Notes under the pieces: model-generated
Databases searched by the model: none
Told to the model about the DNA's origin: nothing
What the model saw: only the letters and a program-made list of their open reading frames with translations
Origin: Treponema sp.
GTDB lineage: Bacteria; Spirochaetota; Spirochaetia; Treponematales; Breznakiellaceae
Assembly (NCBI GenBank): GCA_009777995.1
Contig: WRKT01000005.1
Location: forward strand, 62,001 to 126,000
Reading direction: 5' to 3'
Length of the DNA stretch: 64,000 nt
Shown: piece after piece, positions 1-64,000 of the stretch
How the letters are laid out: each line of letters begins with the position of its first letter
Numbering within the stretch: position 1 is the stretch's first letter
Program-made: the position numbers and the translations under genes

Positions 1-1
1 T

Positions 2-235
2 GTGGTTACGGGGCGGCCAAGGACATCTATCACCCTAAATATGCTAAGACAAGTGATAGTTCTTGTCCCCTGCGCAATAATTTTTGGAAATGTCTGGGGG
101 CTTTGGGGCTTTATGGCATCCCTTCCCACAACAGAGGCAATCTGTATTTTAATTACAGGTGTTTTTATGTTTTTTGAGATGAAGAAGCTAAATCGTCAGA
201 TCAAAGAGGGAGCATCTGTCGGAGTGTCCGTATGA
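2..235 (+). CDS. MATE family efflux transporter, C-terminal part
   Basis: This is the 3' end of a gene that begins before the window. The visible 77 residues hold two hydrophobic helices (about residues 15-35 and 42-60) followed by a short charged cytoplasmic tail. The pattern RQ...VP..IIFG...GL.G...S.P.TE resembles the last helices of MATE (NorM/DinF type) cation-coupled drug exporters of the inner membrane. The stop overlaps the galE start by 4 bp (ATGA), so the two are probably translated together. The family call rests on a short stretch only. Confidence 0.6.
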   Translation: MVTGRPRTSITLNMLRQVIVLVPCAIIFGNVWGLWGFMASLPTTEAICILITGVFMFFEMKKLNRQIKEGASVGVSV

Positions 236-1212
236 ATATATTGATAATAGGCGGCGCAGGCTATATCGGCAGCCATGTTGCAAGGGAATTTCTTGATGCA
301 GGACATAAGGTAACTGTATTTGACAATCTTTCAAGCGGCCTTGAGCAGAATCTCTTCCCCGAAGCAGATTTCGATAATAATTCCATGCTTGATTATAATG
401 CCCTTCTTGCATCTTGCAGAAAAAACATTGATGCTGTAGTCCACCTTGCAGCTCTTAAAGCTGTGGGCGAATCCATGCAATACCCCGAGAAGTACTCTGT
501 TAACAATATAACCGGCACAATAAACATACTTAATGCAATGTCAGAGACAGGAATAAAAAATCTGGTTTTCTCTTCAAGTGCAGCAGTCTACGGTCAGCCC
601 AAGTATATCCCTGTCGATGAAAATCACCCTTTAAACCCCGAGAGCTTCTACGGTTTTACCAAGGTGGAAATCGAAAGATTACTTGACTGGTATGACAGGC
701 TTAAGGGAATACGCTTTGCAAGTCTCCGCTACTTTAATGCTGCAGGTTACGATGTAAGGGGCAGGATTTCCGGCCTTGAGAAGAGGCCCACAAACCTGAT
801 TCCGATTATTATGGAAACAGCCGTAGGTATTCGAAGGGAGCTTTCAATTTACGGGAACGATTATGAAACGAGGGATGGCACCTGCATCCGCGACTATATC
901 CATGTAAGCGATCTTGCCATAGCCCATGTATCTGCACTGAATTATATAAAAAATAATGATGAAAGTCTCACTGTAAACCTCGGAACAGAGACAGGAACAA
1001 CCAATCTTGAAGTCCTCGAGGCCGCAAGAAGGATTACCGGGAGGCCAATCCCTTCGATTTTTGCCCCAAGACGCCCCGGAGACCCCGCTTTTCACACAGC
1101 ATCTTCACAACTTGCGCTTAAAAAACTCAATTGGAAAGCAGAAAACTCCTCTCTAGACACCTTGATCCACAGCTCCTGGGAGGTGTATAAAAAGACAGGT
1201 ATAAGAGCTTAA
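232..1212 (+). CDS. galE: UDP-glucose 4-epimerase
   Basis: Interconverts UDP-glucose and UDP-galactose in the cytoplasm, feeding the Leloir pathway and surface polysaccharide synthesis. At 326 residues it has the usual length. The N-terminal Rossmann motif GGAGYIGSH (residues 7-15) binds NAD. The short-chain dehydrogenase catalytic set is present: the Ser-rich SSSAAVYG stretch near residue 115 and the YGFTK Tyr-Lys pair near residue 140. FNAAG and the IRDYIHV segment are typical of GalE. The ATG overlaps the stop of the upstream exporter gene. Other nucleotide-sugar epimerases share the fold, so the exact substrate is inferred. Confidence 0.9.
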   Translation: MNILIIGGAGYIGSHVAREFLDAGHKVTVFDNLSSGLEQNLFPEADFDNNSMLDYNALLASCRKNIDAVVHLAALKAVGESMQYPEKYSVNNITGTINILNAMSETGIKNLVFSSSAAVYGQPKYIPVDENHPLNPESFYGFTKVEIERLLDWYDRLKGIRFASLRYFNAAGYDVRGRISGLEKRPTNLIPIIMETAVGIRRELSIYGNDYETRDGTCIRDYIHVSDLAIAHVSALNYIKNNDESLTVNLGTETGTTNLEVLEAARRITGRPIPSIFAPRRPGDPAFHTASSQLALKKLNWKAENSSLDTLIHSSWEVYKKTGIRA

Positions 1213-1225
1213 GAAGGAGCAGGCT

Positions 1226-2467
1226 ATGAAAGAGAAAATTTTTGAATTTATTGATAAATCCGAAGCAATTGCAATAGAATTACAGACTGAACTCTGTAAA
1301 TACCCGGCAATTTCACCTGCATCAGGGGGCGAGGGGGAGCTGGATAAGTGTGAATTTCTGCAATCCTGGCTTAAAAAGCAGGGCATAACAAAACTTGAGC
1401 GCTATGATTCCCCGGATTCTAGGGCCAAGGGCGGGGTAAGACCCAATCTAATAGCGACAATACCCGGAGAGGACATTCCCGACCCCGTAACGGGCCAAAA
1501 GCCTATGTTCTGGATCATGAGCCATATTGACGTGGTACCCCCCGGGGAGGCATCACTCTGGCAAACAGACCCCTGGAAGGCAGAAGTCTCTGACGGGAAG
1601 ATCATCGGCAGGGGAGTCGAAGACAACCAGCAGGGAATTTGCTCTTCTATAATAGCAGCCCTTGCACTTATAAGGCAGGGCATCACTCCTAAGAGAACTG
1701 TAAAACTCCTCTTTGCCTCTGACGAAGAGAATGGAAGCGTCTACGGTGTCGACTGGATGATAAAAAACCACCCGGAACTATTCTGTAAAAGCGATATGAT
1801 GCTGATCCCCGATTCGGGCAATTCAACCGGGAGCGATATTCAGATTGCTGAAAAAAGCCATGTATGGGTCAAGTTTATCACAAAGGGAAAGCAGGGACAT
1901 GCAGCAAGCCCGGGCAAGAGCATTAATGCCTATATTGCAGGAGCAGACCTTACTGTGCGGCTCCACTTCGGCCTTTCGGAAAAGTTTGCCGAAAAAGACC
2001 CGCTTTTCAAACCCGATTACTCAACCTTTCAGCCGACAAAAAAAGAGCCGAACGTGCCGAACATAAATACAATCCCGGGGGAAGATGTTTTCTACTGCGA
2101 TATGCGAATTCTGCCGTTACACCCTGTTGCCGAAGTCTTAAAGGAAGTAGACAGAATCAAGGCAGAAGTAGAAAAAAGACACGGGGTAACAATCGAATAC
2201 GAAATTGGTCAGCATAATGAATCACCTCCGACATCTGAGGACTCTCCTTTAGTCAAATTCCTTTCAAAAAATGTCGAAGAAGTTTACAATGTAAAGACTA
2301 AATGTGTGGGTATTGGAGGCGGAACCTTTGCATCCTTCCTTAGGAGGCAGGGCATAGATTGTGCAGTGTGGGCCTGTTTCGAAGGAACGGCTCATCAACC
2401 AAACGAAAGCTGTTTAATAAAAAATATCATAGGGAATGCCAAAGTCATGGCGCTTATGATGTGCTGA
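1226..2467 (+). CDS. M20 family metallopeptidase (ArgE/DapE/PepV-like)
   Basis: A zinc-dependent aminoacyl hydrolase of 413 residues. Metal ligands of the M20 family can be followed in order: HID near residue 99, the Asp of GRGVED, the DEEN pair near residue 167, PDSG near residue 195 and the His of GTAHQPNE near the C-terminus. Between them lies the dimerisation/lid domain containing KGKQGHAASPGKS. A good ribosome site (AAGGAG) precedes the ATG, 13 bp after galE. The segment EEVYNV...GGGTFA resembles dipeptidases more than ArgE, but the substrate (dipeptide, acylated amino acid or succinyl-diaminopimelate) cannot be decided from sequence. Confidence 0.85.
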   Translation: MKEKIFEFIDKSEAIAIELQTELCKYPAISPASGGEGELDKCEFLQSWLKKQGITKLERYDSPDSRAKGGVRPNLIATIPGEDIPDPVTGQKPMFWIMSHIDVVPPGEASLWQTDPWKAEVSDGKIIGRGVEDNQQGICSSIIAALALIRQGITPKRTVKLLFASDEENGSVYGVDWMIKNHPELFCKSDMMLIPDSGNSTGSDIQIAEKSHVWVKFITKGKQGHAASPGKSINAYIAGADLTVRLHFGLSEKFAEKDPLFKPDYSTFQPTKKEPNVPNINTIPGEDVFYCDMRILPLHPVAEVLKEVDRIKAEVEKRHGVTIEYEIGQHNESPPTSEDSPLVKFLSKNVEEVYNVKTKCVGIGGGTFASFLRRQGIDCAVWACFEGTAHQPNESCLIKNIIGNAKVMALMMC

Positions 2468-2513
2468 ACTGCTACGCAGTTCAGCTTGGGAGTTCTTGCT
2501 GCGCAAGAACTCC
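2463..2513. repeat. Two tandem perfect hairpins
   Basis: Two adjacent perfect inverted repeats fill the gap between the M20 gene and the hemerythrin gene. The first has a 10-bp stem GCTGAACTGC with loop TAC (2463-2485) and contains the TGA stop codon. The second has an 11-bp stem GGAGTTCTTGC with loop TGC (2489-2513). Both share the core GAAC/GTTC plus GC(A)..TGCGC pattern, as if derived from one element. No run of T follows, so they are not classical intrinsic terminators; they may be a dispersed palindromic element or mRNA-stability hairpins. Confidence 0.7.
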
Positions 2514-2534
2514 ATATTTGAAAGAGAGGTGGAA

Positions 2535-2951
2535 ATGGCTAATGAACTTGTAACATGGAGCGACGATTTTCTTGTTGGGAACAGTACAATTGACACCCAG
2601 CATAAGGAGCTGGTCAGGCTGACCAATGAGTTTTATGCCGGGGTTCAAATGGGCGGAGTCCTTGCAAAGGTCTATTTTTTACAGACAATTAAGGGAGCGG
2701 TACAGTACGTTAAAACCCATTTCTCTGATGAAGAAGCCCTTATGCTGAAGGCCGAGTATCCCGAATTCATGGAGCATAAGAAACAGCACGAGGACTTTGT
2801 CGTCGAAGTAACAAACCAGGTCAGGAATTTTGAGAATGATGATAACCCCGACCCTGCAAAATTTGTGAAGTATCTGATGGACTGGATACTGCATCATATT
2901 GCCGCTTCGGATAAGAAATACTCCCCTTACCTCTCAAAACTGGAATCATAA
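2535..2951 (+). CDS. Bacteriohemerythrin
   Basis: A 138-residue diiron oxygen-binding protein of the hemerythrin family. The ligand pattern is complete: H in STIDTQHKEL, H with FSDEE (HFSDEEALM), the HKKQHEDF pair and the C-terminal H..D element in WILHHIAASDKKY. Such proteins carry, store or sense oxygen and are frequent in anaerobes and microaerophiles that must deal with O2. The start at the codon for MANELVTW is chosen because GAGAGGTGG lies just before it; the reading frame could extend upstream by 13 residues, but that would run into the preceding hairpin. It stands as a single gene before the pot operon promoter. Confidence 0.88.
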   Translation: MANELVTWSDDFLVGNSTIDTQHKELVRLTNEFYAGVQMGGVLAKVYFLQTIKGAVQYVKTHFSDEEALMLKAEYPEFMEHKKQHEDFVVEVTNQVRNFENDDNPDPAKFVKYLMDWILHHIAASDKKYSPYLSKLES

Positions 2952-2968
2952 ATTTCCACATAAACCTA

Positions 2969-2997
2969 TTGACCCGTAGGGGTAAAACACGTATTGT
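2969..2997 (+). promoter_or_regulatory. Sigma70-type promoter of the pot operon
   Basis: TTGACC (2969-2974), a 17-bp spacer and TATTGT (2992-2997) lie 40 bp before the potA start. A strong ribosome site AAGGAGGT follows at 3018-3025. The fit to the consensus is good at -35 and fair at -10. Confidence 0.55.
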
Positions 2998-3037
2998 ACT
3001 TATTACCTTTGAATTTTAAGGAGGTGGGAACTAAGGA

Positions 3038-4186
3038 TTGAAAGGGAGCGATGTTGTCATCGAGGGAGTTTCCAAAACATTTGGTAACGTAACTGTTTTG
3101 CAAAATGTTGGTTTATCGATAAAGAAGGGTGAGTTTTTCTCCCTCCTTGGACCTTCAGGCTGCGGCAAAACAACCCTTTTGCGAATTATCGCAGGATTTG
3201 AAACCCCGGATTGCGGGATAGTTACTTTCGATGGGGCAGATGTTCTTCCCATACCTCCAAATAAAAGACAGGCAAACACTGTTTTCCAGAGCTATGCTCT
3301 TTTCCCCCACCTTACTGTATTTGAAAATATTGCCTTTTCCCTAAGACTTAAAAAACTTTCGACTCAAGACATAAAATCTAGGGTAAATGACTACCTTAAG
3401 CTCGTTCAACTGGAAAGTCATATCCATAAAAAGCCCGATCAGCTTTCAGGCGGGCAGAAACAGCGGGTGGCCATCGCAAGGGCCCTTATCAACGAGCCGA
3501 GGGTGCTCCTCCTTGACGAGCCTCTCTCAGCCCTCGATGCCAAACTCCGCCAGAGAATGCTCATCGACCTTGACGAGATCCACGATAAGATCGGAATCAC
3601 CTTCATCTATGTTACCCATGATCAGGAAGAGGCACTTTCAGTATCCGACACAATTGCTGTAATGCATCTTGGGGAGATTTTACAGGTTGGCTCCCCCCAT
3701 GATATTTACGAAAGCCCCGCAACCGACTTTGTTGCAAACTTCATAGGAGAGACCAACCTTTTTGATGCCACAGTCATCTCCGCCGAAAGGGTGCCAATGC
3801 CCGAGACTCAAGCCTCGGGCCCTGAAGACTTTGAGTATATGGCAGAACTTGAAATCCCCGGGCTCGGAATTATCAAAGTAACAACAGTCGATGAAGTAAA
3901 GCCGGGCCAAAGGGTCAGCTTTACAATCAGGCCCGAGAAGATTGTTATTTCAAAAGATAAGCCTTCGACAAGAAGGGGCGATATTATTCAATTCAAGGGA
4001 ATGGTTGATGAGCCAATATACTCGGGCTTCCAAACAAAATTCTACGTTAAAATAAACGGCCTTGTAATAAGGGCAATTAAGCAGCACGCAAAATACTATG
4101 ATGAGGGGCCTGACATAGTCTGGAAGGATGAAGTCTACCTTTCATGGAGTGCCCATGACGGATATATTGTGGAGGTAAAGCAATGA
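3038..4186 (+). CDS. potA: Spermidine/putrescine ABC transporter, ATP-binding protein
   Basis: Energises polyamine import together with the downstream PotB, PotC and PotD. The 382-residue protein has the full ABC set: Walker A GPSGCGKTT near residue 39, Q-loop FQSYALFPH, signature LSGGQKQRVAIARAL, Walker B VLLLDEP and the H-loop THD. A C-terminal regulatory TOBE domain follows (about residues 235-380), with FTIRPEKI typical of PotA. It starts with TTG, 12 nt after a strong AAGGAGGT; no in-frame ATG fits better. The stop overlaps the potB start. Confidence 0.93.
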   Translation: MKGSDVVIEGVSKTFGNVTVLQNVGLSIKKGEFFSLLGPSGCGKTTLLRIIAGFETPDCGIVTFDGADVLPIPPNKRQANTVFQSYALFPHLTVFENIAFSLRLKKLSTQDIKSRVNDYLKLVQLESHIHKKPDQLSGGQKQRVAIARALINEPRVLLLDEPLSALDAKLRQRMLIDLDEIHDKIGITFIYVTHDQEEALSVSDTIAVMHLGEILQVGSPHDIYESPATDFVANFIGETNLFDATVISAERVPMPETQASGPEDFEYMAELEIPGLGIIKVTTVDEVKPGQRVSFTIRPEKIVISKDKPSTRRGDIIQFKGMVDEPIYSGFQTKFYVKINGLVIRAIKQHAKYYDEGPDIVWKDEVYLSWSAHDGYIVEVKQ

Positions 4187-5079
4187 GTAACCTCGCCGAA
4201 CACGTCAAGCCAAAGGAGCCTCCCGGTGCGAAACATAATTACGGCCCAAGATACTCCTTCTCGATGGGCCTCTGGTTCACTGTCTTTTTCCTTGCCCCGA
4301 TAATCATAATAGTAATTTATAGCTTTCTTAGAAGGGGACTCCATGGCGGAGTGGTATGGGAGTTCACACTCGATGCCTATAGGAGTTTAACGAACCCTGC
4401 ATTTTTAATAATAATAAGAAGAACTCTTTATATTTCGATTATATCAACAATCATAACAATTTTAATCGCCCTTCCCTGCGGTTATTTTATGGCAAAAAGT
4501 AAATACCAGAATGTATTATTATTGCTTATAATAATTCCGTTTTGGACCAACTTCCTTATTCGCGTTTTTGCATGGATGCTTATACTCGGAAATAACGGAT
4601 TTATTAATCAGGTACTGTTACGACTTAATATAATAAGTGATCACCTGCCCCTAATGTATAACCAAAGAGCTGTTACTCTTGTTTTGGTATACATGTACCT
4701 GCCCTATGCCATCCTTCCCATTTTTGCAAATACCGACAAGTTCGATTTCTCACTTTTGGAAGCCGCAAGGGACCTTGGTGCAGGGAAGTTTTCTTCGATT
4801 GTAAGGGTACTTTTACCGAATATTAAGAGCGGCATCTTCGCTGCTGTCCTATTTACTTTTATACCGATTTTCGGCTCTTATGTGGTGCCCCAGCTTGTCG
4901 GCGGACTCGATTCCTACATGCTCGGAAATATAATCGCCGATCAAATATTAATTTCAAGAAACTGGCCTCTCGCCTCATCAATCTCCATTGTCATAACCCT
5001 TCTTACAACAGTCGGAGTCATCGTAATGATGAGCATGCAGAGAAGGGAGAAGGCAATAGCAAGGGAGGAGCTGTTATGA
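4183..5079 (+). CDS. potB: Spermidine/putrescine ABC transporter permease PotB
   Basis: Inner-membrane permease of the polyamine importer, 298 residues. About six hydrophobic helices are visible, the first at residues 30-50, and the EAA loop EAARDLGAGKFSSIVRVLLP that contacts PotA lies near residue 190. The start overlaps potA by 4 bp and the stop overlaps potC by 4 bp, so the three are translationally coupled. Specificity for spermidine or putrescine is inferred from the operon. Confidence 0.92.
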   Translation: MSNLAEHVKPKEPPGAKHNYGPRYSFSMGLWFTVFFLAPIIIIVIYSFLRRGLHGGVVWEFTLDAYRSLTNPAFLIIIRRTLYISIISTIITILIALPCGYFMAKSKYQNVLLLLIIIPFWTNFLIRVFAWMLILGNNGFINQVLLRLNIISDHLPLMYNQRAVTLVLVYMYLPYAILPIFANTDKFDFSLLEAARDLGAGKFSSIVRVLLPNIKSGIFAAVLFTFIPIFGSYVVPQLVGGLDSYMLGNIIADQILISRNWPLASSISIVITLLTTVGVIVMMSMQRREKAIAREELL

Positions 5080-5927
5080 AAATAATGAACATAAACAGCA
5101 ATACCCCTCATGGCGAAGCTGCCCGCCATGCAAGACGAAGGGCTGCAAAGACTCCCTTTTCATTTTCCCGTATTGTGTTTATCATAACAATGTTCTTTCT
5201 CTTTTTGCCCATTGTTGTTTTAATCTTTTCTTCTTTTAATAATTCCACAAGCATGACATGGTCAGGCTTTTCTCTAAGGTGGTACCAACGGCTTTTATCG
5301 GAGCGTGAACTCTGGCGTAGTTTCCAGCACAGTATAATAATAGCTGCAACTTCGGCCCTTACAGCCACATTAATAGGTACCTTCGGTGCAATAGGAATAA
5401 ACTGGTATCGTTTCAGAATGCGAAACTATATTCAAACCATTTCTTTCCTTCCAATGATACTCCCTGAAATAATAGTGGGAGTATCACTTTCAATATTTTT
5501 CGCAGGGGTAGGCATACCCCTAGGCTTATTCTCGATATATATTGCCCATACCACATTTAATATACCCTTTGTATTTCTTATGGTAACGGCAAGGCTGCAC
5601 GAGTTTGACTTTTCTATAATAGAAGCAGCCCGTGATCTTGGAGCAAGTGAGAAGCAGGTACTGTATAAAGTAACAATACCCGTTTGTATGCCCGGCATTA
5701 TCGCAGGCTTTCTAACAGCGGTGACCCTTTCCCTTGAAGACTTTGTAATAACCTTCTTTGTCGCAGGGCCCGGCTCATCTACACTGCCCATCTTTATTTT
5801 CTCGGCAATCACCAGACGGGGGGGAATAACCCCTGTAATAAGCGCACTCTCCGTAGTGATGATACTTGGAACGGTGGTTTTAACATACTTGCTAAGAAAC
5901 TTTTTAAAAAACATTGCGGCAAACTAG
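5076..5927 (+). CDS. potC: Spermidine/putrescine ABC transporter permease PotC
   Basis: Second permease of the polyamine importer, 283 residues with about six membrane helices and an EAA loop, EAARDLGASEKQVLYKVTIP, near residue 185. The first helix (around residues 30-50) is followed by FSSFNNST, a pattern common in PotC. The N-terminus before it is basic (ARHARRRAAK), consistent with a cytoplasmic start. A second in-frame ATG nine bases later could also serve. Confidence 0.92.
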   Translation: MKIMNINSNTPHGEAARHARRRAAKTPFSFSRIVFIITMFFLFLPIVVLIFSSFNNSTSMTWSGFSLRWYQRLLSERELWRSFQHSIIIAATSALTATLIGTFGAIGINWYRFRMRNYIQTISFLPMILPEIIVGVSLSIFFAGVGIPLGLFSIYIAHTTFNIPFVFLMVTARLHEFDFSIIEAARDLGASEKQVLYKVTIPVCMPGIIAGFLTAVTLSLEDFVITFFVAGPGSSTLPIFIFSAITRRGGITPVISALSVVMILGTVVLTYLLRNFLKNIAAN

Positions 5928-5958
5928 TAAGGCTAAATATTTTAATAGGAGTAGAAGG

Positions 5959-7044
5959 ATGAAAGTAAGAAGGATTATCGTCTTAATTGTGTTGGCGGCA
6001 GTACTGATTATAGGTACTGCCTCCTGCAGCCGTCAGGAAAGGTTATACATTTATAACTGGAGCTACTATACCCCAACCGATGTACTTGAGCTTTTTGAAG
6101 AGGAGTACGGCGTCAGGGTTATCTACGATGAATATGCGAGTAACGAAGAAATGTACGCAAAGGTACTCGCAACAAACAGGGAAGGATTCTTAGGCCGCTT
6201 CCTTCGAATATTTACACGCACTTATGATATAGTATTCCCCTCTGAAGATTATGTAGCAATAATGATTGCACAAAACTTGCTTGAGCCCCTTGACAGATCA
6301 CAGATGCCAAACTTAGGAAACGTAGATCCCAATGTACTCAGCAAGGCCCTTTACGACCCGAACATGAACTTTTCGGTTCCCTATTTCTGGGGAGCAGCGG
6401 GCATTGCGGTTAACACCGCAAGAGTGCCAAGCTTTGAAAGAAGCTGGTCAATCTTCGCCCGCAGGGACCTTGCAGGAAGGATGACAATGCTCGACGACAT
6501 GAGGGAGACAATGGGCGTTGCTTTGAGCTATCTCGGCCATTCACCAAATTCCAGGAACCCGAGGGAAATTGAAGCGGCAAGGGATCTTATCAACAATCAA
6601 TGGAAACCAAACCTTGCAAGATTCGACGGAGTAGCCTACGGTATGGCCTTTGCAATGGGAGATTTCTGGGTAGCACACGGTTATGCAGAGGATGTCTTTC
6701 TTGAGATTATGGAAGATGAACAGTTAATGAGAGACACAGTCTTCTTCATTCCTCAAGAGGGAGGCACTGCCTTCATCGACAATATGGTCATTTTACGGGG
6801 TGCAAGAAATGTGGAACTCGCCCATAAGTTTATCAACTTTATCCATAGGCCCGATATTTACGCACTCTTTGTTGACGAGTTTGGCCTTCCTGCAACAGTG
6901 AATATTCCTGCCCGCAGGTATAAACAAGGTTATTCCTGGTATGATGTGGAAGATATCGTCAACCTTGAACTAAAGTATGACTTAGGCCCAGCCCTCGATC
7001 TGTTTAACAATGCCTGGTTTAATTCAATTAGAGTGGGCAATTAA
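5959..7044 (+). CDS. potD: Spermidine/putrescine-binding lipoprotein PotD
   Basis: The substrate-binding component of the polyamine importer. The start is placed at MKVRRIIV because AGGAGTAGAAGG precedes it and because it yields a clean lipoprotein signal: basic N-terminus, hydrophobic stretch and lipobox TASC at about residues 23-26. The mature part begins LYIYNWSYYTP, the hallmark of PotD/PotF polyamine-binding proteins, and contains FPSEDYV and VPYFWGAAGI. Length 361 residues is normal. The 3' end overlaps the convergent asparaginase gene by 4 bp. Confidence 0.9.
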   Translation: MKVRRIIVLIVLAAVLIIGTASCSRQERLYIYNWSYYTPTDVLELFEEEYGVRVIYDEYASNEEMYAKVLATNREGFLGRFLRIFTRTYDIVFPSEDYVAIMIAQNLLEPLDRSQMPNLGNVDPNVLSKALYDPNMNFSVPYFWGAAGIAVNTARVPSFERSWSIFARRDLAGRMTMLDDMRETMGVALSYLGHSPNSRNPREIEAARDLINNQWKPNLARFDGVAYGMAFAMGDFWVAHGYAEDVFLEIMEDEQLMRDTVFFIPQEGGTAFIDNMVILRGARNVELAHKFINFIHRPDIYALFVDEFGLPATVNIPARRYKQGYSWYDVEDIVNLELKYDLGPALDLFNNAWFNSIRVGN

Positions 7045-8069
7045 GAGAGCAATGTGCCGGGGAACAGTGAAATATCATTGTTCACCGGCATATAAAATAA
7101 TTTTTCAACTTCCTTAAAGTCTTTTGTTTTAGCCAAGATCCACATTAATTTTGTAACTACAGCTTCAATGGTCATATCCATTGACTGCAATAGAGGCACA
7201 CTCTGCAGGGCCTTCATCCCAACCTCGTAAACACTTAAATCACTGCCCTCACTTTTAACCTGGGTCGCAATCGCAAGTATCTTCCCTTTGGAAGCTAGCC
7301 GCCTTACTTGCTCAAGAAAATTACGCCTGTCAGCGAAAGGCACTCCTCCCATGCCGTAACTTTCGATAACAATGGCATCATAGTACTGCCCGACATACTC
7401 TAAGATATTCGGCTCAATACCCGGTATCAACTTTAATAGAAAAACCCCGGGCCTTATATCGTCAAAAAACAAGGGCCCCTCTCTTTCCCCGCCTTCTTCG
7501 CGCCCAAGATGTATAGCCGCCTTTGGATAATGAATAAGGGCTGCAATAGGATGATTTATGCTTTCAAATGCATCCATGCTCTTACTCTTTACCTTGGAGG
7601 CACGGCTGCCAATTATTGCCTTACCATCGAACATAAGGTAAACCCCCGCATTCTCCCCATGGGCGCAAAACCAGAAGGCATCGAAAATATTCTGCCTTGC
7701 ATCACTATCCTTACTTGCGATTGGCTTCTGGGAGCCGGTAAGAACAATGGGCTTAAGGGAATTTTGAATTAAGTATGATAGGGCACTTGCAGTATAGGCC
7801 ATTGTGTCCGTGCCGTGAGTTATGACAAAACCATCAAAATCGTCATAATAGTCACGAATTGTCCGCATCATAAGCAGCCAGTCCTCCGGCTGTATATTGC
7901 TTGAATCAATGTTTAGGATCTCCAGGGCCTTAACATCGCAGAAGTGGCCGATTTCAGGGATGAATCGTAAAATTTCATCCGGAGCCATATTCGGGATAAG
8001 ACCCGCTCCTGAATCCTTGGCTGCAAGAGTACCGCCGGTTGTAAGAAGGAGAATTCTTTTCAAAGCCAT
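7041..8069 (-). CDS. ansA: Type I L-asparaginase
   Basis: Hydrolyses L-asparagine to aspartate and ammonia. The 342-residue protein lacks a signal peptide, so it is of the cytoplasmic type I. The first catalytic Thr is in TTGGTLAAKDSGAG (residues 10-23) and the second in HGTDTMAYTASAL near residue 85, followed by VLTGSQ. The C-terminal half contains SYGMGGVPF. It is transcribed alone, convergent with potD and divergent from the LCP gene. Ammonia release fits loosely with the glutamine synthetase nearby, but they are not in one operon. Confidence 0.9.
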   Translation of the reverse strand: MALKRILLLTTGGTLAAKDSGAGLIPNMAPDEILRFIPEIGHFCDVKALEILNIDSSNIQPEDWLLMMRTIRDYYDDFDGFVITHGTDTMAYTASALSYLIQNSLKPIVLTGSQKPIASKDSDARQNIFDAFWFCAHGENAGVYLMFDGKAIIGSRASKVKSKSMDAFESINHPIAALIHYPKAAIHLGREEGGEREGPLFFDDIRPGVFLLKLIPGIEPNILEYVGQYYDAIVIESYGMGGVPFADRRNFLEQVRRLASKGKILAIATQVKSEGSDLSVYEVGMKALQSVPLLQSMDMTIEAVVTKLMWILAKTKDFKEVEKLFYMPVNNDISLFPGTLLS

Positions 8070-8089
8070 ATCTTCAATTTTACCGGCTA

Positions 8090-8117
8090 TTAACTATAAA
8101 TCAAGGTATGATATTAT
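8090..8117 (+). promoter_or_regulatory. Putative promoter with very short leader
   Basis: TTAACT (8090-8095), a 16-bp spacer and TATTAT (8112-8117) lie directly before the LCP gene, whose ATG is at 8129. Transcription would begin about 5 nt before the ATG, and no Shine-Dalgarno sequence is seen. Confidence 0.4.
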
Positions 8118-8128
8118 AGTAAAAAACC

Positions 8129-9667
8129 ATGAGGGTCATATATATAGTTCTCGGTATTCTAACTGTGGTTCTCATACTCATCGGCCTTGCAGGAATTTAC
8201 TTCACAGCTGCATCGTATAGGCAGATACAGAACTCTCTAATGCAGGAAATCCGGGAAACCCAAGCAGAAATTGACAGGCTTTCGCGAAACTTTACTTTAA
8301 TGGCAGAAGAGAATAATGAACTTCGCCGTATTCTAAGACAGCCTGAAATCGCATACGAACTGCAAAGCAATAGAAGGTCCTCTCTCGATATGGATGATAT
8401 GCGAGGCTCTAATAACCGTCTTGCATACTTCCATGCAGTTGAGCACCTTGCCAATTTAATTGAAAATAACGAAAAATCAAATGAAAGTTTACTCACCCCC
8501 AATCGCACAGTGCAGAGAATCGATAATAGCAATTTAGATGATTTTTTAATCGAACAGAACTTAGGTGAACTCGAAGAGCTTTTTAACGATTCGGGTTTCG
8601 TTGCCTATCTTAGAACAATGAACCTGATCCTCTCCAGGGAACCGAATGAAGATTCAGAGTTTGTTTTCTTTGACTTTTTTAACCTTGAGGGAACCAGAGT
8701 CGGATCAATCGGGATTCAAAAAGGAGCAGGCGGGATTTATCTTCTTGATGAACAATATGTACCTCTTGGTGCAATTCAAACTTTTGGTATGGGATTAGGT
8801 GATAATTCCCCGGATTCAATCCCCGACTTCGACATGCTCCCCGTTGGCCCGTCGGAAAGAGGAAGCAGTCTTAATGTTCTAATTGTAGGCACGAATCAGC
8901 AGCTTACCGACACTCTTATTCTTGCAATGGCCCATGAAGATACACAGACAGTCGACTTAATTAGCTTGCCAAGGGATCTCTTTTTCGGGGGTCGAAAAAT
9001 CAACGAATACTATTATAACTATGGCCCGAGGCGGCTGGTAAGAGAAATGGAAGCCATGACAGGCTTCGATATCGATCACTATATTATTATTGATATGTAT
9101 GCCTTTATCGATGTTATCGATATTCTGGGCGGGGTTGAAATTACTCTGAATGCTCCCCTTGTTGATCCCACCTACCGTGTCCGCGATGGCGGACAATGGT
9201 CCACTCTTTTTTATCCTGCAGGTACCCATCAGCTAAACGGAATAGAGGCCCTAAGAGTATCACGCTCGCGGCACTTCATCTCCGACTTCGGAAGATCCCG
9301 CCATCAGCAATTAATCCTTTCTTCTATTATCGATCAAGTCACCGCTCTCGGAATAAGTGATATTCGCAGAGTCCATGAGCTTGCAATGGTTTTTATGCGA
9401 TATGTAGAAACAGATTTTACTCCTGCAGATATTGTCAGAAATATTGTCAGGTTTCGCTCTATAAGTGTAGAAAACCGGGCAGTCTTTGACACAAATACCA
9501 TCCTTTACGCAACCTATGCCAACCTTTTGCGTCAGGGATTAAGAGCAGATCAGGTTGATGAGAGCTTTAATCTTGGTCAATATATATTATTACCAATAAA
9601 CGATGACTGGTCACTGATACATCGTTTTATTCTTTCTGCAATTCAAGTTCCCGGGGAGGAATATTAA
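8129..9667 (+). CDS. LytR-CpsA-Psr (LCP) family protein
   Basis: LCP proteins transfer lipid-linked polymers to peptidoglycan or other envelope acceptors on the outer face of the inner membrane. This 512-residue protein has one N-terminal membrane helix (residues 5-28), then a coiled-coil stretch with many Glu/Asn (about 35-75) and a poorly conserved region to 245. The LCP domain follows from SSLNVLIVGTN: DTLILA, SLPRDLF, the catalytic-site Arg, DHYIIIDMYAFI, GGVEITL, the GTHQLNGIEALRVSRSRH stretch and FGRSRHQQ are all family marks. The long linker before the LCP domain is unusual. It is followed 2 bp later by a sensor kinase. Confidence 0.82.
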   Translation: MRVIYIVLGILTVVLILIGLAGIYFTAASYRQIQNSLMQEIRETQAEIDRLSRNFTLMAEENNELRRILRQPEIAYELQSNRRSSLDMDDMRGSNNRLAYFHAVEHLANLIENNEKSNESLLTPNRTVQRIDNSNLDDFLIEQNLGELEELFNDSGFVAYLRTMNLILSREPNEDSEFVFFDFFNLEGTRVGSIGIQKGAGGIYLLDEQYVPLGAIQTFGMGLGDNSPDSIPDFDMLPVGPSERGSSLNVLIVGTNQQLTDTLILAMAHEDTQTVDLISLPRDLFFGGRKINEYYYNYGPRRLVREMEAMTGFDIDHYIIIDMYAFIDVIDILGGVEITLNAPLVDPTYRVRDGGQWSTLFYPAGTHQLNGIEALRVSRSRHFISDFGRSRHQQLILSSIIDQVTALGISDIRRVHELAMVFMRYVETDFTPADIVRNIVRFRSISVENRAVFDTNTILYATYANLLRQGLRADQVDESFNLGQYILLPINDDWSLIHRFILSAIQVPGEEY

Positions 9668-9669
9668 TT

Positions 9670-12087
9670 ATGAAACGTTCGAATATACTAACCCTCCATT
9701 GGAAAATGCTATTGATACTTGCACTATGCATTGCAATACCATTTATCTCAATCGGGTATATTGTAAGTGAAATTAACTCCAATATCTTTCTAGAGAAAAA
9801 GACAGAAAATCTTATCTCAATCGCAAGAATGTTGGACACTCAGCTTGTAGACGGCGGATACGATGAAATATTGATGAATGCAGGGATGCTCCATGCTTCA
9901 AAAGAAGAACAGATTGCAGTCCTTAACGAAGCACTTTGGGAAATAACTGACCGCATCTCTCAAATCAGCGAAGGCCTTGGTGTAGGATTTTACTCCCGCG
10001 CACTCGATGCCATTCTGACATACGGCCCCTCGTCAGAGTATTCCGCAACTGTAGGCATTCCCATAGCAGATACACATCCCGGCAGGGTTGTCATGGCAAC
10101 TAACACACCCGATGTTATCATGGGAACCATGGTTCGCGGAAACATTATGAATGCAATGCATCCAATCGAGAGGAACGGTGAAGTCATAGGCTATATTTGG
10201 GCAAACGAGCTCGTTTCTGATCTTGAAAGAGACCTTCAAAGAGCCTCAACTCTGATTTTCCTCCTTCTCACTGCTGCTTATATAATAATGATAATTATAG
10301 TCGTAGTGTTTCTCAACCGTATAATTCGTACCGAGCAGGAATCGGGAGCCGCAATAGAGAAGGCCCTTGAGAAGGCACAGCATATCGAAAGGCTAATGAA
10401 AACCGTAAATGATGCCGTCACTTCTCTACTTATAGCAGACGACGACTCATTTAATGCAGCATTGCAGGACTGTATGCAGATGATGGGCACAGTATTTGAT
10501 GCAGAGCAGATCTGCATTTGGAAACACATATCCTTCCCCGAAGACGGCAATCATGTATATGAACTTTCAGCATACTGGCCTGAAAACAACCTTGTCGGCA
10601 TAGATCCTTCGCAATTTGCAAAAATGAGCATAATATCCGACATGAAAATAGTATTTACCGAAAATAAAAGCTTTAAAGTAATAACAGCCGACTTAAGCGA
10701 AGAAGACAATAGAATAGCAGTTAACATGAATTTAAAATCCATGTTTGCCTTCCCGGTATATCTGCAAGAGAATTATTGGGGTTGTGTCTGCTTTTTCAAT
10801 ATTCGTAATGAAAGAACCATCGCAGAAGAAGAGCAGACAGTTTTATTATCGGGAAGCCTCTTAATGGCAAACGCAATTTCCCGGAACGAAATGCTGCAAG
10901 ACCTTGTAAAAACCCGCGAAGACGCACTTGCAGCCACCAAGGCTAAAAGCGCATTCCTTGCAAATATATCGCACGAAATACGAACGCCAATGAACGCGAT
11001 AATCGGTATGGCAACAATAGGCAAGTCGTCAGACGACCAACAACGTAAGGACTATGCCTTTGAAAAAATCGAAAACTCTTCAGCCCATCTTTTAAGTGTA
11101 ATAAATGACGTGCTTGACATATCAAAAATAGAGGCAGGAAAGCACGAGATATCCAGTGTAGTATTTGACTTTAATAAAATGGTTCAGCAGATAATCGATA
11201 TCTTTAAACAGCGAATAGAAGACAGGGGACAGGTTTTCATAACGAATATTGACACTAATATTCCCAAGATGCTCGTAGCCGACGATCAAAGACTAAAGCA
11301 GGTTATAATTAACTTTCTATCGAATGCAGTAAAGTTTACCCCCGAAGAGGGAACCATAGAATGGTCAATTAAACTCCTTGAAAAGAATGAAACAACAGCA
11401 AGCATACAGGTAAATGTGCGTGATACCGGCATTGGAATATCAAAAGAACAGGAAGTGAAACTTTTCAGCGCCTTCGAGCAGGCAGAAAGTAATACAACTC
11501 GGAAATACGGAGGAACAGGCCTCGGTCTTGCAATATCAAAAAGCATAGTGGAACTCATGGGCGGCCGAATATGGCTCGAATCAGAGTTTGGCAAGGGCTC
11601 CACATTTTCCTTTATAATTCCTGTCGGCATCGCAACCGAAAACGATATTAAAGGTAAAAGCTACTTTGATTTACCCGAAGATGCCAATCTTGAAACAAGT
11701 GATAACTTTACAGGTAAGTATGTTCTTCTTGCAGAAGACGTGGAAATAAACCGCGAAATATTCATGACCATGCTTGAAACCACCGGCATCCAATTCGATT
11801 GCGCAGAAAACGGTGCCGAAGCCGTCCGCCTGTTCAGTAAGAACCCCGATAAATACGATATGATATTCATGGATGTTCAAATGCCTGAAATGGACGGCTA
11901 CGATGCAACACGCCTAATTCGAACCCTCGAGATTATAAACGCGACAAACATACCTATTATAGCAACCACAGCCAATGTTTATAAAGAGGATATCGAAAAA
12001 GGCGTTGAAGCAGGCATGAGTGACCACCTTGCTAAACCTTTGGACTTCGAGGAAGTCTTTAAAGTACTAAGGAAGTATTTAAGGTAG
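9670..12087 (+). CDS. Hybrid sensor histidine kinase with receiver domain
   Basis: Membrane-bound two-component sensor of 805 residues. Helices at about 12-35 and 197-217 flank an extracytoplasmic sensor domain. A cytoplasmic GAF-like region (about 245-410) and a coiled coil lead to the HisKA box ISHEIRTPMNAIIG with the phospho-His near residue 435. The ATPase boxes follow: N (NFLSNAVKFTPEEG), G1 (VRDTGIGIS) and G2 (GGTGLGLAIS). The C-terminal receiver (from about 683) has phospho-Asp in MDVQMPEMDGYDAT near residue 735. No response regulator or HPt gene is adjacent, so the output is unknown. It starts 2 bp after the LCP gene, suggesting that it monitors the envelope. Confidence 0.9.
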   Translation: MKRSNILTLHWKMLLILALCIAIPFISIGYIVSEINSNIFLEKKTENLISIARMLDTQLVDGGYDEILMNAGMLHASKEEQIAVLNEALWEITDRISQISEGLGVGFYSRALDAILTYGPSSEYSATVGIPIADTHPGRVVMATNTPDVIMGTMVRGNIMNAMHPIERNGEVIGYIWANELVSDLERDLQRASTLIFLLLTAAYIIMIIIVVVFLNRIIRTEQESGAAIEKALEKAQHIERLMKTVNDAVTSLLIADDDSFNAALQDCMQMMGTVFDAEQICIWKHISFPEDGNHVYELSAYWPENNLVGIDPSQFAKMSIISDMKIVFTENKSFKVITADLSEEDNRIAVNMNLKSMFAFPVYLQENYWGCVCFFNIRNERTIAEEEQTVLLSGSLLMANAISRNEMLQDLVKTREDALAATKAKSAFLANISHEIRTPMNAIIGMATIGKSSDDQQRKDYAFEKIENSSAHLLSVINDVLDISKIEAGKHEISSVVFDFNKMVQQIIDIFKQRIEDRGQVFITNIDTNIPKMLVADDQRLKQVIINFLSNAVKFTPEEGTIEWSIKLLEKNETTASIQVNVRDTGIGISKEQEVKLFSAFEQAESNTTRKYGGTGLGLAISKSIVELMGGRIWLESEFGKGSTFSFIIPVGIATENDIKGKSYFDLPEDANLETSDNFTGKYVLLAEDVEINREIFMTMLETTGIQFDCAENGAEAVRLFSKNPDKYDMIFMDVQMPEMDGYDATRLIRTLEIINATNIPIIATTANVYKEDIEKGVEAGMSDHLAKPLDFEEVFKVLRKYLR

Positions 12088-12090
12088 AAC

Positions 12091-13893
12091 CTATTTTAAC
12101 TTCCGGGTAATATCAACAACCTCATCTATCATCGATGAAACATAGTTAATCATGCTTAAAAGCGGCTGCTCTGTAGTCAGATCAACTTCTGCCATTTTTG
12201 CAAGTTCCACCGGTTTTAAAGTACCGCCCGCCTTAAGAACATCAAGCCAGGTTTCTACTTTAATCTTACCGCTCCTGATATTTTCAAATGCAGCAGTTGC
12301 GACAGTTAATCCGGCCGAATATGTGTATGGATAAAGACCCATAAAATAGTGCGGCTGACGCATCCATGTTCTTCCCGCATAATCGGGAACCTCAACTGCA
12401 TCGCCCCAGAATTTCTTGATCGTACCAAGCATCAAATCGTTTAAAACCTTGGCAGTTATCGGTTTCTTTGCTTCCACAAGGCGATACACTTCCCTCTGGT
12501 AATTTGCTTCAAGTAAGTGAGTTACACAGTTATGGTAATATGTGCGAGAAACCATCGAAGAAAGCACCCATCGTTTAAAGCGTGCATCCGATTCCTTTGC
12601 CTTAAGATGTTCTGCCATTACAATTTCATTCATTGTTGACGGTGCCTCTACAAAGTACATTGAAGGTCTTGTATTAAAGGCATTCTGTGCCGCACTGCAG
12701 AAGTAGAAATGTCCCGCATGGCCAAGCTCATGAGCAAGAACAAAGACCTCGTTCATTTGATTATTCCAGTTCAATAATATGTATGAACCCTTTCGGTATG
12801 GAGAAGCACAGAAACCGCCCGTAGATTTACCAAGACTCTTCGGGAAATCTATCCATCTTTCATCATAAGACCTTTCAATCATTTTTCGGTATTCAGGCCC
12901 AAGCAATTCAAGACTTTCAAGCGCATATTTTTTTGACTCTGCCGCAGTCACAGTCGGCTCAAACTCAGGGTCCACCGCAAGGTGCAGGTCTGCATAAGTC
13001 ATTTTATCGAGACCATGAATCTCTTTTAAAAGACTTGCATATTTACGCATTGCAGGAGCAAGTTTCTCCATTATAATATCTATTTGACGGTTATAAAGCT
13101 CTAATGACACATCTTGAATATCAAGTAAATAATCGAATACAGTATCAAAACCTTTAAGGTTGGCATAAGCCTTTTCTTTTAGAATCTGGGTTTGGTAATT
13201 ATTCGCAAGACCATTTTCATACTCCCCGAGCTTTGCATAAAAGTTTTCAAATGCCGTCCTTCTAATTTCTGTGTTAATCTCGTTTGACCACCCACCCTCG
13301 AAAAGACTGAAGGACTGATCGTGAGTTTTCCCTGCAGCAGTAAATGTCCCGAAGTTCATGTCGGAGAGTTTTGACTTTTGATATATTTCTCTTGGCGCAT
13401 TCAAAACCTGACTAAATTCCGAAAGTGCCTTTTCTACGATTGGATCCAGCTTATGTTTTAAATCCTTGATTACCTTCTCAAGAAAGATTTTATTCTCTGT
13501 TGCCTCGTTTTTCGCAGTTTCAAGAAGAGAAGGATCAAGAGCCTGCAGCTCCGACATGAAAAAGACGAGCTTCTTATTTACATCCGCAGCAAAAATCCCA
13601 AATTTGCCGCTCCTTATTGCATTTTCTTCGTTTGTTTGGTCGCTTGAAAGGTTCAGTGACTGGAAAGTACCAACATAATTAAGCAAAACTTGCAAATCCC
13701 TGAAATCATCAAGTGCCTTATTGATAATCCCCGATGAATTAAGCTTACCCTTATAGTTATCCACAAAGGCATTTGTCTTCTTTTCTGCATCAGAAAGTGC
13801 AGCCTCGTAATCCGCTTCCGTTTTGTATAAACGTGATAAATCCCAAGTTTCCTGCACGTTTACCTCATTTCTTTTCAATGCCTTCTGTGCCAT
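12091..13893 (-). CDS. pepF: Oligoendopeptidase F (M3 family)
   Basis: A cytoplasmic zinc peptidase that cuts short peptides. The 600-residue protein has the M3 motif HELGHAGH near residue 395, with the third ligand in the APSTMNEIVMAEHL segment about 25 residues on, and the family GLYPYTYSAGL element near the C-terminus. The ATG has a good ribosome site (AAGGAG, 7-nt spacing). It stands alone between the convergent kinase gene and the terminator-like hairpin after glnN. Confidence 0.9.
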   Translation of the reverse strand: MAQKALKRNEVNVQETWDLSRLYKTEADYEAALSDAEKKTNAFVDNYKGKLNSSGIINKALDDFRDLQVLLNYVGTFQSLNLSSDQTNEENAIRSGKFGIFAADVNKKLVFFMSELQALDPSLLETAKNEATENKIFLEKVIKDLKHKLDPIVEKALSEFSQVLNAPREIYQKSKLSDMNFGTFTAAGKTHDQSFSLFEGGWSNEINTEIRRTAFENFYAKLGEYENGLANNYQTQILKEKAYANLKGFDTVFDYLLDIQDVSLELYNRQIDIIMEKLAPAMRKYASLLKEIHGLDKMTYADLHLAVDPEFEPTVTAAESKKYALESLELLGPEYRKMIERSYDERWIDFPKSLGKSTGGFCASPYRKGSYILLNWNNQMNEVFVLAHELGHAGHFYFCSAAQNAFNTRPSMYFVEAPSTMNEIVMAEHLKAKESDARFKRWVLSSMVSRTYYHNCVTHLLEANYQREVYRLVEAKKPITAKVLNDLMLGTIKKFWGDAVEVPDYAGRTWMRQPHYFMGLYPYTYSAGLTVATAAFENIRSGKIKVETWLDVLKAGGTLKPVELAKMAEVDLTTEQPLLSMINYVSSMIDEVVDITRKLK

Positions 13894-13956
13894 GTATGGT
13901 CTCCTTTTATGGTTTTATTGGTGGTAAAATTGTGGATGATAAACGGTGCAAAGTCA

Positions 13957-13993
13957 AGAGTTATAAAATTAGAAAAACTAATTTTATAACTCT
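13957..13993. terminator. 16-bp perfect hairpin after glnN
   Basis: AGAGTTATAAAATTAG and its exact complement are separated by five bases and end one base before the glnN stop codon. The stem is A/T-rich and long. On the minus strand it is not followed by a clear T-run, so it may protect the 3' end as well as stop transcription. It also lies in the pepF upstream region. Confidence 0.55.
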
Positions 13994-16084
13994 TTAAATA
14001 ACGCTGTAGAATAGCTCGGCATAGGATGGCATAAGCCAATGCTTCTTTGCCACCATTATTTCCAGCTCATCAACTGTTTCCCGCATTTTCGACATTGCTG
14101 CAGATACCTTGTTTCCATATAATTCAGCCCGGGCATCAGGCCTTTGTTCATTCTTTGCCTCTTCTTCAGCATTTATTAAGTAGTTCAGTTCTTCAAGCAG
14201 CCTTGCAGACAAATCGGCAATTTTTCCTAAGAAAGTACTTTCCAAAAGAGTATTAAAATTACCAAGAGCAGTTTTACGCTCAAGGAGCTCAGAAAGATCC
14301 TTCTGATATCCAATACATGCAGGGATTATATATTCAAATGTAATATCAATCATTGCCAAAGCTTCTATACTCAATGTTTTGCTATAGCATTCAGCAAGTA
14401 TTTCATACTGAGAATGCAGTTCAATTTCAGAATATACACAGTGCCTGGTAAAAAGAGAAATACTCTTTTCAGTAATGAGCACAGGAAGCGCATCCACAGT
14501 TTTTTTCAAGTTTGATAATCCGCGCCGCTCTGCTTCCTTTAGCCATTCTTCACTATAATTATTGCCGTTAAAGATGATACCCTTATGGTTTCTATATGTA
14601 GTCTTGATAAGAGAAGCAAGTGCGGAATTGAAATCTTCAGCATTTTCCAGAGAGTCTGCAAACTGTGCAAGAACATCTGCCACAATTGTATTTATAACAG
14701 TGTTGGGGCCTGCCCCTGAAAATGATGATCCTAACATTCGAAACTCAAACTTATTCCCGGTAAATGCAAATGGGGAAGTGCGGTTTCTGTCTGTAGTATC
14801 CTTTGGAAAATATGGCAATGCTGTAACACCAATCTCCATTTGGTACATTCTCTTATTACTGTACTCAGAACCTGAATCAATAGACTGTAATATCTCTGTA
14901 AGCTCATCACCTAAAAACATTGAAACAATCGCAGGCGGCGCTTCATTTGCACCCAAGCGGTGCTCGTTTCCGGCACTTGCAGTTGAAGCTCGGATCAAAT
15001 CCCGGTATTCATCGACAGCCTTAATAACAGCCACAAGGAAGAGCAGGAACTGTGCGTTTTCGTATGGAGTCTCACCCGGCTCAAGAAGATTTGCTCCCGT
15101 ATCCGTAGAAATGGACCAGTTATTATGCTTTCCGCTTCCATTAACTCCCATAAATGGCTTTTCATGCAGCAGACATACAAGACCATGCCTGTTTGCAACA
15201 CTCTTCATCAATTCCATTGTCAGCTGATTATGATCTGTTGCAATATTACTTGTGCCATAAATTGCGGCCAACTCATGCTGTGCCGGAGCTACTTCATTGT
15301 GTTTGGTCTTTGCATGAACACCAAGCTTCCAGAGTTCTTCATCAAGTTCCTTCATGAAAGCCGACACCCTAGGTTTCAAACTGCCATAATAATGATCTTC
15401 AAGCTCCTGCCCTTTTGGCGGGCGGGCACCAAACAAGGTCCTGCCTGTATAAATTAAATCAGGACGTTTTAAGAACATTTCCTTGTCTATGATGAAATAC
15501 TCCTGCTCAAGTCCAACCACAGGAACCACGTGCTTAACCCTTGTATTTCCAAAAAGCTTTAGCACACGCAGAGCCTGTTTATTGATTGCTTCCATTGAAC
15601 GAAGCAGCGGAGTCTTTTTATCCAAGGCCTGACCGCTATACGAACAAAATGCAGTTGGTATGCATAGCGTCCCATCTTTAATAAAAGCATAAGACGTGGT
15701 ATCCCAAACCGTATAACCTCGCGCCTCAAAGGTGGCCCGAAGTCCGCCTGAGGGGAAACTCGATGCATCCGGTTCCCCACGGACAAGCTCTTCACCTGAA
15801 AACTTCATGATAACTTTCCCCTCCCCCGTGGGAGTGATAAAACTCTCATGCTTCTCGGCAGTAATACCTGTCATTGGCTGAAACCAGTGGGTAAAATGAG
15901 TCACACCTTTTTCAACTGCCCAGTCCTTCATTGCATTTGCAACAACGTTTGCAAGATCCAGATCAAGACGTGTCCCCTGCGACATTGTTTTTTTTAATGC
16001 ATTATAAGCATTCTCAGGCAGTCTCGTTTTCATAACATCTTCGTTGAAAACCATGCTTCCGAATAAATTTGCAGTATTATTCAT
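13994..16084 (-). CDS. glnN: Glutamine synthetase type III
   Basis: Makes glutamine from glutamate, ammonia and ATP; GSIII is the large dodecameric form found in Bacteroides, cyanobacteria, clostridia and treponemes. At 696 residues the length is right. GSIII marks are visible: [16 protein letters not shown] at the start, [25 protein letters not shown] and [13 protein letters not shown]. The frame is open for 40 more codons upstream, but these overlap the preceding gene and encode an implausible Leu-rich segment. The start at 16084 has TTAAGGGA before it and leaves a 13-bp gap to that gene. Confidence 0.92.
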
Positions 16085-16097
16085 TTTATCCCTTAAT

Positions 16098-16838
16098 TTA
16101 ACTGCTAATAATAGCATCAGCAACAAGATCAACAAGGATATCCAGCATCCGCTTTCCCTTTTCGATACTTGCTTTTGTCGGATCACCTGTAGCACCCGTT
16201 TCACTTATTTCCTTGATGTCCCAGATAACATTCGCCTTTTCACTTGCTTTGATTAAATCTTGCGGGACTTGAGTTTTAGCACACTTTAGGTCTACAAGCT
16301 CAGGCCTTACAGCCATCATTATCGAAGTCTCACCCTCGCCCCCGTGGCCAAGCCCGTTCCAAACCTCAAAACGATCCCCCATAACAGGCCCAACCTTTTC
16401 CCACCAAGCAGGCAGGTACAAAATCTTCGCATCAAGATGCCTATCCTTTACCTTATGGGCTGCAATCTCTAAAGCCGGAATATTTCCGTCATGCCCATTA
16501 AGAATGTAAATCTTCTTGATGCCGTTATTGATAAGACTTTCCAAGATATCCTCAGCCACAGCAATTACAGTCTCGTAGCGAAGGGTAATAGACATAGGGA
16601 ATTTATTGTAGTTAATCGACGTGCCATAAGGCAAACAAGGTACCACAACCACATTCTCAAGACGCTCGGCAACTCGCCTCGCAACCTCTGTCGGTACAAA
16701 GGTATCAGGCCCAAGACAACAATGTGGGCCATGGCTCTCGCAGGAACCAAACGTGCAGATCGCCGTTACTTTGGAAGGGTCTTTAAGCAGGTCTTCTAGC
16801 TCACGCCCGGTGAACTCGTTAAGGAAGGTTTTCTTCAT
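16098..16838 (-). CDS. Creatininase family amidohydrolase
   Basis: A 246-residue protein of the creatininase / MftE superfamily, metal-dependent enzymes that open cyclic or linear amide bonds. The metal-binding marks are clear: [15 protein letters not shown] near residue 33, NGHDGN near residue 116 and [11 protein letters not shown] near residue 168. It sits 13 bp before glnN on the same strand and probably shares its transcript, so an ammonia-releasing or amide-handling role linked to nitrogen supply is plausible but inferred. A TATAAT-like -10 (16852-16857, minus strand) lies only 13 nt before the ATG and no ribosome site is visible. Confidence 0.8.
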
Positions 16839-16993
16839 GGGGGTAGTTTACATTATAATTCATGATCCATACTAGTCCGGTACAATGGGTACGCCCCAAA
16901 CAATTTTGCCGGTCTTGACTAACAGGGTATATTATAAAAATAGTAATATGTCTGATAGTAAAGAATTAATATCGTTTATCAAATTCAAAACAA

Positions 16994-17022
16994 TTTACAA
17001 AATTTAATCAATAATGTATAAT
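16994..17022 (+). promoter_or_regulatory. Strong promoter of the small Cys-rich gene
   Basis: TTTACA (16994-16999), exactly 17 bp, then TATAAT (17017-17022). The predicted leader of about 70 nt contains a two-part hairpin at 17037-17068 (GAATAT/ATATTC outside, GGCT/AGCC inside). The rest of 16839-16993 is AT-rich and I see no gene in it. Confidence 0.6.
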
Positions 17023-17097
17023 TAATAGCCTGTAAAGAATATTCGGCTGTCAGCCAAATGAGATATTCATTAATTAGGCTTTCAAGGAGAAATTATT

Positions 17098-17235
17098 ATG
17101 TGTCCATTCAGAGCTTTCGGAGGTTCAAAATGTAATGTTGATGGTAAAGCTAAATCAGATGATATGAGGCAATCTTTATGTAACTATAACACTCATGTAA
17201 ACTGTCCTCTATATAAGCAAGCTATGGGAAAATAG
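17098..17235 (+). CDS. 45-residue cysteine-containing small protein
   Basis: A short gene with a good ribosome site (AAGGAGA, 7-nt spacing), a near-consensus promoter upstream and a structured leader. The product has four Cys at positions 2, 12, 28 and 36, in the settings MCPF, GGSKCNV, SLCNY and VNCPLYKQ, so it could bind Zn or an Fe-S cluster. It is basic and has no hydrophobic segment. I do not recognise the family. Expression signals make it more likely to be real than a chance frame, but no homologue comparison was possible. Confidence 0.6.
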   Translation: MCPFRAFGGSKCNVDGKAKSDDMRQSLCNYNTHVNCPLYKQAMGK

Positions 17236-17269
17236 TTATTATAACGGGGGTACTCCTTTTATGTGGGGT

Positions 17270-17893
17270 TTATTGAAGCTTATGTTTCACATTTCCTTCT
17301 GCGTCAAAAATCTCAAAGCGTGGCATGTCGTCATTGTCAATATATAAGCGTATTCGTTGTTTGCCTTGTTTATCATATAAGTTAACACCAACACTGCCAT
17401 CTCTGTCTTTTCCCGCATGCATACGTAGAACATTTTGTGCCTTTAATTTGCTTTCAAATTCTTTCTTCTTTTCCGGATCATCCGTTTCTTTCATAGCTTT
17501 ACTAAGAGCTACAGTGTCCTTTATATGAGCACTGTTTCTATCAAAAACCCTAAATCCGTATGTTTTTCCTTTTTCATCTTCATCAAGGAGAACTTGAACC
17601 ACTTGATCGTTTTTATATTGATCAAAAGTCATGGAAAGACCTGAATTGTACCCTCCGTCAAGGCGTTTTTCACTTGAAAACAAAAGGCCGCCACTTTCAT
17701 CGCCCTCTGAATTATAGAACATAATCCCTGCCATACCCGTATCCTGCCTATGACCCGGTAAAATGTCTTCATTATCCATTAGAGCCGGAGGAATGTTTTT
17801 ACTGTTAAACAAGGACAATCTAACAGTTCCGTCAGGTTCAACAATTTCCATTCGCTCTGTTCGAATATGTTTATGGATTTTATCTTTTTCCAA
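17270..17893 (-). CDS. Hypothetical beta-rich protein
   Basis: A 207-residue soluble protein with no signal peptide that I cannot assign. It is built from repeated short segments of the type [F/Y]-[D/N]-x-x-G, for example FYNSEGDESGGLLF, YGFRVFDRN, VNLYDKQGKQRIRLYI and FEIFDAEGN, interspersed with charged stretches; this suggests a beta-strand repeat fold. A Lys/Glu-rich helix is seen near residues 132-150. It has no operon partner and lies between the small Cys gene and a RhuM remnant. The frame is long and codon use is ordinary, so the gene is probably real. Confidence 0.6.
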   Translation of the reverse strand: MEKDKIHKHIRTERMEIVEPDGTVRLSLFNSKNIPPALMDNEDILPGHRQDTGMAGIMFYNSEGDESGGLLFSSEKRLDGGYNSGLSMTFDQYKNDQVVQVLLDEDEKGKTYGFRVFDRNSAHIKDTVALSKAMKETDDPEKKKEFESKLKAQNVLRMHAGKDRDGSVGVNLYDKQGKQRIRLYIDNDDMPRFEIFDAEGNVKHKLQ

Positions 17894-17946
17894 TTGTAAT
17901 ACCCTCAGATTATTTTAACCTTGAGGGGAAGATAGGTCAATTCCTT

Positions 17947-18093
17947 TCAACCTGGCGTTTTCTTTCGGTTCGAACTAGCAAGAATTTCTTGCACCTCAGT
18001 CATCCATAAATCTTCATCAGAAAATCGTACAGACACTTTAGTAATACCGTTTTCATCCTGATAAAGAATGATGTTATTATTCGATTTGTTCAT
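17947..18093 (-). pseudogene. RhuM N-terminal remnant
   Basis: The 48-residue product starts NNNIILYQDENG and continues with VRFSDEDLWMTE, which matches the start of RhuM proteins; the full RhuM at 26.8-27.8 kb has NNIIIFKTDDE, then VRFHEETVWLT. It stops after 48 codons where RhuM runs to about 335, so it looks truncated. Its start region lies in an 84-bp segment repeated at 19.3 kb. It may instead be a small functional protein, but the family similarity at the N-terminus favours a remnant. Confidence 0.5.
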
Positions 18094-18144
18094 TTTTATC
18101 TAACCTTTACAAACATTACATAATATGTTATACTATACAAGTGC
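18061..18144. repeat. Divergent promoter repeat, copy 1
   Basis: This 84-bp segment matches 19269-19352 without gaps, with 11 differences by my count (about 87% identity). It carries the RhuM-type start codon leftward and a TTTACA-17-TATACT promoter followed by GTG rightward. Confidence 0.8.
18106..18134 (+). promoter_or_regulatory. Promoter directing an apparently leaderless GTG start
   Basis: TTTACA (18106-18111), 17 bp, TATACT (18129-18134), then six bases and the GTG at 18141. A transcript would start at or next to the GTG, and no Shine-Dalgarno sequence exists. The same spacing is kept in repeat copy 2. Confidence 0.6.
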
Positions 18145-18938
18145 TAAAATATTCTCAACCCCTAGATCCGAGCTACTCAGAAAAAATATTGAAAAATAGA
18201 AAAAATGATACAACAGGTTTTTCTGAAGATAACATAAAAGCACAAGCAATAGGCAAAATGTTTGAAGATATTCTTAACAAGAATGGGAAACGAAAAATAA
18301 GTATAAGTTTACGCCTTCATTGGTTGTTAGATGACATTAAAAGGTTTTTCTATGATCTAAAATATTCTATTCGAAACCATTTTAAATGGCGAAAAACTAT
18401 CAGAGAAATACGTCCATGGGAAGGATTTGACGGACTTGTAAAAGTAATGATAACTCATTTAAATGACTATATTGAAACTGAAGAAAAATACGGACATTCT
18501 GAAGAAGAATACAAAAAGAATAAAATAGCTACAGCCGGAGAAACAGTTGAACTTTTAAGACGTATGAGCAATCCTGATGCTTACTACTATAATCTTCGGC
18601 AGGAGGTTAAATCTCGTTACCCTGAGTATAAAGGATTGGTTACAAAATATAATAACGGCGGTTCTGGCTTTAGCGGAGATTTTATAGCACAAGACAACGG
18701 CTGGGCAGGCAAGGAAAGCGGTTTAAATCCAAGGGCAGGATACTTTGAGTTTGTCAATGGAAGGTTTCAATTAGCCGAAAGCCCGGATAAAGATGAGACG
18801 GAAAGGTTACTTACCCAACTTGAGAAATACCACGAAGAATTAGCAAATGCCAATAAACAGGCTGAAGTTGACTCTGATCGAGATTTTGAACGCTTGGGGC
18901 AGCTACTTAAGGAGAACTTGTATTCATGGTGGGATTGA
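18141..18938 (+). CDS. Hypothetical protein, possibly phage-related
   Basis: A 265-residue soluble protein that I cannot assign. The middle part (residues 60-145) has Trp/Lys-rich helices with RKTIREIRPWEGFDG, then HLNDYIETEEKYGHSEEEYKK. This resembles small uncharacterised proteins of large phages, where a W..H..L...IE..G pattern recurs; that likeness is from memory and weak. The C-terminal third has a Gly/Asn-rich stretch and ends in a helical Glu-rich segment. The GTG start sits six bases after a strong -10 box; the next Met is at residue 39. Followed closely by a broken brnA. Confidence 0.5.
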   Translation: MLKYSQPLDPSYSEKILKNRKNDTTGFSEDNIKAQAIGKMFEDILNKNGKRKISISLRLHWLLDDIKRFFYDLKYSIRNHFKWRKTIREIRPWEGFDGLVKVMITHLNDYIETEEKYGHSEEEYKKNKIATAGETVELLRRMSNPDAYYYNLRQEVKSRYPEYKGLVTKYNNGGSGFSGDFIAQDNGWAGKESGLNPRAGYFEFVNGRFQLAESPDKDETERLLTQLEKYHEELANANKQAEVDSDRDFERLGQLLKENLYSWWD

Positions 18939-18945
18939 GAGTAAG

Positions 18946-19253
18946 ATGATAAGAAACATGATTTTAAGAGAGGTTATACTATTCCCATTACAAAGAAGAG
19001 ACTAGAAGAAATTAATGCTTTCAAGGTTACTGATTTTTCTGACGCTCCGATTTTAACGGAAGACCAGATGAAAGAATTCAAGCCTTCCCATTTGCGAAAT
19101 ATGGCTAACTATAAACCTATCAAGAAGACAGTAAATGTTAGGCTTGATGCTGATGTGATTGAATGGCTGCAGAGTACCGGGAAGGGGTATCAAACCCGAA
19201 TGAATGCAATTTTGCGGGAGGCAATGCTTCATTCGGAGGAGACTGTCAACTAA
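18946..19253 (+). pseudogene. brnA: BrnA-type antitoxin, probably frameshifted
   Basis: The C-terminal part from the ATG at 19068 reads KPIKKTVNVRLDADVIEWLQ and then KGYQTRMNAILREAM, the ribbon-helix-helix core of BrnA antitoxins. The same frame is open upstream to 18945 and encodes KHDFKRGYTIPITKKRLEEI, which also fits BrnA, but has no ATG, GTG or TTG. An ATG at 18946 would give the expected MIRKHDF start if one base were added in the run AAGAAAC, so a 1-nt deletion is likely. The 61-residue remainder could still be translated from 19068. No BrnT toxin is adjacent. Confidence 0.65.
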
Positions 19254-19268
19254 TATCTATGCTTGTAC

Positions 19269-19352
19269 ATAAAGAATGATGTTATTCTCCGATTTGTTCA
19301 TTTTAATCTAACCTTTACAAACATTTCGTAATGTAATATATTTTACAAGTGC
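19269..19352. repeat. Divergent promoter repeat, copy 2
   Basis: Second copy of the 84-bp segment. Leftward it begins a 14-codon RhuM stub (19301-19257, MNKSENNIILY then stop). Rightward it keeps TTTACA-17-TATATT and, six bases on, GTG, here opening only 24 codons. The flanking 19353-19500 holds no gene I can support. Confidence 0.8.
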
Positions 19353-19502
19353 ATTGCACAAGTGGTATGGGTAACCAGCGAGGGTCAGCCACTATAATCC
19401 CCTTATACTTGGCAGTTGTGTAAGATTGAACTGCCATTTGAAATTCACAAGCAAAATTAACTCTGAAGCAAAAAAATTTTCCTTATTATTATTCATATTT
19501 TC

Positions 19503-20210
19503 TCATTTTGAAGTTGATTTCTCTCTATAATATTCATCAACAATAAACTCAGCATTTTCTGCCCATAATAAAGATGCAGGATTTCGCAAAGATTTATATA
19601 GTCTGGAAACAGTAAAAATAGAATAAGCAGAATCAAAAGTAATTTTTTCTTTTTCAGCGATAATGCTTACAATTTGTTCTGTCTTCTGAACTAATAAAAA
19701 GCTTATTTCTTGACCATTATACATTATTTTATTAAAAGGTGTCTTCCTCTTTTCTCTCAGTTTTAATAATGAAACAGCTTTTTTAGTGTGAAGAGAGACT
19801 TGATCATTAGCCTTACTATACATTAATCTTTGCATTGCCTCTGATCTTGTATAAATACCATCAAGAAAACCGGTTATAGTTAGAACGATTTTGTCATTAG
19901 CGACAGGCCCTTGAATAAAATCAAAATTGTGCTGAATACCTCCGGTACTTCTATTCAATAAAATAAAATCAAACCATTCATCAGAAATATTTGTGAATTG
20001 TTTTGATATTAAATCCTTAGAAGGTACAAAATAAAATTCGTATAGAAATATACCATCACCACCAAAACGATTAAACATGTTAAAGCCCCAATGCAAGGCT
20101 TGTTCCTTGATAGTTGTAGTATAAAAACCTTTGCCAAAGTCTCGCCTGTCTTTCGATTTTTATAAATCAACATAATCAAACTCAATATTTGAACCATGAA
20201 AAAGTATCAT
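19503..20210 (-). pseudogene. DUF3990-DUF3791 fusion interrupted by one stop codon
   Basis: Read from the ATG at 20210, the frame begins MILFHGSNIEFDYVDL, meets a TAA at 20162-20160 and continues KSKDRRDFGKGFYTTTIKEQA. The normal family sequence here is DLSKSK, so a single base change made the stop. The rest (197 residues from 20096) is intact: EWFDFILLNR, IQGPVANDK, DQVSLHTKKA are DUF3990 marks (an ADP-ribosyltransferase-like fold), and residues from about 125 on resemble DUF3791. It overlaps the upstream DUF3791 gene by 4 bp. Proposed role of the pair as a toxin-antitoxin module is inference. Confidence 0.7.
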
Positions 20211-20422
20211 GCTTTTTTCCTTTTAAGAATATCTTCAGCAAATGCTACACATTCATATATATCTTGAGTATGAAGTGTTTCGTAGCACTGCCTAATTGCT
20301 TCTGTTACCCCGTGCTCTACAAAAAGATTTATGGTTTCATGTGCAGGTATTCCTTGTCGTCTAGAATATTCTTCTACTGCGAAAACGACTAGCAGATTTT
20401 CTTCATGTTGTTTATCTGTCAT
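20207..20422 (-). CDS. DUF3791 protein
   Basis: A 71-residue helical protein with the DUF3791 pattern VFAVEEYSRRQGIPAHETINLF, then HGVTEAIRQCYETLHTQ. Genes of this family regularly stand next to DUF3990 genes, and here the ATGA overlap with the broken DUF3990 gene shows they formed one operon. I infer that it is the small, antitoxin-like partner. Function has not been shown to my knowledge. Confidence 0.75.
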   Translation of the reverse strand: MTDKQHEENLLVVFAVEEYSRRQGIPAHETINLFVEHGVTEAIRQCYETLHTQDIYECVAFAEDILKRKKA

Positions 20423-20489
20423 ATCTTCTCCTTCTCTATCATCGAGAAACTATTGTTTCTTGCATCTGTTAAAAAATACCGAACATCTT

Positions 20490-20792
20490 TTAATTTTTTC
20501 CATTTTTACTACCTAATATTCTATTATCACTTAGTAATCCGTATACATAGCTTGAACCTTGTATTTCACTTGATATTACACCAGGACCTGGAATTGGCCA
20601 ATACGATAAAGCTTTTTCTATATCTGATTTTGGAATTTTTCTATTTATTTCTTTATCATTTCTAATAGGAATTAAAATATTATTTTCAATTCTATATGAA
20701 AATGGATAACATCTTACAGTATAAAATATTTCTCCTTCAAATTTAATTAACCTTTTCCAGATAATTTCTATACACACGATATTATCCCTCAA
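20490..20792 (-). CDS. Small protein of unknown function, partner of a RelB-like antitoxin
   Basis: A 100-residue protein translated from a start overlapping the antitoxin stop by 4 bp. It does not look like RelE, YafQ or a PIN toxin. Visible features are an aromatic, beta-rich N-terminal half (TVRCYPFSYRIENNILIPIRN) and a C-terminal PIPGPGVISSEIQGSSYVYGLL segment, a pattern I associate only with uncharacterised small proteins. Its place would be that of the toxin in a type II pair. Function is unknown. Confidence 0.55.
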   Translation of the reverse strand: MRDNIVCIEIIWKRLIKFEGEIFYTVRCYPFSYRIENNILIPIRNDKEINRKIPKSDIEKALSYWPIPGPGVISSEIQGSSYVYGLLSDNRILGSKNGKN

Positions 20793-21049
20793 TATTTATA
20801 CTCTTTCATATCTTCCAGAGGTGCATTAAAATCATCAGCCATCCAAATTTTTCCTTTCATACAACCTGGTTTTGGCACCTTTTTTGCGGACTCCGAGGCA
20901 ATTGCGAATGGAATACTGCGTAAATATATCACTTGACGTAAAAAAATGTTAATTGCGGTGGTCATATCCATGCCCAAGGACGAGAATACATCTTGGGCTT
21001 CCTTTTTTATATCATTATCAACTCTGATATTGATGTATGAAATAGACAC
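20789..21049 (-). CDS. RelB/DinJ-type antitoxin
   Basis: An 86-residue ribbon-helix-helix protein: SYINIRVDNDIKKEA (the DNA-binding strand), FSSLGMDMTTAINIFLRQ (two helices, typical RelB/DinJ) and a toxin-binding tail ending GCMKGKIWMADDFNAPLED. That tail is more often seen in antitoxins of PIN-domain toxins, so the protein combines two antitoxin traditions. GTG is chosen as the start because GGAGG lies six bases before it; an upstream ATG would add nine residues with no ribosome site. It should repress its own operon. Confidence 0.75.
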   Translation of the reverse strand: MSISYINIRVDNDIKKEAQDVFSSLGMDMTTAINIFLRQVIYLRSIPFAIASESAKKVPKPGCMKGKIWMADDFNAPLEDMKEYKY

Positions 21050-21101
21050 ATTTTGCCTCCAATAATAAAGTAACATGCTGCAAGCATGGTGTCAACATAG
21101 T

Positions 21102-22862
21102 TTACAATAACATTTCTTTCAATTGTTTTCTTAATATTTCTTTTCTGAAATTATAGAATTCTTCAAAATCTTTTAGTTTTAAACTGATTTCTATTGGTAA
21201 ATTTAATGCTTTTCTAAATTCTGTCTCTGTCGGTGCACCGCTTGAATCTAACCATTCATTTAATTTCTTTTTTGACTTAGCTTGATTTGGCTTTCCTTTT
21301 AATAATTGAAGATTTGGTAATTTATTTTTCATTTTTCCCCATTTTATCCAATCTGTATCAGAAATTCCATATGGTTTATTATTAAAACTATCAAATAAAC
21401 TGGATGCGTGTATATGATCTTGATGATATTCTGTCCCATCTCTGCTATGGAAAATATTATTGTTTCCCATTAAGAAAAGAGTAAGCTGTGTAGTAAATGA
21501 TTTATCATTATCAAGAATCTGATCCAGTCTATCATCACCTATTTTGAAATCAATTATTTTATTTTCTATATCTTCGATACTAATTATAAATTCAGAATTT
21601 ATAATTAATCTTTTTAAATCAACTAATAATGAATTTGTCCTTCTAGAAAAAATGTTTAATATAAGAGAGCGAAATATGTATTTTTTCATATCATGTTCAT
21701 TCTTAATTTGACAATCGTTATTATACACAGAATAAATTATTGGAATAATAGAAATATATGAGCTTACTTCTCTATCACTTGTAATGCCACAATTCGATGA
21801 AAGAAAAAATATCGTTGTATTAATAGAACTCACAATTTTATCCCAATTATTTCGTAATTGCTGAACAATTTCGTTGTTAATTATTGTTTTTTGAATATCT
21901 CTATTTTGCCCGTATAATACTAACGCAAGTCTAACAATAAAATCTTTTGTGAATTTAAATTTATTGCTATTTAAACTTGTCAGGTATTCTCCTATTTTAT
22001 CTTTTGCTTCTGACCATCTTGATTCAATAGTAGAAAAAACTAAATCTGATTTTGAAAGCTGAGTTCCTCCTCTATTAAAGCGAATGAATATTTCTAATGC
22101 TTCATCTAATTCACATTCAGATAATTCAGCTACATTCATTAATTTTTCATCAAATATCCTTTTCGCTAATAATAATAAATTTTTCCTTGCAGTTTCACTA
22201 ATTGAATTTTCAATGAAAGATAATACATTATTAATTTCTTTTTCTCTATTGTTTACATCTTTAAGTTTCAGTATATCTCTAACTTTAAACCATCTTTTTT
22301 TATTAGGGTTACTTGGTAATAATTGAAAATCAAATGTATAAGCAAGATTATCTTTTATCGCTTCATCTTCATCTTCATCACCTTCAATAAACCCTTCATC
22401 ATCAAAAAATTCAGAACCTGAACCTAAATCTAAATACAATTCTAATAGAGTCCAATCACTCGTTGATTTTTTATATTTTTCCTTTAATTTTGCTTGACCA
22501 ATCAAAGTTATATAAAGAGATGTTAATCTTTGTTGCCCATCTAGAATAGCAATAGTATTTTTATTTAATATATTGGAATCTATTTTTGAGCTAGTTGTTT
22601 GATTTTTAGTTTTACCTTGAAAATTAAAATACACTTCTTTCAAAAATTGATAAAAATAAGTATTTTGTGAAAAATCAAAATCTTCAATATTCCAGAATAA
22701 AAATGTTGAAATTGGATAACCTAACATAATAGAATCATATAATGCAACAACTTGCTGTTTAGTCCATACAAAATCCCGTTGAATTGATGGTAAAATAATA
22801 TTATTATGATGGATTCCCTCAATTACATCATAAATATTATACTCTTCAGATTTTGTTTTCAT
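21102..22862 (-). CDS. DUF262/DUF1524 (GmrSD-like) protein
   Basis: A 586-residue protein with the N-terminal DUF262 signature: LPSIQRDFVWTKQQVVALYDS, GYPISTFLFW and the ParB-like nuclease/NTPase motif ILDGQQRLTSLY near residue 107. The C-terminal part carries an HNH-like segment, YHQDHIHAS near residue 480, then LPNLQLLKGKPNQAKS, as in DUF1524. In GmrSD such fused domains make a type IV restriction enzyme against modified phage DNA. Here it is a single gene next to a type I system. The gene is very AT-rich compared with the core genes, pointing to transfer. The substrate is unknown. Confidence 0.75.
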   Translation of the reverse strand: MKTKSEEYNIYDVIEGIHHNNIILPSIQRDFVWTKQQVVALYDSIMLGYPISTFLFWNIEDFDFSQNTYFYQFLKEVYFNFQGKTKNQTTSSKIDSNILNKNTIAILDGQQRLTSLYITLIGQAKLKEKYKKSTSDWTLLELYLDLGSGSEFFDDEGFIEGDEDEDEAIKDNLAYTFDFQLLPSNPNKKRWFKVRDILKLKDVNNREKEINNVLSFIENSISETARKNLLLLAKRIFDEKLMNVAELSECELDEALEIFIRFNRGGTQLSKSDLVFSTIESRWSEAKDKIGEYLTSLNSNKFKFTKDFIVRLALVLYGQNRDIQKTIINNEIVQQLRNNWDKIVSSINTTIFFLSSNCGITSDREVSSYISIIPIIYSVYNNDCQIKNEHDMKKYIFRSLILNIFSRRTNSLLVDLKRLIINSEFIISIEDIENKIIDFKIGDDRLDQILDNDKSFTTQLTLFLMGNNNIFHSRDGTEYHQDHIHASSLFDSFNNKPYGISDTDWIKWGKMKNKLPNLQLLKGKPNQAKSKKKLNEWLDSSGAPTETEFRKALNLPIEISLKLKDFEEFYNFRKEILRKQLKEMLL

Positions 22863-22986
22863 TAAAACCTCTTAAAATTATATTACATTTTATAATCTAA
22901 TTTGTCAATATCTATTATATTAAAATAATGATATACTTCATATAAACTCCTTATCAGAAATTATGTACCTCACAAAGACCTGTACA

Positions 22987-23685
22987 TCACTCCATATAAT
23001 CAAGCGTCTGTCCATTCAACGTGACCCTAATCTCTCTCCACATCGGCATATATTTATCCATAAAAGAAATAAACCGTTCGTTGTGATGTTTCTCTATAAA
23101 GTGGATAAGCTCATGTAGTATTACATACTCAAGACACTCAGGAGTTTTTTTTGCAAGCTGTAGATTAAGCCATATTTTCTTTGTTGCTGTGTTACATGTA
23201 CCCCAACGAGTAGTCATATATTTAGTTTGCCAGTCTCTACATTTTAACCCTGTTATTTTTTCCCATTTCGGCAAAACGCGCGTAATTTCCGATTTTAAAT
23301 GCTCTCGATACCATTCGCGAACAAAGTTTTCTCGTTGCTCTGAGGTGCTCCTCTTACGGACAGTTAAAATTGCATTATTTCCGGTCAGTACAATTGAATT
23401 TCTATTTCCATTTTCAATTAACAAATAGTACTGCTTACCCCATAGAAATAAAGTTTCACCGGATATAAATTCTCTTTCTGATTGGCGCTGCTGGGAGTCA
23501 AATCTATTAATCTGTTTCTTTATCCAACTTATCTTTGTGCGGGCAAATCGCTCTATTGCGCCATCACTCATTGTAAGGGGTGCAGAAACCGTTACATTCC
23601 CATTTGGTGGTTTGACATAGAGATGCATGTTCTTAATATCTTTCTTGCAAACTTTAATTTCTATGCCGGAAATAACAAGATTCAA
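22987..23685 (-). CDS. YgjP/SprT-like zinc metallopeptidase (DUF45)
   Basis: A 232-residue protein of the M48-like YgjP family. The active-site helix HELIHFIEKHHNERF (near residue 190) gives the HExxH zinc motif and a second His; NLQLAKKTPECLEYV before it and MTTRWGTCNTATKKI are also typical. No signal peptide, so it acts in the cytoplasm. Its ATG follows the hsdR stop directly, so it is the last gene of the restriction operon. Such peptidases are often encoded beside hsdR, possibly to control the restriction enzyme; that role is inferred. Confidence 0.8.
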   Translation of the reverse strand: MNLVISGIEIKVCKKDIKNMHLYVKPPNGNVTVSAPLTMSDGAIERFARTKISWIKKQINRFDSQQRQSEREFISGETLFLWGKQYYLLIENGNRNSIVLTGNNAILTVRKRSTSEQRENFVREWYREHLKSEITRVLPKWEKITGLKCRDWQTKYMTTRWGTCNTATKKIWLNLQLAKKTPECLEYVILHELIHFIEKHHNERFISFMDKYMPMWREIRVTLNGQTLDYME

Positions 23686-26600
23686 TTAATATTCCTTCTG
23701 CGCTGATGCAATATTGTAAACCCTCTCAACTTCGTCATGGTTTTTAAGGATATCATACAATGCCTTCTTTATTTTCTTCTCTTTAAACGTATTATGACGA
23801 AAACCGTCTAGTTTACTTTCACGAACGGCATTATCAAGAGCAATGGCCAATGATACATTTTCGCCGCAATTATCATAAAATGCCCGTAATACTTCGCTGT
23901 GCCGTATGGTTTCAGGGTAATCAGGATTATTCTCCGGATTTTCTGATTTTTTAACGAGTTCGATATACTTCTGTAATAGAGCTTCATATGCAGTAGCACC
24001 TTCACGGCGTGCCTTGATTAACTCATCTAAAATCGCTGACATTCTTTCATAATACTTTGGATTTATAAGTATCTTTTCAACAATTTTTTTCCTGATATTG
24101 TTTTCAATTACTTCGGCAGCAGCTTCCTTGTTTTTGCCGTCAAGTTTCTCACCTTGTGCAATAATAAAATCCAGCAAAGTGAAATTATCAAACTCTCCTA
24201 GTTTCCGGCTATCTTCAGCCTTAATGTAATTATCAATCAGACGGCGCATGTCGGCTTCATGAGACTTTAAGTCAATAAAATCACCGCTTGCCCTTCCTAT
24301 TGTATCCTTTATTCCAATATAGAAATCAAATAGCTTATCAATGTCTGTTTGTTCAGAAAGAGTATAACCTGCATCTGTCATTTGACCTTTAATTTCTGTG
24401 TAAGCACGAATCAAGCGATTAACTAATTTATAGAGCTTTTCACGACTGCGGGAACATGCCTCGTCATCTATTCCGCCAATACCATCTTCTCCGCAAAAGT
24501 AATGAATATAGTCAATCTCCGCTTTTGGGTGCTTCACCCCTCCACAGAGGTCATCAAGTTCTTCAAGGGTTAAATCAAGGAATTTGCGAGCTTCACTAAG
24601 GCGATCTTTTATTAAGCCTTCGATGTCTTCTTTTGCATACCCTTCGAAAGCCCCTGAGGTGTACTTATTCAAAGCATCTGTCAAGTCACCAAATAATTGC
24701 TTATAGTCCACAATGTAACCAAAGTCCTTTTCTTCGCCATCAAGGCGGTTAACACGGCAAATTGCCTGGAAAAGACCGTGATCATGCATTGATTTGTCTA
24801 TGTAAAGATATGTACATGGCGGAGCGTCGAAGCCTGTCAGTAGTTTATCAACAACAATCAGAAGGTTCATTTGAGCCGGTTCTTCAATGAATTTTCGCTT
24901 TGCTTCGGTTTCGAAGTCATCAACACTTTGATCTCCCAGCATCTTTTTGTAAACATCATACTTATAGAATTCTTCAGCATCTTCTGCCTCTGTACGAAGA
25001 TTGGCTTCCAGCGGTACAAAGGATGTAATTACAGCGCATTTATTAAATCCTCTGAACAAGAATATTTCATAGTACTTACAAGCAGAATATATTGAATCGG
25101 CTATAAGAAGAGCGTTTCCATTACCGTTTGCAAGCCGTCCTTTTACATCAAAGTCGCTAATAATATCCTCGGCTATCACTTCAAGGCGTTTGCGAGAGCT
25201 ATATACCTTTTGCATATTAGCCCATTTTGTTTTTAATTTCGCTTTTGCTGCATCATTTAAACCGAGTGTCTTTGTATCAAAATATTCATCTATCTTATCT
25301 TTCGAAGTGATGGTTTGATCAATATCCCGGGCCTCATAACGCAGATCCAGCACTATACCGTCTGCAACTCCTTCATCATATTTATAGGTATGGATATATC
25401 CCCCGAACACTTCTATACTTGTTGCCTTGTCTTTTATGAGAAGTGGCGTACCTGTAAAACCGATAAAAATTGCATTTGGCAAAATTGCTTTCATTGCCTT
25501 GTGCAGCTTACCACTTTGCGTACGGTGGCACTCGTCTACAAATACAACAAAGTCACCTTTTGTCACAAAATCCTTTGGCAATAACTTTTTTAATTCCTTG
25601 ATATATTTATCATAATCAAGCTCAGACACTTCCCCTCGATTACCAAATTTATGAATTAACGAGCAAATAATCCTGTTTTGATATGTATCCAGTTTTTCGA
25701 TTAAATCAGCACAAGACTTCGTGCGAATGATTTTTTCATCAACACCTTTGTAAACCTTTTCTATTTGATCATCTAACTCCTCGCGGTCGGTAACGATTAA
25801 TACACGGGCATTGGAGTTATTTGCTAATATCCATTTGGACAGCCACACCATAGTCAGAGTCTTCCCACTACCCTGAGTATGCCATATTATACCACCCTGC
25901 TTCTTATTAATTCGCAGTTGTGCCTTCTTTATACCAAAAACCTGATTATAACGAGCTACCTTTTTTTCGCCTTTATCAAAAATCATAAAATTATGGATTA
26001 GATCGAGAAAACGCGGTTTGTAAAACATGCTGTAAATTTGCCATTTTAGTTTATCAGGAAATTGATTGCATTTTTCTATAATATCCAGAGATACATCGTC
26101 TAGAGGTTGTGCACTTGTATTGTCAGTATTATTCTTCCACTCCATGTAGTACTTTTCTTTTGTTTCGATAGTGCCATAGCGTAAACCTTCGCTGTTATTA
26201 CCTGCCATTACAAACTGTATAGTTGTGAAAAAAGGCATGTTAAAATGTTCACTTTGATTTGAAAGATTCTGACGTATACCTGTTGATACAGACACGGTAG
26301 ATTTCTTAAGCTCTATAACCGCAATGGCAATACCATTTATGTAAACAACAAGATCGGGACGTCTTTCACTTTTTTCTTTAATTGTTACCTCTTCGGCAAT
26401 GGCAAACTCATTGTTTTGAGAATGCTCCCAGTCGATTAAGTAAACTGTTTTATCGGGCTCTCCCAGGTTTTCTTTGACTTTTGCGCCATATTTTAAGATC
26501 GTATATACATCCTGATTTGCCTTATACAAGCCCTGCTGCAGATTGCTTGCTGTGCCCATAAGTTCTTCAACAGCTTTTGCTGATAGGCTTGCACTATGCC

Positions 26601-26769
26601 CGCCGCCTTTTCTTGAAGTAAGCCAATCTATCAGTTTTTCAGGAATAATATTTTTATTTAATTGATCCTGCAAATTACCATAATACTTGTAAGCTAGTAT
26701 TTCTTGATCCTGAAAAAACTGTACCACCTGGTTTTGAATTACCCGTTCAATTTCGTTAATTTTAGGCAT
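23686..26769 (-). CDS. hsdR: Type I restriction enzyme R subunit
   Basis: The motor and nuclease subunit, about 1,027 residues. The N-terminal PD-(D/E)XK nuclease has RRPDLVVYINGIAIAVIELK near residue 145-165. Helicase motifs follow: Walker A TQGSGKTLTM, Walker B VDECHRTQ, motif III FTGTPL, and the later KLLTGFDAP and AICRVNRL elements. With HsdM and HsdS it cuts unmethylated DNA far from the recognition site. The start at 26769 (MPKINEIE) is preferred over one three codons earlier because AAGGAAG lies nine bases before it. It overlaps rhuM by 8 bp. The frame is intact. Confidence 0.95.
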   Translation of the reverse strand: MPKINEIERVIQNQVVQFFQDQEILAYKYYGNLQDQLNKNIIPEKLIDWLTSRKGGGHSASLSAKAVEELMGTASNLQQGLYKANQDVYTILKYGAKVKENLGEPDKTVYLIDWEHSQNNEFAIAEEVTIKEKSERRPDLVVYINGIAIAVIELKKSTVSVSTGIRQNLSNQSEHFNMPFFTTIQFVMAGNNSEGLRYGTIETKEKYYMEWKNNTDNTSAQPLDDVSLDIIEKCNQFPDKLKWQIYSMFYKPRFLDLIHNFMIFDKGEKKVARYNQVFGIKKAQLRINKKQGGIIWHTQGSGKTLTMVWLSKWILANNSNARVLIVTDREELDDQIEKVYKGVDEKIIRTKSCADLIEKLDTYQNRIICSLIHKFGNRGEVSELDYDKYIKELKKLLPKDFVTKGDFVVFVDECHRTQSGKLHKAMKAILPNAIFIGFTGTPLLIKDKATSIEVFGGYIHTYKYDEGVADGIVLDLRYEARDIDQTITSKDKIDEYFDTKTLGLNDAAKAKLKTKWANMQKVYSSRKRLEVIAEDIISDFDVKGRLANGNGNALLIADSIYSACKYYEIFLFRGFNKCAVITSFVPLEANLRTEAEDAEEFYKYDVYKKMLGDQSVDDFETEAKRKFIEEPAQMNLLIVVDKLLTGFDAPPCTYLYIDKSMHDHGLFQAICRVNRLDGEEKDFGYIVDYKQLFGDLTDALNKYTSGAFEGYAKEDIEGLIKDRLSEARKFLDLTLEELDDLCGGVKHPKAEIDYIHYFCGEDGIGGIDDEACSRSREKLYKLVNRLIRAYTEIKGQMTDAGYTLSEQTDIDKLFDFYIGIKDTIGRASGDFIDLKSHEADMRRLIDNYIKAEDSRKLGEFDNFTLLDFIIAQGEKLDGKNKEAAAEVIENNIRKKIVEKILINPKYYERMSAILDELIKARREGATAYEALLQKYIELVKKSENPENNPDYPETIRHSEVLRAFYDNCGENVSLAIALDNAVRESKLDGFRHNTFKEKKIKKALYDILKNHDEVERVYNIASAQKEY

Positions 26770-27775
26770 TGCTCTCATCTTCCTTTTGCGCCGGGTTTAG
26801 TTTCGTAAGCTCTTTGACAGCCTTATCGAAGTCGCTTTCAATCTGTTTCATTTCTTTTTCTCTATATATCTCATATTCTTTTTCTGCTTTTTCAATAGCT
26901 TCTTTGTGAGAAATCCGCCCTCTTCCGGTCAAAATATCTCTGTTCAACATTTTTAATTGCCTGTCTAAAAAATCTTTCCATTCTTTCATGGTCATCGCAT
27001 TTTTTTCAATTGCCTGTAATTCCGCATATCCAAGAAAACCTTCTGTTAGTAGATTTAGTTTTTGAAGCTCTATTTCTGAAAGATAATTCTTTGCAATTTT
27101 AACATCATCTTTGGTTATATAATTTCCCTTAAAATTAGTCATGCCGATCATCGGTTTTTCACTATCTGAACGGTTATAGATTACTTCGGCTGCTGTCTGT
27201 TGGTGTACAGCATAGTGCATTTTGTTTTGGACTGTGGCAAAAAACTCCTGTGTAAGATCGGATTTTGGGTCATAATCAATGCTTGTGGCATAAATGTCAG
27301 TAACTTGCTGCCAAAGGTTCCTTTCTGAGGAGCGAATATCGCGAATACGCTGGAGTAGTTCGCGGAAATAACGGTTTCCGCCCTGCATTAAGCGCTCATC
27401 GTCCAGGGTAAAACCTTTCTGGATATATTCATGAAGACGCTTGGTTGCCCATTGCCGGAATTGTGTACCTCGCAAGGATTTAACCCTATACCCGACTGAG
27501 ATAATCACATCAAGGTTAAAATAGTCTACTTGATAGGTTTTTCCATCTGAGGCAGTTGTTGCAAAATTTGCAACAACTGAGCTGCGTTCAAGTTCCTTTT
27601 CATCAAAAATGTTCTTTATATGCCGTGATACAGTAGATTTATCCCGCTCGAAAAGAGCAGCCATTTGGTCAAGGGTTAGCCATACGGTTTCTTCATGAAA
27701 ACGGACTTCTACGGTTATTTTTTCATCGTCTGTTTTGAAAATAATGATATTGTTTTTATTCTTCGATTTGCTCAT
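26762..27775 (-). CDS. rhuM: RhuM family protein
   Basis: A 337-residue protein with the RhuM signature: an N-terminal beta segment and HTH (VRFHEETVWLTLDQMAALFERDKSTV is the family start; cut for space), SVVANFATTA, NLDVIISVGYRVKS and GTQFRQWATKRLHEYI. RhuM was named from a Salmonella pathogenicity island, but most relatives sit in defence and prophage regions, often inside type I restriction operons as here. It overlaps hsdS by 4 bp and hsdR by 8 bp, so its dose is tied to them. It probably binds DNA; its role in restriction is not known. Confidence 0.88.
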   Translation of the reverse strand: MSKSKNKNNIIIFKTDDEKITVEVRFHEETVWLTLDQMAALFERDKSTVSRHIKNIFDEKELERSSVVANFATTASDGKTYQVDYFNLDVIISVGYRVKSLRGTQFRQWATKRLHEYIQKGFTLDDERLMQGGNRYFRELLQRIRDIRSSERNLWQQVTDIYATSIDYDPKSDLTQEFFATVQNKMHYAVHQQTAAEVIYNRSDSEKPMIGMTNFKGNYITKDDVKIAKNYLSEIELQKLNLLTEGFLGYAELQAIEKNAMTMKEWKDFLDRQLKMLNRDILTGRGRISHKEAIEKAEKEYEIYREKEMKQIESDFDKAVKELTKLNPAQKEDESNA

Positions 27776-28896
27776 GACGGCTTTTCCTCGCCTATGAGCC
27801 GTATTCTACCGCTCAACAGTTCGTTCATCATTCCTTGTTTGATGTGTTTGAGTTTAGTCATCTTCACTGTCAGTGCATCAATTTCCGCATCCATGTCAGA
27901 GAGGATGGATGCGATGGCTGTTTGTTCGGGGAGTGATGGAAGCAAAAGTTCAACATTTCTTATTTGTGGAACTGTCAACTGTGGTACACCTGTACTTTCT
28001 TGAGGAAATTGAACACAACAGTTAAAAAAATATGTTGTGAACTTACTATTTACATTACTGTTTGCTTTTGGCGTTAGTACAAGTAGCCGTACAATAGCGT
28101 CAAAATCAATTTCTCTATACATTGCTACACCGATATCACCTCGCCCTGTTATTGTAATAGAGTCACCTTTATATCTTGGCATCGAAGTATACCCATATAA
28201 ACCATCATTTTGCAAAGCATTAGCATATATGGGATATGTATGAGTATTAGTATGTACATGTGAGAAGTATTCTTTCGCTACATCTCCACCAGCATATAAA
28301 TTAAATTCTGTTCCAATATCTGTAACCATCCAATCCCCATTAAACCCCGGCAAACGCTGCTTACCTGTCAACAATTCCTGCATTGCCCCCTGCTTGATGC
28401 TGCGTTTCTTAGCGATAAGTTTTTCCAGTGCGGTGATAAGCTCGTCTGTGTCGGAGAGTACGGCAGCTACTCGGCGTTGTTCGGAGAGAGGTGGGAGAAT
28501 TAATTCAACATTACGAATTTGTGGAACAGTTAACTGTGGCACACCTGTACTTTCCATTGGAAAATTAACACATCTTTCGATAAGATATGTCGTAAAACGA
28601 CTGTCTGCTTTTCCATTTGGCTTAGGTGTAAGTACAAGTAGTCTTACAATTGCATCGAAGTCAGTGTCTCGATAAATTGGAACACCAACATCGCCACGCC
28701 CAGTAATTGTTATGGAATCACCATTGTATTTTGGATTGGAAGTAAACCCGTATAACCCATTTCTTTGTAAAGCGTTAGCATAAATTGGGTACCTGAATAT
28801 ATTTGTTCTCGTTTCAGAAAAATGTTCTCTATCTACATCACCGCCAGCAAACAAATCAAATTCTGTGCCGATTGTTGTTTCTTCCCACTTCACCAT
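27772..28896 (-). CDS. hsdS: Type I restriction specificity subunit with two near-identical target domains
   Basis: HsdS determines the DNA sequence that is methylated and cut. Its 374 residues hold two target-recognition domains (about 5-140 and 190-325) separated and followed by conserved helical spacers (LSDTDELITALEKLI and LSDMDAEIDALTVKM). The two domains are unusually alike: GTEF.L.AGGDV, YPIYANALQ..GLYG, GDSITITGRGD.GV, DFDAIVRLLVLTPK and ESTGVPQLTVPQIRNVEL occur in both. Each domain normally reads a different half-site, so this enzyme should read two equal or nearly equal half-sites. The start overlaps hsdM by 7 bp. Confidence 0.92.
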   Translation of the reverse strand: MVKWEETTIGTEFDLFAGGDVDREHFSETRTNIFRYPIYANALQRNGLYGFTSNPKYNGDSITITGRGDVGVPIYRDTDFDAIVRLLVLTPKPNGKADSRFTTYLIERCVNFPMESTGVPQLTVPQIRNVELILPPLSEQRRVAAVLSDTDELITALEKLIAKKRSIKQGAMQELLTGKQRLPGFNGDWMVTDIGTEFNLYAGGDVAKEYFSHVHTNTHTYPIYANALQNDGLYGYTSMPRYKGDSITITGRGDIGVAMYREIDFDAIVRLLVLTPKANSNVNSKFTTYFFNCCVQFPQESTGVPQLTVPQIRNVELLLPSLPEQTAIASILSDMDAEIDALTVKMTKLKHIKQGMMNELLSGRIRLIGEEKPS

Positions 28897-31337
28897 ACAA
28901 ACCCCATAGTTTCCAGGTGTGATTTAACTTTGCCCTCCAGTTCCGCAACTTTACTTTCCAGCACAGGCAAGGGTTCCTCATAACGATCGTTAAGTTCTGA
29001 CACTCTGTCGGTAATCCAATGATGCACTGCTATATAAAGCTCATAAATACCGCTTGTAATTGCACTGTACCATTTTCTTTCAAGCAGTAGTTCAAGACAT
29101 TCTGCATCAGTCAACTTTGCATATTTATCATGTGCATTTTTATCAAGAGCATCACGAAGGTCTTTTAAAGCTTTTGTTCCTTCATCAACTTTTAGGACTA
29201 AATCAGCCATATTCTGTAAAATCATCTTGTCATCTGATTCAAGAGTTTTATCTTTCAGTTTTCTCTTTAGCTCATTTTTATCAAGACTGCCATTTTCCTT
29301 CAACACCTCATTAATAATCGAATATTCTTCTGCATTTTCTATAATTTCTTCCAATTCAATTTCTACCGCTGTTATAACAGTTTCAGTATCATCAATTATT
29401 CTTTTTTCATCAGAAAAGAACATATCTATTACAAGAGCTTTGGGAACAAGTTTACCTTGCCAGTCTATAATCTTGGTTTTGGTTTCTTTTGTACCATCTT
29501 TTTTCTTCTTTTCACTGGTTTTGGTTATATTTTCTGTATCACGAATAGCTTTATATCCTTCTTCTACAAGTAGATAAACATCGTCAGCCATAACAGTATT
29601 CCAGTAAGAGAGCAGTACTTCATAAGCATCGTATTTATCTACAAGCATTATAGCTTTGAACTCATCTATAATTACATCAGCAATTTCAAAAATAAGCTGT
29701 TTAGGCTTGGTTGAACTGTTTATACCCTTAAGTTTCTTGTCAACCTTCGTTTTCCATCTTTCAAAGGCGGATTCTACATTGTCAGCATAAGAGGAAAATT
29801 CTTTATCACTGTTAATGGTATCCCGCACTTTATCTTCGCTTACGGCAAGGGAATTAAATCCTTTACGAGAGGACTTAAACAATTTTTTTTGCAAATCAGG
29901 GAAAGCTTCCCAAAAGAGGGATAGACTATCCACATCCACACTTGGAATACCGCCTTTTAAATGTCCTTCGATACTCTGTAAATCTTCTATTTCACCGCTG
30001 TCTATATAACGAGGTATATTAAGGTTATAGTCGTTTTTTTCTTTAATATCCTTATTGGTTGCAAAATGTGAATACTTATGCAATTCAAGCTGTGAATTGA
30101 AAACAGAAACTATTTTATATATGTCCCGCTCACGAAGGCGGTTCTTGTTACCGTCTTTAATATAATCCCTGCTTGCATCGAGTATAAAGATGCCATCACG
30201 CTCTTTAGCATTTTCTTTATCTATAACAATAATGCAGGCAGGTATGCCTGTACCAAAAAATAAATTTGGAGGTAAACCAATTATGCCTTTGATTAAGCCC
30301 TGATCGATAATAGTACGTCGAATGGCTGCTTCTGCGTTGCCGCGAAAGAGAACACCGTGAGGAAGAATAACCGCTGCTTTTCCGTTACGCTTAAGCGATT
30401 TTATCACATGTAGAAGCCAGGAAAAGTCACCATTTTTTTGCGGCGGACGATCCCCATATCCATCAAAGCGTCCGTATTCTTTTAGGCCGTGAGTCCAGTT
30501 CTTATCGGAAAAGGGCGGATTTACTACGATAAAATCGAACTGCCGCAGCGTATCATCATCATTTTGATTAAAAAACTGAGGATCAGAAAAAGTACTGTAA
30601 CCGCCTTTTATTTCGGCAGTAGCTCTATTATGCAGAACGAGATTCATGCGGGCAAGCCCTGCTGTGGTTCCTTCTTTTTCCTGCCCATATATTGCAACAT
30701 CAAAAGGAGCTGCTTCTGCAGCTCGAATAAGAAGCGAACCCGAACCGCAGGCCGGGTCATATAGGGTTATATCATTATTAGCTTTGCTTTTTACCATATC
30801 TATGCCTACAACATGGGCAAGGATGCGCGACACTTCTGCCGGAGTATAGAATTGACCCTTGCTTTTACCGCTTTCTGTAGCAAAGTTTCGCATAAGATAT
30901 TCATATGCATCACCAATGATGTCGTCTCCATCAGCACGATTTCGGCTAAAATCAGGCATCTTATCTCGAAAAATACTGAGCAGCTCGCCCAGTTTATCAA
31001 CCATTTCCTGCCCTCTGCCAAGTTTACTTTCATCATTGAAGTGAGCATTATTTATTACACCATGAAGATCATTATTTGCTTCGGCAAGCTTACCAATAAT
31101 TTTATCCATCTTCTCACCGATATTCTTATCACCTATAAGTGCAAGCATATCGTCAAAGCTGCCGCCTTTGGGTACTTCTATATCACCGTAAGCTACGCCT
31201 TTAAATTTGTCAGAAACATACTTAACGAAAAGAAGAGTTAATATGTAGTCTTTATACTGAGAGCTGTCCATGCCCCCGCGCAAGCTGTCACAACTTGCCC
31301 AAAGGCTACTGTATAATTCACTCTTTTTTACTGCCAT
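28890..31337 (-). CDS. hsdM: Type I restriction-modification methyltransferase subunit
   Basis: An N6-adenine DNA methylase of 815 residues. The N-terminal helical HsdM domain leads to the AdoMet site (LYDPACGSGSLLIRA near residue 195) and the catalytic motif FIVVNPPFSDKNW near residue 280. The FYTPAEVSRILAHVVG segment is typical. The C-terminal third (from about 520) is rich in Lys/Glu helices and longer than in classical HsdM, but belongs to the large-HsdM subgroup. It is the first gene of the operon, with a TATAAT-like box and an inverted repeat just upstream. Confidence 0.94.
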   Translation of the reverse strand: MAVKKSELYSSLWASCDSLRGGMDSSQYKDYILTLLFVKYVSDKFKGVAYGDIEVPKGGSFDDMLALIGDKNIGEKMDKIIGKLAEANNDLHGVINNAHFNDESKLGRGQEMVDKLGELLSIFRDKMPDFSRNRADGDDIIGDAYEYLMRNFATESGKSKGQFYTPAEVSRILAHVVGIDMVKSKANNDITLYDPACGSGSLLIRAAEAAPFDVAIYGQEKEGTTAGLARMNLVLHNRATAEIKGGYSTFSDPQFFNQNDDDTLRQFDFIVVNPPFSDKNWTHGLKEYGRFDGYGDRPPQKNGDFSWLLHVIKSLKRNGKAAVILPHGVLFRGNAEAAIRRTIIDQGLIKGIIGLPPNLFFGTGIPACIIVIDKENAKERDGIFILDASRDYIKDGNKNRLRERDIYKIVSVFNSQLELHKYSHFATNKDIKEKNDYNLNIPRYIDSGEIEDLQSIEGHLKGGIPSVDVDSLSLFWEAFPDLQKKLFKSSRKGFNSLAVSEDKVRDTINSDKEFSSYADNVESAFERWKTKVDKKLKGINSSTKPKQLIFEIADVIIDEFKAIMLVDKYDAYEVLLSYWNTVMADDVYLLVEEGYKAIRDTENITKTSEKKKKDGTKETKTKIIDWQGKLVPKALVIDMFFSDEKRIIDDTETVITAVEIELEEIIENAEEYSIINEVLKENGSLDKNELKRKLKDKTLESDDKMILQNMADLVLKVDEGTKALKDLRDALDKNAHDKYAKLTDAECLELLLERKWYSAITSGIYELYIAVHHWITDRVSELNDRYEEPLPVLESKVAELEGKVKSHLETMGFVW

Positions 31338-31354
31338 AAGCCAATTTACTCCAA

Positions 31355-31391
31355 ATTATACTACAAGTAAACCACAGACCTAGTGGTTAAC
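31355..31391 (-). promoter_or_regulatory. hsdM -10 box and overlapping operator-like inverted repeat
   Basis: On the minus strand TATAAT lies at 31360-31355, 18 bp before the hsdM ATG. Just upstream, over the expected -35 region, 9-bp arms GTAAACCAC and GTGGTTAAC (31367-31375 and 31383-31391, one mismatch, 7-bp centre) form a dyad. A repressor bound there would block hsdM transcription. Confidence 0.5.
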
Positions 31392-31416
31392 AGCCACTTG
31401 TTCTGCCACAACACCC

Positions 31417-32121
31417 CTACCTACCCCGCTCCTCCCTCCTCACCTCTGCCATAATGCGCCCGTAGGCGCGCTTGAACCGCTCGGACTCCCTCTTATTCCG
31501 CAGATAGACAGGTGCAATACGCCCACCCTTATCCAGCGCACTACACGCAACCTGTAAAACCTTCATGAAGTATTTATTAGTCTTTCGTCCAAGCTTTTTA
31601 CTTACGATGATGGCTCTCTTGCCTTCTATATAGACTACACTGCCTTTAATCTCGATAAAGGGAATATCATCAGCTTCAACTGTGCTGCCGCCCTTCGTGA
31701 AATCCACAAATTCCCGATGAGACATATTCTTTAGATTTGCGAAGACTTCTTCTTTTTCCCTTACAGCGAGTGCACGTTCTAAAAGGGTAAGCTTTGTTGG
31801 GCCATCTTTATCACTAAAACCTATCTGTTCAAGTTCATCTCTGTACTTGATATATGCCTCACCAATGCTAAGCCAATTGTAGATACTGCTGTGATCCATC
31901 TCGGTTTCTTCACTTAACCGGTTAATATATGTGGTGATGTTTCGGCAATTCAACTTCATGAAAAGCCTTTCGGATTTTATCCTGGCAAGCCCAAGGCCCA
32001 TGGTAAGTATCGAAAGACGTATGCCCATAATGGTATCGCGTATGCCTTGATCAATTTCAACAGGATCATCGGACTTGATATAATCAAGGAAAATGGTATT
32101 TTCGCCAGTTAGGTTGCTCAT
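31417..32121 (-). CDS. Hypothetical protein, possible DNA-binding regulator
   Basis: A 234-residue soluble protein that I do not recognise with certainty. Residues 40-110 look like a helical DNA-binding region (GLGLARIKSERLFMKL, then INRLSEETEMDHSSIYNWLSIG, which reads like a helix-turn-helix). The C-terminal part (150-234) has a short beta segment and a strongly basic end (RNKRESERFKRAYGR, VRREERGR). It stops 26 bp before the dyad upstream of hsdM and is transcribed toward it, so it is a candidate controller of the restriction operon. That link is inference from position. Confidence 0.5.
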   Translation of the reverse strand: MSNLTGENTIFLDYIKSDDPVEIDQGIRDTIMGIRLSILTMGLGLARIKSERLFMKLNCRNITTYINRLSEETEMDHSSIYNWLSIGEAYIKYRDELEQIGFSDKDGPTKLTLLERALAVREKEEVFANLKNMSHREFVDFTKGGSTVEADDIPFIEIKGSVVYIEGKRAIIVSKKLGRKTNKYFMKVLQVACSALDKGGRIAPVYLRNKRESERFKRAYGRIMAEVRREERGR

Positions 32122-32193
32122 AAAGACATTATATCATCTAAATTTAGAGAAATTCAAGAAAATAATACTATCATGTGTATGATTATTCATACT

Positions 32194-32219
32194 TTTTACT
32201 CTAAACGTTTAGAGTAAAA
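32194..32219. promoter_or_regulatory. Perfect 26-bp palindrome
   Basis: TTTTACTCTAAAC is followed at once by its complement GTTTAGAGTAAAA. It lies 72 bp upstream of the gene starting at 32121 and 29 bp beyond the end of the nucleotidyltransferase gene. With no loop it fits a dimeric protein site better than a hairpin, but could act as a terminator. Confidence 0.6.
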
Positions 32220-32248
32220 TGGAGATATTTGATATTTACTATTCTACT

Positions 32249-32569
32249 TTATCCATAAAGTTTGACTCCTTCTCGGGCAATTTTACGCTCGAGGGTTGCC
32301 AATACTTTCATATCATCAAAACGGTTTTGTTTGAGACCCAAAATATCCATAGGCTTTTTTCTTATCGGACTGATTGCCATGCTTATTGCAGTAATGGCAT
32401 CCAGCTCCCTCATTGTCATCTCATCCTTAAAAACCACATATAAATCTACATCAGAATCCTTATTTTGGGTACCGTATGCATAAGAGCCAAAGAGATATAT
32501 AGCTGCCACCGGAACAGTCTCAGTGATTTTTAAAGTAATTTCTTCCAAATTTTGCCTTATATCATCCAT
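32249..32569 (-). CDS. Minimal nucleotidyltransferase (MNT) domain protein
   Basis: A 106-residue protein of the polymerase-beta superfamily. The active-site signature is clear: LFGSYAYGTQNKDSDVDLYVVF near residues 25-46 holds the GS motif and the DxD metal pair, and a third Asp follows in MDILG. MNT proteins usually pair with a HEPN toxin and inactivate it by adding AMP. No HEPN gene is next to it here, so it is an orphan antitoxin or has another partner elsewhere. Confidence 0.82.
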   Translation of the reverse strand: MDDIRQNLEEITLKITETVPVAAIYLFGSYAYGTQNKDSDVDLYVVFKDEMTMRELDAITAISMAISPIRKKPMDILGLKQNRFDDMKVLATLERKIAREGVKLYG

Positions 32570-32704
32570 GCAAGATAATTCTAGACCTATTTAATTGAAA
32601 TTTCAAGTTGAATGAGTTACAGAACTATTCAGTCCGACTTGTCAAGTAAAGTGCAAAGTGTATGAATTTTATAGAGTATGCCGGATTTTATATGATTTTC
32701 TACT

Positions 32705-32710
32705 TATAAT
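32705..32710 (+). promoter_or_regulatory. -10 box placed six bases before a start codon
   Basis: A perfect TATAAT ends six bases before the ATG at 32717. There is no ribosome site and no good -35. A transcript from here would be leaderless, as proposed for the genes at 18141 and 57518. Confidence 0.4.
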
Positions 32711-32716
32711 GATGAA

Positions 32717-33745
32717 ATGAATAAGCAACGATCAATTGCACTGGTACTATACGGGGAAACGGGTTCTTCCAGAGATGCACTGACAGATGAAAAATATAAA
32801 AAGTTGGCTGAGGCGTTAATCGAGGCAGGCTTTACCGTAGAAACTGTACTCTACCACGATGCGGTAGCAGATGAACTGGAAGATAAACTAGCAGAGTTTT
32901 CCGCAGTGCTTGTATGGGTAAACCCCATTGAGAAGGGGAATAATAGAGCGCGTTTGGATGGGCTGCTTGTGAATATTTCAGAGAAGGGTGTGTTTGTTTC
33001 TACTCATCCCGATACAATACTAAAAATAGGGACAAAAAAGGTTCTATATACAAGTCGAGATATGGACTGGGGTGGGGATACCGAGATGTATACCGATTTC
33101 TCTGATTTCGAAAAACGGTTTCTTGTATCTCTAAACAGTTCTAGTATACGGGTACTAAAGCAATACCGGGGCGAAAGCGGTAACGGGGTTTACAAGGTCC
33201 GACTTGCAGATTCAGCAGGAGAAAAACTCAAGGTTACTCATGCTCCTTCTCCACATGATGAGCAGATTTTATCCAAAGGGGAGTTCTTGGAAAAGTTTAG
33301 TCCCTACTTTAATAATGACGGACTACTCATAAACCAGAAGTGGGCAGATGGTCTAATTAACGTGGTGGTTCGCTGTTATCTTACCGGAACCAAGGTTTCC
33401 GGGTTTGGGTATCAGGAGTCCAATGCTCTTTGTCCCGTTTCAAGAGATCCTGATTCCAAGGTTAGGCCGACCAGCGGCAGGTTTTACTTCAGCGAGCATT
33501 GCGGCTTATTTCAGGATTTGCGTGAAATAATGGAAAACAAATGGATTCCCCAATTGCAAGAAATCCATTCCTTAACCGATGAGCGCATGCCCCTCTTATG
33601 GGACATAGACCTTTTCATTAATGAGGTAAACTCAAAAAACACTGAAAGTAAGTATACTCTCTGCGAAATTAACGTGAGTTGCGTATCACCCTTTCCTCCA
33701 AGCTGCATTACCCATTTGGTTGCAGCGTTACTGTCTTGCATTTAG
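32717..33745 (+). CDS. Cj0069 family / ATP-grasp-like protein
   Basis: A 342-residue soluble protein. The N-terminus (ALVLYGETGSSRDAL) and the C-terminal WDIDLFINEV and LCEINVSCVSPFPPSCI resemble proteins annotated as the Cj0069 family, which have an ATP-grasp-like fold; GNGVYKVRL in the middle and the acidic metal-binding ends (D-x-D, E-x-N) are consistent with that. ATP-grasp enzymes join a carboxylate to an amine or thiol, but no substrate can be given. It stands alone on the plus strand. Family assignment is from memory and moderate. Confidence 0.5.
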   Translation: MNKQRSIALVLYGETGSSRDALTDEKYKKLAEALIEAGFTVETVLYHDAVADELEDKLAEFSAVLVWVNPIEKGNNRARLDGLLVNISEKGVFVSTHPDTILKIGTKKVLYTSRDMDWGGDTEMYTDFSDFEKRFLVSLNSSSIRVLKQYRGESGNGVYKVRLADSAGEKLKVTHAPSPHDEQILSKGEFLEKFSPYFNNDGLLINQKWADGLINVVVRCYLTGTKVSGFGYQESNALCPVSRDPDSKVRPTSGRFYFSEHCGLFQDLREIMENKWIPQLQEIHSLTDERMPLLWDIDLFINEVNSKNTESKYTLCEINVSCVSPFPPSCITHLVAALLSCI

Positions 33746-33804
33746 ATGAGCCGCCTATGGAAATAAACAAGAAAAACTGATATTATACACTTAAAGGAGG
33801 GCGT

Positions 33805-33966
33805 ATGGTTATTTTCGGTGGTATTCTTTGGTTCGTCTTTGCACTAATGGTTGGTTTTGGAGCAAGGAACAGAAACCGATCTTTCTTGGGTTACTTTATC
33901 CTCTCGTGTATTTTTTCACCACTCGTAAGTTTCATAATTTTGGTTATTTTAGGACCAAAAAGATAG
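33805..33966 (+). CDS. Small two-helix membrane protein
   Basis: A 53-residue protein with a strong ribosome site (AAAGGAGGG, 4-5 nt before ATG). Two hydrophobic helices (about residues 3-18 and 29-50) flank a basic loop, GARNRNRS, and the C-terminus is PKR. This is the layout of small inner-membrane hairpin proteins. It follows the Cj0069-like gene by 59 bp and may share its transcript. Function unknown. Confidence 0.6.
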   Translation: MVIFGGILWFVFALMVGFGARNRNRSFLGYFILSCIFSPLVSFIILVILGPKR

Positions 33967-33978
33967 CGAACCGCCTTT

Positions 33979-34338
33979 CTATTGTCTTGCGTATGTTCTA
34001 ACTCCCCATCTAAGTGTATCCCCTGAAACAGTAGCAGTTCTTGAATAACCGGATGCTTCTGAAGAAGTTATCGGCCGCCATGTTGCTCCGTTATCAATGC
34101 TAATTTGAGTATAGGTAAGAGTTGCAGTATTGTCGGAATATGTATAGGTTCCTCTTAGTCCCGCACCTCCAATAAAAGTATTCATTCTCCATGTTGAATC
34201 TTCAAAAACAAGAGTAGTGCCCTCAATTGTTACCCATGTGCCTTTGAATGGATTAACTTCAAAAAGATCGCAAGAGATTGCAAACAATACTGTAAAAATA
34301 AGTAACCCGACAATTCCCAAAAATTTGTTCTTTTTCAT
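33979..34338 (-). CDS. Small lipoprotein, lipocalin-like
   Basis: A 119-residue lipoprotein. MKKNKFLGIVGLLIFTVLFAISC is the signal with lipobox AISC (cut at Cys 23). The mature part is beta-rich: FKGTWVTIEGTTLVFEDSTW, LRGTYTYSDNTATLTYTQI and ATVSGDTLRWG, as in short lipocalin-like treponemal lipoproteins. The start four codons inside the open frame is chosen because GGAGG lies five bases before it. It would be anchored in a membrane facing the periplasm or surface. Function unknown. Confidence 0.7.
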   Translation of the reverse strand: MKKNKFLGIVGLLIFTVLFAISCDLFEVNPFKGTWVTIEGTTLVFEDSTWRMNTFIGGAGLRGTYTYSDNTATLTYTQISIDNGATWRPITSSEASGYSRTATVSGDTLRWGVRTYARQ

Positions 34339-34392
34339 AAAAACCTCCAATTTTTATTTTACTATATAAATTATAATACATACATAAGCAAC

Positions 34393-35424
34393 CTACAACC
34401 TTAGGCCGTCGGTGATCCAGCGGATAAAGACTTCGATGCGGCGATTAATGTTGGGAGTAAGGTTCATTCTGTCTGCGAAGAAGCTTGGGAGATAGAATCC
34501 TGCGACGCTGTAGATTAGGAGGCCTTCGGTGACGGGCTCGATGTAAATTAGAGCGGCGAATCTTTCTGTTCGTACTATCGGGATAAAGAAATAACGAACA
34601 TCAATGAAGTTTGTCATGCTATATGTGATGCTGTGAACGTTAACGGTTATGTCTCCGCGGAGGAAGAGGTTCCCTATGTATATTTCTCTTAGACGAAGAT
34701 ACATTGTCTGTGAAGCGGGGAGCCAGGTTGAGGGCGGGGGGTCAGGGATTGCTATTCTGTTCTGGGGGTTATCAATTCTATGGGAATCGGAAAAGATAAA
34801 GATTTCGTTATTGTTAAAATTGGCGGGGTAGTCTTTTATGTTTTCGATTCTTCCGAGTGCGTTGAAGATATCAAGTAAGTCGTACTCTCTGTCTGTATAA
34901 GGTATTACTAACAGTGCTTCAATTAAATGAGAGGGGTCTGCTTCCATAACTCTTTCGATTAAGTTTATATCTAAGTCGGGGTTCGGATAAAGAACGGGGT
35001 ATTCATTTACTGAAAAGGAATGTCTAAGCCCGTTTTCGCTATAGACAAGGGGGAGCCATACACCGGGAAAGTGCGGAAATAAATCATTAAAGGTGCGCAT
35101 TTCAAATGATGGAGCATCAACAATTATTGTAGGAGCAAGAAAATCAAGAGGATCGATAGAATCATGAAGATCGTCTTCAGCAAAATCATCATCAAAATAA
35201 TCGAAATCATCAAAATCGTCAAAGAAATAATCATCGAAATCATCCATTGACAGATCTTCGGACATTGCTGACATTATATCTTCTTGAATGAAGAACTCTT
35301 CGAAGAAGTAAAAGTCATCATCGGGGTCAATATCGAGATCGAGATCAAAATCGCTGTCAGCATACATAGCGCATAACGTTGTGAAGAAAATCAATAAAAG
35401 AATACTGACAGTCTTCATTCTCAT
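34393..35424 (-). CDS. Exported DUF6675-like protein with acidic aromatic segment
   Basis: A 343-residue secreted protein with a signal peptide (about residues 1-22, ending AMYA). Residues 23-90 are extremely acidic and aromatic, made almost only of Asp, Glu, Phe and Tyr (for example DDFDDFDYFDDDF). The rest (95-343) resembles the DUF6675 family known from treponemes, especially VTEGLLIYSVAGFYLP and the closing RIEVFIRWITDGLRL. It overlaps the symporter gene upstream by 4 bp, so it belongs to the sugar operon and may act in the periplasm. Role unknown. Confidence 0.6.
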   Translation of the reverse strand: MRMKTVSILLLIFFTTLCAMYADSDFDLDLDIDPDDDFYFFEEFFIQEDIMSAMSEDLSMDDFDDYFFDDFDDFDYFDDDFAEDDLHDSIDPLDFLAPTIIVDAPSFEMRTFNDLFPHFPGVWLPLVYSENGLRHSFSVNEYPVLYPNPDLDINLIERVMEADPSHLIEALLVIPYTDREYDLLDIFNALGRIENIKDYPANFNNNEIFIFSDSHRIDNPQNRIAIPDPPPSTWLPASQTMYLRLREIYIGNLFLRGDITVNVHSITYSMTNFIDVRYFFIPIVRTERFAALIYIEPVTEGLLIYSVAGFYLPSFFADRMNLTPNINRRIEVFIRWITDGLRL

Positions 35425-36902
35425 TTCTTACCTGCCCACATTTGTGAAAATGGTATCCCCGATATTTTTTCACAGGCAGATATTACTTCAGGGTCTTCTA
35501 TCGGAGCGCCTAAGCTATGCTTATGATCGATGGCTCTGCGGACAGCGGCGTGTCCCTTCTTTGTAAGCACAAAACGCACTGCAAACCAAATTGTAAGTAA
35601 GACCAACACAAGAGGAATTATCGCGAAGGCTATTCGTACACCAAGCAGAGCTCTCTCGCTTTGCACTATGGTCTGCCCTGCAACGGACTCGACATATCCG
35701 AAAGCTCTGAGCATAAGACCTGCGAGGAATATCGAGAGGCCTGATACAAATTGACGGGTAAAGGTGGTAATGCCTCCGTAAATGCCTGCATTCCGTCTTC
35801 CTGTAATAAGCTCATCGGTGTCCGGTAAATCAGGGAGGAGGGTCCATGGGACAAAGCTGGCGGCTCCCATTCCAACGCCATTTAAGAGGCAGACAAGGAT
35901 GAGCAGGGGTATTCCGTGTGCGGGGCCCATGAAGAAGGCTATTGCAAGACCGATTACACGGAGGGGGAGGGCGTAGTAAATAGGGTGATGCTTCCCGCTG
36001 TTTTTTGCAAGTCTATTGTTGATTGGCAGCATGGAGATGCTTGCAATTACTGTAAGGCCCGATACCACCATAAGGAAATCTCCCCGGCGCATAACATCCG
36101 AAAGCCAGAAGGCTGTTACCGCTGTGCCGAGATCGTTGGCTGTCTGTCCGAAGATGAAAATTCCAAGGTACTGACGAAAGGAGCGGTTCTTGAATGAGTC
36201 GAAGAACAGCATAAGGGTTTCGCCAAGGCCCGGCGGTTTTTCTTCTGTATCGGCAGGCGGCTCTTCCCATGTCGTGAAAAAGGTGATGATAAGAGGCAGA
36301 CCGAAGAAGAGGCCGAAGACTATGCCCATGACCAGGTAACTTCCGGTGGTTCTGCTTGCCTCAGGCCCGAGTATGAACGCAGGTGTTGTAACTGCAATTG
36401 TTGCAGAGATATTCGAAATTAACATCCTGGTTGTGGTATAACCTGCCCTGTTTTCATAGCCTGATACCATATCAGGCAGCAGGGCATTATAAGGCACAGC
36501 AACAAAGGAGAGTGCAATACAAAAAAGGACATAAGCAGCGCTATAATAAATAAACTTGCCGATATCACTTTGTATCCCGAAACTGTACCATAACATAATA
36601 AAAGTGACGATAAAGGGCAGAATTCCGATACCAATAAAAATGCGCCGCCTTCCGAAACGGGATCGGGTCCTGTCGGAAATGACACCAAGGAGCGGGTCTA
36701 TTATAGCATCGACGATTCTTCCGAGCATGACTGTTGCGCCCGCTAAACCGGGATCCATGCCTTCAATCGTGACAAGGAAACTCAAAAAAAGCAGTGAAAG
36801 AAGTGCGTATGAGCCGCCGCCCATTATATCGCCGCTTGCATAACACAGTTTGGAGGTAAGGGTATATTTTTTGGTGTTCGTAGTGCTCGTAGTGTTCACC
36901 AT
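35421..36902 (-). CDS. GPH family sugar:cation symporter
   Basis: A major facilitator of 493 residues from the glycoside-pentoside-hexuronide group (MelB-like). The N-terminal YASGDIMGGGSYALLSLLFL, the cytoplasmic loop DPLLGVISDRTRSRFGRRRIFIG and DELITGRRNAGIYGGI between the halves are family marks; about 12 membrane helices are expected. The neighbours are a glycosidase-like gene 4 bp upstream and the DUF6675-like gene downstream. The likely substrate is a glycoside or oligosaccharide that the neighbour then handles. Confidence 0.85.
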   Translation of the reverse strand: MVNTTSTTNTKKYTLTSKLCYASGDIMGGGSYALLSLLFLSFLVTIEGMDPGLAGATVMLGRIVDAIIDPLLGVISDRTRSRFGRRRIFIGIGILPFIVTFIMLWYSFGIQSDIGKFIYYSAAYVLFCIALSFVAVPYNALLPDMVSGYENRAGYTTTRMLISNISATIAVTTPAFILGPEASRTTGSYLVMGIVFGLFFGLPLIITFFTTWEEPPADTEEKPPGLGETLMLFFDSFKNRSFRQYLGIFIFGQTANDLGTAVTAFWLSDVMRRGDFLMVVSGLTVIASISMLPINNRLAKNSGKHHPIYYALPLRVIGLAIAFFMGPAHGIPLLILVCLLNGVGMGAASFVPWTLLPDLPDTDELITGRRNAGIYGGITTFTRQFVSGLSIFLAGLMLRAFGYVESVAGQTIVQSERALLGVRIAFAIIPLVLVLLTIWFAVRFVLTKKGHAAVRRAIDHKHSLGAPIEDPEVISACEKISGIPFSQMWAGKK

Positions 36903-36906
36903 TTTA

Positions 36907-39105
36907 TTACCGCCTTTTTATTTTACTCATTATACCACTAATCATTATTTTAATCTGAATGGAAACGGGAATCCCGGAGCTAATTTTCTTTAATGGCGTC
37001 TCCCTGTCTGAATCTGCAGCTTCCCTATTAATACAAAAATCTCTTTGGACTTCTTCGGCGGAGATGCTGCCGTCACTGAAGGCGATTGCCTGCTCCCATA
37101 AAGCGGGGCCGGGCTTATCTTTAAACGGAAAAATAGCGAGCAGGATTTCTTCTTCGGCACCGTTATACGATGGTGCAAGCGGAAAGTACTGTGGCGCTGA
37201 GTGTATTGCAGCCTGAATACCAAGGCCGTTTCCGTGGGTGGCATGGTTTCTCTGCTTGCCGTAGTAAGTGCCGAAGGGGTTAAGGAAAAGCCTGCCGCCT
37301 CGTATTCGCATTGGGCAAAAAGCCATGGAGTTGGCCACTTGCTTTTGCACTGCAAGGAGGAAGCCCCCGTTAGTAGTATTAACCCCGACAATCCCGTTAC
37401 TCACCTGATGGTTAAAAGAATCGATCTCGACATTCTTGGGGTCTGCCTTGGCAAAATCATCAATTAAATAATCGCAGATATCGCCTTCGTAGTTGCGCTT
37501 TATGATGCGCGCGCCCTTGGAGGGCCCTGCATTAATTTCAAAAGGACACACTTCGATCCATTTATCGTCCTGGGGCCTTTGCAGAGCTGCGATCTGGTTA
37601 TAGACATAGGCATCTTCAGAAGTATAAGGGTATTTAATCTTAAGAGAATAAAATATGCCGTTAATTTTTTCTGCTTTATACGAAGTCAACGAGTAATTAC
37701 CGCTTTCAAGTTGACCGGGAAGATTTAACTGAGCCTTGCTTAAAGTGCCTTTAAGATTAAAGCCGTTAACTGCTATGTCAAACTCTTTTTCTTCAGGGCT
37801 CTCAGCTTTATGTCTTACATTATTATATTCAATGGAAGGCGGCTTTACTCCGGGAAACGCCGCAAGGTCTGCAGAACCTACCGCGAGACCTTCAGCGCTC
37901 GCAGGGAGGCAATAGCGCAGATCATCAACAGTCCCGCCCTTCCAACCGACACCGGAAGAATCGGCATCCATGCATTTAAGCATTTCAGCTGAAAGGTCAA
38001 GGGCCTTCTTCTCGCGGCGAATATTTAAATGGGGCGTTGAAAGACCAAAGTGAGTTGTAGATAAGAGTCTAACTCGTTTCAAGAAAGCCTCTGTTTCTTT
38101 GCCTTTCTTCGGAGTCAGGGCACGGGCACGTTCGATACGCGTCCAGATGCGGCGGTTAAAGGGCTTCTCGCTCCAACTTGAATAGCCGTCGAAGTTACCA
38201 TCAGCAATATCATGATTAAAAGATATTTCCTTAAGAGGCGGGTGGGTTTTAAGATAATTCCAGGGTGTGTCGAATGTTACATAGGGGAGTTCTGCAATTT
38301 CAGCGATAAGGCCTTGGAGACCTGAAAGCCCGGGGAGCTTACTCAAAGGGAAGGGATAGTTTAAACCGTACCAAAACTCGCTGTCTGCATCCATGTTAAT
38401 AAAGATAAAGACATCATTATCAATTTCACCTGTTTCTTGTTTACCGTGAAGTCTCCTTACCCAGTATAGCAAAGAGCCGTAATCGATAATATCACCCGTA
38501 TTATATGTCGGAATAAAAACAATGCTATCTTCTTTATAGCGATATGTCAGCGGATTAAAGGCATACTTTTCGGGCAGCAGAGGTATAATGGTACGAAAGC
38601 TGTCAAAGGGAATAGAAGAATAATACATGCAAAGGGCCTTAATACCAAGGCTTGAGTAAGTTGCGGTTTGAGAGGGAGAAAACATCATCTCCTGGGGCCT
38701 GGAGACAGGGGCGTATGTACCGAAGATATCTTGGGTGCCTGACTTCATGTCGTTTGAGATAGACATGCGCATAGAGGCTTCTAGCTCCTCCCGGGTCATG
38801 GCCCCGGTAGAGCCGTTATTATAGCTCATCAAGATTGGCTCATCACCATTTTCACTTACTCGCCTTCTAACACCTTCGATAATATCCGGAGCATACTTTG
38901 GGAGGACATCTTCAAGAGAGAATGCGTTTTCAAAATCCCAGGTTCCTTTTACGGGAATGCCGCGGGAATTATAACTGTTAAGAACAGAGATACAATGGCG
39001 TATAACACGAATATCGGGGGCAAAGCCTTTTTGATCGTTAGTGTCTTCGCGAAAGGAGTGGTATAGATTTACATGAAAGCCAAAGCCGACATGCACCTTC
39101 TTCAT
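36907..39105 (-). CDS. Putative glycosidase (GH38/GH57-like fold)
   Basis: A 732-residue protein without signal peptide. The first part reads GFGFHVNLYHSFR, then GTWDFENAFSLEDVLPKYAPD, and further on FSPSQTATYSSLGIKALCMYYS, which resembles the start and active-site region of GH57/GH38 (alpha-mannosidase-like) barrels. The second half (from about 390) is beta-rich, as in the accessory domains of these enzymes. Catalytic residues cannot be fixed by eye. It begins 5 bp after gyrB ends, and the sugar symporter gene follows. Family call is tentative. Confidence 0.4.
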   Translation of the reverse strand: MKKVHVGFGFHVNLYHSFREDTNDQKGFAPDIRVIRHCISVLNSYNSRGIPVKGTWDFENAFSLEDVLPKYAPDIIEGVRRRVSENGDEPILMSYNNGSTGAMTREELEASMRMSISNDMKSGTQDIFGTYAPVSRPQEMMFSPSQTATYSSLGIKALCMYYSSIPFDSFRTIIPLLPEKYAFNPLTYRYKEDSIVFIPTYNTGDIIDYGSLLYWVRRLHGKQETGEIDNDVFIFINMDADSEFWYGLNYPFPLSKLPGLSGLQGLIAEIAELPYVTFDTPWNYLKTHPPLKEISFNHDIADGNFDGYSSWSEKPFNRRIWTRIERARALTPKKGKETEAFLKRVRLLSTTHFGLSTPHLNIRREKKALDLSAEMLKCMDADSSGVGWKGGTVDDLRYCLPASAEGLAVGSADLAAFPGVKPPSIEYNNVRHKAESPEEKEFDIAVNGFNLKGTLSKAQLNLPGQLESGNYSLTSYKAEKINGIFYSLKIKYPYTSEDAYVYNQIAALQRPQDDKWIEVCPFEINAGPSKGARIIKRNYEGDICDYLIDDFAKADPKNVEIDSFNHQVSNGIVGVNTTNGGFLLAVQKQVANSMAFCPMRIRGGRLFLNPFGTYYGKQRNHATHGNGLGIQAAIHSAPQYFPLAPSYNGAEEEILLAIFPFKDKPGPALWEQAIAFSDGSISAEEVQRDFCINREAADSDRETPLKKISSGIPVSIQIKIMISGIMSKIKRR

Positions 39106-39110
39106 GGTAT

Positions 39111-41436
<2,326 letters not shown>

Positions 41437-42870
41437 ATGCAGGAGTGGAACTACAAATCTTTTTGGGATAAAACCTTATTTCTACTGAAAAGTGAGCATG
41501 GTGATGAAGAATACAATATCTGGTTCGGAAAATTGGAGTATGTCCGTTCAGATGAAACTATAATTCATGCCGTTGTTCCATCTAACTTCTTCCTTGAGAT
41601 GTTCAACTCAAAATATATGCCGATGCTCGAGGCCAAAATAGAAGAAACTGCAGGAAAAAACCTTTCTATTCGGCTTGAAGTAAAGAAGAAGGATAAACCG
41701 GCGCAAAAACAACCCCAGGGGCAGGTGCAAATTCCCTCTGATAGCGGAGAAATTCAGCAGAATTCCGAATCTGAGAAGGAAACAGTGCCCGTCAAAAAGG
41801 CAAATCACCCCGACCTTCAGGAAGAGTACACTTTCGAAAGTTATGTCGTAGGGGAGCTTAACAGCTATGCCTTCAGCGCGGCTTCGGCTGTAGCAAGGAA
41901 CCCGGGAAGCTCCAAAATCTATAATCCCCTATTGATTTACGGGGGAACAGGCCTTGGAAAGACCCATTTAATGCAGTCCATCGGGCATTTTATCCACCAG
42001 AACAGCGATTTAAAGATTCTCTATATTACCGGGGCAGGTTTTATGGAGGAATTTGTCAAGGTTGTCGGGATGGGAGAGAAAAACAAGGATGCCTTTGCCA
42101 AAAAATACCGAAGTGTGGATACCCTGCTTATAGATGATATTCATACCATCAGCGCCCAGGCCCGGGGTACCTTGGATGAGCTTTTTTATACTTTCGAAGC
42201 CCTTTCAAACAAGAGAAAGCAGATGGTTTTCACCTGTGACAGGCCTATCACCGAGTTAAAGGGTATAGCCGAGAGACTAAAATCCAGGTTTACAAGCGGC
42301 TTGAGCGTAGAGCTGCAATTGCCAAAATACGAAGAGTTGATAGCAATCTTAAAGAAAAAGATAGAGTTTAAGAAATTAGAGCTGGGAAAAGATATCAAAA
42401 TATCTGATGAAATAATAGAAATGATAATAAAAAACATATCATCCAATGTAAGGGACATGGAAGGGGCTTTGAACAAGCTTATGAGCTATGCAGACCTTGT
42501 AAATAAGCCTGTTACCATGGAAATTGCCCAAAGACAATTAAAGGACACTTTCGCAGACCCGAAGCAGGGAAATATGTCCATAGATATAGTCCAAAAAGTT
42601 GTAGCAGAGGATTTCGGTCTTACACCGAACGATTTAAAGGGCAAGAAGAGAAGCTTAGGGATAGTAAAGCCGAGGCAAATTGCAATGTATCTGTGCAGGG
42701 AACTCACAGAGTTTTCTCTTACAGAAATCGGACAAGCCTTTGGAGACAGGGACCATACAACGGTCATGCATTCAATCAGGATTACAGAAGAAAAGAGCCG
42801 CATAGACACTCATCTTTATACGGCTCTTGAAAGACTTAAAAGGAAGATAAAAGAATTTAATGTAAAATAG
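41437..42870 (+). CDS. dnaA: Chromosomal replication initiator DnaA
   Basis: Binds DnaA boxes and opens oriC. The 477-residue protein has the four domains: N-terminal helicase-loader domain (1-85), a variable Gln/Glu-rich linker (90-130), the AAA+ domain (Walker A GGTGLGKTH near residue 170, Walker B LLIDDIH, sensor FTCDRP) and the C-terminal DNA-binding helix-turn-helix with signature FGDRDHTTVMHSI. The ATG follows a short GGGG ribosome-like stretch. First gene of the dnaA-dnaN-recF-dciA series. Confidence 0.98.
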   Translation: MQEWNYKSFWDKTLFLLKSEHGDEEYNIWFGKLEYVRSDETIIHAVVPSNFFLEMFNSKYMPMLEAKIEETAGKNLSIRLEVKKKDKPAQKQPQGQVQIPSDSGEIQQNSESEKETVPVKKANHPDLQEEYTFESYVVGELNSYAFSAASAVARNPGSSKIYNPLLIYGGTGLGKTHLMQSIGHFIHQNSDLKILYITGAGFMEEFVKVVGMGEKNKDAFAKKYRSVDTLLIDDIHTISAQARGTLDELFYTFEALSNKRKQMVFTCDRPITELKGIAERLKSRFTSGLSVELQLPKYEELIAILKKKIEFKKLELGKDIKISDEIIEMIIKNISSNVRDMEGALNKLMSYADLVNKPVTMEIAQRQLKDTFADPKQGNMSIDIVQKVVAEDFGLTPNDLKGKKRSLGIVKPRQIAMYLCRELTEFSLTEIGQAFGDRDHTTVMHSIRITEEKSRIDTHLYTALERLKRKIKEFNVK

Positions 42871-43097
42871 AAGTAAAAGAGGAAACTATCTTGAAAACCT
42901 GTGGTTTTAAAGTTATTAAAAGAAGGGGATGTGGAAATTGTTAATAAGGAGCAATAGAAAGGGCTAGTTTTCCATGCTTTATTTATTTCTAATTCTTTGA
43001 TATATATGGAGTTAGAATGGTTGTGCACAAATTTGCGTCCTTATTACTACTATTACTATATATATAAACCAATTATAATAATTATTGAGGAGAAGTT
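42871..43097. other. oriC, dnaA-dnaN segment with DnaA-trio-like repeat
   Basis: Two DnaA-like 9-mers abut at 42930-42947 (minus strand ATTTCCACA and TTATTAACA). The palindromic box TTGTGCACAA lies at 43021-43030, then ten bases with a GC cluster, then TTA TTA CTA CTA TTA CTA at 43041-43058. On the complement these are six 3'-[G/A]AT-5' trios, as in the Bacillus unwinding element. An AT-rich run follows up to dnaN. Confidence 0.75.
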
Positions 43098-44198
43098 ATG
43101 AAGTTTACCTGTGAAAGAAGCATTTTGCTAAAAGAGATATCAATTGCAAACGAGATAATAGCATCCAAGAATGCAATATCCATTCTCTCAAATATCTATC
43201 TTGAGGCTAAGGAAGGAATCCTAACTATTAAAGCCACGGATATGAAGGTTAACTTTGAAACCAAGGTACCTGTTGATGTTCTTGAAGAAGGAAGTGTTAC
43301 AGTATATGGAGATAAATTTTCAGGTATTTTAAACTCCGTTCCTGACGGGGAAATAGAGTTTGAGAAGAGCGAGAATCGAATTACGATTAAGACTTCTGCT
43401 AAAAAGGCAAAGTTCCAATTAAAGAGCATTGCTTCAGATAAGTTCCCCGAGTTTAGTGCTGCAGGAAAAGATATTTTCGAGATGCCTATAAGGGACTTAA
43501 AGGAAATGATTTCTGAAACGATTTTTGCTATTTCTGATGATGAAACAAGATACTTTATGAATGGTGTATTTTTTGAAAAGGCAGAAGATAAATTTATGAT
43601 GGTTGCTACCGATGGCAGGCGCCTTGCCTATATGCATAAACCTGCTCCGGATACCGTAAGTGATTTTTCAGGTGTCATAATTCCTCCGAAAATTCTAAAC
43701 ATTGTCGCAAAGCGTGCAGGTGATGAAGGTATGGCAGGAGTTTCGATAACCGACAAAACAATATTTATCAGCTTTGGTTCGTATAAACTTTCTTCTGTTT
43801 TAATTGAAGGACAATTTCCAAATTATCGCAGGGTAATTCCTGAAACCCAGGAAAACAGCTTCATTGTTAATCGCCTTGAAATGCTCGATGCCTTGAAAAG
43901 GGTTTCCCTCCTTGTTGAGCAAAAGTCCCATAGGGTTTATCTTGGGCTTTCGTCCGGGGTTGTTTCTGTTTTCTGCGAAGAAAATGATATCGGGAATGCA
44001 AGGGAGGAAATACCCTGTAAGTATGTCGGTGAAGAGCTTTCCATGGCCCTAAATTACCGTTATCTTGAGGAACCCTTGAAGGTTATGGGCGGGGATGAAG
44101 TCAGCGTGCAATTTACCGATCCGAATAAAACCATCACCATTATGCCTGTCCCCGAGAAGGATTTCTTCCATATAGTGATGCCCATGCAGCAGGACTAG
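43098..44198 (+). CDS. dnaN: DNA polymerase III beta clamp
   Basis: Forms the ring-shaped sliding clamp that holds polymerase III on DNA. The 366-residue protein has the normal threefold domain repeat: starts MKFTCERSILLKEIS, contains TDGRRLAY near residue 175 and ends with VMPMQQD, near the usual M-P-[MV]-[RK]-[LI] end. The ribosome site GAGGAGAAG precedes the ATG. Follows the second oriC segment and precedes recF. Confidence 0.97.
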   Translation: MKFTCERSILLKEISIANEIIASKNAISILSNIYLEAKEGILTIKATDMKVNFETKVPVDVLEEGSVTVYGDKFSGILNSVPDGEIEFEKSENRITIKTSAKKAKFQLKSIASDKFPEFSAAGKDIFEMPIRDLKEMISETIFAISDDETRYFMNGVFFEKAEDKFMMVATDGRRLAYMHKPAPDTVSDFSGVIIPPKILNIVAKRAGDEGMAGVSITDKTIFISFGSYKLSSVLIEGQFPNYRRVIPETQENSFIVNRLEMLDALKRVSLLVEQKSHRVYLGLSSGVVSVFCEENDIGNAREEIPCKYVGEELSMALNYRYLEEPLKVMGGDEVSVQFTDPNKTITIMPVPEKDFFHIVMPMQQD

Positions 44199-44227
44199 TC
44201 TGCTAAAACGCGGGTAACGTTTCGGCC

Positions 44228-45307
44228 GTGAGTTTTGCCTTTCTAAGAACCGTATCTTTCAGGAACCTTATTGATACTGAAACCGATTTGCGAAGCAAGG
44301 ATATCTTTCTTGTAGGTGAAAATGGTCAGGGCAAGTCAAACTTTCTTGAGGCTCTATACTTTTGCTCTTATGCTTCTTCCTTTCGAGGTGTTAGAGATAG
44401 AGACATAATTAGGACAGGTGAAAGAGACTGTCTTGCCTCACTCTCCTTTGAAAATTCATTACACTCAAAAATCAGCGTTAGTTATGGTGAAGGAAAGAAA
44501 ACAATAAATGTTGACGGGAAGCGCCTTGATGACAGGAAGGAACTTCTTTCGGTTGCACCTTCTGTTGTTTTTTGCCATGAGGATATGGAGTTTATTGCAG
44601 GAAGTCCCGAAAGGCGGCGTTGGTTTTTTGATCAGACAGGGAGTCTTTGGGATCCCCTATACCTTGAAGACCTGCGAAGATACCGTTATGTGCTAAAGAG
44701 CCGTAATGCCGTTTTAAAGAGCGGCAGGAATAAAGATGATAGCACCCTCGATGCTCTTGATATTCAGCTTGCCCGTTACGGACTTGAATTAACGAAAAAG
44801 CGCAGTAAAATCGCCGAGGAATTCTCCCTTGTCTTTGAGCCCCTTTATAGGGAAATTTCCGGCATCGCAGGCATCGGTATAAAGTATAGACCTGCGTGGA
44901 AAAAAGAAAGCCCCGATGAGATTGTCGAACTTCTATCAGAAAAACGGGAAGCTGATTTTTCCCTTGGAGTCTCCCTTTCGGGGCCCCACCGGGATCGCTA
45001 TATTTTTACAAGGGAGGACATCGAGTTTTCGGGGAAAGCCTCCACGGGGCAGAGGCGGCTTCTTGCCCTGCTCCTCCGTATAGCTCAAGCCATTACCTTT
45101 ACGGGGAAAACAGGAAAGCCTCCCGTGCTTCTCCTTGACGATGTGCTCCTTGAGCTTGACGGAGAGAAGAGGAGGAAGTTTATCTCTGTAATGCCCGAAT
45201 ACGAGCAGGCCTTCTATACCTTCCTCCCTGTTGAGCCCTATGAAATGTATAAAAAACCCGATACCATCGTTTATAAGATGGAAGGAGGGCAGGTAAAAAG
45301 AGCATGA
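44228..45307 (+). CDS. recF: DNA replication and repair protein RecF
   Basis: Helps RecA load at gaps, an ABC-type SMC-like ATPase. The 359-residue protein has Walker A GENGQGKSN near residue 32, signature FSGKASTGQRRLLALLLRIA near residue 258 and Walker B VLLLDDVLLELD near residue 300. GTG is the start at 44228; the ribosome site before it is weak. The stop overlaps dciA by 4 bp. Confidence 0.95.
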   Translation: MSFAFLRTVSFRNLIDTETDLRSKDIFLVGENGQGKSNFLEALYFCSYASSFRGVRDRDIIRTGERDCLASLSFENSLHSKISVSYGEGKKTINVDGKRLDDRKELLSVAPSVVFCHEDMEFIAGSPERRRWFFDQTGSLWDPLYLEDLRRYRYVLKSRNAVLKSGRNKDDSTLDALDIQLARYGLELTKKRSKIAEEFSLVFEPLYREISGIAGIGIKYRPAWKKESPDEIVELLSEKREADFSLGVSLSGPHRDRYIFTREDIEFSGKASTGQRRLLALLLRIAQAITFTGKTGKPPVLLLDDVLLELDGEKRRKFISVMPEYEQAFYTFLPVEPYEMYKKPDTIVYKMEGGQVKRA

Positions 45308-45627
45308 GAAGGGCAGGGGATATTTTAACCGAAGTTCTAAGGGACAACTTTGGGCCCAATTTCCAAAAAGAAGCAAAGGCAGAAATGGAGATGTTCTCTT
45401 CCTGGGATAGTATTACGATGGAAGTTTGGTCAAGCAGAGAGCCGCCTCCAGTTGCAGAGCATTCCAAGATTAAAGAGCTGGAACATGGAACACTTCTTAT
45501 CGAAGCTGATCATCCCGGCTGGGTTCAAATTTTACAGAGCAGGAAGGAAGAGCTGCTTCCGGTTATCCGGAAGAGGTACCCCGAGATGAATATAAAAGCA
45601 ATATCGATTAAGCTTGGCAAGCATTAG
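45304..45627 (+). CDS. dciA: DUF721/DciA helicase-loader family protein
   Basis: A 107-residue protein of the DciA (DUF721) family, which loads the replicative helicase in most bacteria that lack DnaC. Marks: RRAGDILTEVL at the N-terminus, then HSKIKELEHGTLLIEADHPGWVQILQSRKEELL in the core (Trp at the classical site) and the basic end. It overlaps recF by 4 bp, as in treponemes where DUF721 follows recF. Gene symbol is by family. Confidence 0.75.
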   Translation: MRRAGDILTEVLRDNFGPNFQKEAKAEMEMFSSWDSITMEVWSSREPPPVAEHSKIKELEHGTLLIEADHPGWVQILQSRKEELLPVIRKRYPEMNIKAISIKLGKH

Positions 45628-45697
45628 GCGATAAAATGGGCTAAACTGTATAAATTCATATTAATAATCATATAGTTGCATTAAATATTATGTAGAC

Positions 45698-45745
45698 TTT
45701 ATTACCATCCACACTTAGTTTATAGAAATAAAGGATGGTAATAAA
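45698..45745 (+). promoter_or_regulatory. Inverted repeat covering a ribosome site
   Basis: TTTATTACCATCC (45698-45710) and GGATGGTAATAAA (45733-45745) are perfect 13-bp arms around a 22-bp loop. The right arm contains the AGGATGG ribosome site and ends at the base before the symporter ATG. In RNA it would hide the ribosome site; in DNA it could be an operator. Confidence 0.6.
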
Positions 45746-47182
45746 ATGGAAAAGAAACAAAATTCCGCGGAAATAACGACAGAACGTCAAAACGTAGCGT
45801 CAATGAAAACATCAAAGAAGGAAAAGCTATTTTATGGCCTTGGGGATATGGGGAACAACCTGATCCTGATGTTTGTCGGCTCTTTCTTAACTTTATACTA
45901 TACCGATAGTGCAGGTATGGCAGCCGCCTTCATTGGTACAATGATGCTGGTTTCACGTGTATTAGACGGCGTCAGCGATATTGTCATGGGAATTATCATC
46001 GATAAGACCAGAACAAGATGGGGCAAGGCCAGGCCATGGATTTTATTTATGGCTATACCCTTTGCTGTTAGTGTTTTGCTTGTCTTTAATGTACCTGCTG
46101 CATTGGGTGTTTCGAGCAAGAATATCTATGTATTCCTTACATATATATTCCTTACAGTTGTATGTAATACAGCCGTAAATCTTTCATATCTTGCATTACT
46201 GCCATTATTTTCTCTTACTTCACAAGATCGAAGTGTTGCCACGGTTGTAAGAAGTATCTTTGCCACTATTGCATCCTTGGCTGTTGCTATGATGACTCCA
46301 TCATTCTTGATGCGGTTAGGCGGCATACATAATCAGGCGGCGTGGTCTACACTGGCCGCTATTTATGCAGCTCTGTCAGTTATTCTATTGTTTATCACCT
46401 TCTTGGGTGTCAGGGAAAAAGTCCAACAGATTCCTTCCGGTGAACAGAAAGCAGATAAAAAGGAGGGTAAACCTTCATTATCAGCATCATTAAAAATACT
46501 GCTTTCCACCCGTTATTTTTATATAACTGTACTGTTGTTCATTACATTTTACGTTACCAACGGGAATAGTGGTATTGGTATTTATTATGCGCGTGATGTT
46601 TTAGGAAATGCACAGATCTTCAGCTTTCAGGCATTGCTTAGTGTAATTCCCATGCTGATTGCTATGCCCTTTATGCCGCTTCTTTTCCGTAAGTTTGGTA
46701 AACGGAATACAATGATGGGCGGGTTAGCAATTTCTGCTCTTGCATGTTCTATAGGATTATTAAACCCCCGTAGTATTCCATTGTACTTATCTATTATCGC
46801 TTTGCGCGGATTTGGTACTGCCGCTCTTTCAACTGCTATATTTACCTTAGCAGGTGATATTGTAGATTTCAATGAATGGAAAACCGGAATTCGTACCGAG
46901 GGATTAGCAACAAGTGCAAACAGTTTCGGTATTAAGCTTGGCACCGGCTTAGGCTCAGCAATGGTTGGCTGGGGTCTTGCTTTGGGACAGTATAATCCCG
47001 AGCTTGCGGTACAGATGCCGGGTACAATCAATGCCATGATAATGGTCGCATTAGGTATTCCGCTTATAGTATATATACTATGTATTGTAATGCTGATTTT
47101 CTGGAATCTCGAAAAATATCAACCTCAGGTAGTACAGTTTATTGCTGACAAGTATCATAATAAGGATAATAAAGTTGGTTAA
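45746..47182 (+). CDS. GPH family sugar:cation symporter
   Basis: A 478-residue membrane transporter of the MelB/GPH group. It begins after a hydrophilic N-terminus with KLFYGLGDMGNNLILMF and has the loop DIVMGIIIDKTRTRWGKARPWILF, a strict GPH mark; about 12 helices are expected. The following gene encodes an alpha-glucosidase, one base after its stop, so the pair imports and splits an alpha-glucoside such as isomaltose, maltose or sucrose-like sugar. Expression may be limited by the hairpin over its ribosome site. Confidence 0.88.
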   Translation: MEKKQNSAEITTERQNVASMKTSKKEKLFYGLGDMGNNLILMFVGSFLTLYYTDSAGMAAAFIGTMMLVSRVLDGVSDIVMGIIIDKTRTRWGKARPWILFMAIPFAVSVLLVFNVPAALGVSSKNIYVFLTYIFLTVVCNTAVNLSYLALLPLFSLTSQDRSVATVVRSIFATIASLAVAMMTPSFLMRLGGIHNQAAWSTLAAIYAALSVILLFITFLGVREKVQQIPSGEQKADKKEGKPSLSASLKILLSTRYFYITVLLFITFYVTNGNSGIGIYYARDVLGNAQIFSFQALLSVIPMLIAMPFMPLLFRKFGKRNTMMGGLAISALACSIGLLNPRSIPLYLSIIALRGFGTAALSTAIFTLAGDIVDFNEWKTGIRTEGLATSANSFGIKLGTGLGSAMVGWGLALGQYNPELAVQMPGTINAMIMVALGIPLIVYILCIVMLIFWNLEKYQPQVVQFIADKYHNKDNKVG

Positions 47183-47183
47183 T

Positions 47184-48842
47184 GTGGAATGGTGGAAAAA
47201 GAGTGTTGTGTATCAGATATATCCTCGCAGCTTTTATGATTCCAATAGTGATGGCATAGGTGACCTGCGAGGTATTATTGAAAAGCTAGATTATCTTGTA
47301 TATCTAGGGGTCGATGTATTGTGGATAAGTCCGTTTTATGCATCGCCCGGTGTGGATAACGGCTATGATATAAGTGACTACCGTGCCATAGCACCTGAGT
47401 TTGGTACTATGGCAGATTGTGAAGAGCTACTGGAAAAAGCACATGAAAAAGGTTTAAAGATTATGCTTGATTTAGTAGTTAATCATACAAGTGATAAGCA
47501 TCCGTGGTTCGAGGAATCTCGGCAATCGTTGCATAATAATAAACGAAACTTTTATTTTTGGCGTGAAGGGCGAGATAATGCACCTCCGAATAATTGGATG
47601 TCACTGTTTGGCGGCGGAGCGTGGAAGCAAGACCCTAAAACAGGTCAGTATTACCTCCATTTATTTTCTGAAAACCAACCGGACTTAAATTGGGATAATG
47701 AAGAGGTACGTCAAGAAGTATACGACATGATGCATTTTTGGTTAAAAAAGGGCGTCGATGGTTTTCGGATGGACATGATTAGTTTGATTTCAAAAGTGCC
47801 TGAGCTGCCCGATGGACAATTAATGCCCAACGGATTCGGGATGCCTTTTCCCTTTGTAAATAATGGGCCACGCCTGCATGAATTTTTGCAGGAGATGAAT
47901 AGGGAAGTCTTGTCTAAATATGACCTGATAACTGTCGGAGAAACGCCCGGTGTAAAGCCACAGGATGCTTCGCAGTACTCAAACCCGGATGAGCTAAACA
48001 TGATTTTCCAGTTTGACCACATGCTTTTAGACAGGGTAGATCCGGGAAATGCATATAAAAAGCCTGATTTTATTCGATTAAAACAAGCACTGAGTAATTG
48101 GCAGATTGAGCTGCATAATAAGGCGTGGAATAGTTTGTACTGGTGTAACCATGATCAACCCAGATCAGTTTCCCGTTTTGGTAATGATAGCAGCAGGGAG
48201 TATCGTGAGAATTCTGCGAAAATGCTTGCAGTTTGCCTTCACATGATGCAGGGAACACCGTTTATTTATCAAGGTGAAGAATTGGGTATGACTAATATCA
48301 GGTTTGATAATATTAACGAAGTAAAGGATGTTGAGGCAATCCATACATACAATATAGCAATAAACATGGGAGTAACACCTAAGGATGCAATGGAAGTTCA
48401 ATATCATAAAGGCCGCGATAATGCCCGAACACCTATGCAATGGGAGAATACCGAAAATGCAGGGTTTTCAAAGGGAACACCATGGATAAAAACAAATCCG
48501 AACCATAGCGAGATCAATGTAAAAGTACAGAAAGATGATGCTAATTCCGTGTTAAATTTTTACCGCCGTTTGATAGAAATTCGCAAGAATTACCCCATAG
48601 TAACACATGGAAATTATGAGTTAATCGATCCTGAACATAAAGAGCTATTTATTTACCGGCGTTGTTATGGAGAGCAGATTCTACTGGTAATTTGCAATTT
48701 TACAGATGGACAGGTAGAGTGGGAGATACCAAAAGCTTTTTTGAATATGAAAAATGAACCAATCATTGAAAATGGAGTAATTCAAAGAAAGAATGGTTTG
48801 TTGATAATTGGAGCTTATGGATCTGTTGCCTATTTAATGTGA
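47184..48842 (+). CDS. GH13 alpha-glucosidase (oligo-1,6-glucosidase type)
   Basis: A cytoplasmic alpha-glucosidase of about 552 residues. Starts EWWKKSVVYQIYPRSFYDSN, with GDLRGI and LGVDVLWISPFYASPG. Catalytic triad: nucleophile Asp in GFRMDMI near residue 199, acid Glu in TVGETPG near residue 251 and the stabilising Asp in CNHDQPRSVSRFG near residue 325. GTG at 47184 is chosen since it gives the usual N-terminus directly before EWWKK; the frame is open 14 codons further up, inside the symporter gene. Substrate is an alpha-1,6- or alpha-1,4-glucoside. It overlaps the convergent regulator by 9 bp. Confidence 0.9.
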   Translation: MEWWKKSVVYQIYPRSFYDSNSDGIGDLRGIIEKLDYLVYLGVDVLWISPFYASPGVDNGYDISDYRAIAPEFGTMADCEELLEKAHEKGLKIMLDLVVNHTSDKHPWFEESRQSLHNNKRNFYFWREGRDNAPPNNWMSLFGGGAWKQDPKTGQYYLHLFSENQPDLNWDNEEVRQEVYDMMHFWLKKGVDGFRMDMISLISKVPELPDGQLMPNGFGMPFPFVNNGPRLHEFLQEMNREVLSKYDLITVGETPGVKPQDASQYSNPDELNMIFQFDHMLLDRVDPGNAYKKPDFIRLKQALSNWQIELHNKAWNSLYWCNHDQPRSVSRFGNDSSREYRENSAKMLAVCLHMMQGTPFIYQGEELGMTNIRFDNINEVKDVEAIHTYNIAINMGVTPKDAMEVQYHKGRDNARTPMQWENTENAGFSKGTPWIKTNPNHSEINVKVQKDDANSVLNFYRRLIEIRKNYPIVTHGNYELIDPEHKELFIYRRCYGEQILLVICNFTDGQVEWEIPKAFLNMKNEPIIENGVIQRKNGLLIIGAYGSVAYLM

Positions 48843-49625
48843 CCTCTTTAATAGATACTGTTCACGGTATTGCTTTGGTGTAATTGAATATATTTGATTA
48901 AAAGCACAGGAAAAACTACTATGGGAAGGAAATCCAAGGTAGTATGCTATTTCGTGGATTTGGTAATCTGAATTTTCCAGCATTTTCCTGGCTGTTTTTA
49001 GTTTTTTGTTTCTGATAAATTTTATGACAGTTTGACCCGTTTCGATTTTAAATCGGGTAGACAGGTACTCACGAGAAACATTACAATGCTCTGCAATATC
49101 TTTAAGACTAATGGATTCATGCAGATGATCGAAAATATATTCTTTACTTTTTTTTATCAAATGGGACTTGCCCGGGTCCCTGTTTGCTTCATTCACCTTT
49201 GTTGTAAAATCAAGAGCGGCTACTTTTGTTAGTGGAGCCATATCTTTTGATGACTGAAACTTGTCTACTTGGCGCATATATACATCACTTAGGAGCAATG
49301 CCGCTGAAGGCTGTAAGCCCCCTTCGATAGCTGCACGGGTTAATAAAGTTATGGTTACACACATCATGAACTGAGCCTGACGAATGCTGTTTTTAGTGTA
49401 TTGCGGCACCATAAACATAGTACTCATGTTTTTGGTCAATGCACGCATGCCTTCTATATCACCATTTCGGACAAAATTAAGGAAACGCTGCTCTGCCTGA
49501 TATGCATCGTCATCCTGTTCCTCCCTGTAATCGAAAAGCGATTGGTGGTAAGCTTTTGAAATATCCTTGGGGATTTCTTGTATCGAAGAAATCCTTTGTG
49601 TATCTACTTCAAATATGGTTTTCAT
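48834..49625 (-). CDS. AraC family transcriptional regulator
   Basis: A 263-residue regulator with the C-terminal double helix-turn-helix: SLKDIAEHCNVSREYLSTRFK and the second QIHEIAYYLGFPSHSSFSCAFNQ, ending ITPKQYREQYL. The N-terminal part (1-160) has no clear cupin motif and may be a helical sensor domain. Its ATG overlaps the stop of the PLP-enzyme gene by 4 bp, so both come from one message. Convergent with the glucosidase gene, it may control the symporter-glucosidase pair; that is inferred from position. Confidence 0.88.
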   Translation of the reverse strand: MKTIFEVDTQRISSIQEIPKDISKAYHQSLFDYREEQDDDAYQAEQRFLNFVRNGDIEGMRALTKNMSTMFMVPQYTKNSIRQAQFMMCVTITLLTRAAIEGGLQPSAALLLSDVYMRQVDKFQSSKDMAPLTKVAALDFTTKVNEANRDPGKSHLIKKSKEYIFDHLHESISLKDIAEHCNVSREYLSTRFKIETGQTVIKFIRNKKLKTARKMLENSDYQIHEIAYYLGFPSHSSFSCAFNQIYSITPKQYREQYLLKRSH

Positions 49626-50782
49626 TTTGATAAAGCTCTTTCAAGGTCTTCGATAAGGTCTTCACTGTTTTCAAGTCCTATATGAAGGCGTATAAGTGAT
49701 AATCTATCGGCAGGAATATCGTCACCTTCGTAGTAGGCTGCCGCATTTGCATATACAAGACTCTCATAGCCTCCCCAACTTACGGCACGCCTGAAAAGTT
49801 TTAGCTCATCAATGAAACGAACTATATCCGAATACCTGTTAGTTTTTAACCGGAATGAGAAAAGCCCTGAGCCCCCGCTAAAGAGCTTCTTTGCAAGATC
49901 GTGCTGCGGGTGAGAAGGCAGCATGGGATAGGTTACACTTTCGACAGTCGGGTGCTTTTCAAGGAAATCTGCGATTTTAAGCGTGCTTTCATAATGAGCT
50001 TTAAGCCGTACATGAAGGGTGCGAAGGCCCCGCAGGAGCAGCCAGGACATGAACGGGTCGGGTACCGTTCCGAATTGCATAAACTCCTGCCTTTGAATCA
50101 GGTTTATATCTTCTGTGCTTCCTGAAATAACCCCTGCAACTATATCGCTTGAGCCGCCAAGATACTTGCTCCCCGAATGAAGAACAAGGTCTACACCAAG
50201 CTTTATCGGGTTACAGTAAAGAGGGGTTGCCCAGGTGCTGTCGGTGATGGTTTTGATTCCCCTCTTCTTCGCCTCTGCAGCAATTGCAGGGAGGTCTTGC
50301 AGTGTAAAGGTAAGGGAAGTGGGGCTTTCAAGGTAGATGAGTTTTGTTTCAGGTCTTATTGCATCGATTATTTTTTGAGTATCCGTGCCGTCAACATAAG
50401 TATGGGTTACTCCAAAACGCGGAAGGTATTTTTCAAGCATATTCGAAGCCCAGGAATAACAGTCCTTAACACAGACTATATGATCCCCCGATTTTATGAA
50501 TGCCATAATCCCGTGGGAAATTGCCGAAGCCCCCGAAGAGAGGAGCTTTGACCTCTCTGCCCCTTCGAGGGAAGCAATCTTTTGCTCAGCAAGCATTACT
50601 GTGGGATTGTTACCTCTTGTGTAAATGGAACTTTTAACTTCGTTTTTTGTAGCTGCGCGGAACTCCGCAAAAGAATCGAAGCAAAAGATGGAGGTTTGGT
50701 AAATAGGAGGACTTACTGCTCCATACGGATTGTCCTCTTCTCCGAGTTGGTTTAGGATATAACTTAATCTATCATTGTTCAT
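49622..50782 (-). CDS. Cys/Met metabolism PLP-dependent enzyme (MetB/MetC family)
   Basis: A trans-sulphuration type enzyme of 386 residues. PLP-binding Lys is in LHSGSKYLGGSSDIVAG near residue 200, with SGASAISHGIMAF and YLESPTSLTFTL typical of cystathionine gamma-synthase, beta-lyase or methionine gamma-lyase. It ends 4 bp inside the AraC gene. The exact reaction cannot be told from sequence alone. Confidence 0.85.
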   Translation of the reverse strand: MNNDRLSYILNQLGEEDNPYGAVSPPIYQTSIFCFDSFAEFRAATKNEVKSSIYTRGNNPTVMLAEQKIASLEGAERSKLLSSGASAISHGIMAFIKSGDHIVCVKDCYSWASNMLEKYLPRFGVTHTYVDGTDTQKIIDAIRPETKLIYLESPTSLTFTLQDLPAIAAEAKKRGIKTITDSTWATPLYCNPIKLGVDLVLHSGSKYLGGSSDIVAGVISGSTEDINLIQRQEFMQFGTVPDPFMSWLLLRGLRTLHVRLKAHYESTLKIADFLEKHPTVESVTYPMLPSHPQHDLAKKLFSGGSGLFSFRLKTNRYSDIVRFIDELKLFRRAVSWGGYESLVYANAAAYYEGDDIPADRLSLIRLHIGLENSEDLIEDLERALSK

Positions 50783-50802
50783 AGCTATTTAAGAGTATAT
50801 AT

Positions 50803-51753
50803 ATGAGTGTCCATTATGAAAACTGCCTATTATGTCCAAGGCTCTGCGGTGTCAATCGCAATAGGGGGGGGCGGGGCTTTTGCGGTGAGACATCGGATTT
50901 ACGGATAGGCTTTGCAGGGATTCACCGGGGAGAGGAGCCGCCCCTTGCAGGTAGCGGCGGTTCGGGGACGATTTTTGTCACAGGGTGCAATCTTGGCTGT
51001 GTTTTTTGTCAGAACTATCAGGTTTCGCAAGGGGGTCTTGGAGCTCCTGTGTCGCCCAAGGAGTTTACAGAGATCTGCCTAATTCTGCAGGGGAAGGGCG
51101 TAATTAACATTAACATTGTGACGGGGAGCCATGCGGGCCCTGCACTTGCCGAGGGGATAGTTGCAGCGAGGAAGGGGGGCCTTTCGATTCCTGTTCTTTG
51201 GAATTCTTCCGGTTATGACGGACTTGAGACATTGGAATTATTGGAAGATATAGTTGATGTCTACCTTCCGGATCTAAAAACCTTGGATTCCGGCTTTGCA
51301 GGAGAATTTTACAAGGCCCCCGATTACCCTGAGCATGCAGCGGCTGCTATTTTGAAGATGATGGAATTAAAAACTCTATCGTTCAACCAAGACCAAAATA
51401 GGACTATGACTTCAGGTGTTATGATCCGCCACCTCGTAATCCCCGGCCGCCTTGATCTTACAAGGGGAGTCTTACAATGGTATACAGAGCACTGCAAGGG
51501 TAGGGCCCTACTTTCTCTTATGACCCAGTATACCCCGGTTTATATTCCCGGAAGGAATGTAAAAATCCCGGGCCGCTTTTTATCGATGAGCGAATACGAG
51601 GCAGTGTTAAAAATGCTGAGCGAGTTTGGTATTGATGACGGTTTCTGTCAGGAGCTTGTGACCGGCACGGATTGGCTTCCTGACTTTAATAGAAGGAACC
51701 CCTTCTCGTCCGGGTTATCTGAGCCGGTTTGGTCTAACGGTAAATTGCTTTAA
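50803..51753 (+). CDS. PflA-like radical SAM protein
   Basis: A 316-residue radical SAM protein related to pyruvate formate-lyase activating enzyme. The Fe-S cluster motif is CNLGCVFCQN near residue 64, and an extra N-terminal CPRLCGVNR plus GFCGE suggests a second cluster or Zn site. GSHAGPALAEGI and DVYLPDLK follow. Stand-alone PflA-like proteins of this type occur widely in anaerobes. No glycyl-radical enzyme is adjacent, so the target is unknown. Confidence 0.82.
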   Translation: MSVHYENCLLCPRLCGVNRNRGGRGFCGETSDLRIGFAGIHRGEEPPLAGSGGSGTIFVTGCNLGCVFCQNYQVSQGGLGAPVSPKEFTEICLILQGKGVININIVTGSHAGPALAEGIVAARKGGLSIPVLWNSSGYDGLETLELLEDIVDVYLPDLKTLDSGFAGEFYKAPDYPEHAAAAILKMMELKTLSFNQDQNRTMTSGVMIRHLVIPGRLDLTRGVLQWYTEHCKGRALLSLMTQYTPVYIPGRNVKIPGRFLSMSEYEAVLKMLSEFGIDDGFCQELVTGTDWLPDFNRRNPFSSGLSEPVWSNGKLL

Positions 51754-51754
51754 A

Positions 51755-52447
51755 CTATCTCCTACCCCTCGAAAGGAGAATGAGTCTAAGTAAACTCATT
51801 ATCGCTGTAAGGGCAGAAGCGACATAAGTCATGGCCGCAGCGTTAAGCACTTTCTTTGCACCGTTCAGCTCCTCTCTTGTCAGCATGTCGCCGCTTTCAA
51901 GCAGGGCGAGAGCCCTTGAAGAAGCGTTAAACTCAACCGGTAAGGTTACGAGGTAAAACAATACTGCTGCAGTAAAAAGCAGAATCCCGATGTTAAGAAG
52001 CGGGGGCATTGAAAGAAAGAGCCCCATGACTGCCATGATCGGACCGAAGCGGGAGCCGATATTTGCGACAGGCACAAGGGTGCTTCTAAGAACCAGGGGG
52101 CCGTAGCCCTTTGCGTGTTGAATCGCATGGCCTGCTTCGTGGGCGGCAACTCCGAGTGCGGCGATTGAGGCTTTCGCATAGACGGGCTCAGAGAGCCTTA
52201 GTTTTTTAGACCCGGGGTCGTAGTGATCCGAAAGGGAGCCTCTTACAGATTCAACGGCCACATCGTTTATCGAGTTTGTTTTTAGGATCATCATCGCTGC
52301 TTCGCGCCCTGTTATATTTTTTGAAGAACCAACCTTTGAGTATTTTGAAAACGTGGACTTAACCATGATTTGAGCAATCATGGAGAGTATCATTGTCGGG
52401 ACTACCAATAGTATAAAGTATTGATCCATGAAGAGGAAATTCATCAT
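51755..52447 (-). CDS. YugP-like zinc metallopeptidase
   Basis: An inner-membrane zinc peptidase of 230 residues, YugP/DUF2227-like family. HEAGHAIQHAKG near residue 103 gives the HExxH motif. Hydrophobic helices are seen at about 8-28, 122-145, 150-180 and at the C-terminus. VKSTFSKYSKVGS and PVEFNASSRALALLE are family marks. It is convergent with the radical SAM gene, with stops 2 bp apart. Substrate unknown. Confidence 0.82.
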   Translation of the reverse strand: MMNFLFMDQYFILLVVPTMILSMIAQIMVKSTFSKYSKVGSSKNITGREAAMMILKTNSINDVAVESVRGSLSDHYDPGSKKLRLSEPVYAKASIAALGVAAHEAGHAIQHAKGYGPLVLRSTLVPVANIGSRFGPIMAVMGLFLSMPPLLNIGILLFTAAVLFYLVTLPVEFNASSRALALLESGDMLTREELNGAKKVLNAAAMTYVASALTAIMSLLRLILLSRGRR

Positions 52448-52526
52448 TTTAAACTCCTTGAAGTATCATGGGCAAAGTATATGTGGTTTTGGCTTTTGGG
52501 GTCAACGGCTATTGATGGTCGGCGAA

Positions 52527-52588
52527 CTTTTACTTTCTTTTCGAGAAAGTAAAAGATAATGGCTAAACTTTTACTTTCTCTATTGACA
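52527..52588 (+). promoter_or_regulatory. Repeated operator-like motifs and -35 box before fic
   Basis: CTTTTACTTTCT (52527-52538), its inverse AGAAAGTAAAAG after five bases (52544-52555) and a third copy at 52568-52580 are crowded before a perfect TTGACA (52583-52588). The -10 is poor (AATGAT region) and falls just before the ATG. The layout suggests self-regulation of fic. Confidence 0.5.
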
Positions 52589-52618
52589 AGTTAAAGCTTA
52601 TATTTAATGATAAATTAA

Positions 52619-53710
52619 ATGCGTTATAAAACCTATGTCCCCAAGCCATTGCCGCCTGTTCCCGGGATTAAAATTGAAGAGATATCTACTCTATTGGAAA
52701 AGGCCAACTTTGCCATAGGGGAACTAAACGGCATTGTTGAAAACCTGCCTGACCCTGCTATTATCAACTATATGTACGTTCGTAAAGAAGCGGTTTTATC
52801 ATCTCAAATCGAAGGCACCCAATCCACCCTTGAAGATCTTTTACGTTATGAATCCGATGGCATAGTCGGAGTACCGATAGATGATGTGGATGAAGTATCC
52901 TCTTATGTTGCTGCGCTAAACCACGGGCTTGAAAAGTTACAGAGCGGATTCCCCCTTTCATTGCGATTGATTAGGGAGATTCATAAGGTGTTTTTGACCA
53001 ATACAAGGGGGTCTAATAAAACTCCGGGGGAGTTTAGGAGGACCCAGAATTGGATTGGGGGCACACGCCCTACGAATGCGCTCTTTGTGCCGCCTCCCCC
53101 CGATAGATTAGCAGATTGTCTAAATGCCCTTGAAAAGTTTATTCATGCAAATGATAAACTGCCTGTCCTTGTAAAGGCGGCCCTGATACATCATCAGTTT
53201 GAAACAATTCACCCCTTTCTCGATGGCAATGGCCGCATAGGAAGACTGCTTATCACCCTATACCTCTTTACTGTAGGGTTTCTGCGTTCTCCGTTTTTAT
53301 ACTTGAGTTTGTTTTTTCGGGAGCACAGGGATTTATATTACGATAAACTTTCAGAGCCGCGTAAAACAGGTGATTGGGAGTCCTGGCTAAACTTCTTTCT
53401 TGAGGGCGTGGCAGAGACAGCAGAAAATGCGAAAAATACCCTGGTTCAGATAAGGACTCTGTTTACTCATGATGATGCGAGGTTATCGGCTCTTGGTCGT
53501 GCAAGTAAATCTGCCGTGATTATTTTTTCCTTGTTCAAGCAAAAGCCGGTTTTAAACATTGCTGAGATTACAAGGCGAACAGGGCTCACAAAACCTACGG
53601 CAATAAGCACGGTTAAACGGCTTATGGAGCTTGGGATTCTCGAAAATATCAGCAGCAGGAAGTGGGGGCAGGTTTATGCCTATTCCGGTTATATTGCACT
53701 CCTAAGATAA
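52619..53710 (+). CDS. Fic family AMPylator-type protein
   Basis: A 363-residue protein that transfers AMP or a related group to target proteins. The Fic motif HPFLDGNGRIGRLL near residue 200 is perfect (catalytic His). The inhibitory helix [S/T]xxxE[G/N] is present as SSQIEG near residue 61, so the enzyme is class II and self-inhibited. A C-terminal winged helix (ITRRTGLTKPTAISTVKRL, about 310-350) should bind DNA. Such Fic proteins are often stand-alone modulators. Begins close to an expected transcription start. Confidence 0.9.
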   Translation: MRYKTYVPKPLPPVPGIKIEEISTLLEKANFAIGELNGIVENLPDPAIINYMYVRKEAVLSSQIEGTQSTLEDLLRYESDGIVGVPIDDVDEVSSYVAALNHGLEKLQSGFPLSLRLIREIHKVFLTNTRGSNKTPGEFRRTQNWIGGTRPTNALFVPPPPDRLADCLNALEKFIHANDKLPVLVKAALIHHQFETIHPFLDGNGRIGRLLITLYLFTVGFLRSPFLYLSLFFREHRDLYYDKLSEPRKTGDWESWLNFFLEGVAETAENAKNTLVQIRTLFTHDDARLSALGRASKSAVIIFSLFKQKPVLNIAEITRRTGLTKPTAISTVKRLMELGILENISSRKWGQVYAYSGYIALLR

Positions 53711-53745
53711 GTTTCACGTGAAACTACTTTGTTTCACGTGAAACA
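53711..53745. other. Two parS centromere sites
   Basis: GTTTCACGTGAAAC occurs at 53711-53724 and again at 53731-53744; the second is flanked by T and A, giving the perfect 16-bp parS TGTTTCACGTGAAACA at 53730-53745. Spacing is 20 bp centre to centre, and dnaA is about 12 kb away. The second lies inside the last codons of the WYL gene. ParB should load here. Confidence 0.85.
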
Positions 53746-54797
53746 TTTTGAGCCATTTCCTTAATTTCCCTTATCCAGTCATCGACCAGCCTTTTTGGCT
53801 TCCTCGGAATGGCATATTGCCCGCGGGAAAGGACCCACTCAAGAACCTTATCATACTGTGTACTTTTAAATTCCAAGCAAACTCCGTTTCCGGAAACCCC
53901 TGTTTCGGGGGCACCGTTTCCGGAAGTATTCTTCCTCTTAATTTTCCTTATTTTCTGGTCTTCTGCCCATTGCCGCTCTGTGGCATAAAGTTCAGCCTCT
54001 CCAAAGCAGTCGATAGCAAAATGATACTCTTCCATACCGATAAAGACACCGAAGTAACTGCCCCCTGTAAGGTTAGTATAACTATAGTTTGGCGGAAGGG
54101 AAAAACGATCTTTTGTAAGTAGGGCGTTTTTCATGCGGGAAAGGGAAAAAACCCGAACCGATTTTCGTTCTTCTGAAAATCCATAGAGGAACCAGGCTCC
54201 TGAGTCAAAAAGTAATTGATACGGCCGTACCCGTCTGCTTTTATGATCCTCATCCCATCTTCCCCTATAATCAAAAGTGATAACTCGGTTCTCCTTCAGC
54301 CCTGCTATAATGGCTTCCCATATTTCATTCTGTACCTTTGCTGCAGCGGTTTTTGGAACCACAATCCGGTTTTCAAGCCAGTCACGATTTCCGCTTGCAG
54401 CAAGGGGGGCCGTGATGCTTTCAAGGAGACTTATAGAGGCATTATATAGAGGCGTTTCATGATAGAGGGAGAGGATGCTCTTTGCCATACCAAGGGCCAG
54501 CATGTTTTCTGCCCCCGTAAAGCCTGCAGGGATTCTGTAAGTTTTTTCGGTATAGTAATACCCGCGATGCAGCGCACTGTATTTGATTGGAGCACGAAAA
54601 GTATCACGCAGGAAATCAATGTCCCTTATAATGGTAGAAATGCTTACCTTTCCCCAATCACCCTGAAACATTTCCTTAAGTGTCCTTGTATTCGGATACT
54701 TCCCCGAGGCAATTTCCTCGTCTATTCGGTAGATTCTTGGCAGAGCCGCCTTGGTAATGTTTAACCTTGCAGGCTTTTTTTCCTGTTCCATTTCCAT
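53724..54797 (-). CDS. YafY-like WYL-domain transcription regulator
   Basis: A 357-residue regulator. The N-terminal winged helix has VSISTIIRDIDFLRD (HTH) and the WYL domain (about 180-290) contains VRPYQLLFDSGAWFLYGF and VFSLSRM, with the Trp-Tyr-Leu-like patch. The C-terminal part is longer than usual and carries a Gly-rich linker (SGNGAPETGVSGNG). Its last residues NVSRETK are encoded by the parS site. WYL regulators sense nucleotides or DNA damage and often control defence loci. Confidence 0.82.
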   Translation of the reverse strand: MEMEQEKKPARLNITKAALPRIYRIDEEIASGKYPNTRTLKEMFQGDWGKVSISTIIRDIDFLRDTFRAPIKYSALHRGYYYTEKTYRIPAGFTGAENMLALGMAKSILSLYHETPLYNASISLLESITAPLAASGNRDWLENRIVVPKTAAAKVQNEIWEAIIAGLKENRVITFDYRGRWDEDHKSRRVRPYQLLFDSGAWFLYGFSEERKSVRVFSLSRMKNALLTKDRFSLPPNYSYTNLTGGSYFGVFIGMEEYHFAIDCFGEAELYATERQWAEDQKIRKIKRKNTSGNGAPETGVSGNGVCLEFKSTQYDKVLEWVLSRGQYAIPRKPKRLVDDWIREIKEMAQNVSRETK

Positions 54798-54805
54798 ATT
54801 ATACC

Positions 54806-55852
54806 CTAATCCCTGTAAATTAGCTCACCTGAAAAACCATCCAAGGACTTGTGCCCCATCTTGGTGTTTCTTGAAAGTGTGATAGTTTTAAGGTTGGGAC
54901 ACTCCTTAAAGGCGCCTTTCGCAATATATTCAAGACTTGCCGGGAGGACCAGTTCACTTAGCCCTTCGCAGCCGTAAAAAGCTTCCTCTCCTATATGCTC
55001 AAGACCTTCAGGAAGAATGATGCTTGTTAGATTCTTACAGTTATAAAATGCATCGAATCTAATCCACCATACATAGTCCGGAACCGTGTAATTAGTACCT
55101 TTCTTGCCCTGTGGATAACACATTATTCCTTCCACTTTCCCTTCTTTGCTTTTTTCAAATAATACTCCGTCTATGCTTGAGAAGTACCTAGAGTTTTCGT
55201 TTACTGAAAAACGGGTGAGTTTCTCACAGTTACCAAAACTACCAATGTCAATAAGATCCTTTGGGAAGTAAAGACTTGTTAGACCTCTTATTTTATTGCT
55301 GAAAGCTTTGGGAGTAATGGTGTTCACTGTATCCGGAATAGTATAATCACCCTCTTTTGCTTGAGGATAAAAAATAAGTGTTGTAAAGTTCTTATCAAAT
55401 AGAACGCCATCTCTTGATGCGAAATAGGGGTTCTGTTCATCCACGGTAATTTCTTTTAGATTGTTACAGTTGTCAAAAGCTGATGTAGCTATATCCACAG
55501 TGTTTTTTGGAATTGTGATTTTACTGAGCTTTTCGCAGTTTTCAAATGCTCCACTTCCAATTGTAGTAAGACTTTGCGGGAGCTTGATTTCAGTAAGGCC
55601 GATGCAGTCTCTAAATGCACTCCCTTCTATAATTACTAGGCTTTCAGGTAGTATAACGTTTATTAAACTTTCATTTCCTAAAAATGCTAAATTTCCGATA
55701 ACTGTGACAGGAATACCTCCAAAATTATCCGGTATAATTATTTCTTCGGAATCGCCTATGTATCTTTTGATCGTAACAGTAAAATCACCGTCTTTTTCCA
55801 CCAGTTCAATACTGATGTCTCCGAGTTTATTATCTACATCAATCTTTGTCAT
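54806..55852 (-). CDS. BspA-type leucine-rich repeat protein
   Basis: A 348-residue protein of LRR_5 (Treponema/BspA) repeats: for example NVILPESLVIIEGSAFRDC, TEIKLPQSLTTIGSGAFENC and SKITIPKNTVDIATSAFDNC, each about 23 residues long. No signal peptide is visible, so it may be cytoplasmic or use another route. Two sites with YF.S.DGVLF break the array. Its 3' end is duplicated as a remnant at 57.2 kb. A 27-bp dyad lies about 60 bp upstream. Function unknown; such repeats usually bind proteins. Confidence 0.85.
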   Translation of the reverse strand: MTKIDVDNKLGDISIELVEKDGDFTVTIKRYIGDSEEIIIPDNFGGIPVTVIGNLAFLGNESLINVILPESLVIIEGSAFRDCIGLTEIKLPQSLTTIGSGAFENCEKLSKITIPKNTVDIATSAFDNCNNLKEITVDEQNPYFASRDGVLFDKNFTTLIFYPQAKEGDYTIPDTVNTITPKAFSNKIRGLTSLYFPKDLIDIGSFGNCEKLTRFSVNENSRYFSSIDGVLFEKSKEGKVEGIMCYPQGKKGTNYTVPDYVWWIRFDAFYNCKNLTSIILPEGLEHIGEEAFYGCEGLSELVLPASLEYIAKGAFKECPNLKTITLSRNTKMGHKSLDGFSGELIYRD

Positions 55853-55911
55853 AAAATTCTCCTTTTATGATTAGTCCTCGTTACGGAGGGTTGTACTTAG
55901 AATGTATCATG

Positions 55912-55938
55912 CTGATCTAGCATGGAATGCTAGATCAG
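55912..55938. promoter_or_regulatory. Dyad E1 (12-3-12)
   Basis: CTGATCTAGCAT, three bases, and its perfect complement. It belongs with 59212-59238 and 63635-63661, all upstream of minus-strand genes. A likely site for a shared regulator; a dispersed element is the alternative. Confidence 0.6.
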
Positions 55939-56024
55939 TGAGAATTTTTAATGAATTTTTTGATAGACAGGGTGGAAATTACCAATGTACAATCTGGTAG
56001 ATAAGGCAAATAAGGAATTTCAAC

Positions 56025-57200
56025 ATGGCTAAAGATATACTTCAAGCGTCAAAGGTTTTACTCGAACAATGCTCAAGTACAATAAGAAAATTTGAAGAAA
56101 ACTATAAACAAACAGGTGAAAAGTATAATATTTTTAAGATCACCAATATAACCACTGATGAAAGGAAAATTTGCAAGGTAATTGAGGATTTACTTAATCC
56201 GGAAGGGAGTCATTATCAAGGTGGTCTATTTTTAGAATACTTTATTGAAATGGTAAATGAGAAGTCACTTTCACCGTTTGATGTAATTTTTGATAAGGCT
56301 TTGGTAAAAAACGAATATCATACCGACATTGGCCGTATTGACATAGTGATTTCAGATGGAAATATTTTTATTCCAATTGAAGTTAAAATTAATGCAGGGG
56401 ATCAGGAAAAACAGGTTTCTCGTTATACGGAATATTCGAGGTTAAGAAATAAGAATAGAAAAATTCCGGTTATCTATTTAACGAAAGAAGGTAATTCTCC
56501 TTCAAACGCTAAGATAGGAGAATATATCTCAATATCATGGAAAAATGATATTTTAAGCTGGTTACATGAGTGTCTAAAATATACAGACGATGCGAAAATT
56601 AAATCTGTTTTTGAAGTTTTAAAGCAGTTAATTGCATCTATAAGATCATTTTGTGGTATATCGGAGGACGAAAAAATGGAGAAAGAGATACAAAAACTGG
56701 TTACAGAGTCGGATGCTAAATTAAAAGCGGCATTTGAAATAAAACAGGCGCTTGAATCAATTTTTGATGATTATAAAAAAAATTCCCTGGTATTGTTTCA
56801 AACTAAAATTTTAGAACAAGTAAAAAAGGAATTTCTTGATGCATTTTGTTGTTATGAGTTAGATGGAAAATGGGATTATATGTCTATACCTATAAAGAAT
56901 GGAAGATATTCATTTGGGGTTACTTATGATTGGAAGGTAATATATTTATATTGTGAAATAAAAGGAAAAAAAGAAACAAAAGAAGTTAAAGCTCTTTATG
57001 AAAAAATGAATGATCTATTTGTACCATCCGATAGAGAATGGGAAGGTTATGTGTGGGGAACTGATAGATTTACATATCCTCGTTTTACTGATGTTGACCC
57101 AAAATTATATTATTATGAGTTGCACAAAGAGTATTCGGAAAATACAATGGAAGTCGTCAATCTCATTATAAGCTTTGCAAAGGAATTGGATAACGTGTAA
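56025..57200 (+). CDS. PD-(D/E)XK nuclease superfamily protein
   Basis: A 391-residue protein with the nuclease core GRIDIVISDGNIFIPIEVKINAGDQEKQVSRY split here for length: Asp in GRID near residue 103, then the EVK of IPIEVK near residue 119 and the Gln in KQVSRY. The first part (20-90) is helical, the end (270-391) mixed. PDDEXK_4-type proteins of this kind often belong to defence systems. The gene is AT-rich, on the opposite strand to its neighbours, and flanked by two copies of an LRR gene end, which suggests insertion. Confidence 0.75.
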   Translation: MAKDILQASKVLLEQCSSTIRKFEENYKQTGEKYNIFKITNITTDERKICKVIEDLLNPEGSHYQGGLFLEYFIEMVNEKSLSPFDVIFDKALVKNEYHTDIGRIDIVISDGNIFIPIEVKINAGDQEKQVSRYTEYSRLRNKNRKIPVIYLTKEGNSPSNAKIGEYISISWKNDILSWLHECLKYTDDAKIKSVFEVLKQLIASIRSFCGISEDEKMEKEIQKLVTESDAKLKAAFEIKQALESIFDDYKKNSLVLFQTKILEQVKKEFLDAFCCYELDGKWDYMSIPIKNGRYSFGVTYDWKVIYLYCEIKGKKETKEVKALYEKMNDLFVPSDREWEGYVWGTDRFTYPRFTDVDPKLYYYELHKEYSENTMEVVNLIISFAKELDNV

Positions 57201-57210
57201 ATATACGTAT

Positions 57211-57303
57211 CTGTAAATTAGCTCACTAGTAAGGCCCGCGAGAACTTTGTGTCCCATCTTCGTGTTTCTTGAAAGTATGATGGTTTGAAGGTTTGAACAG
57301 TTA
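57211..57303 (-). pseudogene. LRR gene 3'-end remnant
   Basis: On the minus strand this reads SNLQTIILSRNTKMGHK, then AGLTSELIYR, nearly the same as the last 30 residues of the LRR protein at 54806 (NLKTITLSRNTKMGHK, GFSGELIYR). It has no start and is a fragment. The rest of 57304-57483 holds no gene I can support; a 22-codon minus frame with MPVHKDYIPFDPNFF lies there and may be another remnant. Confidence 0.75.
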
Positions 57304-57483
57304 CTTAGTACTGGATCAAAATAGCTTATTCATCTCGACAGTCTTGTAAAAAAAAATTTGGATCAAATGGGATATAGTCTTTATGTACAGGCATAATATT
57401 TCCCTGACAGTACCCCCGAATGAAGCCTGAAGTTATGCTACCTGTTCCTCCTCTGAATAAATATCTAATCCTAGTAAATCGAC

Positions 57484-57512
57484 TTGACTATACAACATAT
57501 ATGCTGTAAAAT
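57484..57512 (+). promoter_or_regulatory. Promoter of hicAB, apparently leaderless
   Basis: TTGACT (57484-57489), 17 bp, TAAAAT (57507-57512), then five bases and the hicA ATG. No ribosome site is present. Confidence 0.55.
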
Positions 57513-57517
57513 TCATT

Positions 57518-57700
57518 ATGACGGCAAAAGAAGTTATAGAAAAACTTAAAGCTCATGGCTGGGAACTTGATCGGATAAATGGATCCCATCATATCTATGT
57601 TAAAGAGGGATGCCGTTCAATACCTGTTCCTTTCCATGGCAATAAAGACTTGGGTATTCTCGGTAAGCGGATATTGAAAGAGGCCGATATAAAAAATTAA
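57518..57700 (+). CDS. hicA: HicA type II toxin
   Basis: A 60-residue mRNA interferase with the double-stranded RNA-binding-like fold. Marks: KEVIEKLKAHGWELDRINGSHHIYVK with catalytic His in GSHHIY near residue 24, then VPFHGNKDLGILGKRILKEA at the end. Followed 11 bp later by hicB. It starts five bases after a -10 box. Confidence 0.9.
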   Translation: MTAKEVIEKLKAHGWELDRINGSHHIYVKEGCRSIPVPFHGNKDLGILGKRILKEADIKN

Positions 57701-57711
57701 GAGGTTTTGTT

Positions 57712-58113
57712 ATGGTCTATAATTGTACTATTGAAAAAGATGGAGATATGCTCATTGCCCGGTTTCCGGATATGCCCAATATCCAGACCTGTGGATTTAC
57801 ACAGGAAGAAGTTTTGGCAATGGCCCGTGAAGCCCTTGAAGGATGTCTTGAATCCGATATATCCAGAGGATTACCTGTTCCTTTTCCAAAATATAAAGAG
57901 GGATATCCCGTGTCTGTCTCTAGTCATATTGCCGTTGCCCTACAACTTCGTGAACTTCGGGGTGAGCAAAGTCAAACCGACATAGCACGACGGTTAGGTC
58001 TGTCATATCAAGCATATCAACGCCTTGAAAATCCCAGGAAGGCAAATCCTACGATTAAGACGCTGGAGCGGATTGCGCGTGTCTATGGCCGGGAATTAAG
58101 TGTATCTATATAG
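57712..58113 (+). CDS. hicB: HicB antitoxin with helix-turn-helix
   Basis: The partner of HicA, 133 residues. The N-terminal RNase H-like HicB domain has FPDMPNIQTCGFTQEEVLAMAREALEGCL; the C-terminal HTH is TDIARRLGLSYQAYQRLE, which should bind the operator and repress hicAB. The gene is intact and ends 39 bp before the convergent AAA gene. Confidence 0.92.
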   Translation: MVYNCTIEKDGDMLIARFPDMPNIQTCGFTQEEVLAMAREALEGCLESDISRGLPVPFPKYKEGYPVSVSSHIAVALQLRELRGEQSQTDIARRLGLSYQAYQRLENPRKANPTIKTLERIARVYGRELSVSI

Positions 58114-58152
58114 CTTGGGAAAAATGGAAATTACCTGTGGAAATGTTTTTTC

Positions 58153-59193
58153 CTAAACTCTTCCAAATCCAATCTTTTCAGTTGTACTTATACTGCTTTG
58201 ACTTTCCTCTATGCAGTATTGGACCAAGGTGGCCATAGGCAGTACATCATTGTTCAAAACCATGTTTACTTCTGCCTTTCGGGCAATGTTCTCGATTTGC
58301 CCGCCGGACAGTTCATATTTATTCGACAAATCCCGGCATAATTCCTCCGGTAGTTGCGGCATTAGCATTTTCCATATTTCATTGCGGCTTTCTGCGGTAG
58401 GCTTATCAAAATTGATTCGGTACAGGAAACGGCGTTCAAAGGCAGTGTCCATATTCCGGGCTAAATTCGTGGTGGCAATTAAAATACCATTAAGGTTTTC
58501 TATCTCTTGTAAAATTATGTTCTGGACATTGTTTTCAGACTTATCTATTGCCCTATTAAACTGTCCCAGTTCTGTCCTCTTATTAATCACAGAGTCAGAT
58601 TCGTTAAAAAGAAGTATGGGAGTAATTTCAGATTTCTCTACCAGGCTACGATAGGAATCAAAAATCTTTTTAATGTGCTTTTCGTCTGCTCCCCATTCCC
58701 TATTTTTTGTTTGAGAAATATCTACAGTCATTATATGACGCCTTGTTTGGCGTGCAATCTGATAGGCAGTTTCTGTTTTACCGGTTCCCGGGCCGCCGCT
58801 GAAAAGGCAGGCAAAGCCCTTCCGCATTCCTTTATTATCCAGTCTGTTTATGACTTTACTATAGTTTTCTTCAGATAAAAGAGAGTTAAGCATCGTAATT
58901 GCCTGAGATTCTCTTTGATTATAGAACATTTTTTTAGGCCTTATTTTATCGTGGAGAATCAGCTCATCTTTTTCCGGAGAGCCCGAGGAATCATTGTCTG
59001 AAAATAAAATATAGTAAAAATAATCCACTTCCTTGATAATACTTGCTGCGATTATGACTATTGATAAAATAGCCATCGATTTAATAAAATCTGCAGTAAA
59101 TCTAAATATGATGAAATACAAAAAAATAATTGTAGCAGTCAACAGAATAAACTGAGTAATGAATGTTATTCTTTTCCTGTGCGTTTCTTTCAT
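58153..59193 (-). CDS. Membrane-anchored AAA ATPase, short paralogue
   Basis: A 346-residue protein with two membrane helices at about 10-32 and 38-58 followed by an AAA domain closely related to the one in the gene at 61905-63611. Walker A is SGGPGTGKTE, Walker B LLFNESDS, sensor 1 IATTN, and the arginine-finger region AFERRFLYR. The pore-loop segment reads NREWGADEK against SKWVGESEK in the long paralogue, so the substrate-gripping aromatic-hydrophobic pair is altered. The N-terminal helices replace a soluble domain. It lies at the end of the accessory cluster. Confidence 0.8.
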   Translation of the reverse strand: MKETHRKRITFITQFILLTATIIFLYFIIFRFTADFIKSMAILSIVIIAASIIKEVDYFYYILFSDNDSSGSPEKDELILHDKIRPKKMFYNQRESQAITMLNSLLSEENYSKVINRLDNKGMRKGFACLFSGGPGTGKTETAYQIARQTRRHIMTVDISQTKNREWGADEKHIKKIFDSYRSLVEKSEITPILLFNESDSVINKRTELGQFNRAIDKSENNVQNIILQEIENLNGILIATTNLARNMDTAFERRFLYRINFDKPTAESRNEIWKMLMPQLPEELCRDLSNKYELSGGQIENIARKAEVNMVLNNDVLPMATLVQYCIEESQSSISTTEKIGFGRV

Positions 59194-59211
59194 GATTAGA
59201 AGTGTACCGGA

Positions 59212-59238
59212 TTGCTCTAGCAGGGGATGATAGATCAG
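59212..59238. promoter_or_regulatory. Dyad E2 (12-3-12, imperfect)
   Basis: Related to E1 and E3. On the minus strand it keeps CTGATCTATCAT; the other half is degenerate. It lies 18 bp before the short AAA gene. Confidence 0.5.
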
Positions 59239-59252
59239 AATAATTTTTCTCT

Positions 59253-60092
59253 TCAGATATCTAAAACAAACTTACTATAATGAACAGCAGAATTCAAGTA
59301 ATATTCATAATTTTCAGGGTCTCCATATATGCACCAAACCATAAGTGCAAGGCTGTTTAAGGCCAGGAAAGAGTTTAAACGTAAAAATTCTTGTTCTGTG
59401 GGCACTCTTTTCAGATATTGATGAAGGCACCATACAGGATCAACATTCTCGAAGCCTTGATGTAATGTCGCAATTGCTATATCAAGGAGCGGATCAGCCA
59501 TACCTGCATATTCCCAGTCTAATATTTTTATGCTGCCATCAGGTAGACGAAAAAAGTTAGGTATGCATGCATCCCCGTGACAAAGAACACGCGGAACCTT
59601 TAATTTATTTAGCATAGCTTGAATTGATTTAATTTGATCTCTGAAATTTGCTAATTCGTTTAATTCTTTTGTTTCTTTGTTGCAGTGAGCAATATACTTG
59701 TTCATATTATCTATAATGTCATACTCATACTCTATTGAAATACCACTTTCATGAACCTTACGAATATGATCAAGTAAGTCAATCATGTCAGATTCATCAT
59801 AACTCAAGGATTTGCTTTTCTCTAGAAATTTTGTTATTTTTATGCCATTATCGAAATAAACCAGTTCGTCTGTAATATTGAAAGATTTTAAAGAATTATA
59901 TGCAGCTTTCTCTCTCTTCCAGTCCATTATTGACATATCGTTTAATTTTTTTATAACGTAATTTTGACCTTTTATGTTAAATAAGTAAACATGATTTGAA
60001 CCCTCTAGATTTATAAGTTTGCTTACTTCTGTACATTTTACTTTAAATATGTGTTCTATTTTATGTTTTAAATCCTGCTGAATTTTATTCAT
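59253..60092 (-). CDS. Choline/aminoglycoside kinase-like phosphotransferase (LicA type)
   Basis: A 279-residue kinase of the APH/choline-kinase fold. The catalytic loop HGDACIPNF near residue 180 and the metal-binding ILDWEYAGMADPLLDIA near residue 200 are clear; the N-terminal NYVIKKL holds the ATP-binding Lys. Choline kinases of the LicA type supply phosphocholine for surface decoration. The start at 60092 follows AAGGAG by seven bases; the open frame runs 48 codons further up with no likely start. Substrate is inferred. Confidence 0.75.
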   Translation of the reverse strand: MNKIQQDLKHKIEHIFKVKCTEVSKLINLEGSNHVYLFNIKGQNYVIKKLNDMSIMDWKREKAAYNSLKSFNITDELVYFDNGIKITKFLEKSKSLSYDESDMIDLLDHIRKVHESGISIEYEYDIIDNMNKYIAHCNKETKELNELANFRDQIKSIQAMLNKLKVPRVLCHGDACIPNFFRLPDGSIKILDWEYAGMADPLLDIAIATLHQGFENVDPVWCLHQYLKRVPTEQEFLRLNSFLALNSLALMVWCIYGDPENYEYYLNSAVHYSKFVLDI

Positions 60093-60222
60093 TTGTATGC
60101 TCCTTAAAAATTTTTGGCCTAGTTTTGTAAATATAACAGAATGATCTGTCAGGAAATGCCGGAGATTTATTATGATGATATATTGGTATTTTGTTTCATT
60201 CGTAGATACTTTCAGGGAAATA

Positions 60223-60573
60223 CTATGATAACTCATTCCGTTTATTTGAAAAGAATGGTATACCAGTATCTATAATATCTGCTAATGCAAATGCTAATAC
60301 TTGTTTTAACTCTTCTTCCGAATTATATTTATAATACATGTTTCCCATGAGACTGCTTAAGTTAAAGCCTAGGACATCTTTATGATTTTGGTTTATAATA
60401 AGAAAAATCATAAAACCTTTATTTTTAAATCCGTCTCTAGTAAAATATACTTTTTCTTTAAACAATGAATTACCCCTAGAAAATGAACAGCGCCTTTGCA
60501 CAAAACCCAGTTCTTTAAGGGGATTTCCAATTATTTCTCGTAGAAGTTTAGGAAAATTATATGGTTCTGCCAT
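60223..60573 (-). CDS. Small hypothetical protein of the AAA-exonuclease-FHIPEP operon
   Basis: A 116-residue soluble protein: PLKELGFVQRRCSFSRGNSLFKEKVYFTRDG, then a strand-rich centre (GFMIFLIINQN) and a helical end. The start of the sequence resembles DUF4304-like proteins (L..LGF...G..F.R), but only weakly. It begins 3 bp after the FHIPEP gene stop, with GAGGT as ribosome site, so it is the fourth gene of that operon. Function unknown. Confidence 0.55.
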   Translation of the reverse strand: MAEPYNFPKLLREIIGNPLKELGFVQRRCSFSRGNSLFKEKVYFTRDGFKNKGFMIFLIINQNHKDVLGFNLSSLMGNMYYKYNSEEELKQVLAFALADIIDTGIPFFSNKRNELS

Positions 60574-60576
60574 TTT

Positions 60577-61395
60577 CTACCTCATTACTAATCGATCCTT
60601 TTGACTTTCTTTCGTAACAGCATTTGCAACTGCAAAACCTACTAAGGCGGATGGTATCATGAAAAGCATTCCGCTACTAATTGCTAGAGGCAGATAAGTT
60701 GTAATGGCATCGAGAAGAACAATTTCTCTAATTAAATGATCTATCAGAGTTCCGGCAATAATAATGATCAGTGTAATGAAAATTCCCACTTTTGCATTAC
60801 CTGTTATAAATTTACTTGCACCATCTAATGAACTATAAAAGTCAGACTCTTGTTGAAGCGCTTCCTTGCGCAAAACAGCCTCGTTTTGATCAATAATGCC
60901 GGAGCTGAACTCTGCATCAATAGCCATCTGCTTACCCGGAAGGATGTCCAAGGTAAACCGTGCAGCTACCTCCACTACTCTGGTAATACCTTTGAGTATA
61001 ATTTTCACAAAAATCGTGGCGATTACAAGATAGATAATTAAACCTACCACCAAATATTCTTTATTAGGCCCTACTAGCAGTGATGAAATATAGCGTATGA
61101 GCCACCCATCAAAATCAGCACCCTTAATCAGAATAAGCCGTGCAGCACATACATTCACTATCATACAGAAAACTGTAGATACTAAAGCTATACTTGGAAG
61201 TAAAGTAAAACTAGTTGCTTTCTTGATGCATAACACAATAGACAGAATTATTAAGGCAATCAAAAAATTTAATCCTATGAGGATGTCCAATGCTAAAGTA
61301 GGAATTGGTATTAATATCAATAGAATGATAATAATCACCATAATAGCTAAAAAACCATGTCTAAAAAAACCTTGGATAGCATCAAAACCTTTCAT
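60577..61395 (-). CDS. Stand-alone FlhA/FHIPEP membrane domain protein
   Basis: A 272-residue membrane protein matching only the N-terminal half of FlhA/SctV, the export-gate proteins of flagella and type III secretion. Clear parallels: LIPIPTLALDILIGLNFLIALIIL, SFTLLPSIALVSTVF, and above all RVVEVAARFTLDILPGKQMAIDAEFSSGII near residue 140-170, with the conserved Asp and Arg residues of the export gate. About eight helices are seen. The 350-residue cytoplasmic domain is missing; the protein ends in VTKESQKDRLVMR. The gene sits 3 bp after an exonuclease gene, not in a flagellar operon. Confidence 0.78.
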   Translation of the reverse strand: MKGFDAIQGFFRHGFLAIMVIIIILLILIPIPTLALDILIGLNFLIALIILSIVLCIKKATSFTLLPSIALVSTVFCMIVNVCAARLILIKGADFDGWLIRYISSLLVGPNKEYLVVGLIIYLVIATIFVKIILKGITRVVEVAARFTLDILPGKQMAIDAEFSSGIIDQNEAVLRKEALQQESDFYSSLDGASKFITGNAKVGIFITLIIIIAGTLIDHLIREIVLLDAITTYLPLAISSGMLFMIPSALVGFAVANAVTKESQKDRLVMR

Positions 61396-61398
61396 CTA

Positions 61399-61908
61399 TC
61401 ACTCCTTACCAACCTTCTCCCTTGCTAATAGCACGATCTTCCCGCAAGTCAGGGCGTCATCAAGGGCGTTGTGGGCATTGTAGACAATGCCGAAATGGCT
61501 TGCAAGGGATGTAAGGCTATGGGATTTTAACTCAGGCCAAGTTCTTCGAGCAAGAGTACAGGTACAGAAATATGGTAACTCCGGAACAGGCAAATTATAC
61601 CACTTAAGAACTGCCTTAAGAACATTGATATCAAACACTGCATTATGAGCTGCTAAGGTCATATTGCCAATGAAAGGCTTTATGGAGCTGTCCCAAATAT
61701 CTGCGAAGCTTGGCGCATCTCTAACATCATCTACTGTAAGGCCATGAATCTCTGTGAAGTCAGGGCGAATGTATAACTTGGGCGGCCTTATAAGAGAATA
61801 GTAGGTGTCTGTCACCTCTCCATTCTCAAACTTTACAAGGCCGACCGAGCATGCACTTTCTCTTGAATACTTAGCTGTTTCAAAGTCGATCGCAATAAAA
61901 TCTTTCAA
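61399..61908 (-). CDS. DEDDh 3'-5' exonuclease (DnaQ-like)
   Basis: A 169-residue exonuclease of the DnaQ/epsilon superfamily. All motifs are present: Exo I DFETAKYSRE (Asp/Glu), Exo II AHNAVFDINVLK (Asp near residue 97), Exo III HNALDDALTC (His and Asp near residue 150). Without polymerase partner it is the size of an independent RNase/DNase. Its ATG overlaps the AAA gene's stop by 4 bp and the FHIPEP gene begins 3 bp later. Confidence 0.88.
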   Translation of the reverse strand: MKDFIAIDFETAKYSRESACSVGLVKFENGEVTDTYYSLIRPPKLYIRPDFTEIHGLTVDDVRDAPSFADIWDSSIKPFIGNMTLAAHNAVFDINVLKAVLKWYNLPVPELPYFCTCTLARRTWPELKSHSLTSLASHFGIVYNAHNALDDALTCGKIVLLAREKVGKE

Positions 61909-63611
61909 GGCATAAATCCTATACTTTTTTGGATTGAGTTAAAACTGTTTTCAACTTCGTCTTTGCAATACTGTGTCAGGTTTTCCAGGATAAGGTCTTT
62001 GCCTGTTAGAATTGCATCAACTTCTATCTTGCGGGTGATGTTTTCGATCTGCCCGCCCGATAAGTCAAACTTACTAGATAATTCGATAAGCTGCTCCTCG
62101 GACAAATCGGGAAGCAACGAGTTCCATATACCCTTACGGATTTCAATGCCGGGGCGGTCGAAGGCAATCTTATAAAGGAAGCGGCGCTCGAAGGCGTTGT
62201 CCATGTTCTGCGTTAAGTTTGTAGTGGCAATCATGATACCGCAGAGGGTTTCCATTTCTGAAAGGATGATATTCTGGACAGTGTTTTCCATTTGATCAAC
62301 GGCACGGCTTGCAGCTGAGAATTCCTTCCGTTTACCGATTATTGCATCGGCTTCATTGAAAAGAAGAATCGGTGTTATTTCGGAATTTTCCACGGCATTC
62401 CGATATGTGTCAAAGATTTCTTTTATTCTCTTTTCGCTTTCACCGACCCACTTACTTTTTATCCGAGAAATGTCGACCATCATAATGTTACGCTTCGTTT
62501 CCCTTGCAATCTGATAGGCAGTTTCCGTTTTCCCTGTCCCGGGAGCTCCCGAAAAGAGGCAGGCAAATCCTTTTCTCATTCCTTTACCGTCAAGCCGCTC
62601 TTGGATCTTCGAGTAGTTTTCTTGCATGAGGAGGGAGGAGAGGGTTTCTATCTCCTTTGTTTCCCTTGAATTGTAGAACATTTTCTTTGCTTTAATTGTG
62701 TCAAACAGAACGAGATTTTTCTTATAGTTTTTACTCTTCTTTACGTTTATCTCTGAAAGCAACTCCTTCTTTGCTATGTCAGTAAGCTTCCATGATTCAT
62801 TGTTGACAAAACCATCATCGTTATTAAACTCGATAAATTTGTTTTCGATAAGGTTATGAGTCCCTGCAGATAAATCGCTTGTAATTTCTTTAAGCAAAAA
62901 TTTATTGTCATAAATCGAGCCAAAATCATGGTTTCCTATATGATCGTCGTTGTTGTTTCCAAACAAATGACAGAAGCAGGCGAGCAAGACCAGGTCATCT
63001 TCATGGAAGTTATAGCTCATTATCTTTTTGCAAAACTCGAGCTGCATATTTTCTTTGATAAGGTTAAGCAGCTCTCCTGTTAAGGCTTCACTTGTTAGTT
63101 CGCCGTTACTCTTCTCTTCGAATAGTTCCTCAAGAATTACAAAAAATTTATTTATGTCCAATTTATCCTTGTTCATAGGAGTGTACTCGTTGTTTTTTCT
63201 AAGTGAATCCTTAACTTCAAAGGGAATTCGATATGAAACGCTGCCATTGCCTCTACTGCATCGGATCAGCTTTTTCTTTTCCAGCTCTTCACATTCGGTC
63301 ATATACTTTACCATTCTGATAGGGTTACAATGCCCCGAATCGGCTATTTGCTTGATATGGATATTATTATCATCCCCCTGTGCTAAAAAGTGAGAGAAGA
63401 GAACCGCTTGCAAGGGGCTTACTCCAAGCTTTTTTGTCAGGTAATCCAGGTGCCGCTTCCCCTTGGGGTTATAATTTTCCAGCCCTGTGCTTGCCGTAAT
63501 TTCGTGGATCTTCTCAAGATGATCAAGGATATCCATGTCCTTAAAAGGCTTTTCTTTCTCGGCTCTTGTCCTTGCATTCGTCTTTCTGGCTTCTTTGGCA
63601 GTTTTATTCAT
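61905..63611 (-). CDS. AAA ATPase with N-terminal regulatory region, long paralogue
   Basis: A 568-residue protein. The N-terminal 300 residues form a helical, winged-helix-like module (LDYLTKKLGVSPLQAVLFSHFL, then HIKQIADSGHCNPIRMVKYMTECEELEKKKLI). The AAA domain (about 345-560) has Walker A SGAPGTGKTE, pore loop SKWVGESEKRIKEIF, Walker B LLFNEADAI, sensor IATTN and AFERRFLYK. Such single-domain AAA proteins unfold or remodel targets. The start at 63611 is preferred over 63617, given AAAGG seven bases before it. First gene of the exonuclease-FHIPEP operon. Confidence 0.82.
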   Translation of the reverse strand: MNKTAKEARKTNARTRAEKEKPFKDMDILDHLEKIHEITASTGLENYNPKGKRHLDYLTKKLGVSPLQAVLFSHFLAQGDDNNIHIKQIADSGHCNPIRMVKYMTECEELEKKKLIRCSRGNGSVSYRIPFEVKDSLRKNNEYTPMNKDKLDINKFFVILEELFEEKSNGELTSEALTGELLNLIKENMQLEFCKKIMSYNFHEDDLVLLACFCHLFGNNNDDHIGNHDFGSIYDNKFLLKEITSDLSAGTHNLIENKFIEFNNDDGFVNNESWKLTDIAKKELLSEINVKKSKNYKKNLVLFDTIKAKKMFYNSRETKEIETLSSLLMQENYSKIQERLDGKGMRKGFACLFSGAPGTGKTETAYQIARETKRNIMMVDISRIKSKWVGESEKRIKEIFDTYRNAVENSEITPILLFNEADAIIGKRKEFSAASRAVDQMENTVQNIILSEMETLCGIMIATTNLTQNMDNAFERRFLYKIAFDRPGIEIRKGIWNSLLPDLSEEQLIELSSKFDLSGGQIENITRKIEVDAILTGKDLILENLTQYCKDEVENSFNSIQKSIGFMP

Positions 63612-63634
63612 TTTCATACCTTTAATGTAGCATT

Positions 63635-63661
63635 TTGGTCATTCATAGAATGATAGATCAA
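63635..63661. promoter_or_regulatory. Dyad E3 (12-3-12, imperfect)
   Basis: Third member of the dyad family, 23 bp before the long AAA gene. Minus strand: TTGATCTATCAT, three bases, ATGAATGACCAA. The remaining 63662-63802 holds no gene I can support. Confidence 0.5.
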
Positions 63662-63802
63662 CAAAATATTTTCATTTTTTTTATTGTCAGGCTCCCCTGT
63701 TTTACCGCCTACATACTGTACTAAATGCACCAAATTTGTCTAACTTAATGATTTTTGTGAAGAATTTTGTACTTTTTTGACATCTGCTTTTGACTATATA
63801 AA

Positions 63803-64000
63803 TCAGGCACGAACTTTTGAAAGAATATCCGGATTGTCTGCTACGAAATTTAGTACATCAGCCATTATCCCCGTGTAGCCACTTCCAAGGGCTTTGTATT
63901 TTTCCAGAGTCTCTGGTTCAACGCGTAGGGCAACCACAGGTTTTACCCTCTTTTTCCTCCGATCTCGTGCCATGGCTGCGAATTCTGCGAGAGCCTCATG
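63803..64000 (-). CDS. BrnA-like antitoxin, C-terminal part
   Basis: The gene continues beyond the window on its 5' side. The visible 65 residues contain RRKKRVKPVVALRVEPETLEKY (ribbon strand), then GSGYTGIMADVLNFVADNP (helices), which is the ribbon-helix-helix layout of BrnA (COG3514). A BrnT-type toxin would be expected just outside the window. The in-frame Met at MARDRRKK could be an internal start. Confidence 0.6.
   Translation of the reverse strand, partial: HEALAEFAAMARDRRKKRVKPVVALRVEPETLEKYKALGSGYTGIMADVLNFVADNPDILSKVRA

Follow-up and report, generated by a model that had tools for sequence, protein, structure and literature searches.

Orphan FlhA membrane domains associated with a AAA ATPase, a DEDDh exonuclease and a WYL regulator in accessory islands of Spirochaetota

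A four-gene operon in an accessory region of a Treponema genome

The window analysed here, a stretch of 64,000 nucleotides from a Treponema sp. draft genome (G000; 2.6 Mb, 86.6% complete), carries on its minus strand an operon of four genes encoding a AAA ATPase, a DEDDh exonuclease, a FHIPEP membrane protein and a small protein. The ATPase and exonuclease genes overlap by 4 bp, and gaps of 3 bp each separate the exonuclease from the FHIPEP gene and the FHIPEP gene from that of the small protein, which confirms the packing described in an earlier note on this DNA. The genes of the operon and its surroundings are the following:

61905..63617, minus strand: AAA ATPase of 570 aa (AAA570), with a classical AAA domain behind two apparent winged-helix-like N-terminal domains (Pfam AAA, 2.4e-24)
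61399..61908, minus strand: DEDDh (DnaQ-like) 3'-5' exonuclease of 169 aa, TTG start (Pfam RNase_T, 8.9e-23)
60577..61395, minus strand: orphan FHIPEP protein of 272 aa, with FlhA TM1-6 and the FHIPEP loop (Pfam FHIPEP, 3.9e-73)
60223..60573, minus strand: small protein of 116 aa, nothing significant in Pfam
59253..60236, minus strand: APH/choline-kinase-like protein (Pfam APH, 1e-10)
58153..59193, minus strand: AAA paralogue anchored in the membrane, with two TM segments at the N-terminus and, after them, a AAA domain that shares 60% identity with that of AAA570
56025..57200, plus strand: PDDEXK_4 nuclease, a context gene (PADLOC candidate defence family PDC-S26)
53724..54797, minus strand: WYL-domain regulator, a context gene; regulators of this type are repeatedly found close to AAA570, DEDDh and orphan FHIPEP genes

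The listed ATPase reading frame begins at 63617, and position 63611, taken earlier as its start, corresponds to the second Met. As listed, the APH-like gene starts 14 bp inside the small gene, an internal Met at residue 49 being a possible alternative start. The four genes are contiguous, as had been proposed, but the transcription unit probably does not end with them and extends to the APH-like kinase and the AAA paralogue. The region is AT-rich (GC 0.34-0.41 over 56-64 kb) and of accessory type, again in agreement with the first reading of this DNA, the surroundings including Fic, WYL, LRR, PDDEXK_4 (PDC-S26), HicAB, BrnA and tyrosine phosphatase genes. Among named relatives, those nearest to the ATPase come from spirochaetes, and several are Treponema or Spirochaetaceae MAGs.

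The exonuclease has all the catalytic residues that define a DEDDh enzyme (D8, E10, D93, H146 and D151). The FHIPEP protein covers positions 1-243 of the 657 of the model and is 46-47% identical, across the shared part, to the complete FlhA that the same genome encodes on another contig. It had been described as the isolated membrane half of FlhA; the cytoplasmic domain is indeed absent, but the protein stops after TM6, so that TM7-8 are missing as well.

Recurrence of the ATPase, exonuclease and regulator genes

AAA570 proteins are widely found in the window's spirochaete family and in Bacteroidales, plasmids included. Across 134 non-redundant AAA570 loci, the gene found most often in the same operon is DEDDh (8 loci), followed by WYL (7 loci). 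When a DEDDh gene is found within +-8 genes of AAA570 it lies directly beside it in 10 of 23 cases (P=0.002), and a WYL gene does so in 13 of 28 (P=2e-4), in both cases against a null of the available positions; the adjacent genes are mostly on the same strand. A WYL-DEDDh pair overlapping by 4 bp is seen in Bacteroidales and spirochaetes (L178, L186, L211 and L146) and appears to be a conserved two-gene unit.

We then looked from the side of the membrane protein. Orphans were sought with the FHIPEP profile alone, giving a survey of 33 loci in 31 genomes, in which three seed loci were already known from the window and the AAA570 searches. AAA570, DEDDh or WYL genes were present within 1.5 kb at 15 of the 33 loci (12/30 when the three known loci are left out) and within 5 kb at 25. 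At full-length flhA the corresponding count within 1.5 kb was 0/40 (Fisher P=7e-7), these loci being a lenient control and a poor model of accessory islands, as they sit in flagellar operons. Taken one partner at a time at 1.5 kb, the comparison with flhA gave P=0.001 for AAA570, P=0.001 for DEDDh and P=0.04 for WYL. It is highly probable that a repurposed FlhA membrane domain is associated with AAA570, DEDDh and WYL.

The earlier note had treated the four genes as one set that might recur elsewhere. ATPase, DEDDh and orphan FHIPEP are found together in the distant genomes G000, G007 and G401, and pairs of them in many more, but gene order and orientation differ between loci. The set reads WYL-FHIPEP-DEDDh-AAA570 in G007 and DEDDh-x-FHIPEP-x-x-AAA570-WYL in G401, which belongs to a different family; G602 carries DEDDh-FHIPEP-WYL plus two GmrSD genes, and G395, from a third family, DEDDh-FHIPEP with a MBL nuclease, a M48 peptidase and a AAA protein. 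The 116-aa protein is absent from all others of the 200 genomes of the family, and we found no recurrence of the exact four-gene set beyond the window. The varying order and a small protein unique to the window rule out a fixed four-gene system.

Could these be independent accessory genes that pile up in the same defence-like islands without any joint function? Each gene is also found alone and in variable order, the small protein is unique, and a second DEDDh peak lies 6 genes away from AAA570. Further, 8 of the 33 orphans have no partner at all within 5 kb, and AAA570 and DEDDh are mostly found without FHIPEP (in Bacteroidales, FHIPEP accompanied 0 of 50 AAA570 carriers), both of which count against a joint module. 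Against mere accumulation, the adjacency of DEDDh and WYL to AAA570, mostly on the same strand, exceeds the within-island expectation, three-part sets recur in separate families, and one locus (L229) has a nuclease fused to the ATPase. We consider the accumulation of unrelated genes unlikely, though it deserves serious weight, and favour a modular system whose parts can be exchanged.

The ATPase itself has the AAA fold, Walker motifs and aromatic pore loop of a classical AAA protein translocase, with Walker A at residue 357, the pore loop KWVGESEK and the Walker B LLFNEAD. Walker B has NE instead of DE (residues 416-424 of the window ATPase), and this is invariant in 12/12 aligned members. An AF2 model built from a 12-row alignment (pLDDT 80, pTM 0.50) gave the 26S Rpt, Msp1, Vps4 and FtsH ATPases as best Foldseek matches, and the order of secondary-structure elements suggests that the N-terminus consists of two winged-helix-like domains. 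The family is modular: the N-terminus contains LRR in 15 of the 134 loci and a MBL-RMMBL nuclease in one, the fused gene of L229, which has an adjoining WYL gene, and some forms of the ATPase are joined to TM helices. In the fusion (L229 4656-7649) the nuclease is RNase J/CPSF-like, precedes a winged-helix AAA ATPase and has the WYL gene downstream. The window paralogue at 58153-59193, with two TM segments ahead of a AAA domain close to that of AAA570, is an instance of an Msp1-like architecture in a bacterium.

This resemblance raises a second alternative, in which the operon would be a membrane quality-control or toxin-antitoxin-like unit, a harmful FHIPEP protein being restrained or extracted by the AAA proteins in the manner of Msp1 and the exonuclease being incidental. 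It would fit a AAA domain of the Msp1/Vps4/26S translocase type with its W-x-G-E pore loop, the Msp1-like N-terminal membrane anchor of the paralogue and the toxin-antitoxin genes nearby, but 22 of the 33 orphan loci have no AAA570 within 5 kb, and DEDDh and WYL co-occur equally often. We regard this explanation as improbable.

Orphan FHIPEP proteins and the residues of the FlhA proton path

FHIPEP profile searches detected proteins of about 260 aa restricted to TM1-6 in the window's family and in at least two further families of Spirochaetota. Unbroken orphans are mostly 224-291 aa long; there are also broken copies, and the FHIPEP loop is missing from several. We excluded from the orphan set the copy of G073, a tandem duplicate lying next to flhA. 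Where annotated, plasmid and phage matches to the window FHIPEP are ordinary FlhA/SctV. The AF2 model of the window orphan has a pLDDT of 84; Foldseek returned no significant match to it, a negative that carries no weight, since 12dv and 36hw, full-length FlhA structures with a sequence match, were absent from the hits as well. Two unusual architectures were seen among related genes. At L051 (1709-2833) an orphan adjoining a tyrosine phosphatase gene has an extra C-terminal domain of ~100 aa to which no family was assigned, and at L269 (G594) a 485-aa gene beside DEDDh encodes a FHIPEP-like part followed by a second membrane region.

The proton path of Salmonella FlhA has been mapped by cryo-EM and mutagenesis (PMC13308203; also PMC8179193). 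N137, D249 and Q254 are essential (PMC13308203), while R147, R154, D158, D199 and K203 belong to the charged inner ring or its vicinity (PMC13308203; also PMC8179193). We compared these positions, numbered by alignment to the Salmonella FlhA PDB sequence, between 26 alignable orphans and 26 full-length spirochaete FlhA. In the full-length proteins Q137, D249 and Q254 are each present in 26/26. In the orphans D249 is found in 0/26, Q254 in 1/26 and N or Q at position 137 in 1/26, the window orphan having F, S and M at 137, 249 and 254. Charge is kept elsewhere (R94 in 22/26, D158 in 19/26, R147 in 17/26), and most residues of the inner charged ring are retained. The R85-D208 pair could not be used as a test of the orphans, since spirochaete FlhA itself lacks it. 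We infer from these substitutions that the orphan may form a ring or platform in the membrane for which the former proton path is no longer in use.

The same residues bear on whether the orphan could be a working export gate, or a FlhA-type ion channel, in flagellar or type III effector export. The relationship to FHIPEP is clear and most charged inner-ring residues remain, but D249, Q254 and N/Q137 are lost, TM7-8 and the substrate-docking cytoplasmic domain are absent, no further export genes lie nearby and an intact FlhA is encoded elsewhere in the genome. A working gate or channel is therefore very improbable. The exported-effector system that the earlier note had offered beside defence is likewise unlikely, since the locus has no other export genes alongside it and the protein lacks D249, Q254 and N/Q137, all essential for export.

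That the orphan is a decaying copy of the flhA present in this genome, as the broken copies among other orphans and the G073 duplicate might suggest, is hardly tenable and is rejected on account of an open reading frame without stops, a length of ~260 aa conserved across families, a location away from flagellar genes and a tree in which the window orphan groups with orphans of another genus (G156, G181 and G160; support 91/99) and away from its own FlhA. Decayed flhA copies beside flagellar genes, which had been named beforehand as an outcome that would overturn the proposal, are thus not what the orphans are. The same tree contains a second orphan clade (G180/G168/G166; 100/100), with the placement of the remainder, on long branches, unsure.

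The host genome also encodes the converse protein, a FlhA cytoplasmic domain of 458 aa without a membrane domain (L005 9535-10911, corresponding to contig C3:77535-78911), whose gene sits between one for a trypsin-like protease and lepA, upstream of the latter. Its presence seems not to track that of the orphan membrane domain. A split FlhA composed of the two was judged unlikely from match counts, because G198 and G199 have second FHIPEP matches without an orphan membrane domain and G160 and G181 show the reverse.

A candidate modular system and its relation to known machines

Genes found in the islands include PDDEXK_4 (PDC-S26), GmrSD, a UvrD helicase-nuclease, HicAB and BrnA, and AAA570 shares Bacteroidales islands with DEDDh, WYL and GmrSD. 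In two phyla, paired GmrSD (DUF262) genes are found repeatedly in the islands that hold DEDDh, AAA570 and WYL (L160, L148, L210 and L262). The proximity to defence genes that the earlier note had asked about is borne out, with PDC-S26-type PDDEXK, GmrSD, WYL and toxin-antitoxin pairs representing candidate or known families. Defence appears to be the best-supported functional class, as judged from context, because occurrence is patchy, copies are broken, and toxin-antitoxin and nuclease genes, GmrSD pairs, UvrD-nuclease and PDC-S26 are neighbours.

We propose, with a probability of roughly 0.55 for the statement as a whole, that Spirochaetota have a modular accessory system with a putative role in defence, and that this operon represents one version of it. 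Its parts would be a winged-helix AAA remodeller, a DEDDh exonuclease, a usually nearby WYL regulator and a FlhA-derived six-helix membrane protein. Winged helices, or LRR in the fused forms, might allow the ATPase to sense a trigger derived from phage or nucleic acid, after which it would remodel partner proteins; the exonuclease would break down nucleic acid, and a FlhA-type membrane ring could act as the platform or pore that carries the response to the envelope. More tentatively, a new anti-phage system may have a winged-helix/LRR AAA ATPase and DEDDh at its core, with the rings, their proton path dead, serving specifically as its membrane effector or platform. These rings would be the second flagellar part in defence after Zorya, and their mechanism would do without ion flow along the old path.

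The operon corresponds to no system of PADLOC-DB 2023 or NCBIfam, and the open-access full-text literature contained nothing on FHIPEP or FlhA in defence, nor on orphan FlhA. We rate this as a new kind of module with a reused flagellar part, provisionally so, given that the search covered open-access papers and, for defence systems, PADLOC-DB 2023 and NCBIfam. FlhA membrane domains that share the loss of proton-relay residues are widespread outside the flagellum, previously unremarked in the libraries searched, and tied to a nuclease, ATPase and regulator module. As naturally occurring variants, they allow the structural role of the FlhA ring to be told apart from its proton-conducting one.

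With FlhA/SctV the orphan shares TM1-6, the FHIPEP loop, R94 and most inner-ring charges. The FlhA export gate, however, has eight TM helices and a cytoplasmic nonamer domain, of which the orphan lacks TM7-8 and the cytoplasmic part; FlhA keeps residues 137, 249 and 254, whereas the orphan has lost them and lies outside export loci, with no flagellar or T3SS export genes among the searched neighbours of the window operon. AAA570 shares with the Msp1/ATAD1-type ATPases its fold and W-x-G-E pore loop, and the window paralogue shares their membrane anchoring, but AAA570 is soluble, has tandem winged-helix-like domains and lies in nuclease-rich islands. Its AAA domain also matches models of IetA (IteA), the ATPase that works with the protease IetS in IetAS, at 88 bits; it scores 82 against an NCBIfam equivalog cut-off of 510 bits, its N-terminal domains differ from those of IetA, and no gene of the operon encodes a protease that could stand for the subtilisin-like IetS.

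The closest parallel in kind is Zorya, an anti-phage system in which ZorAB, MotAB-like proteins of the flagellar stator type, act with helicase or nuclease partners (PMC11890865). In both cases a membrane part of the flagellar machine is reused with nuclease or ATPase partners. The proteins are entirely different, with no match to a Zor model among the operon and its near neighbours, and ZorAB retain their ion-transduction residues (PMC11890865) whereas the orphan FHIPEP proteins have lost theirs. Recruitment of flagellar export parts to bacterial immunity, as of stator parts in Zorya, becomes testable with these loci, and the authors of the Zorya study have suggested that more such adaptations may turn up (PMC11890865).
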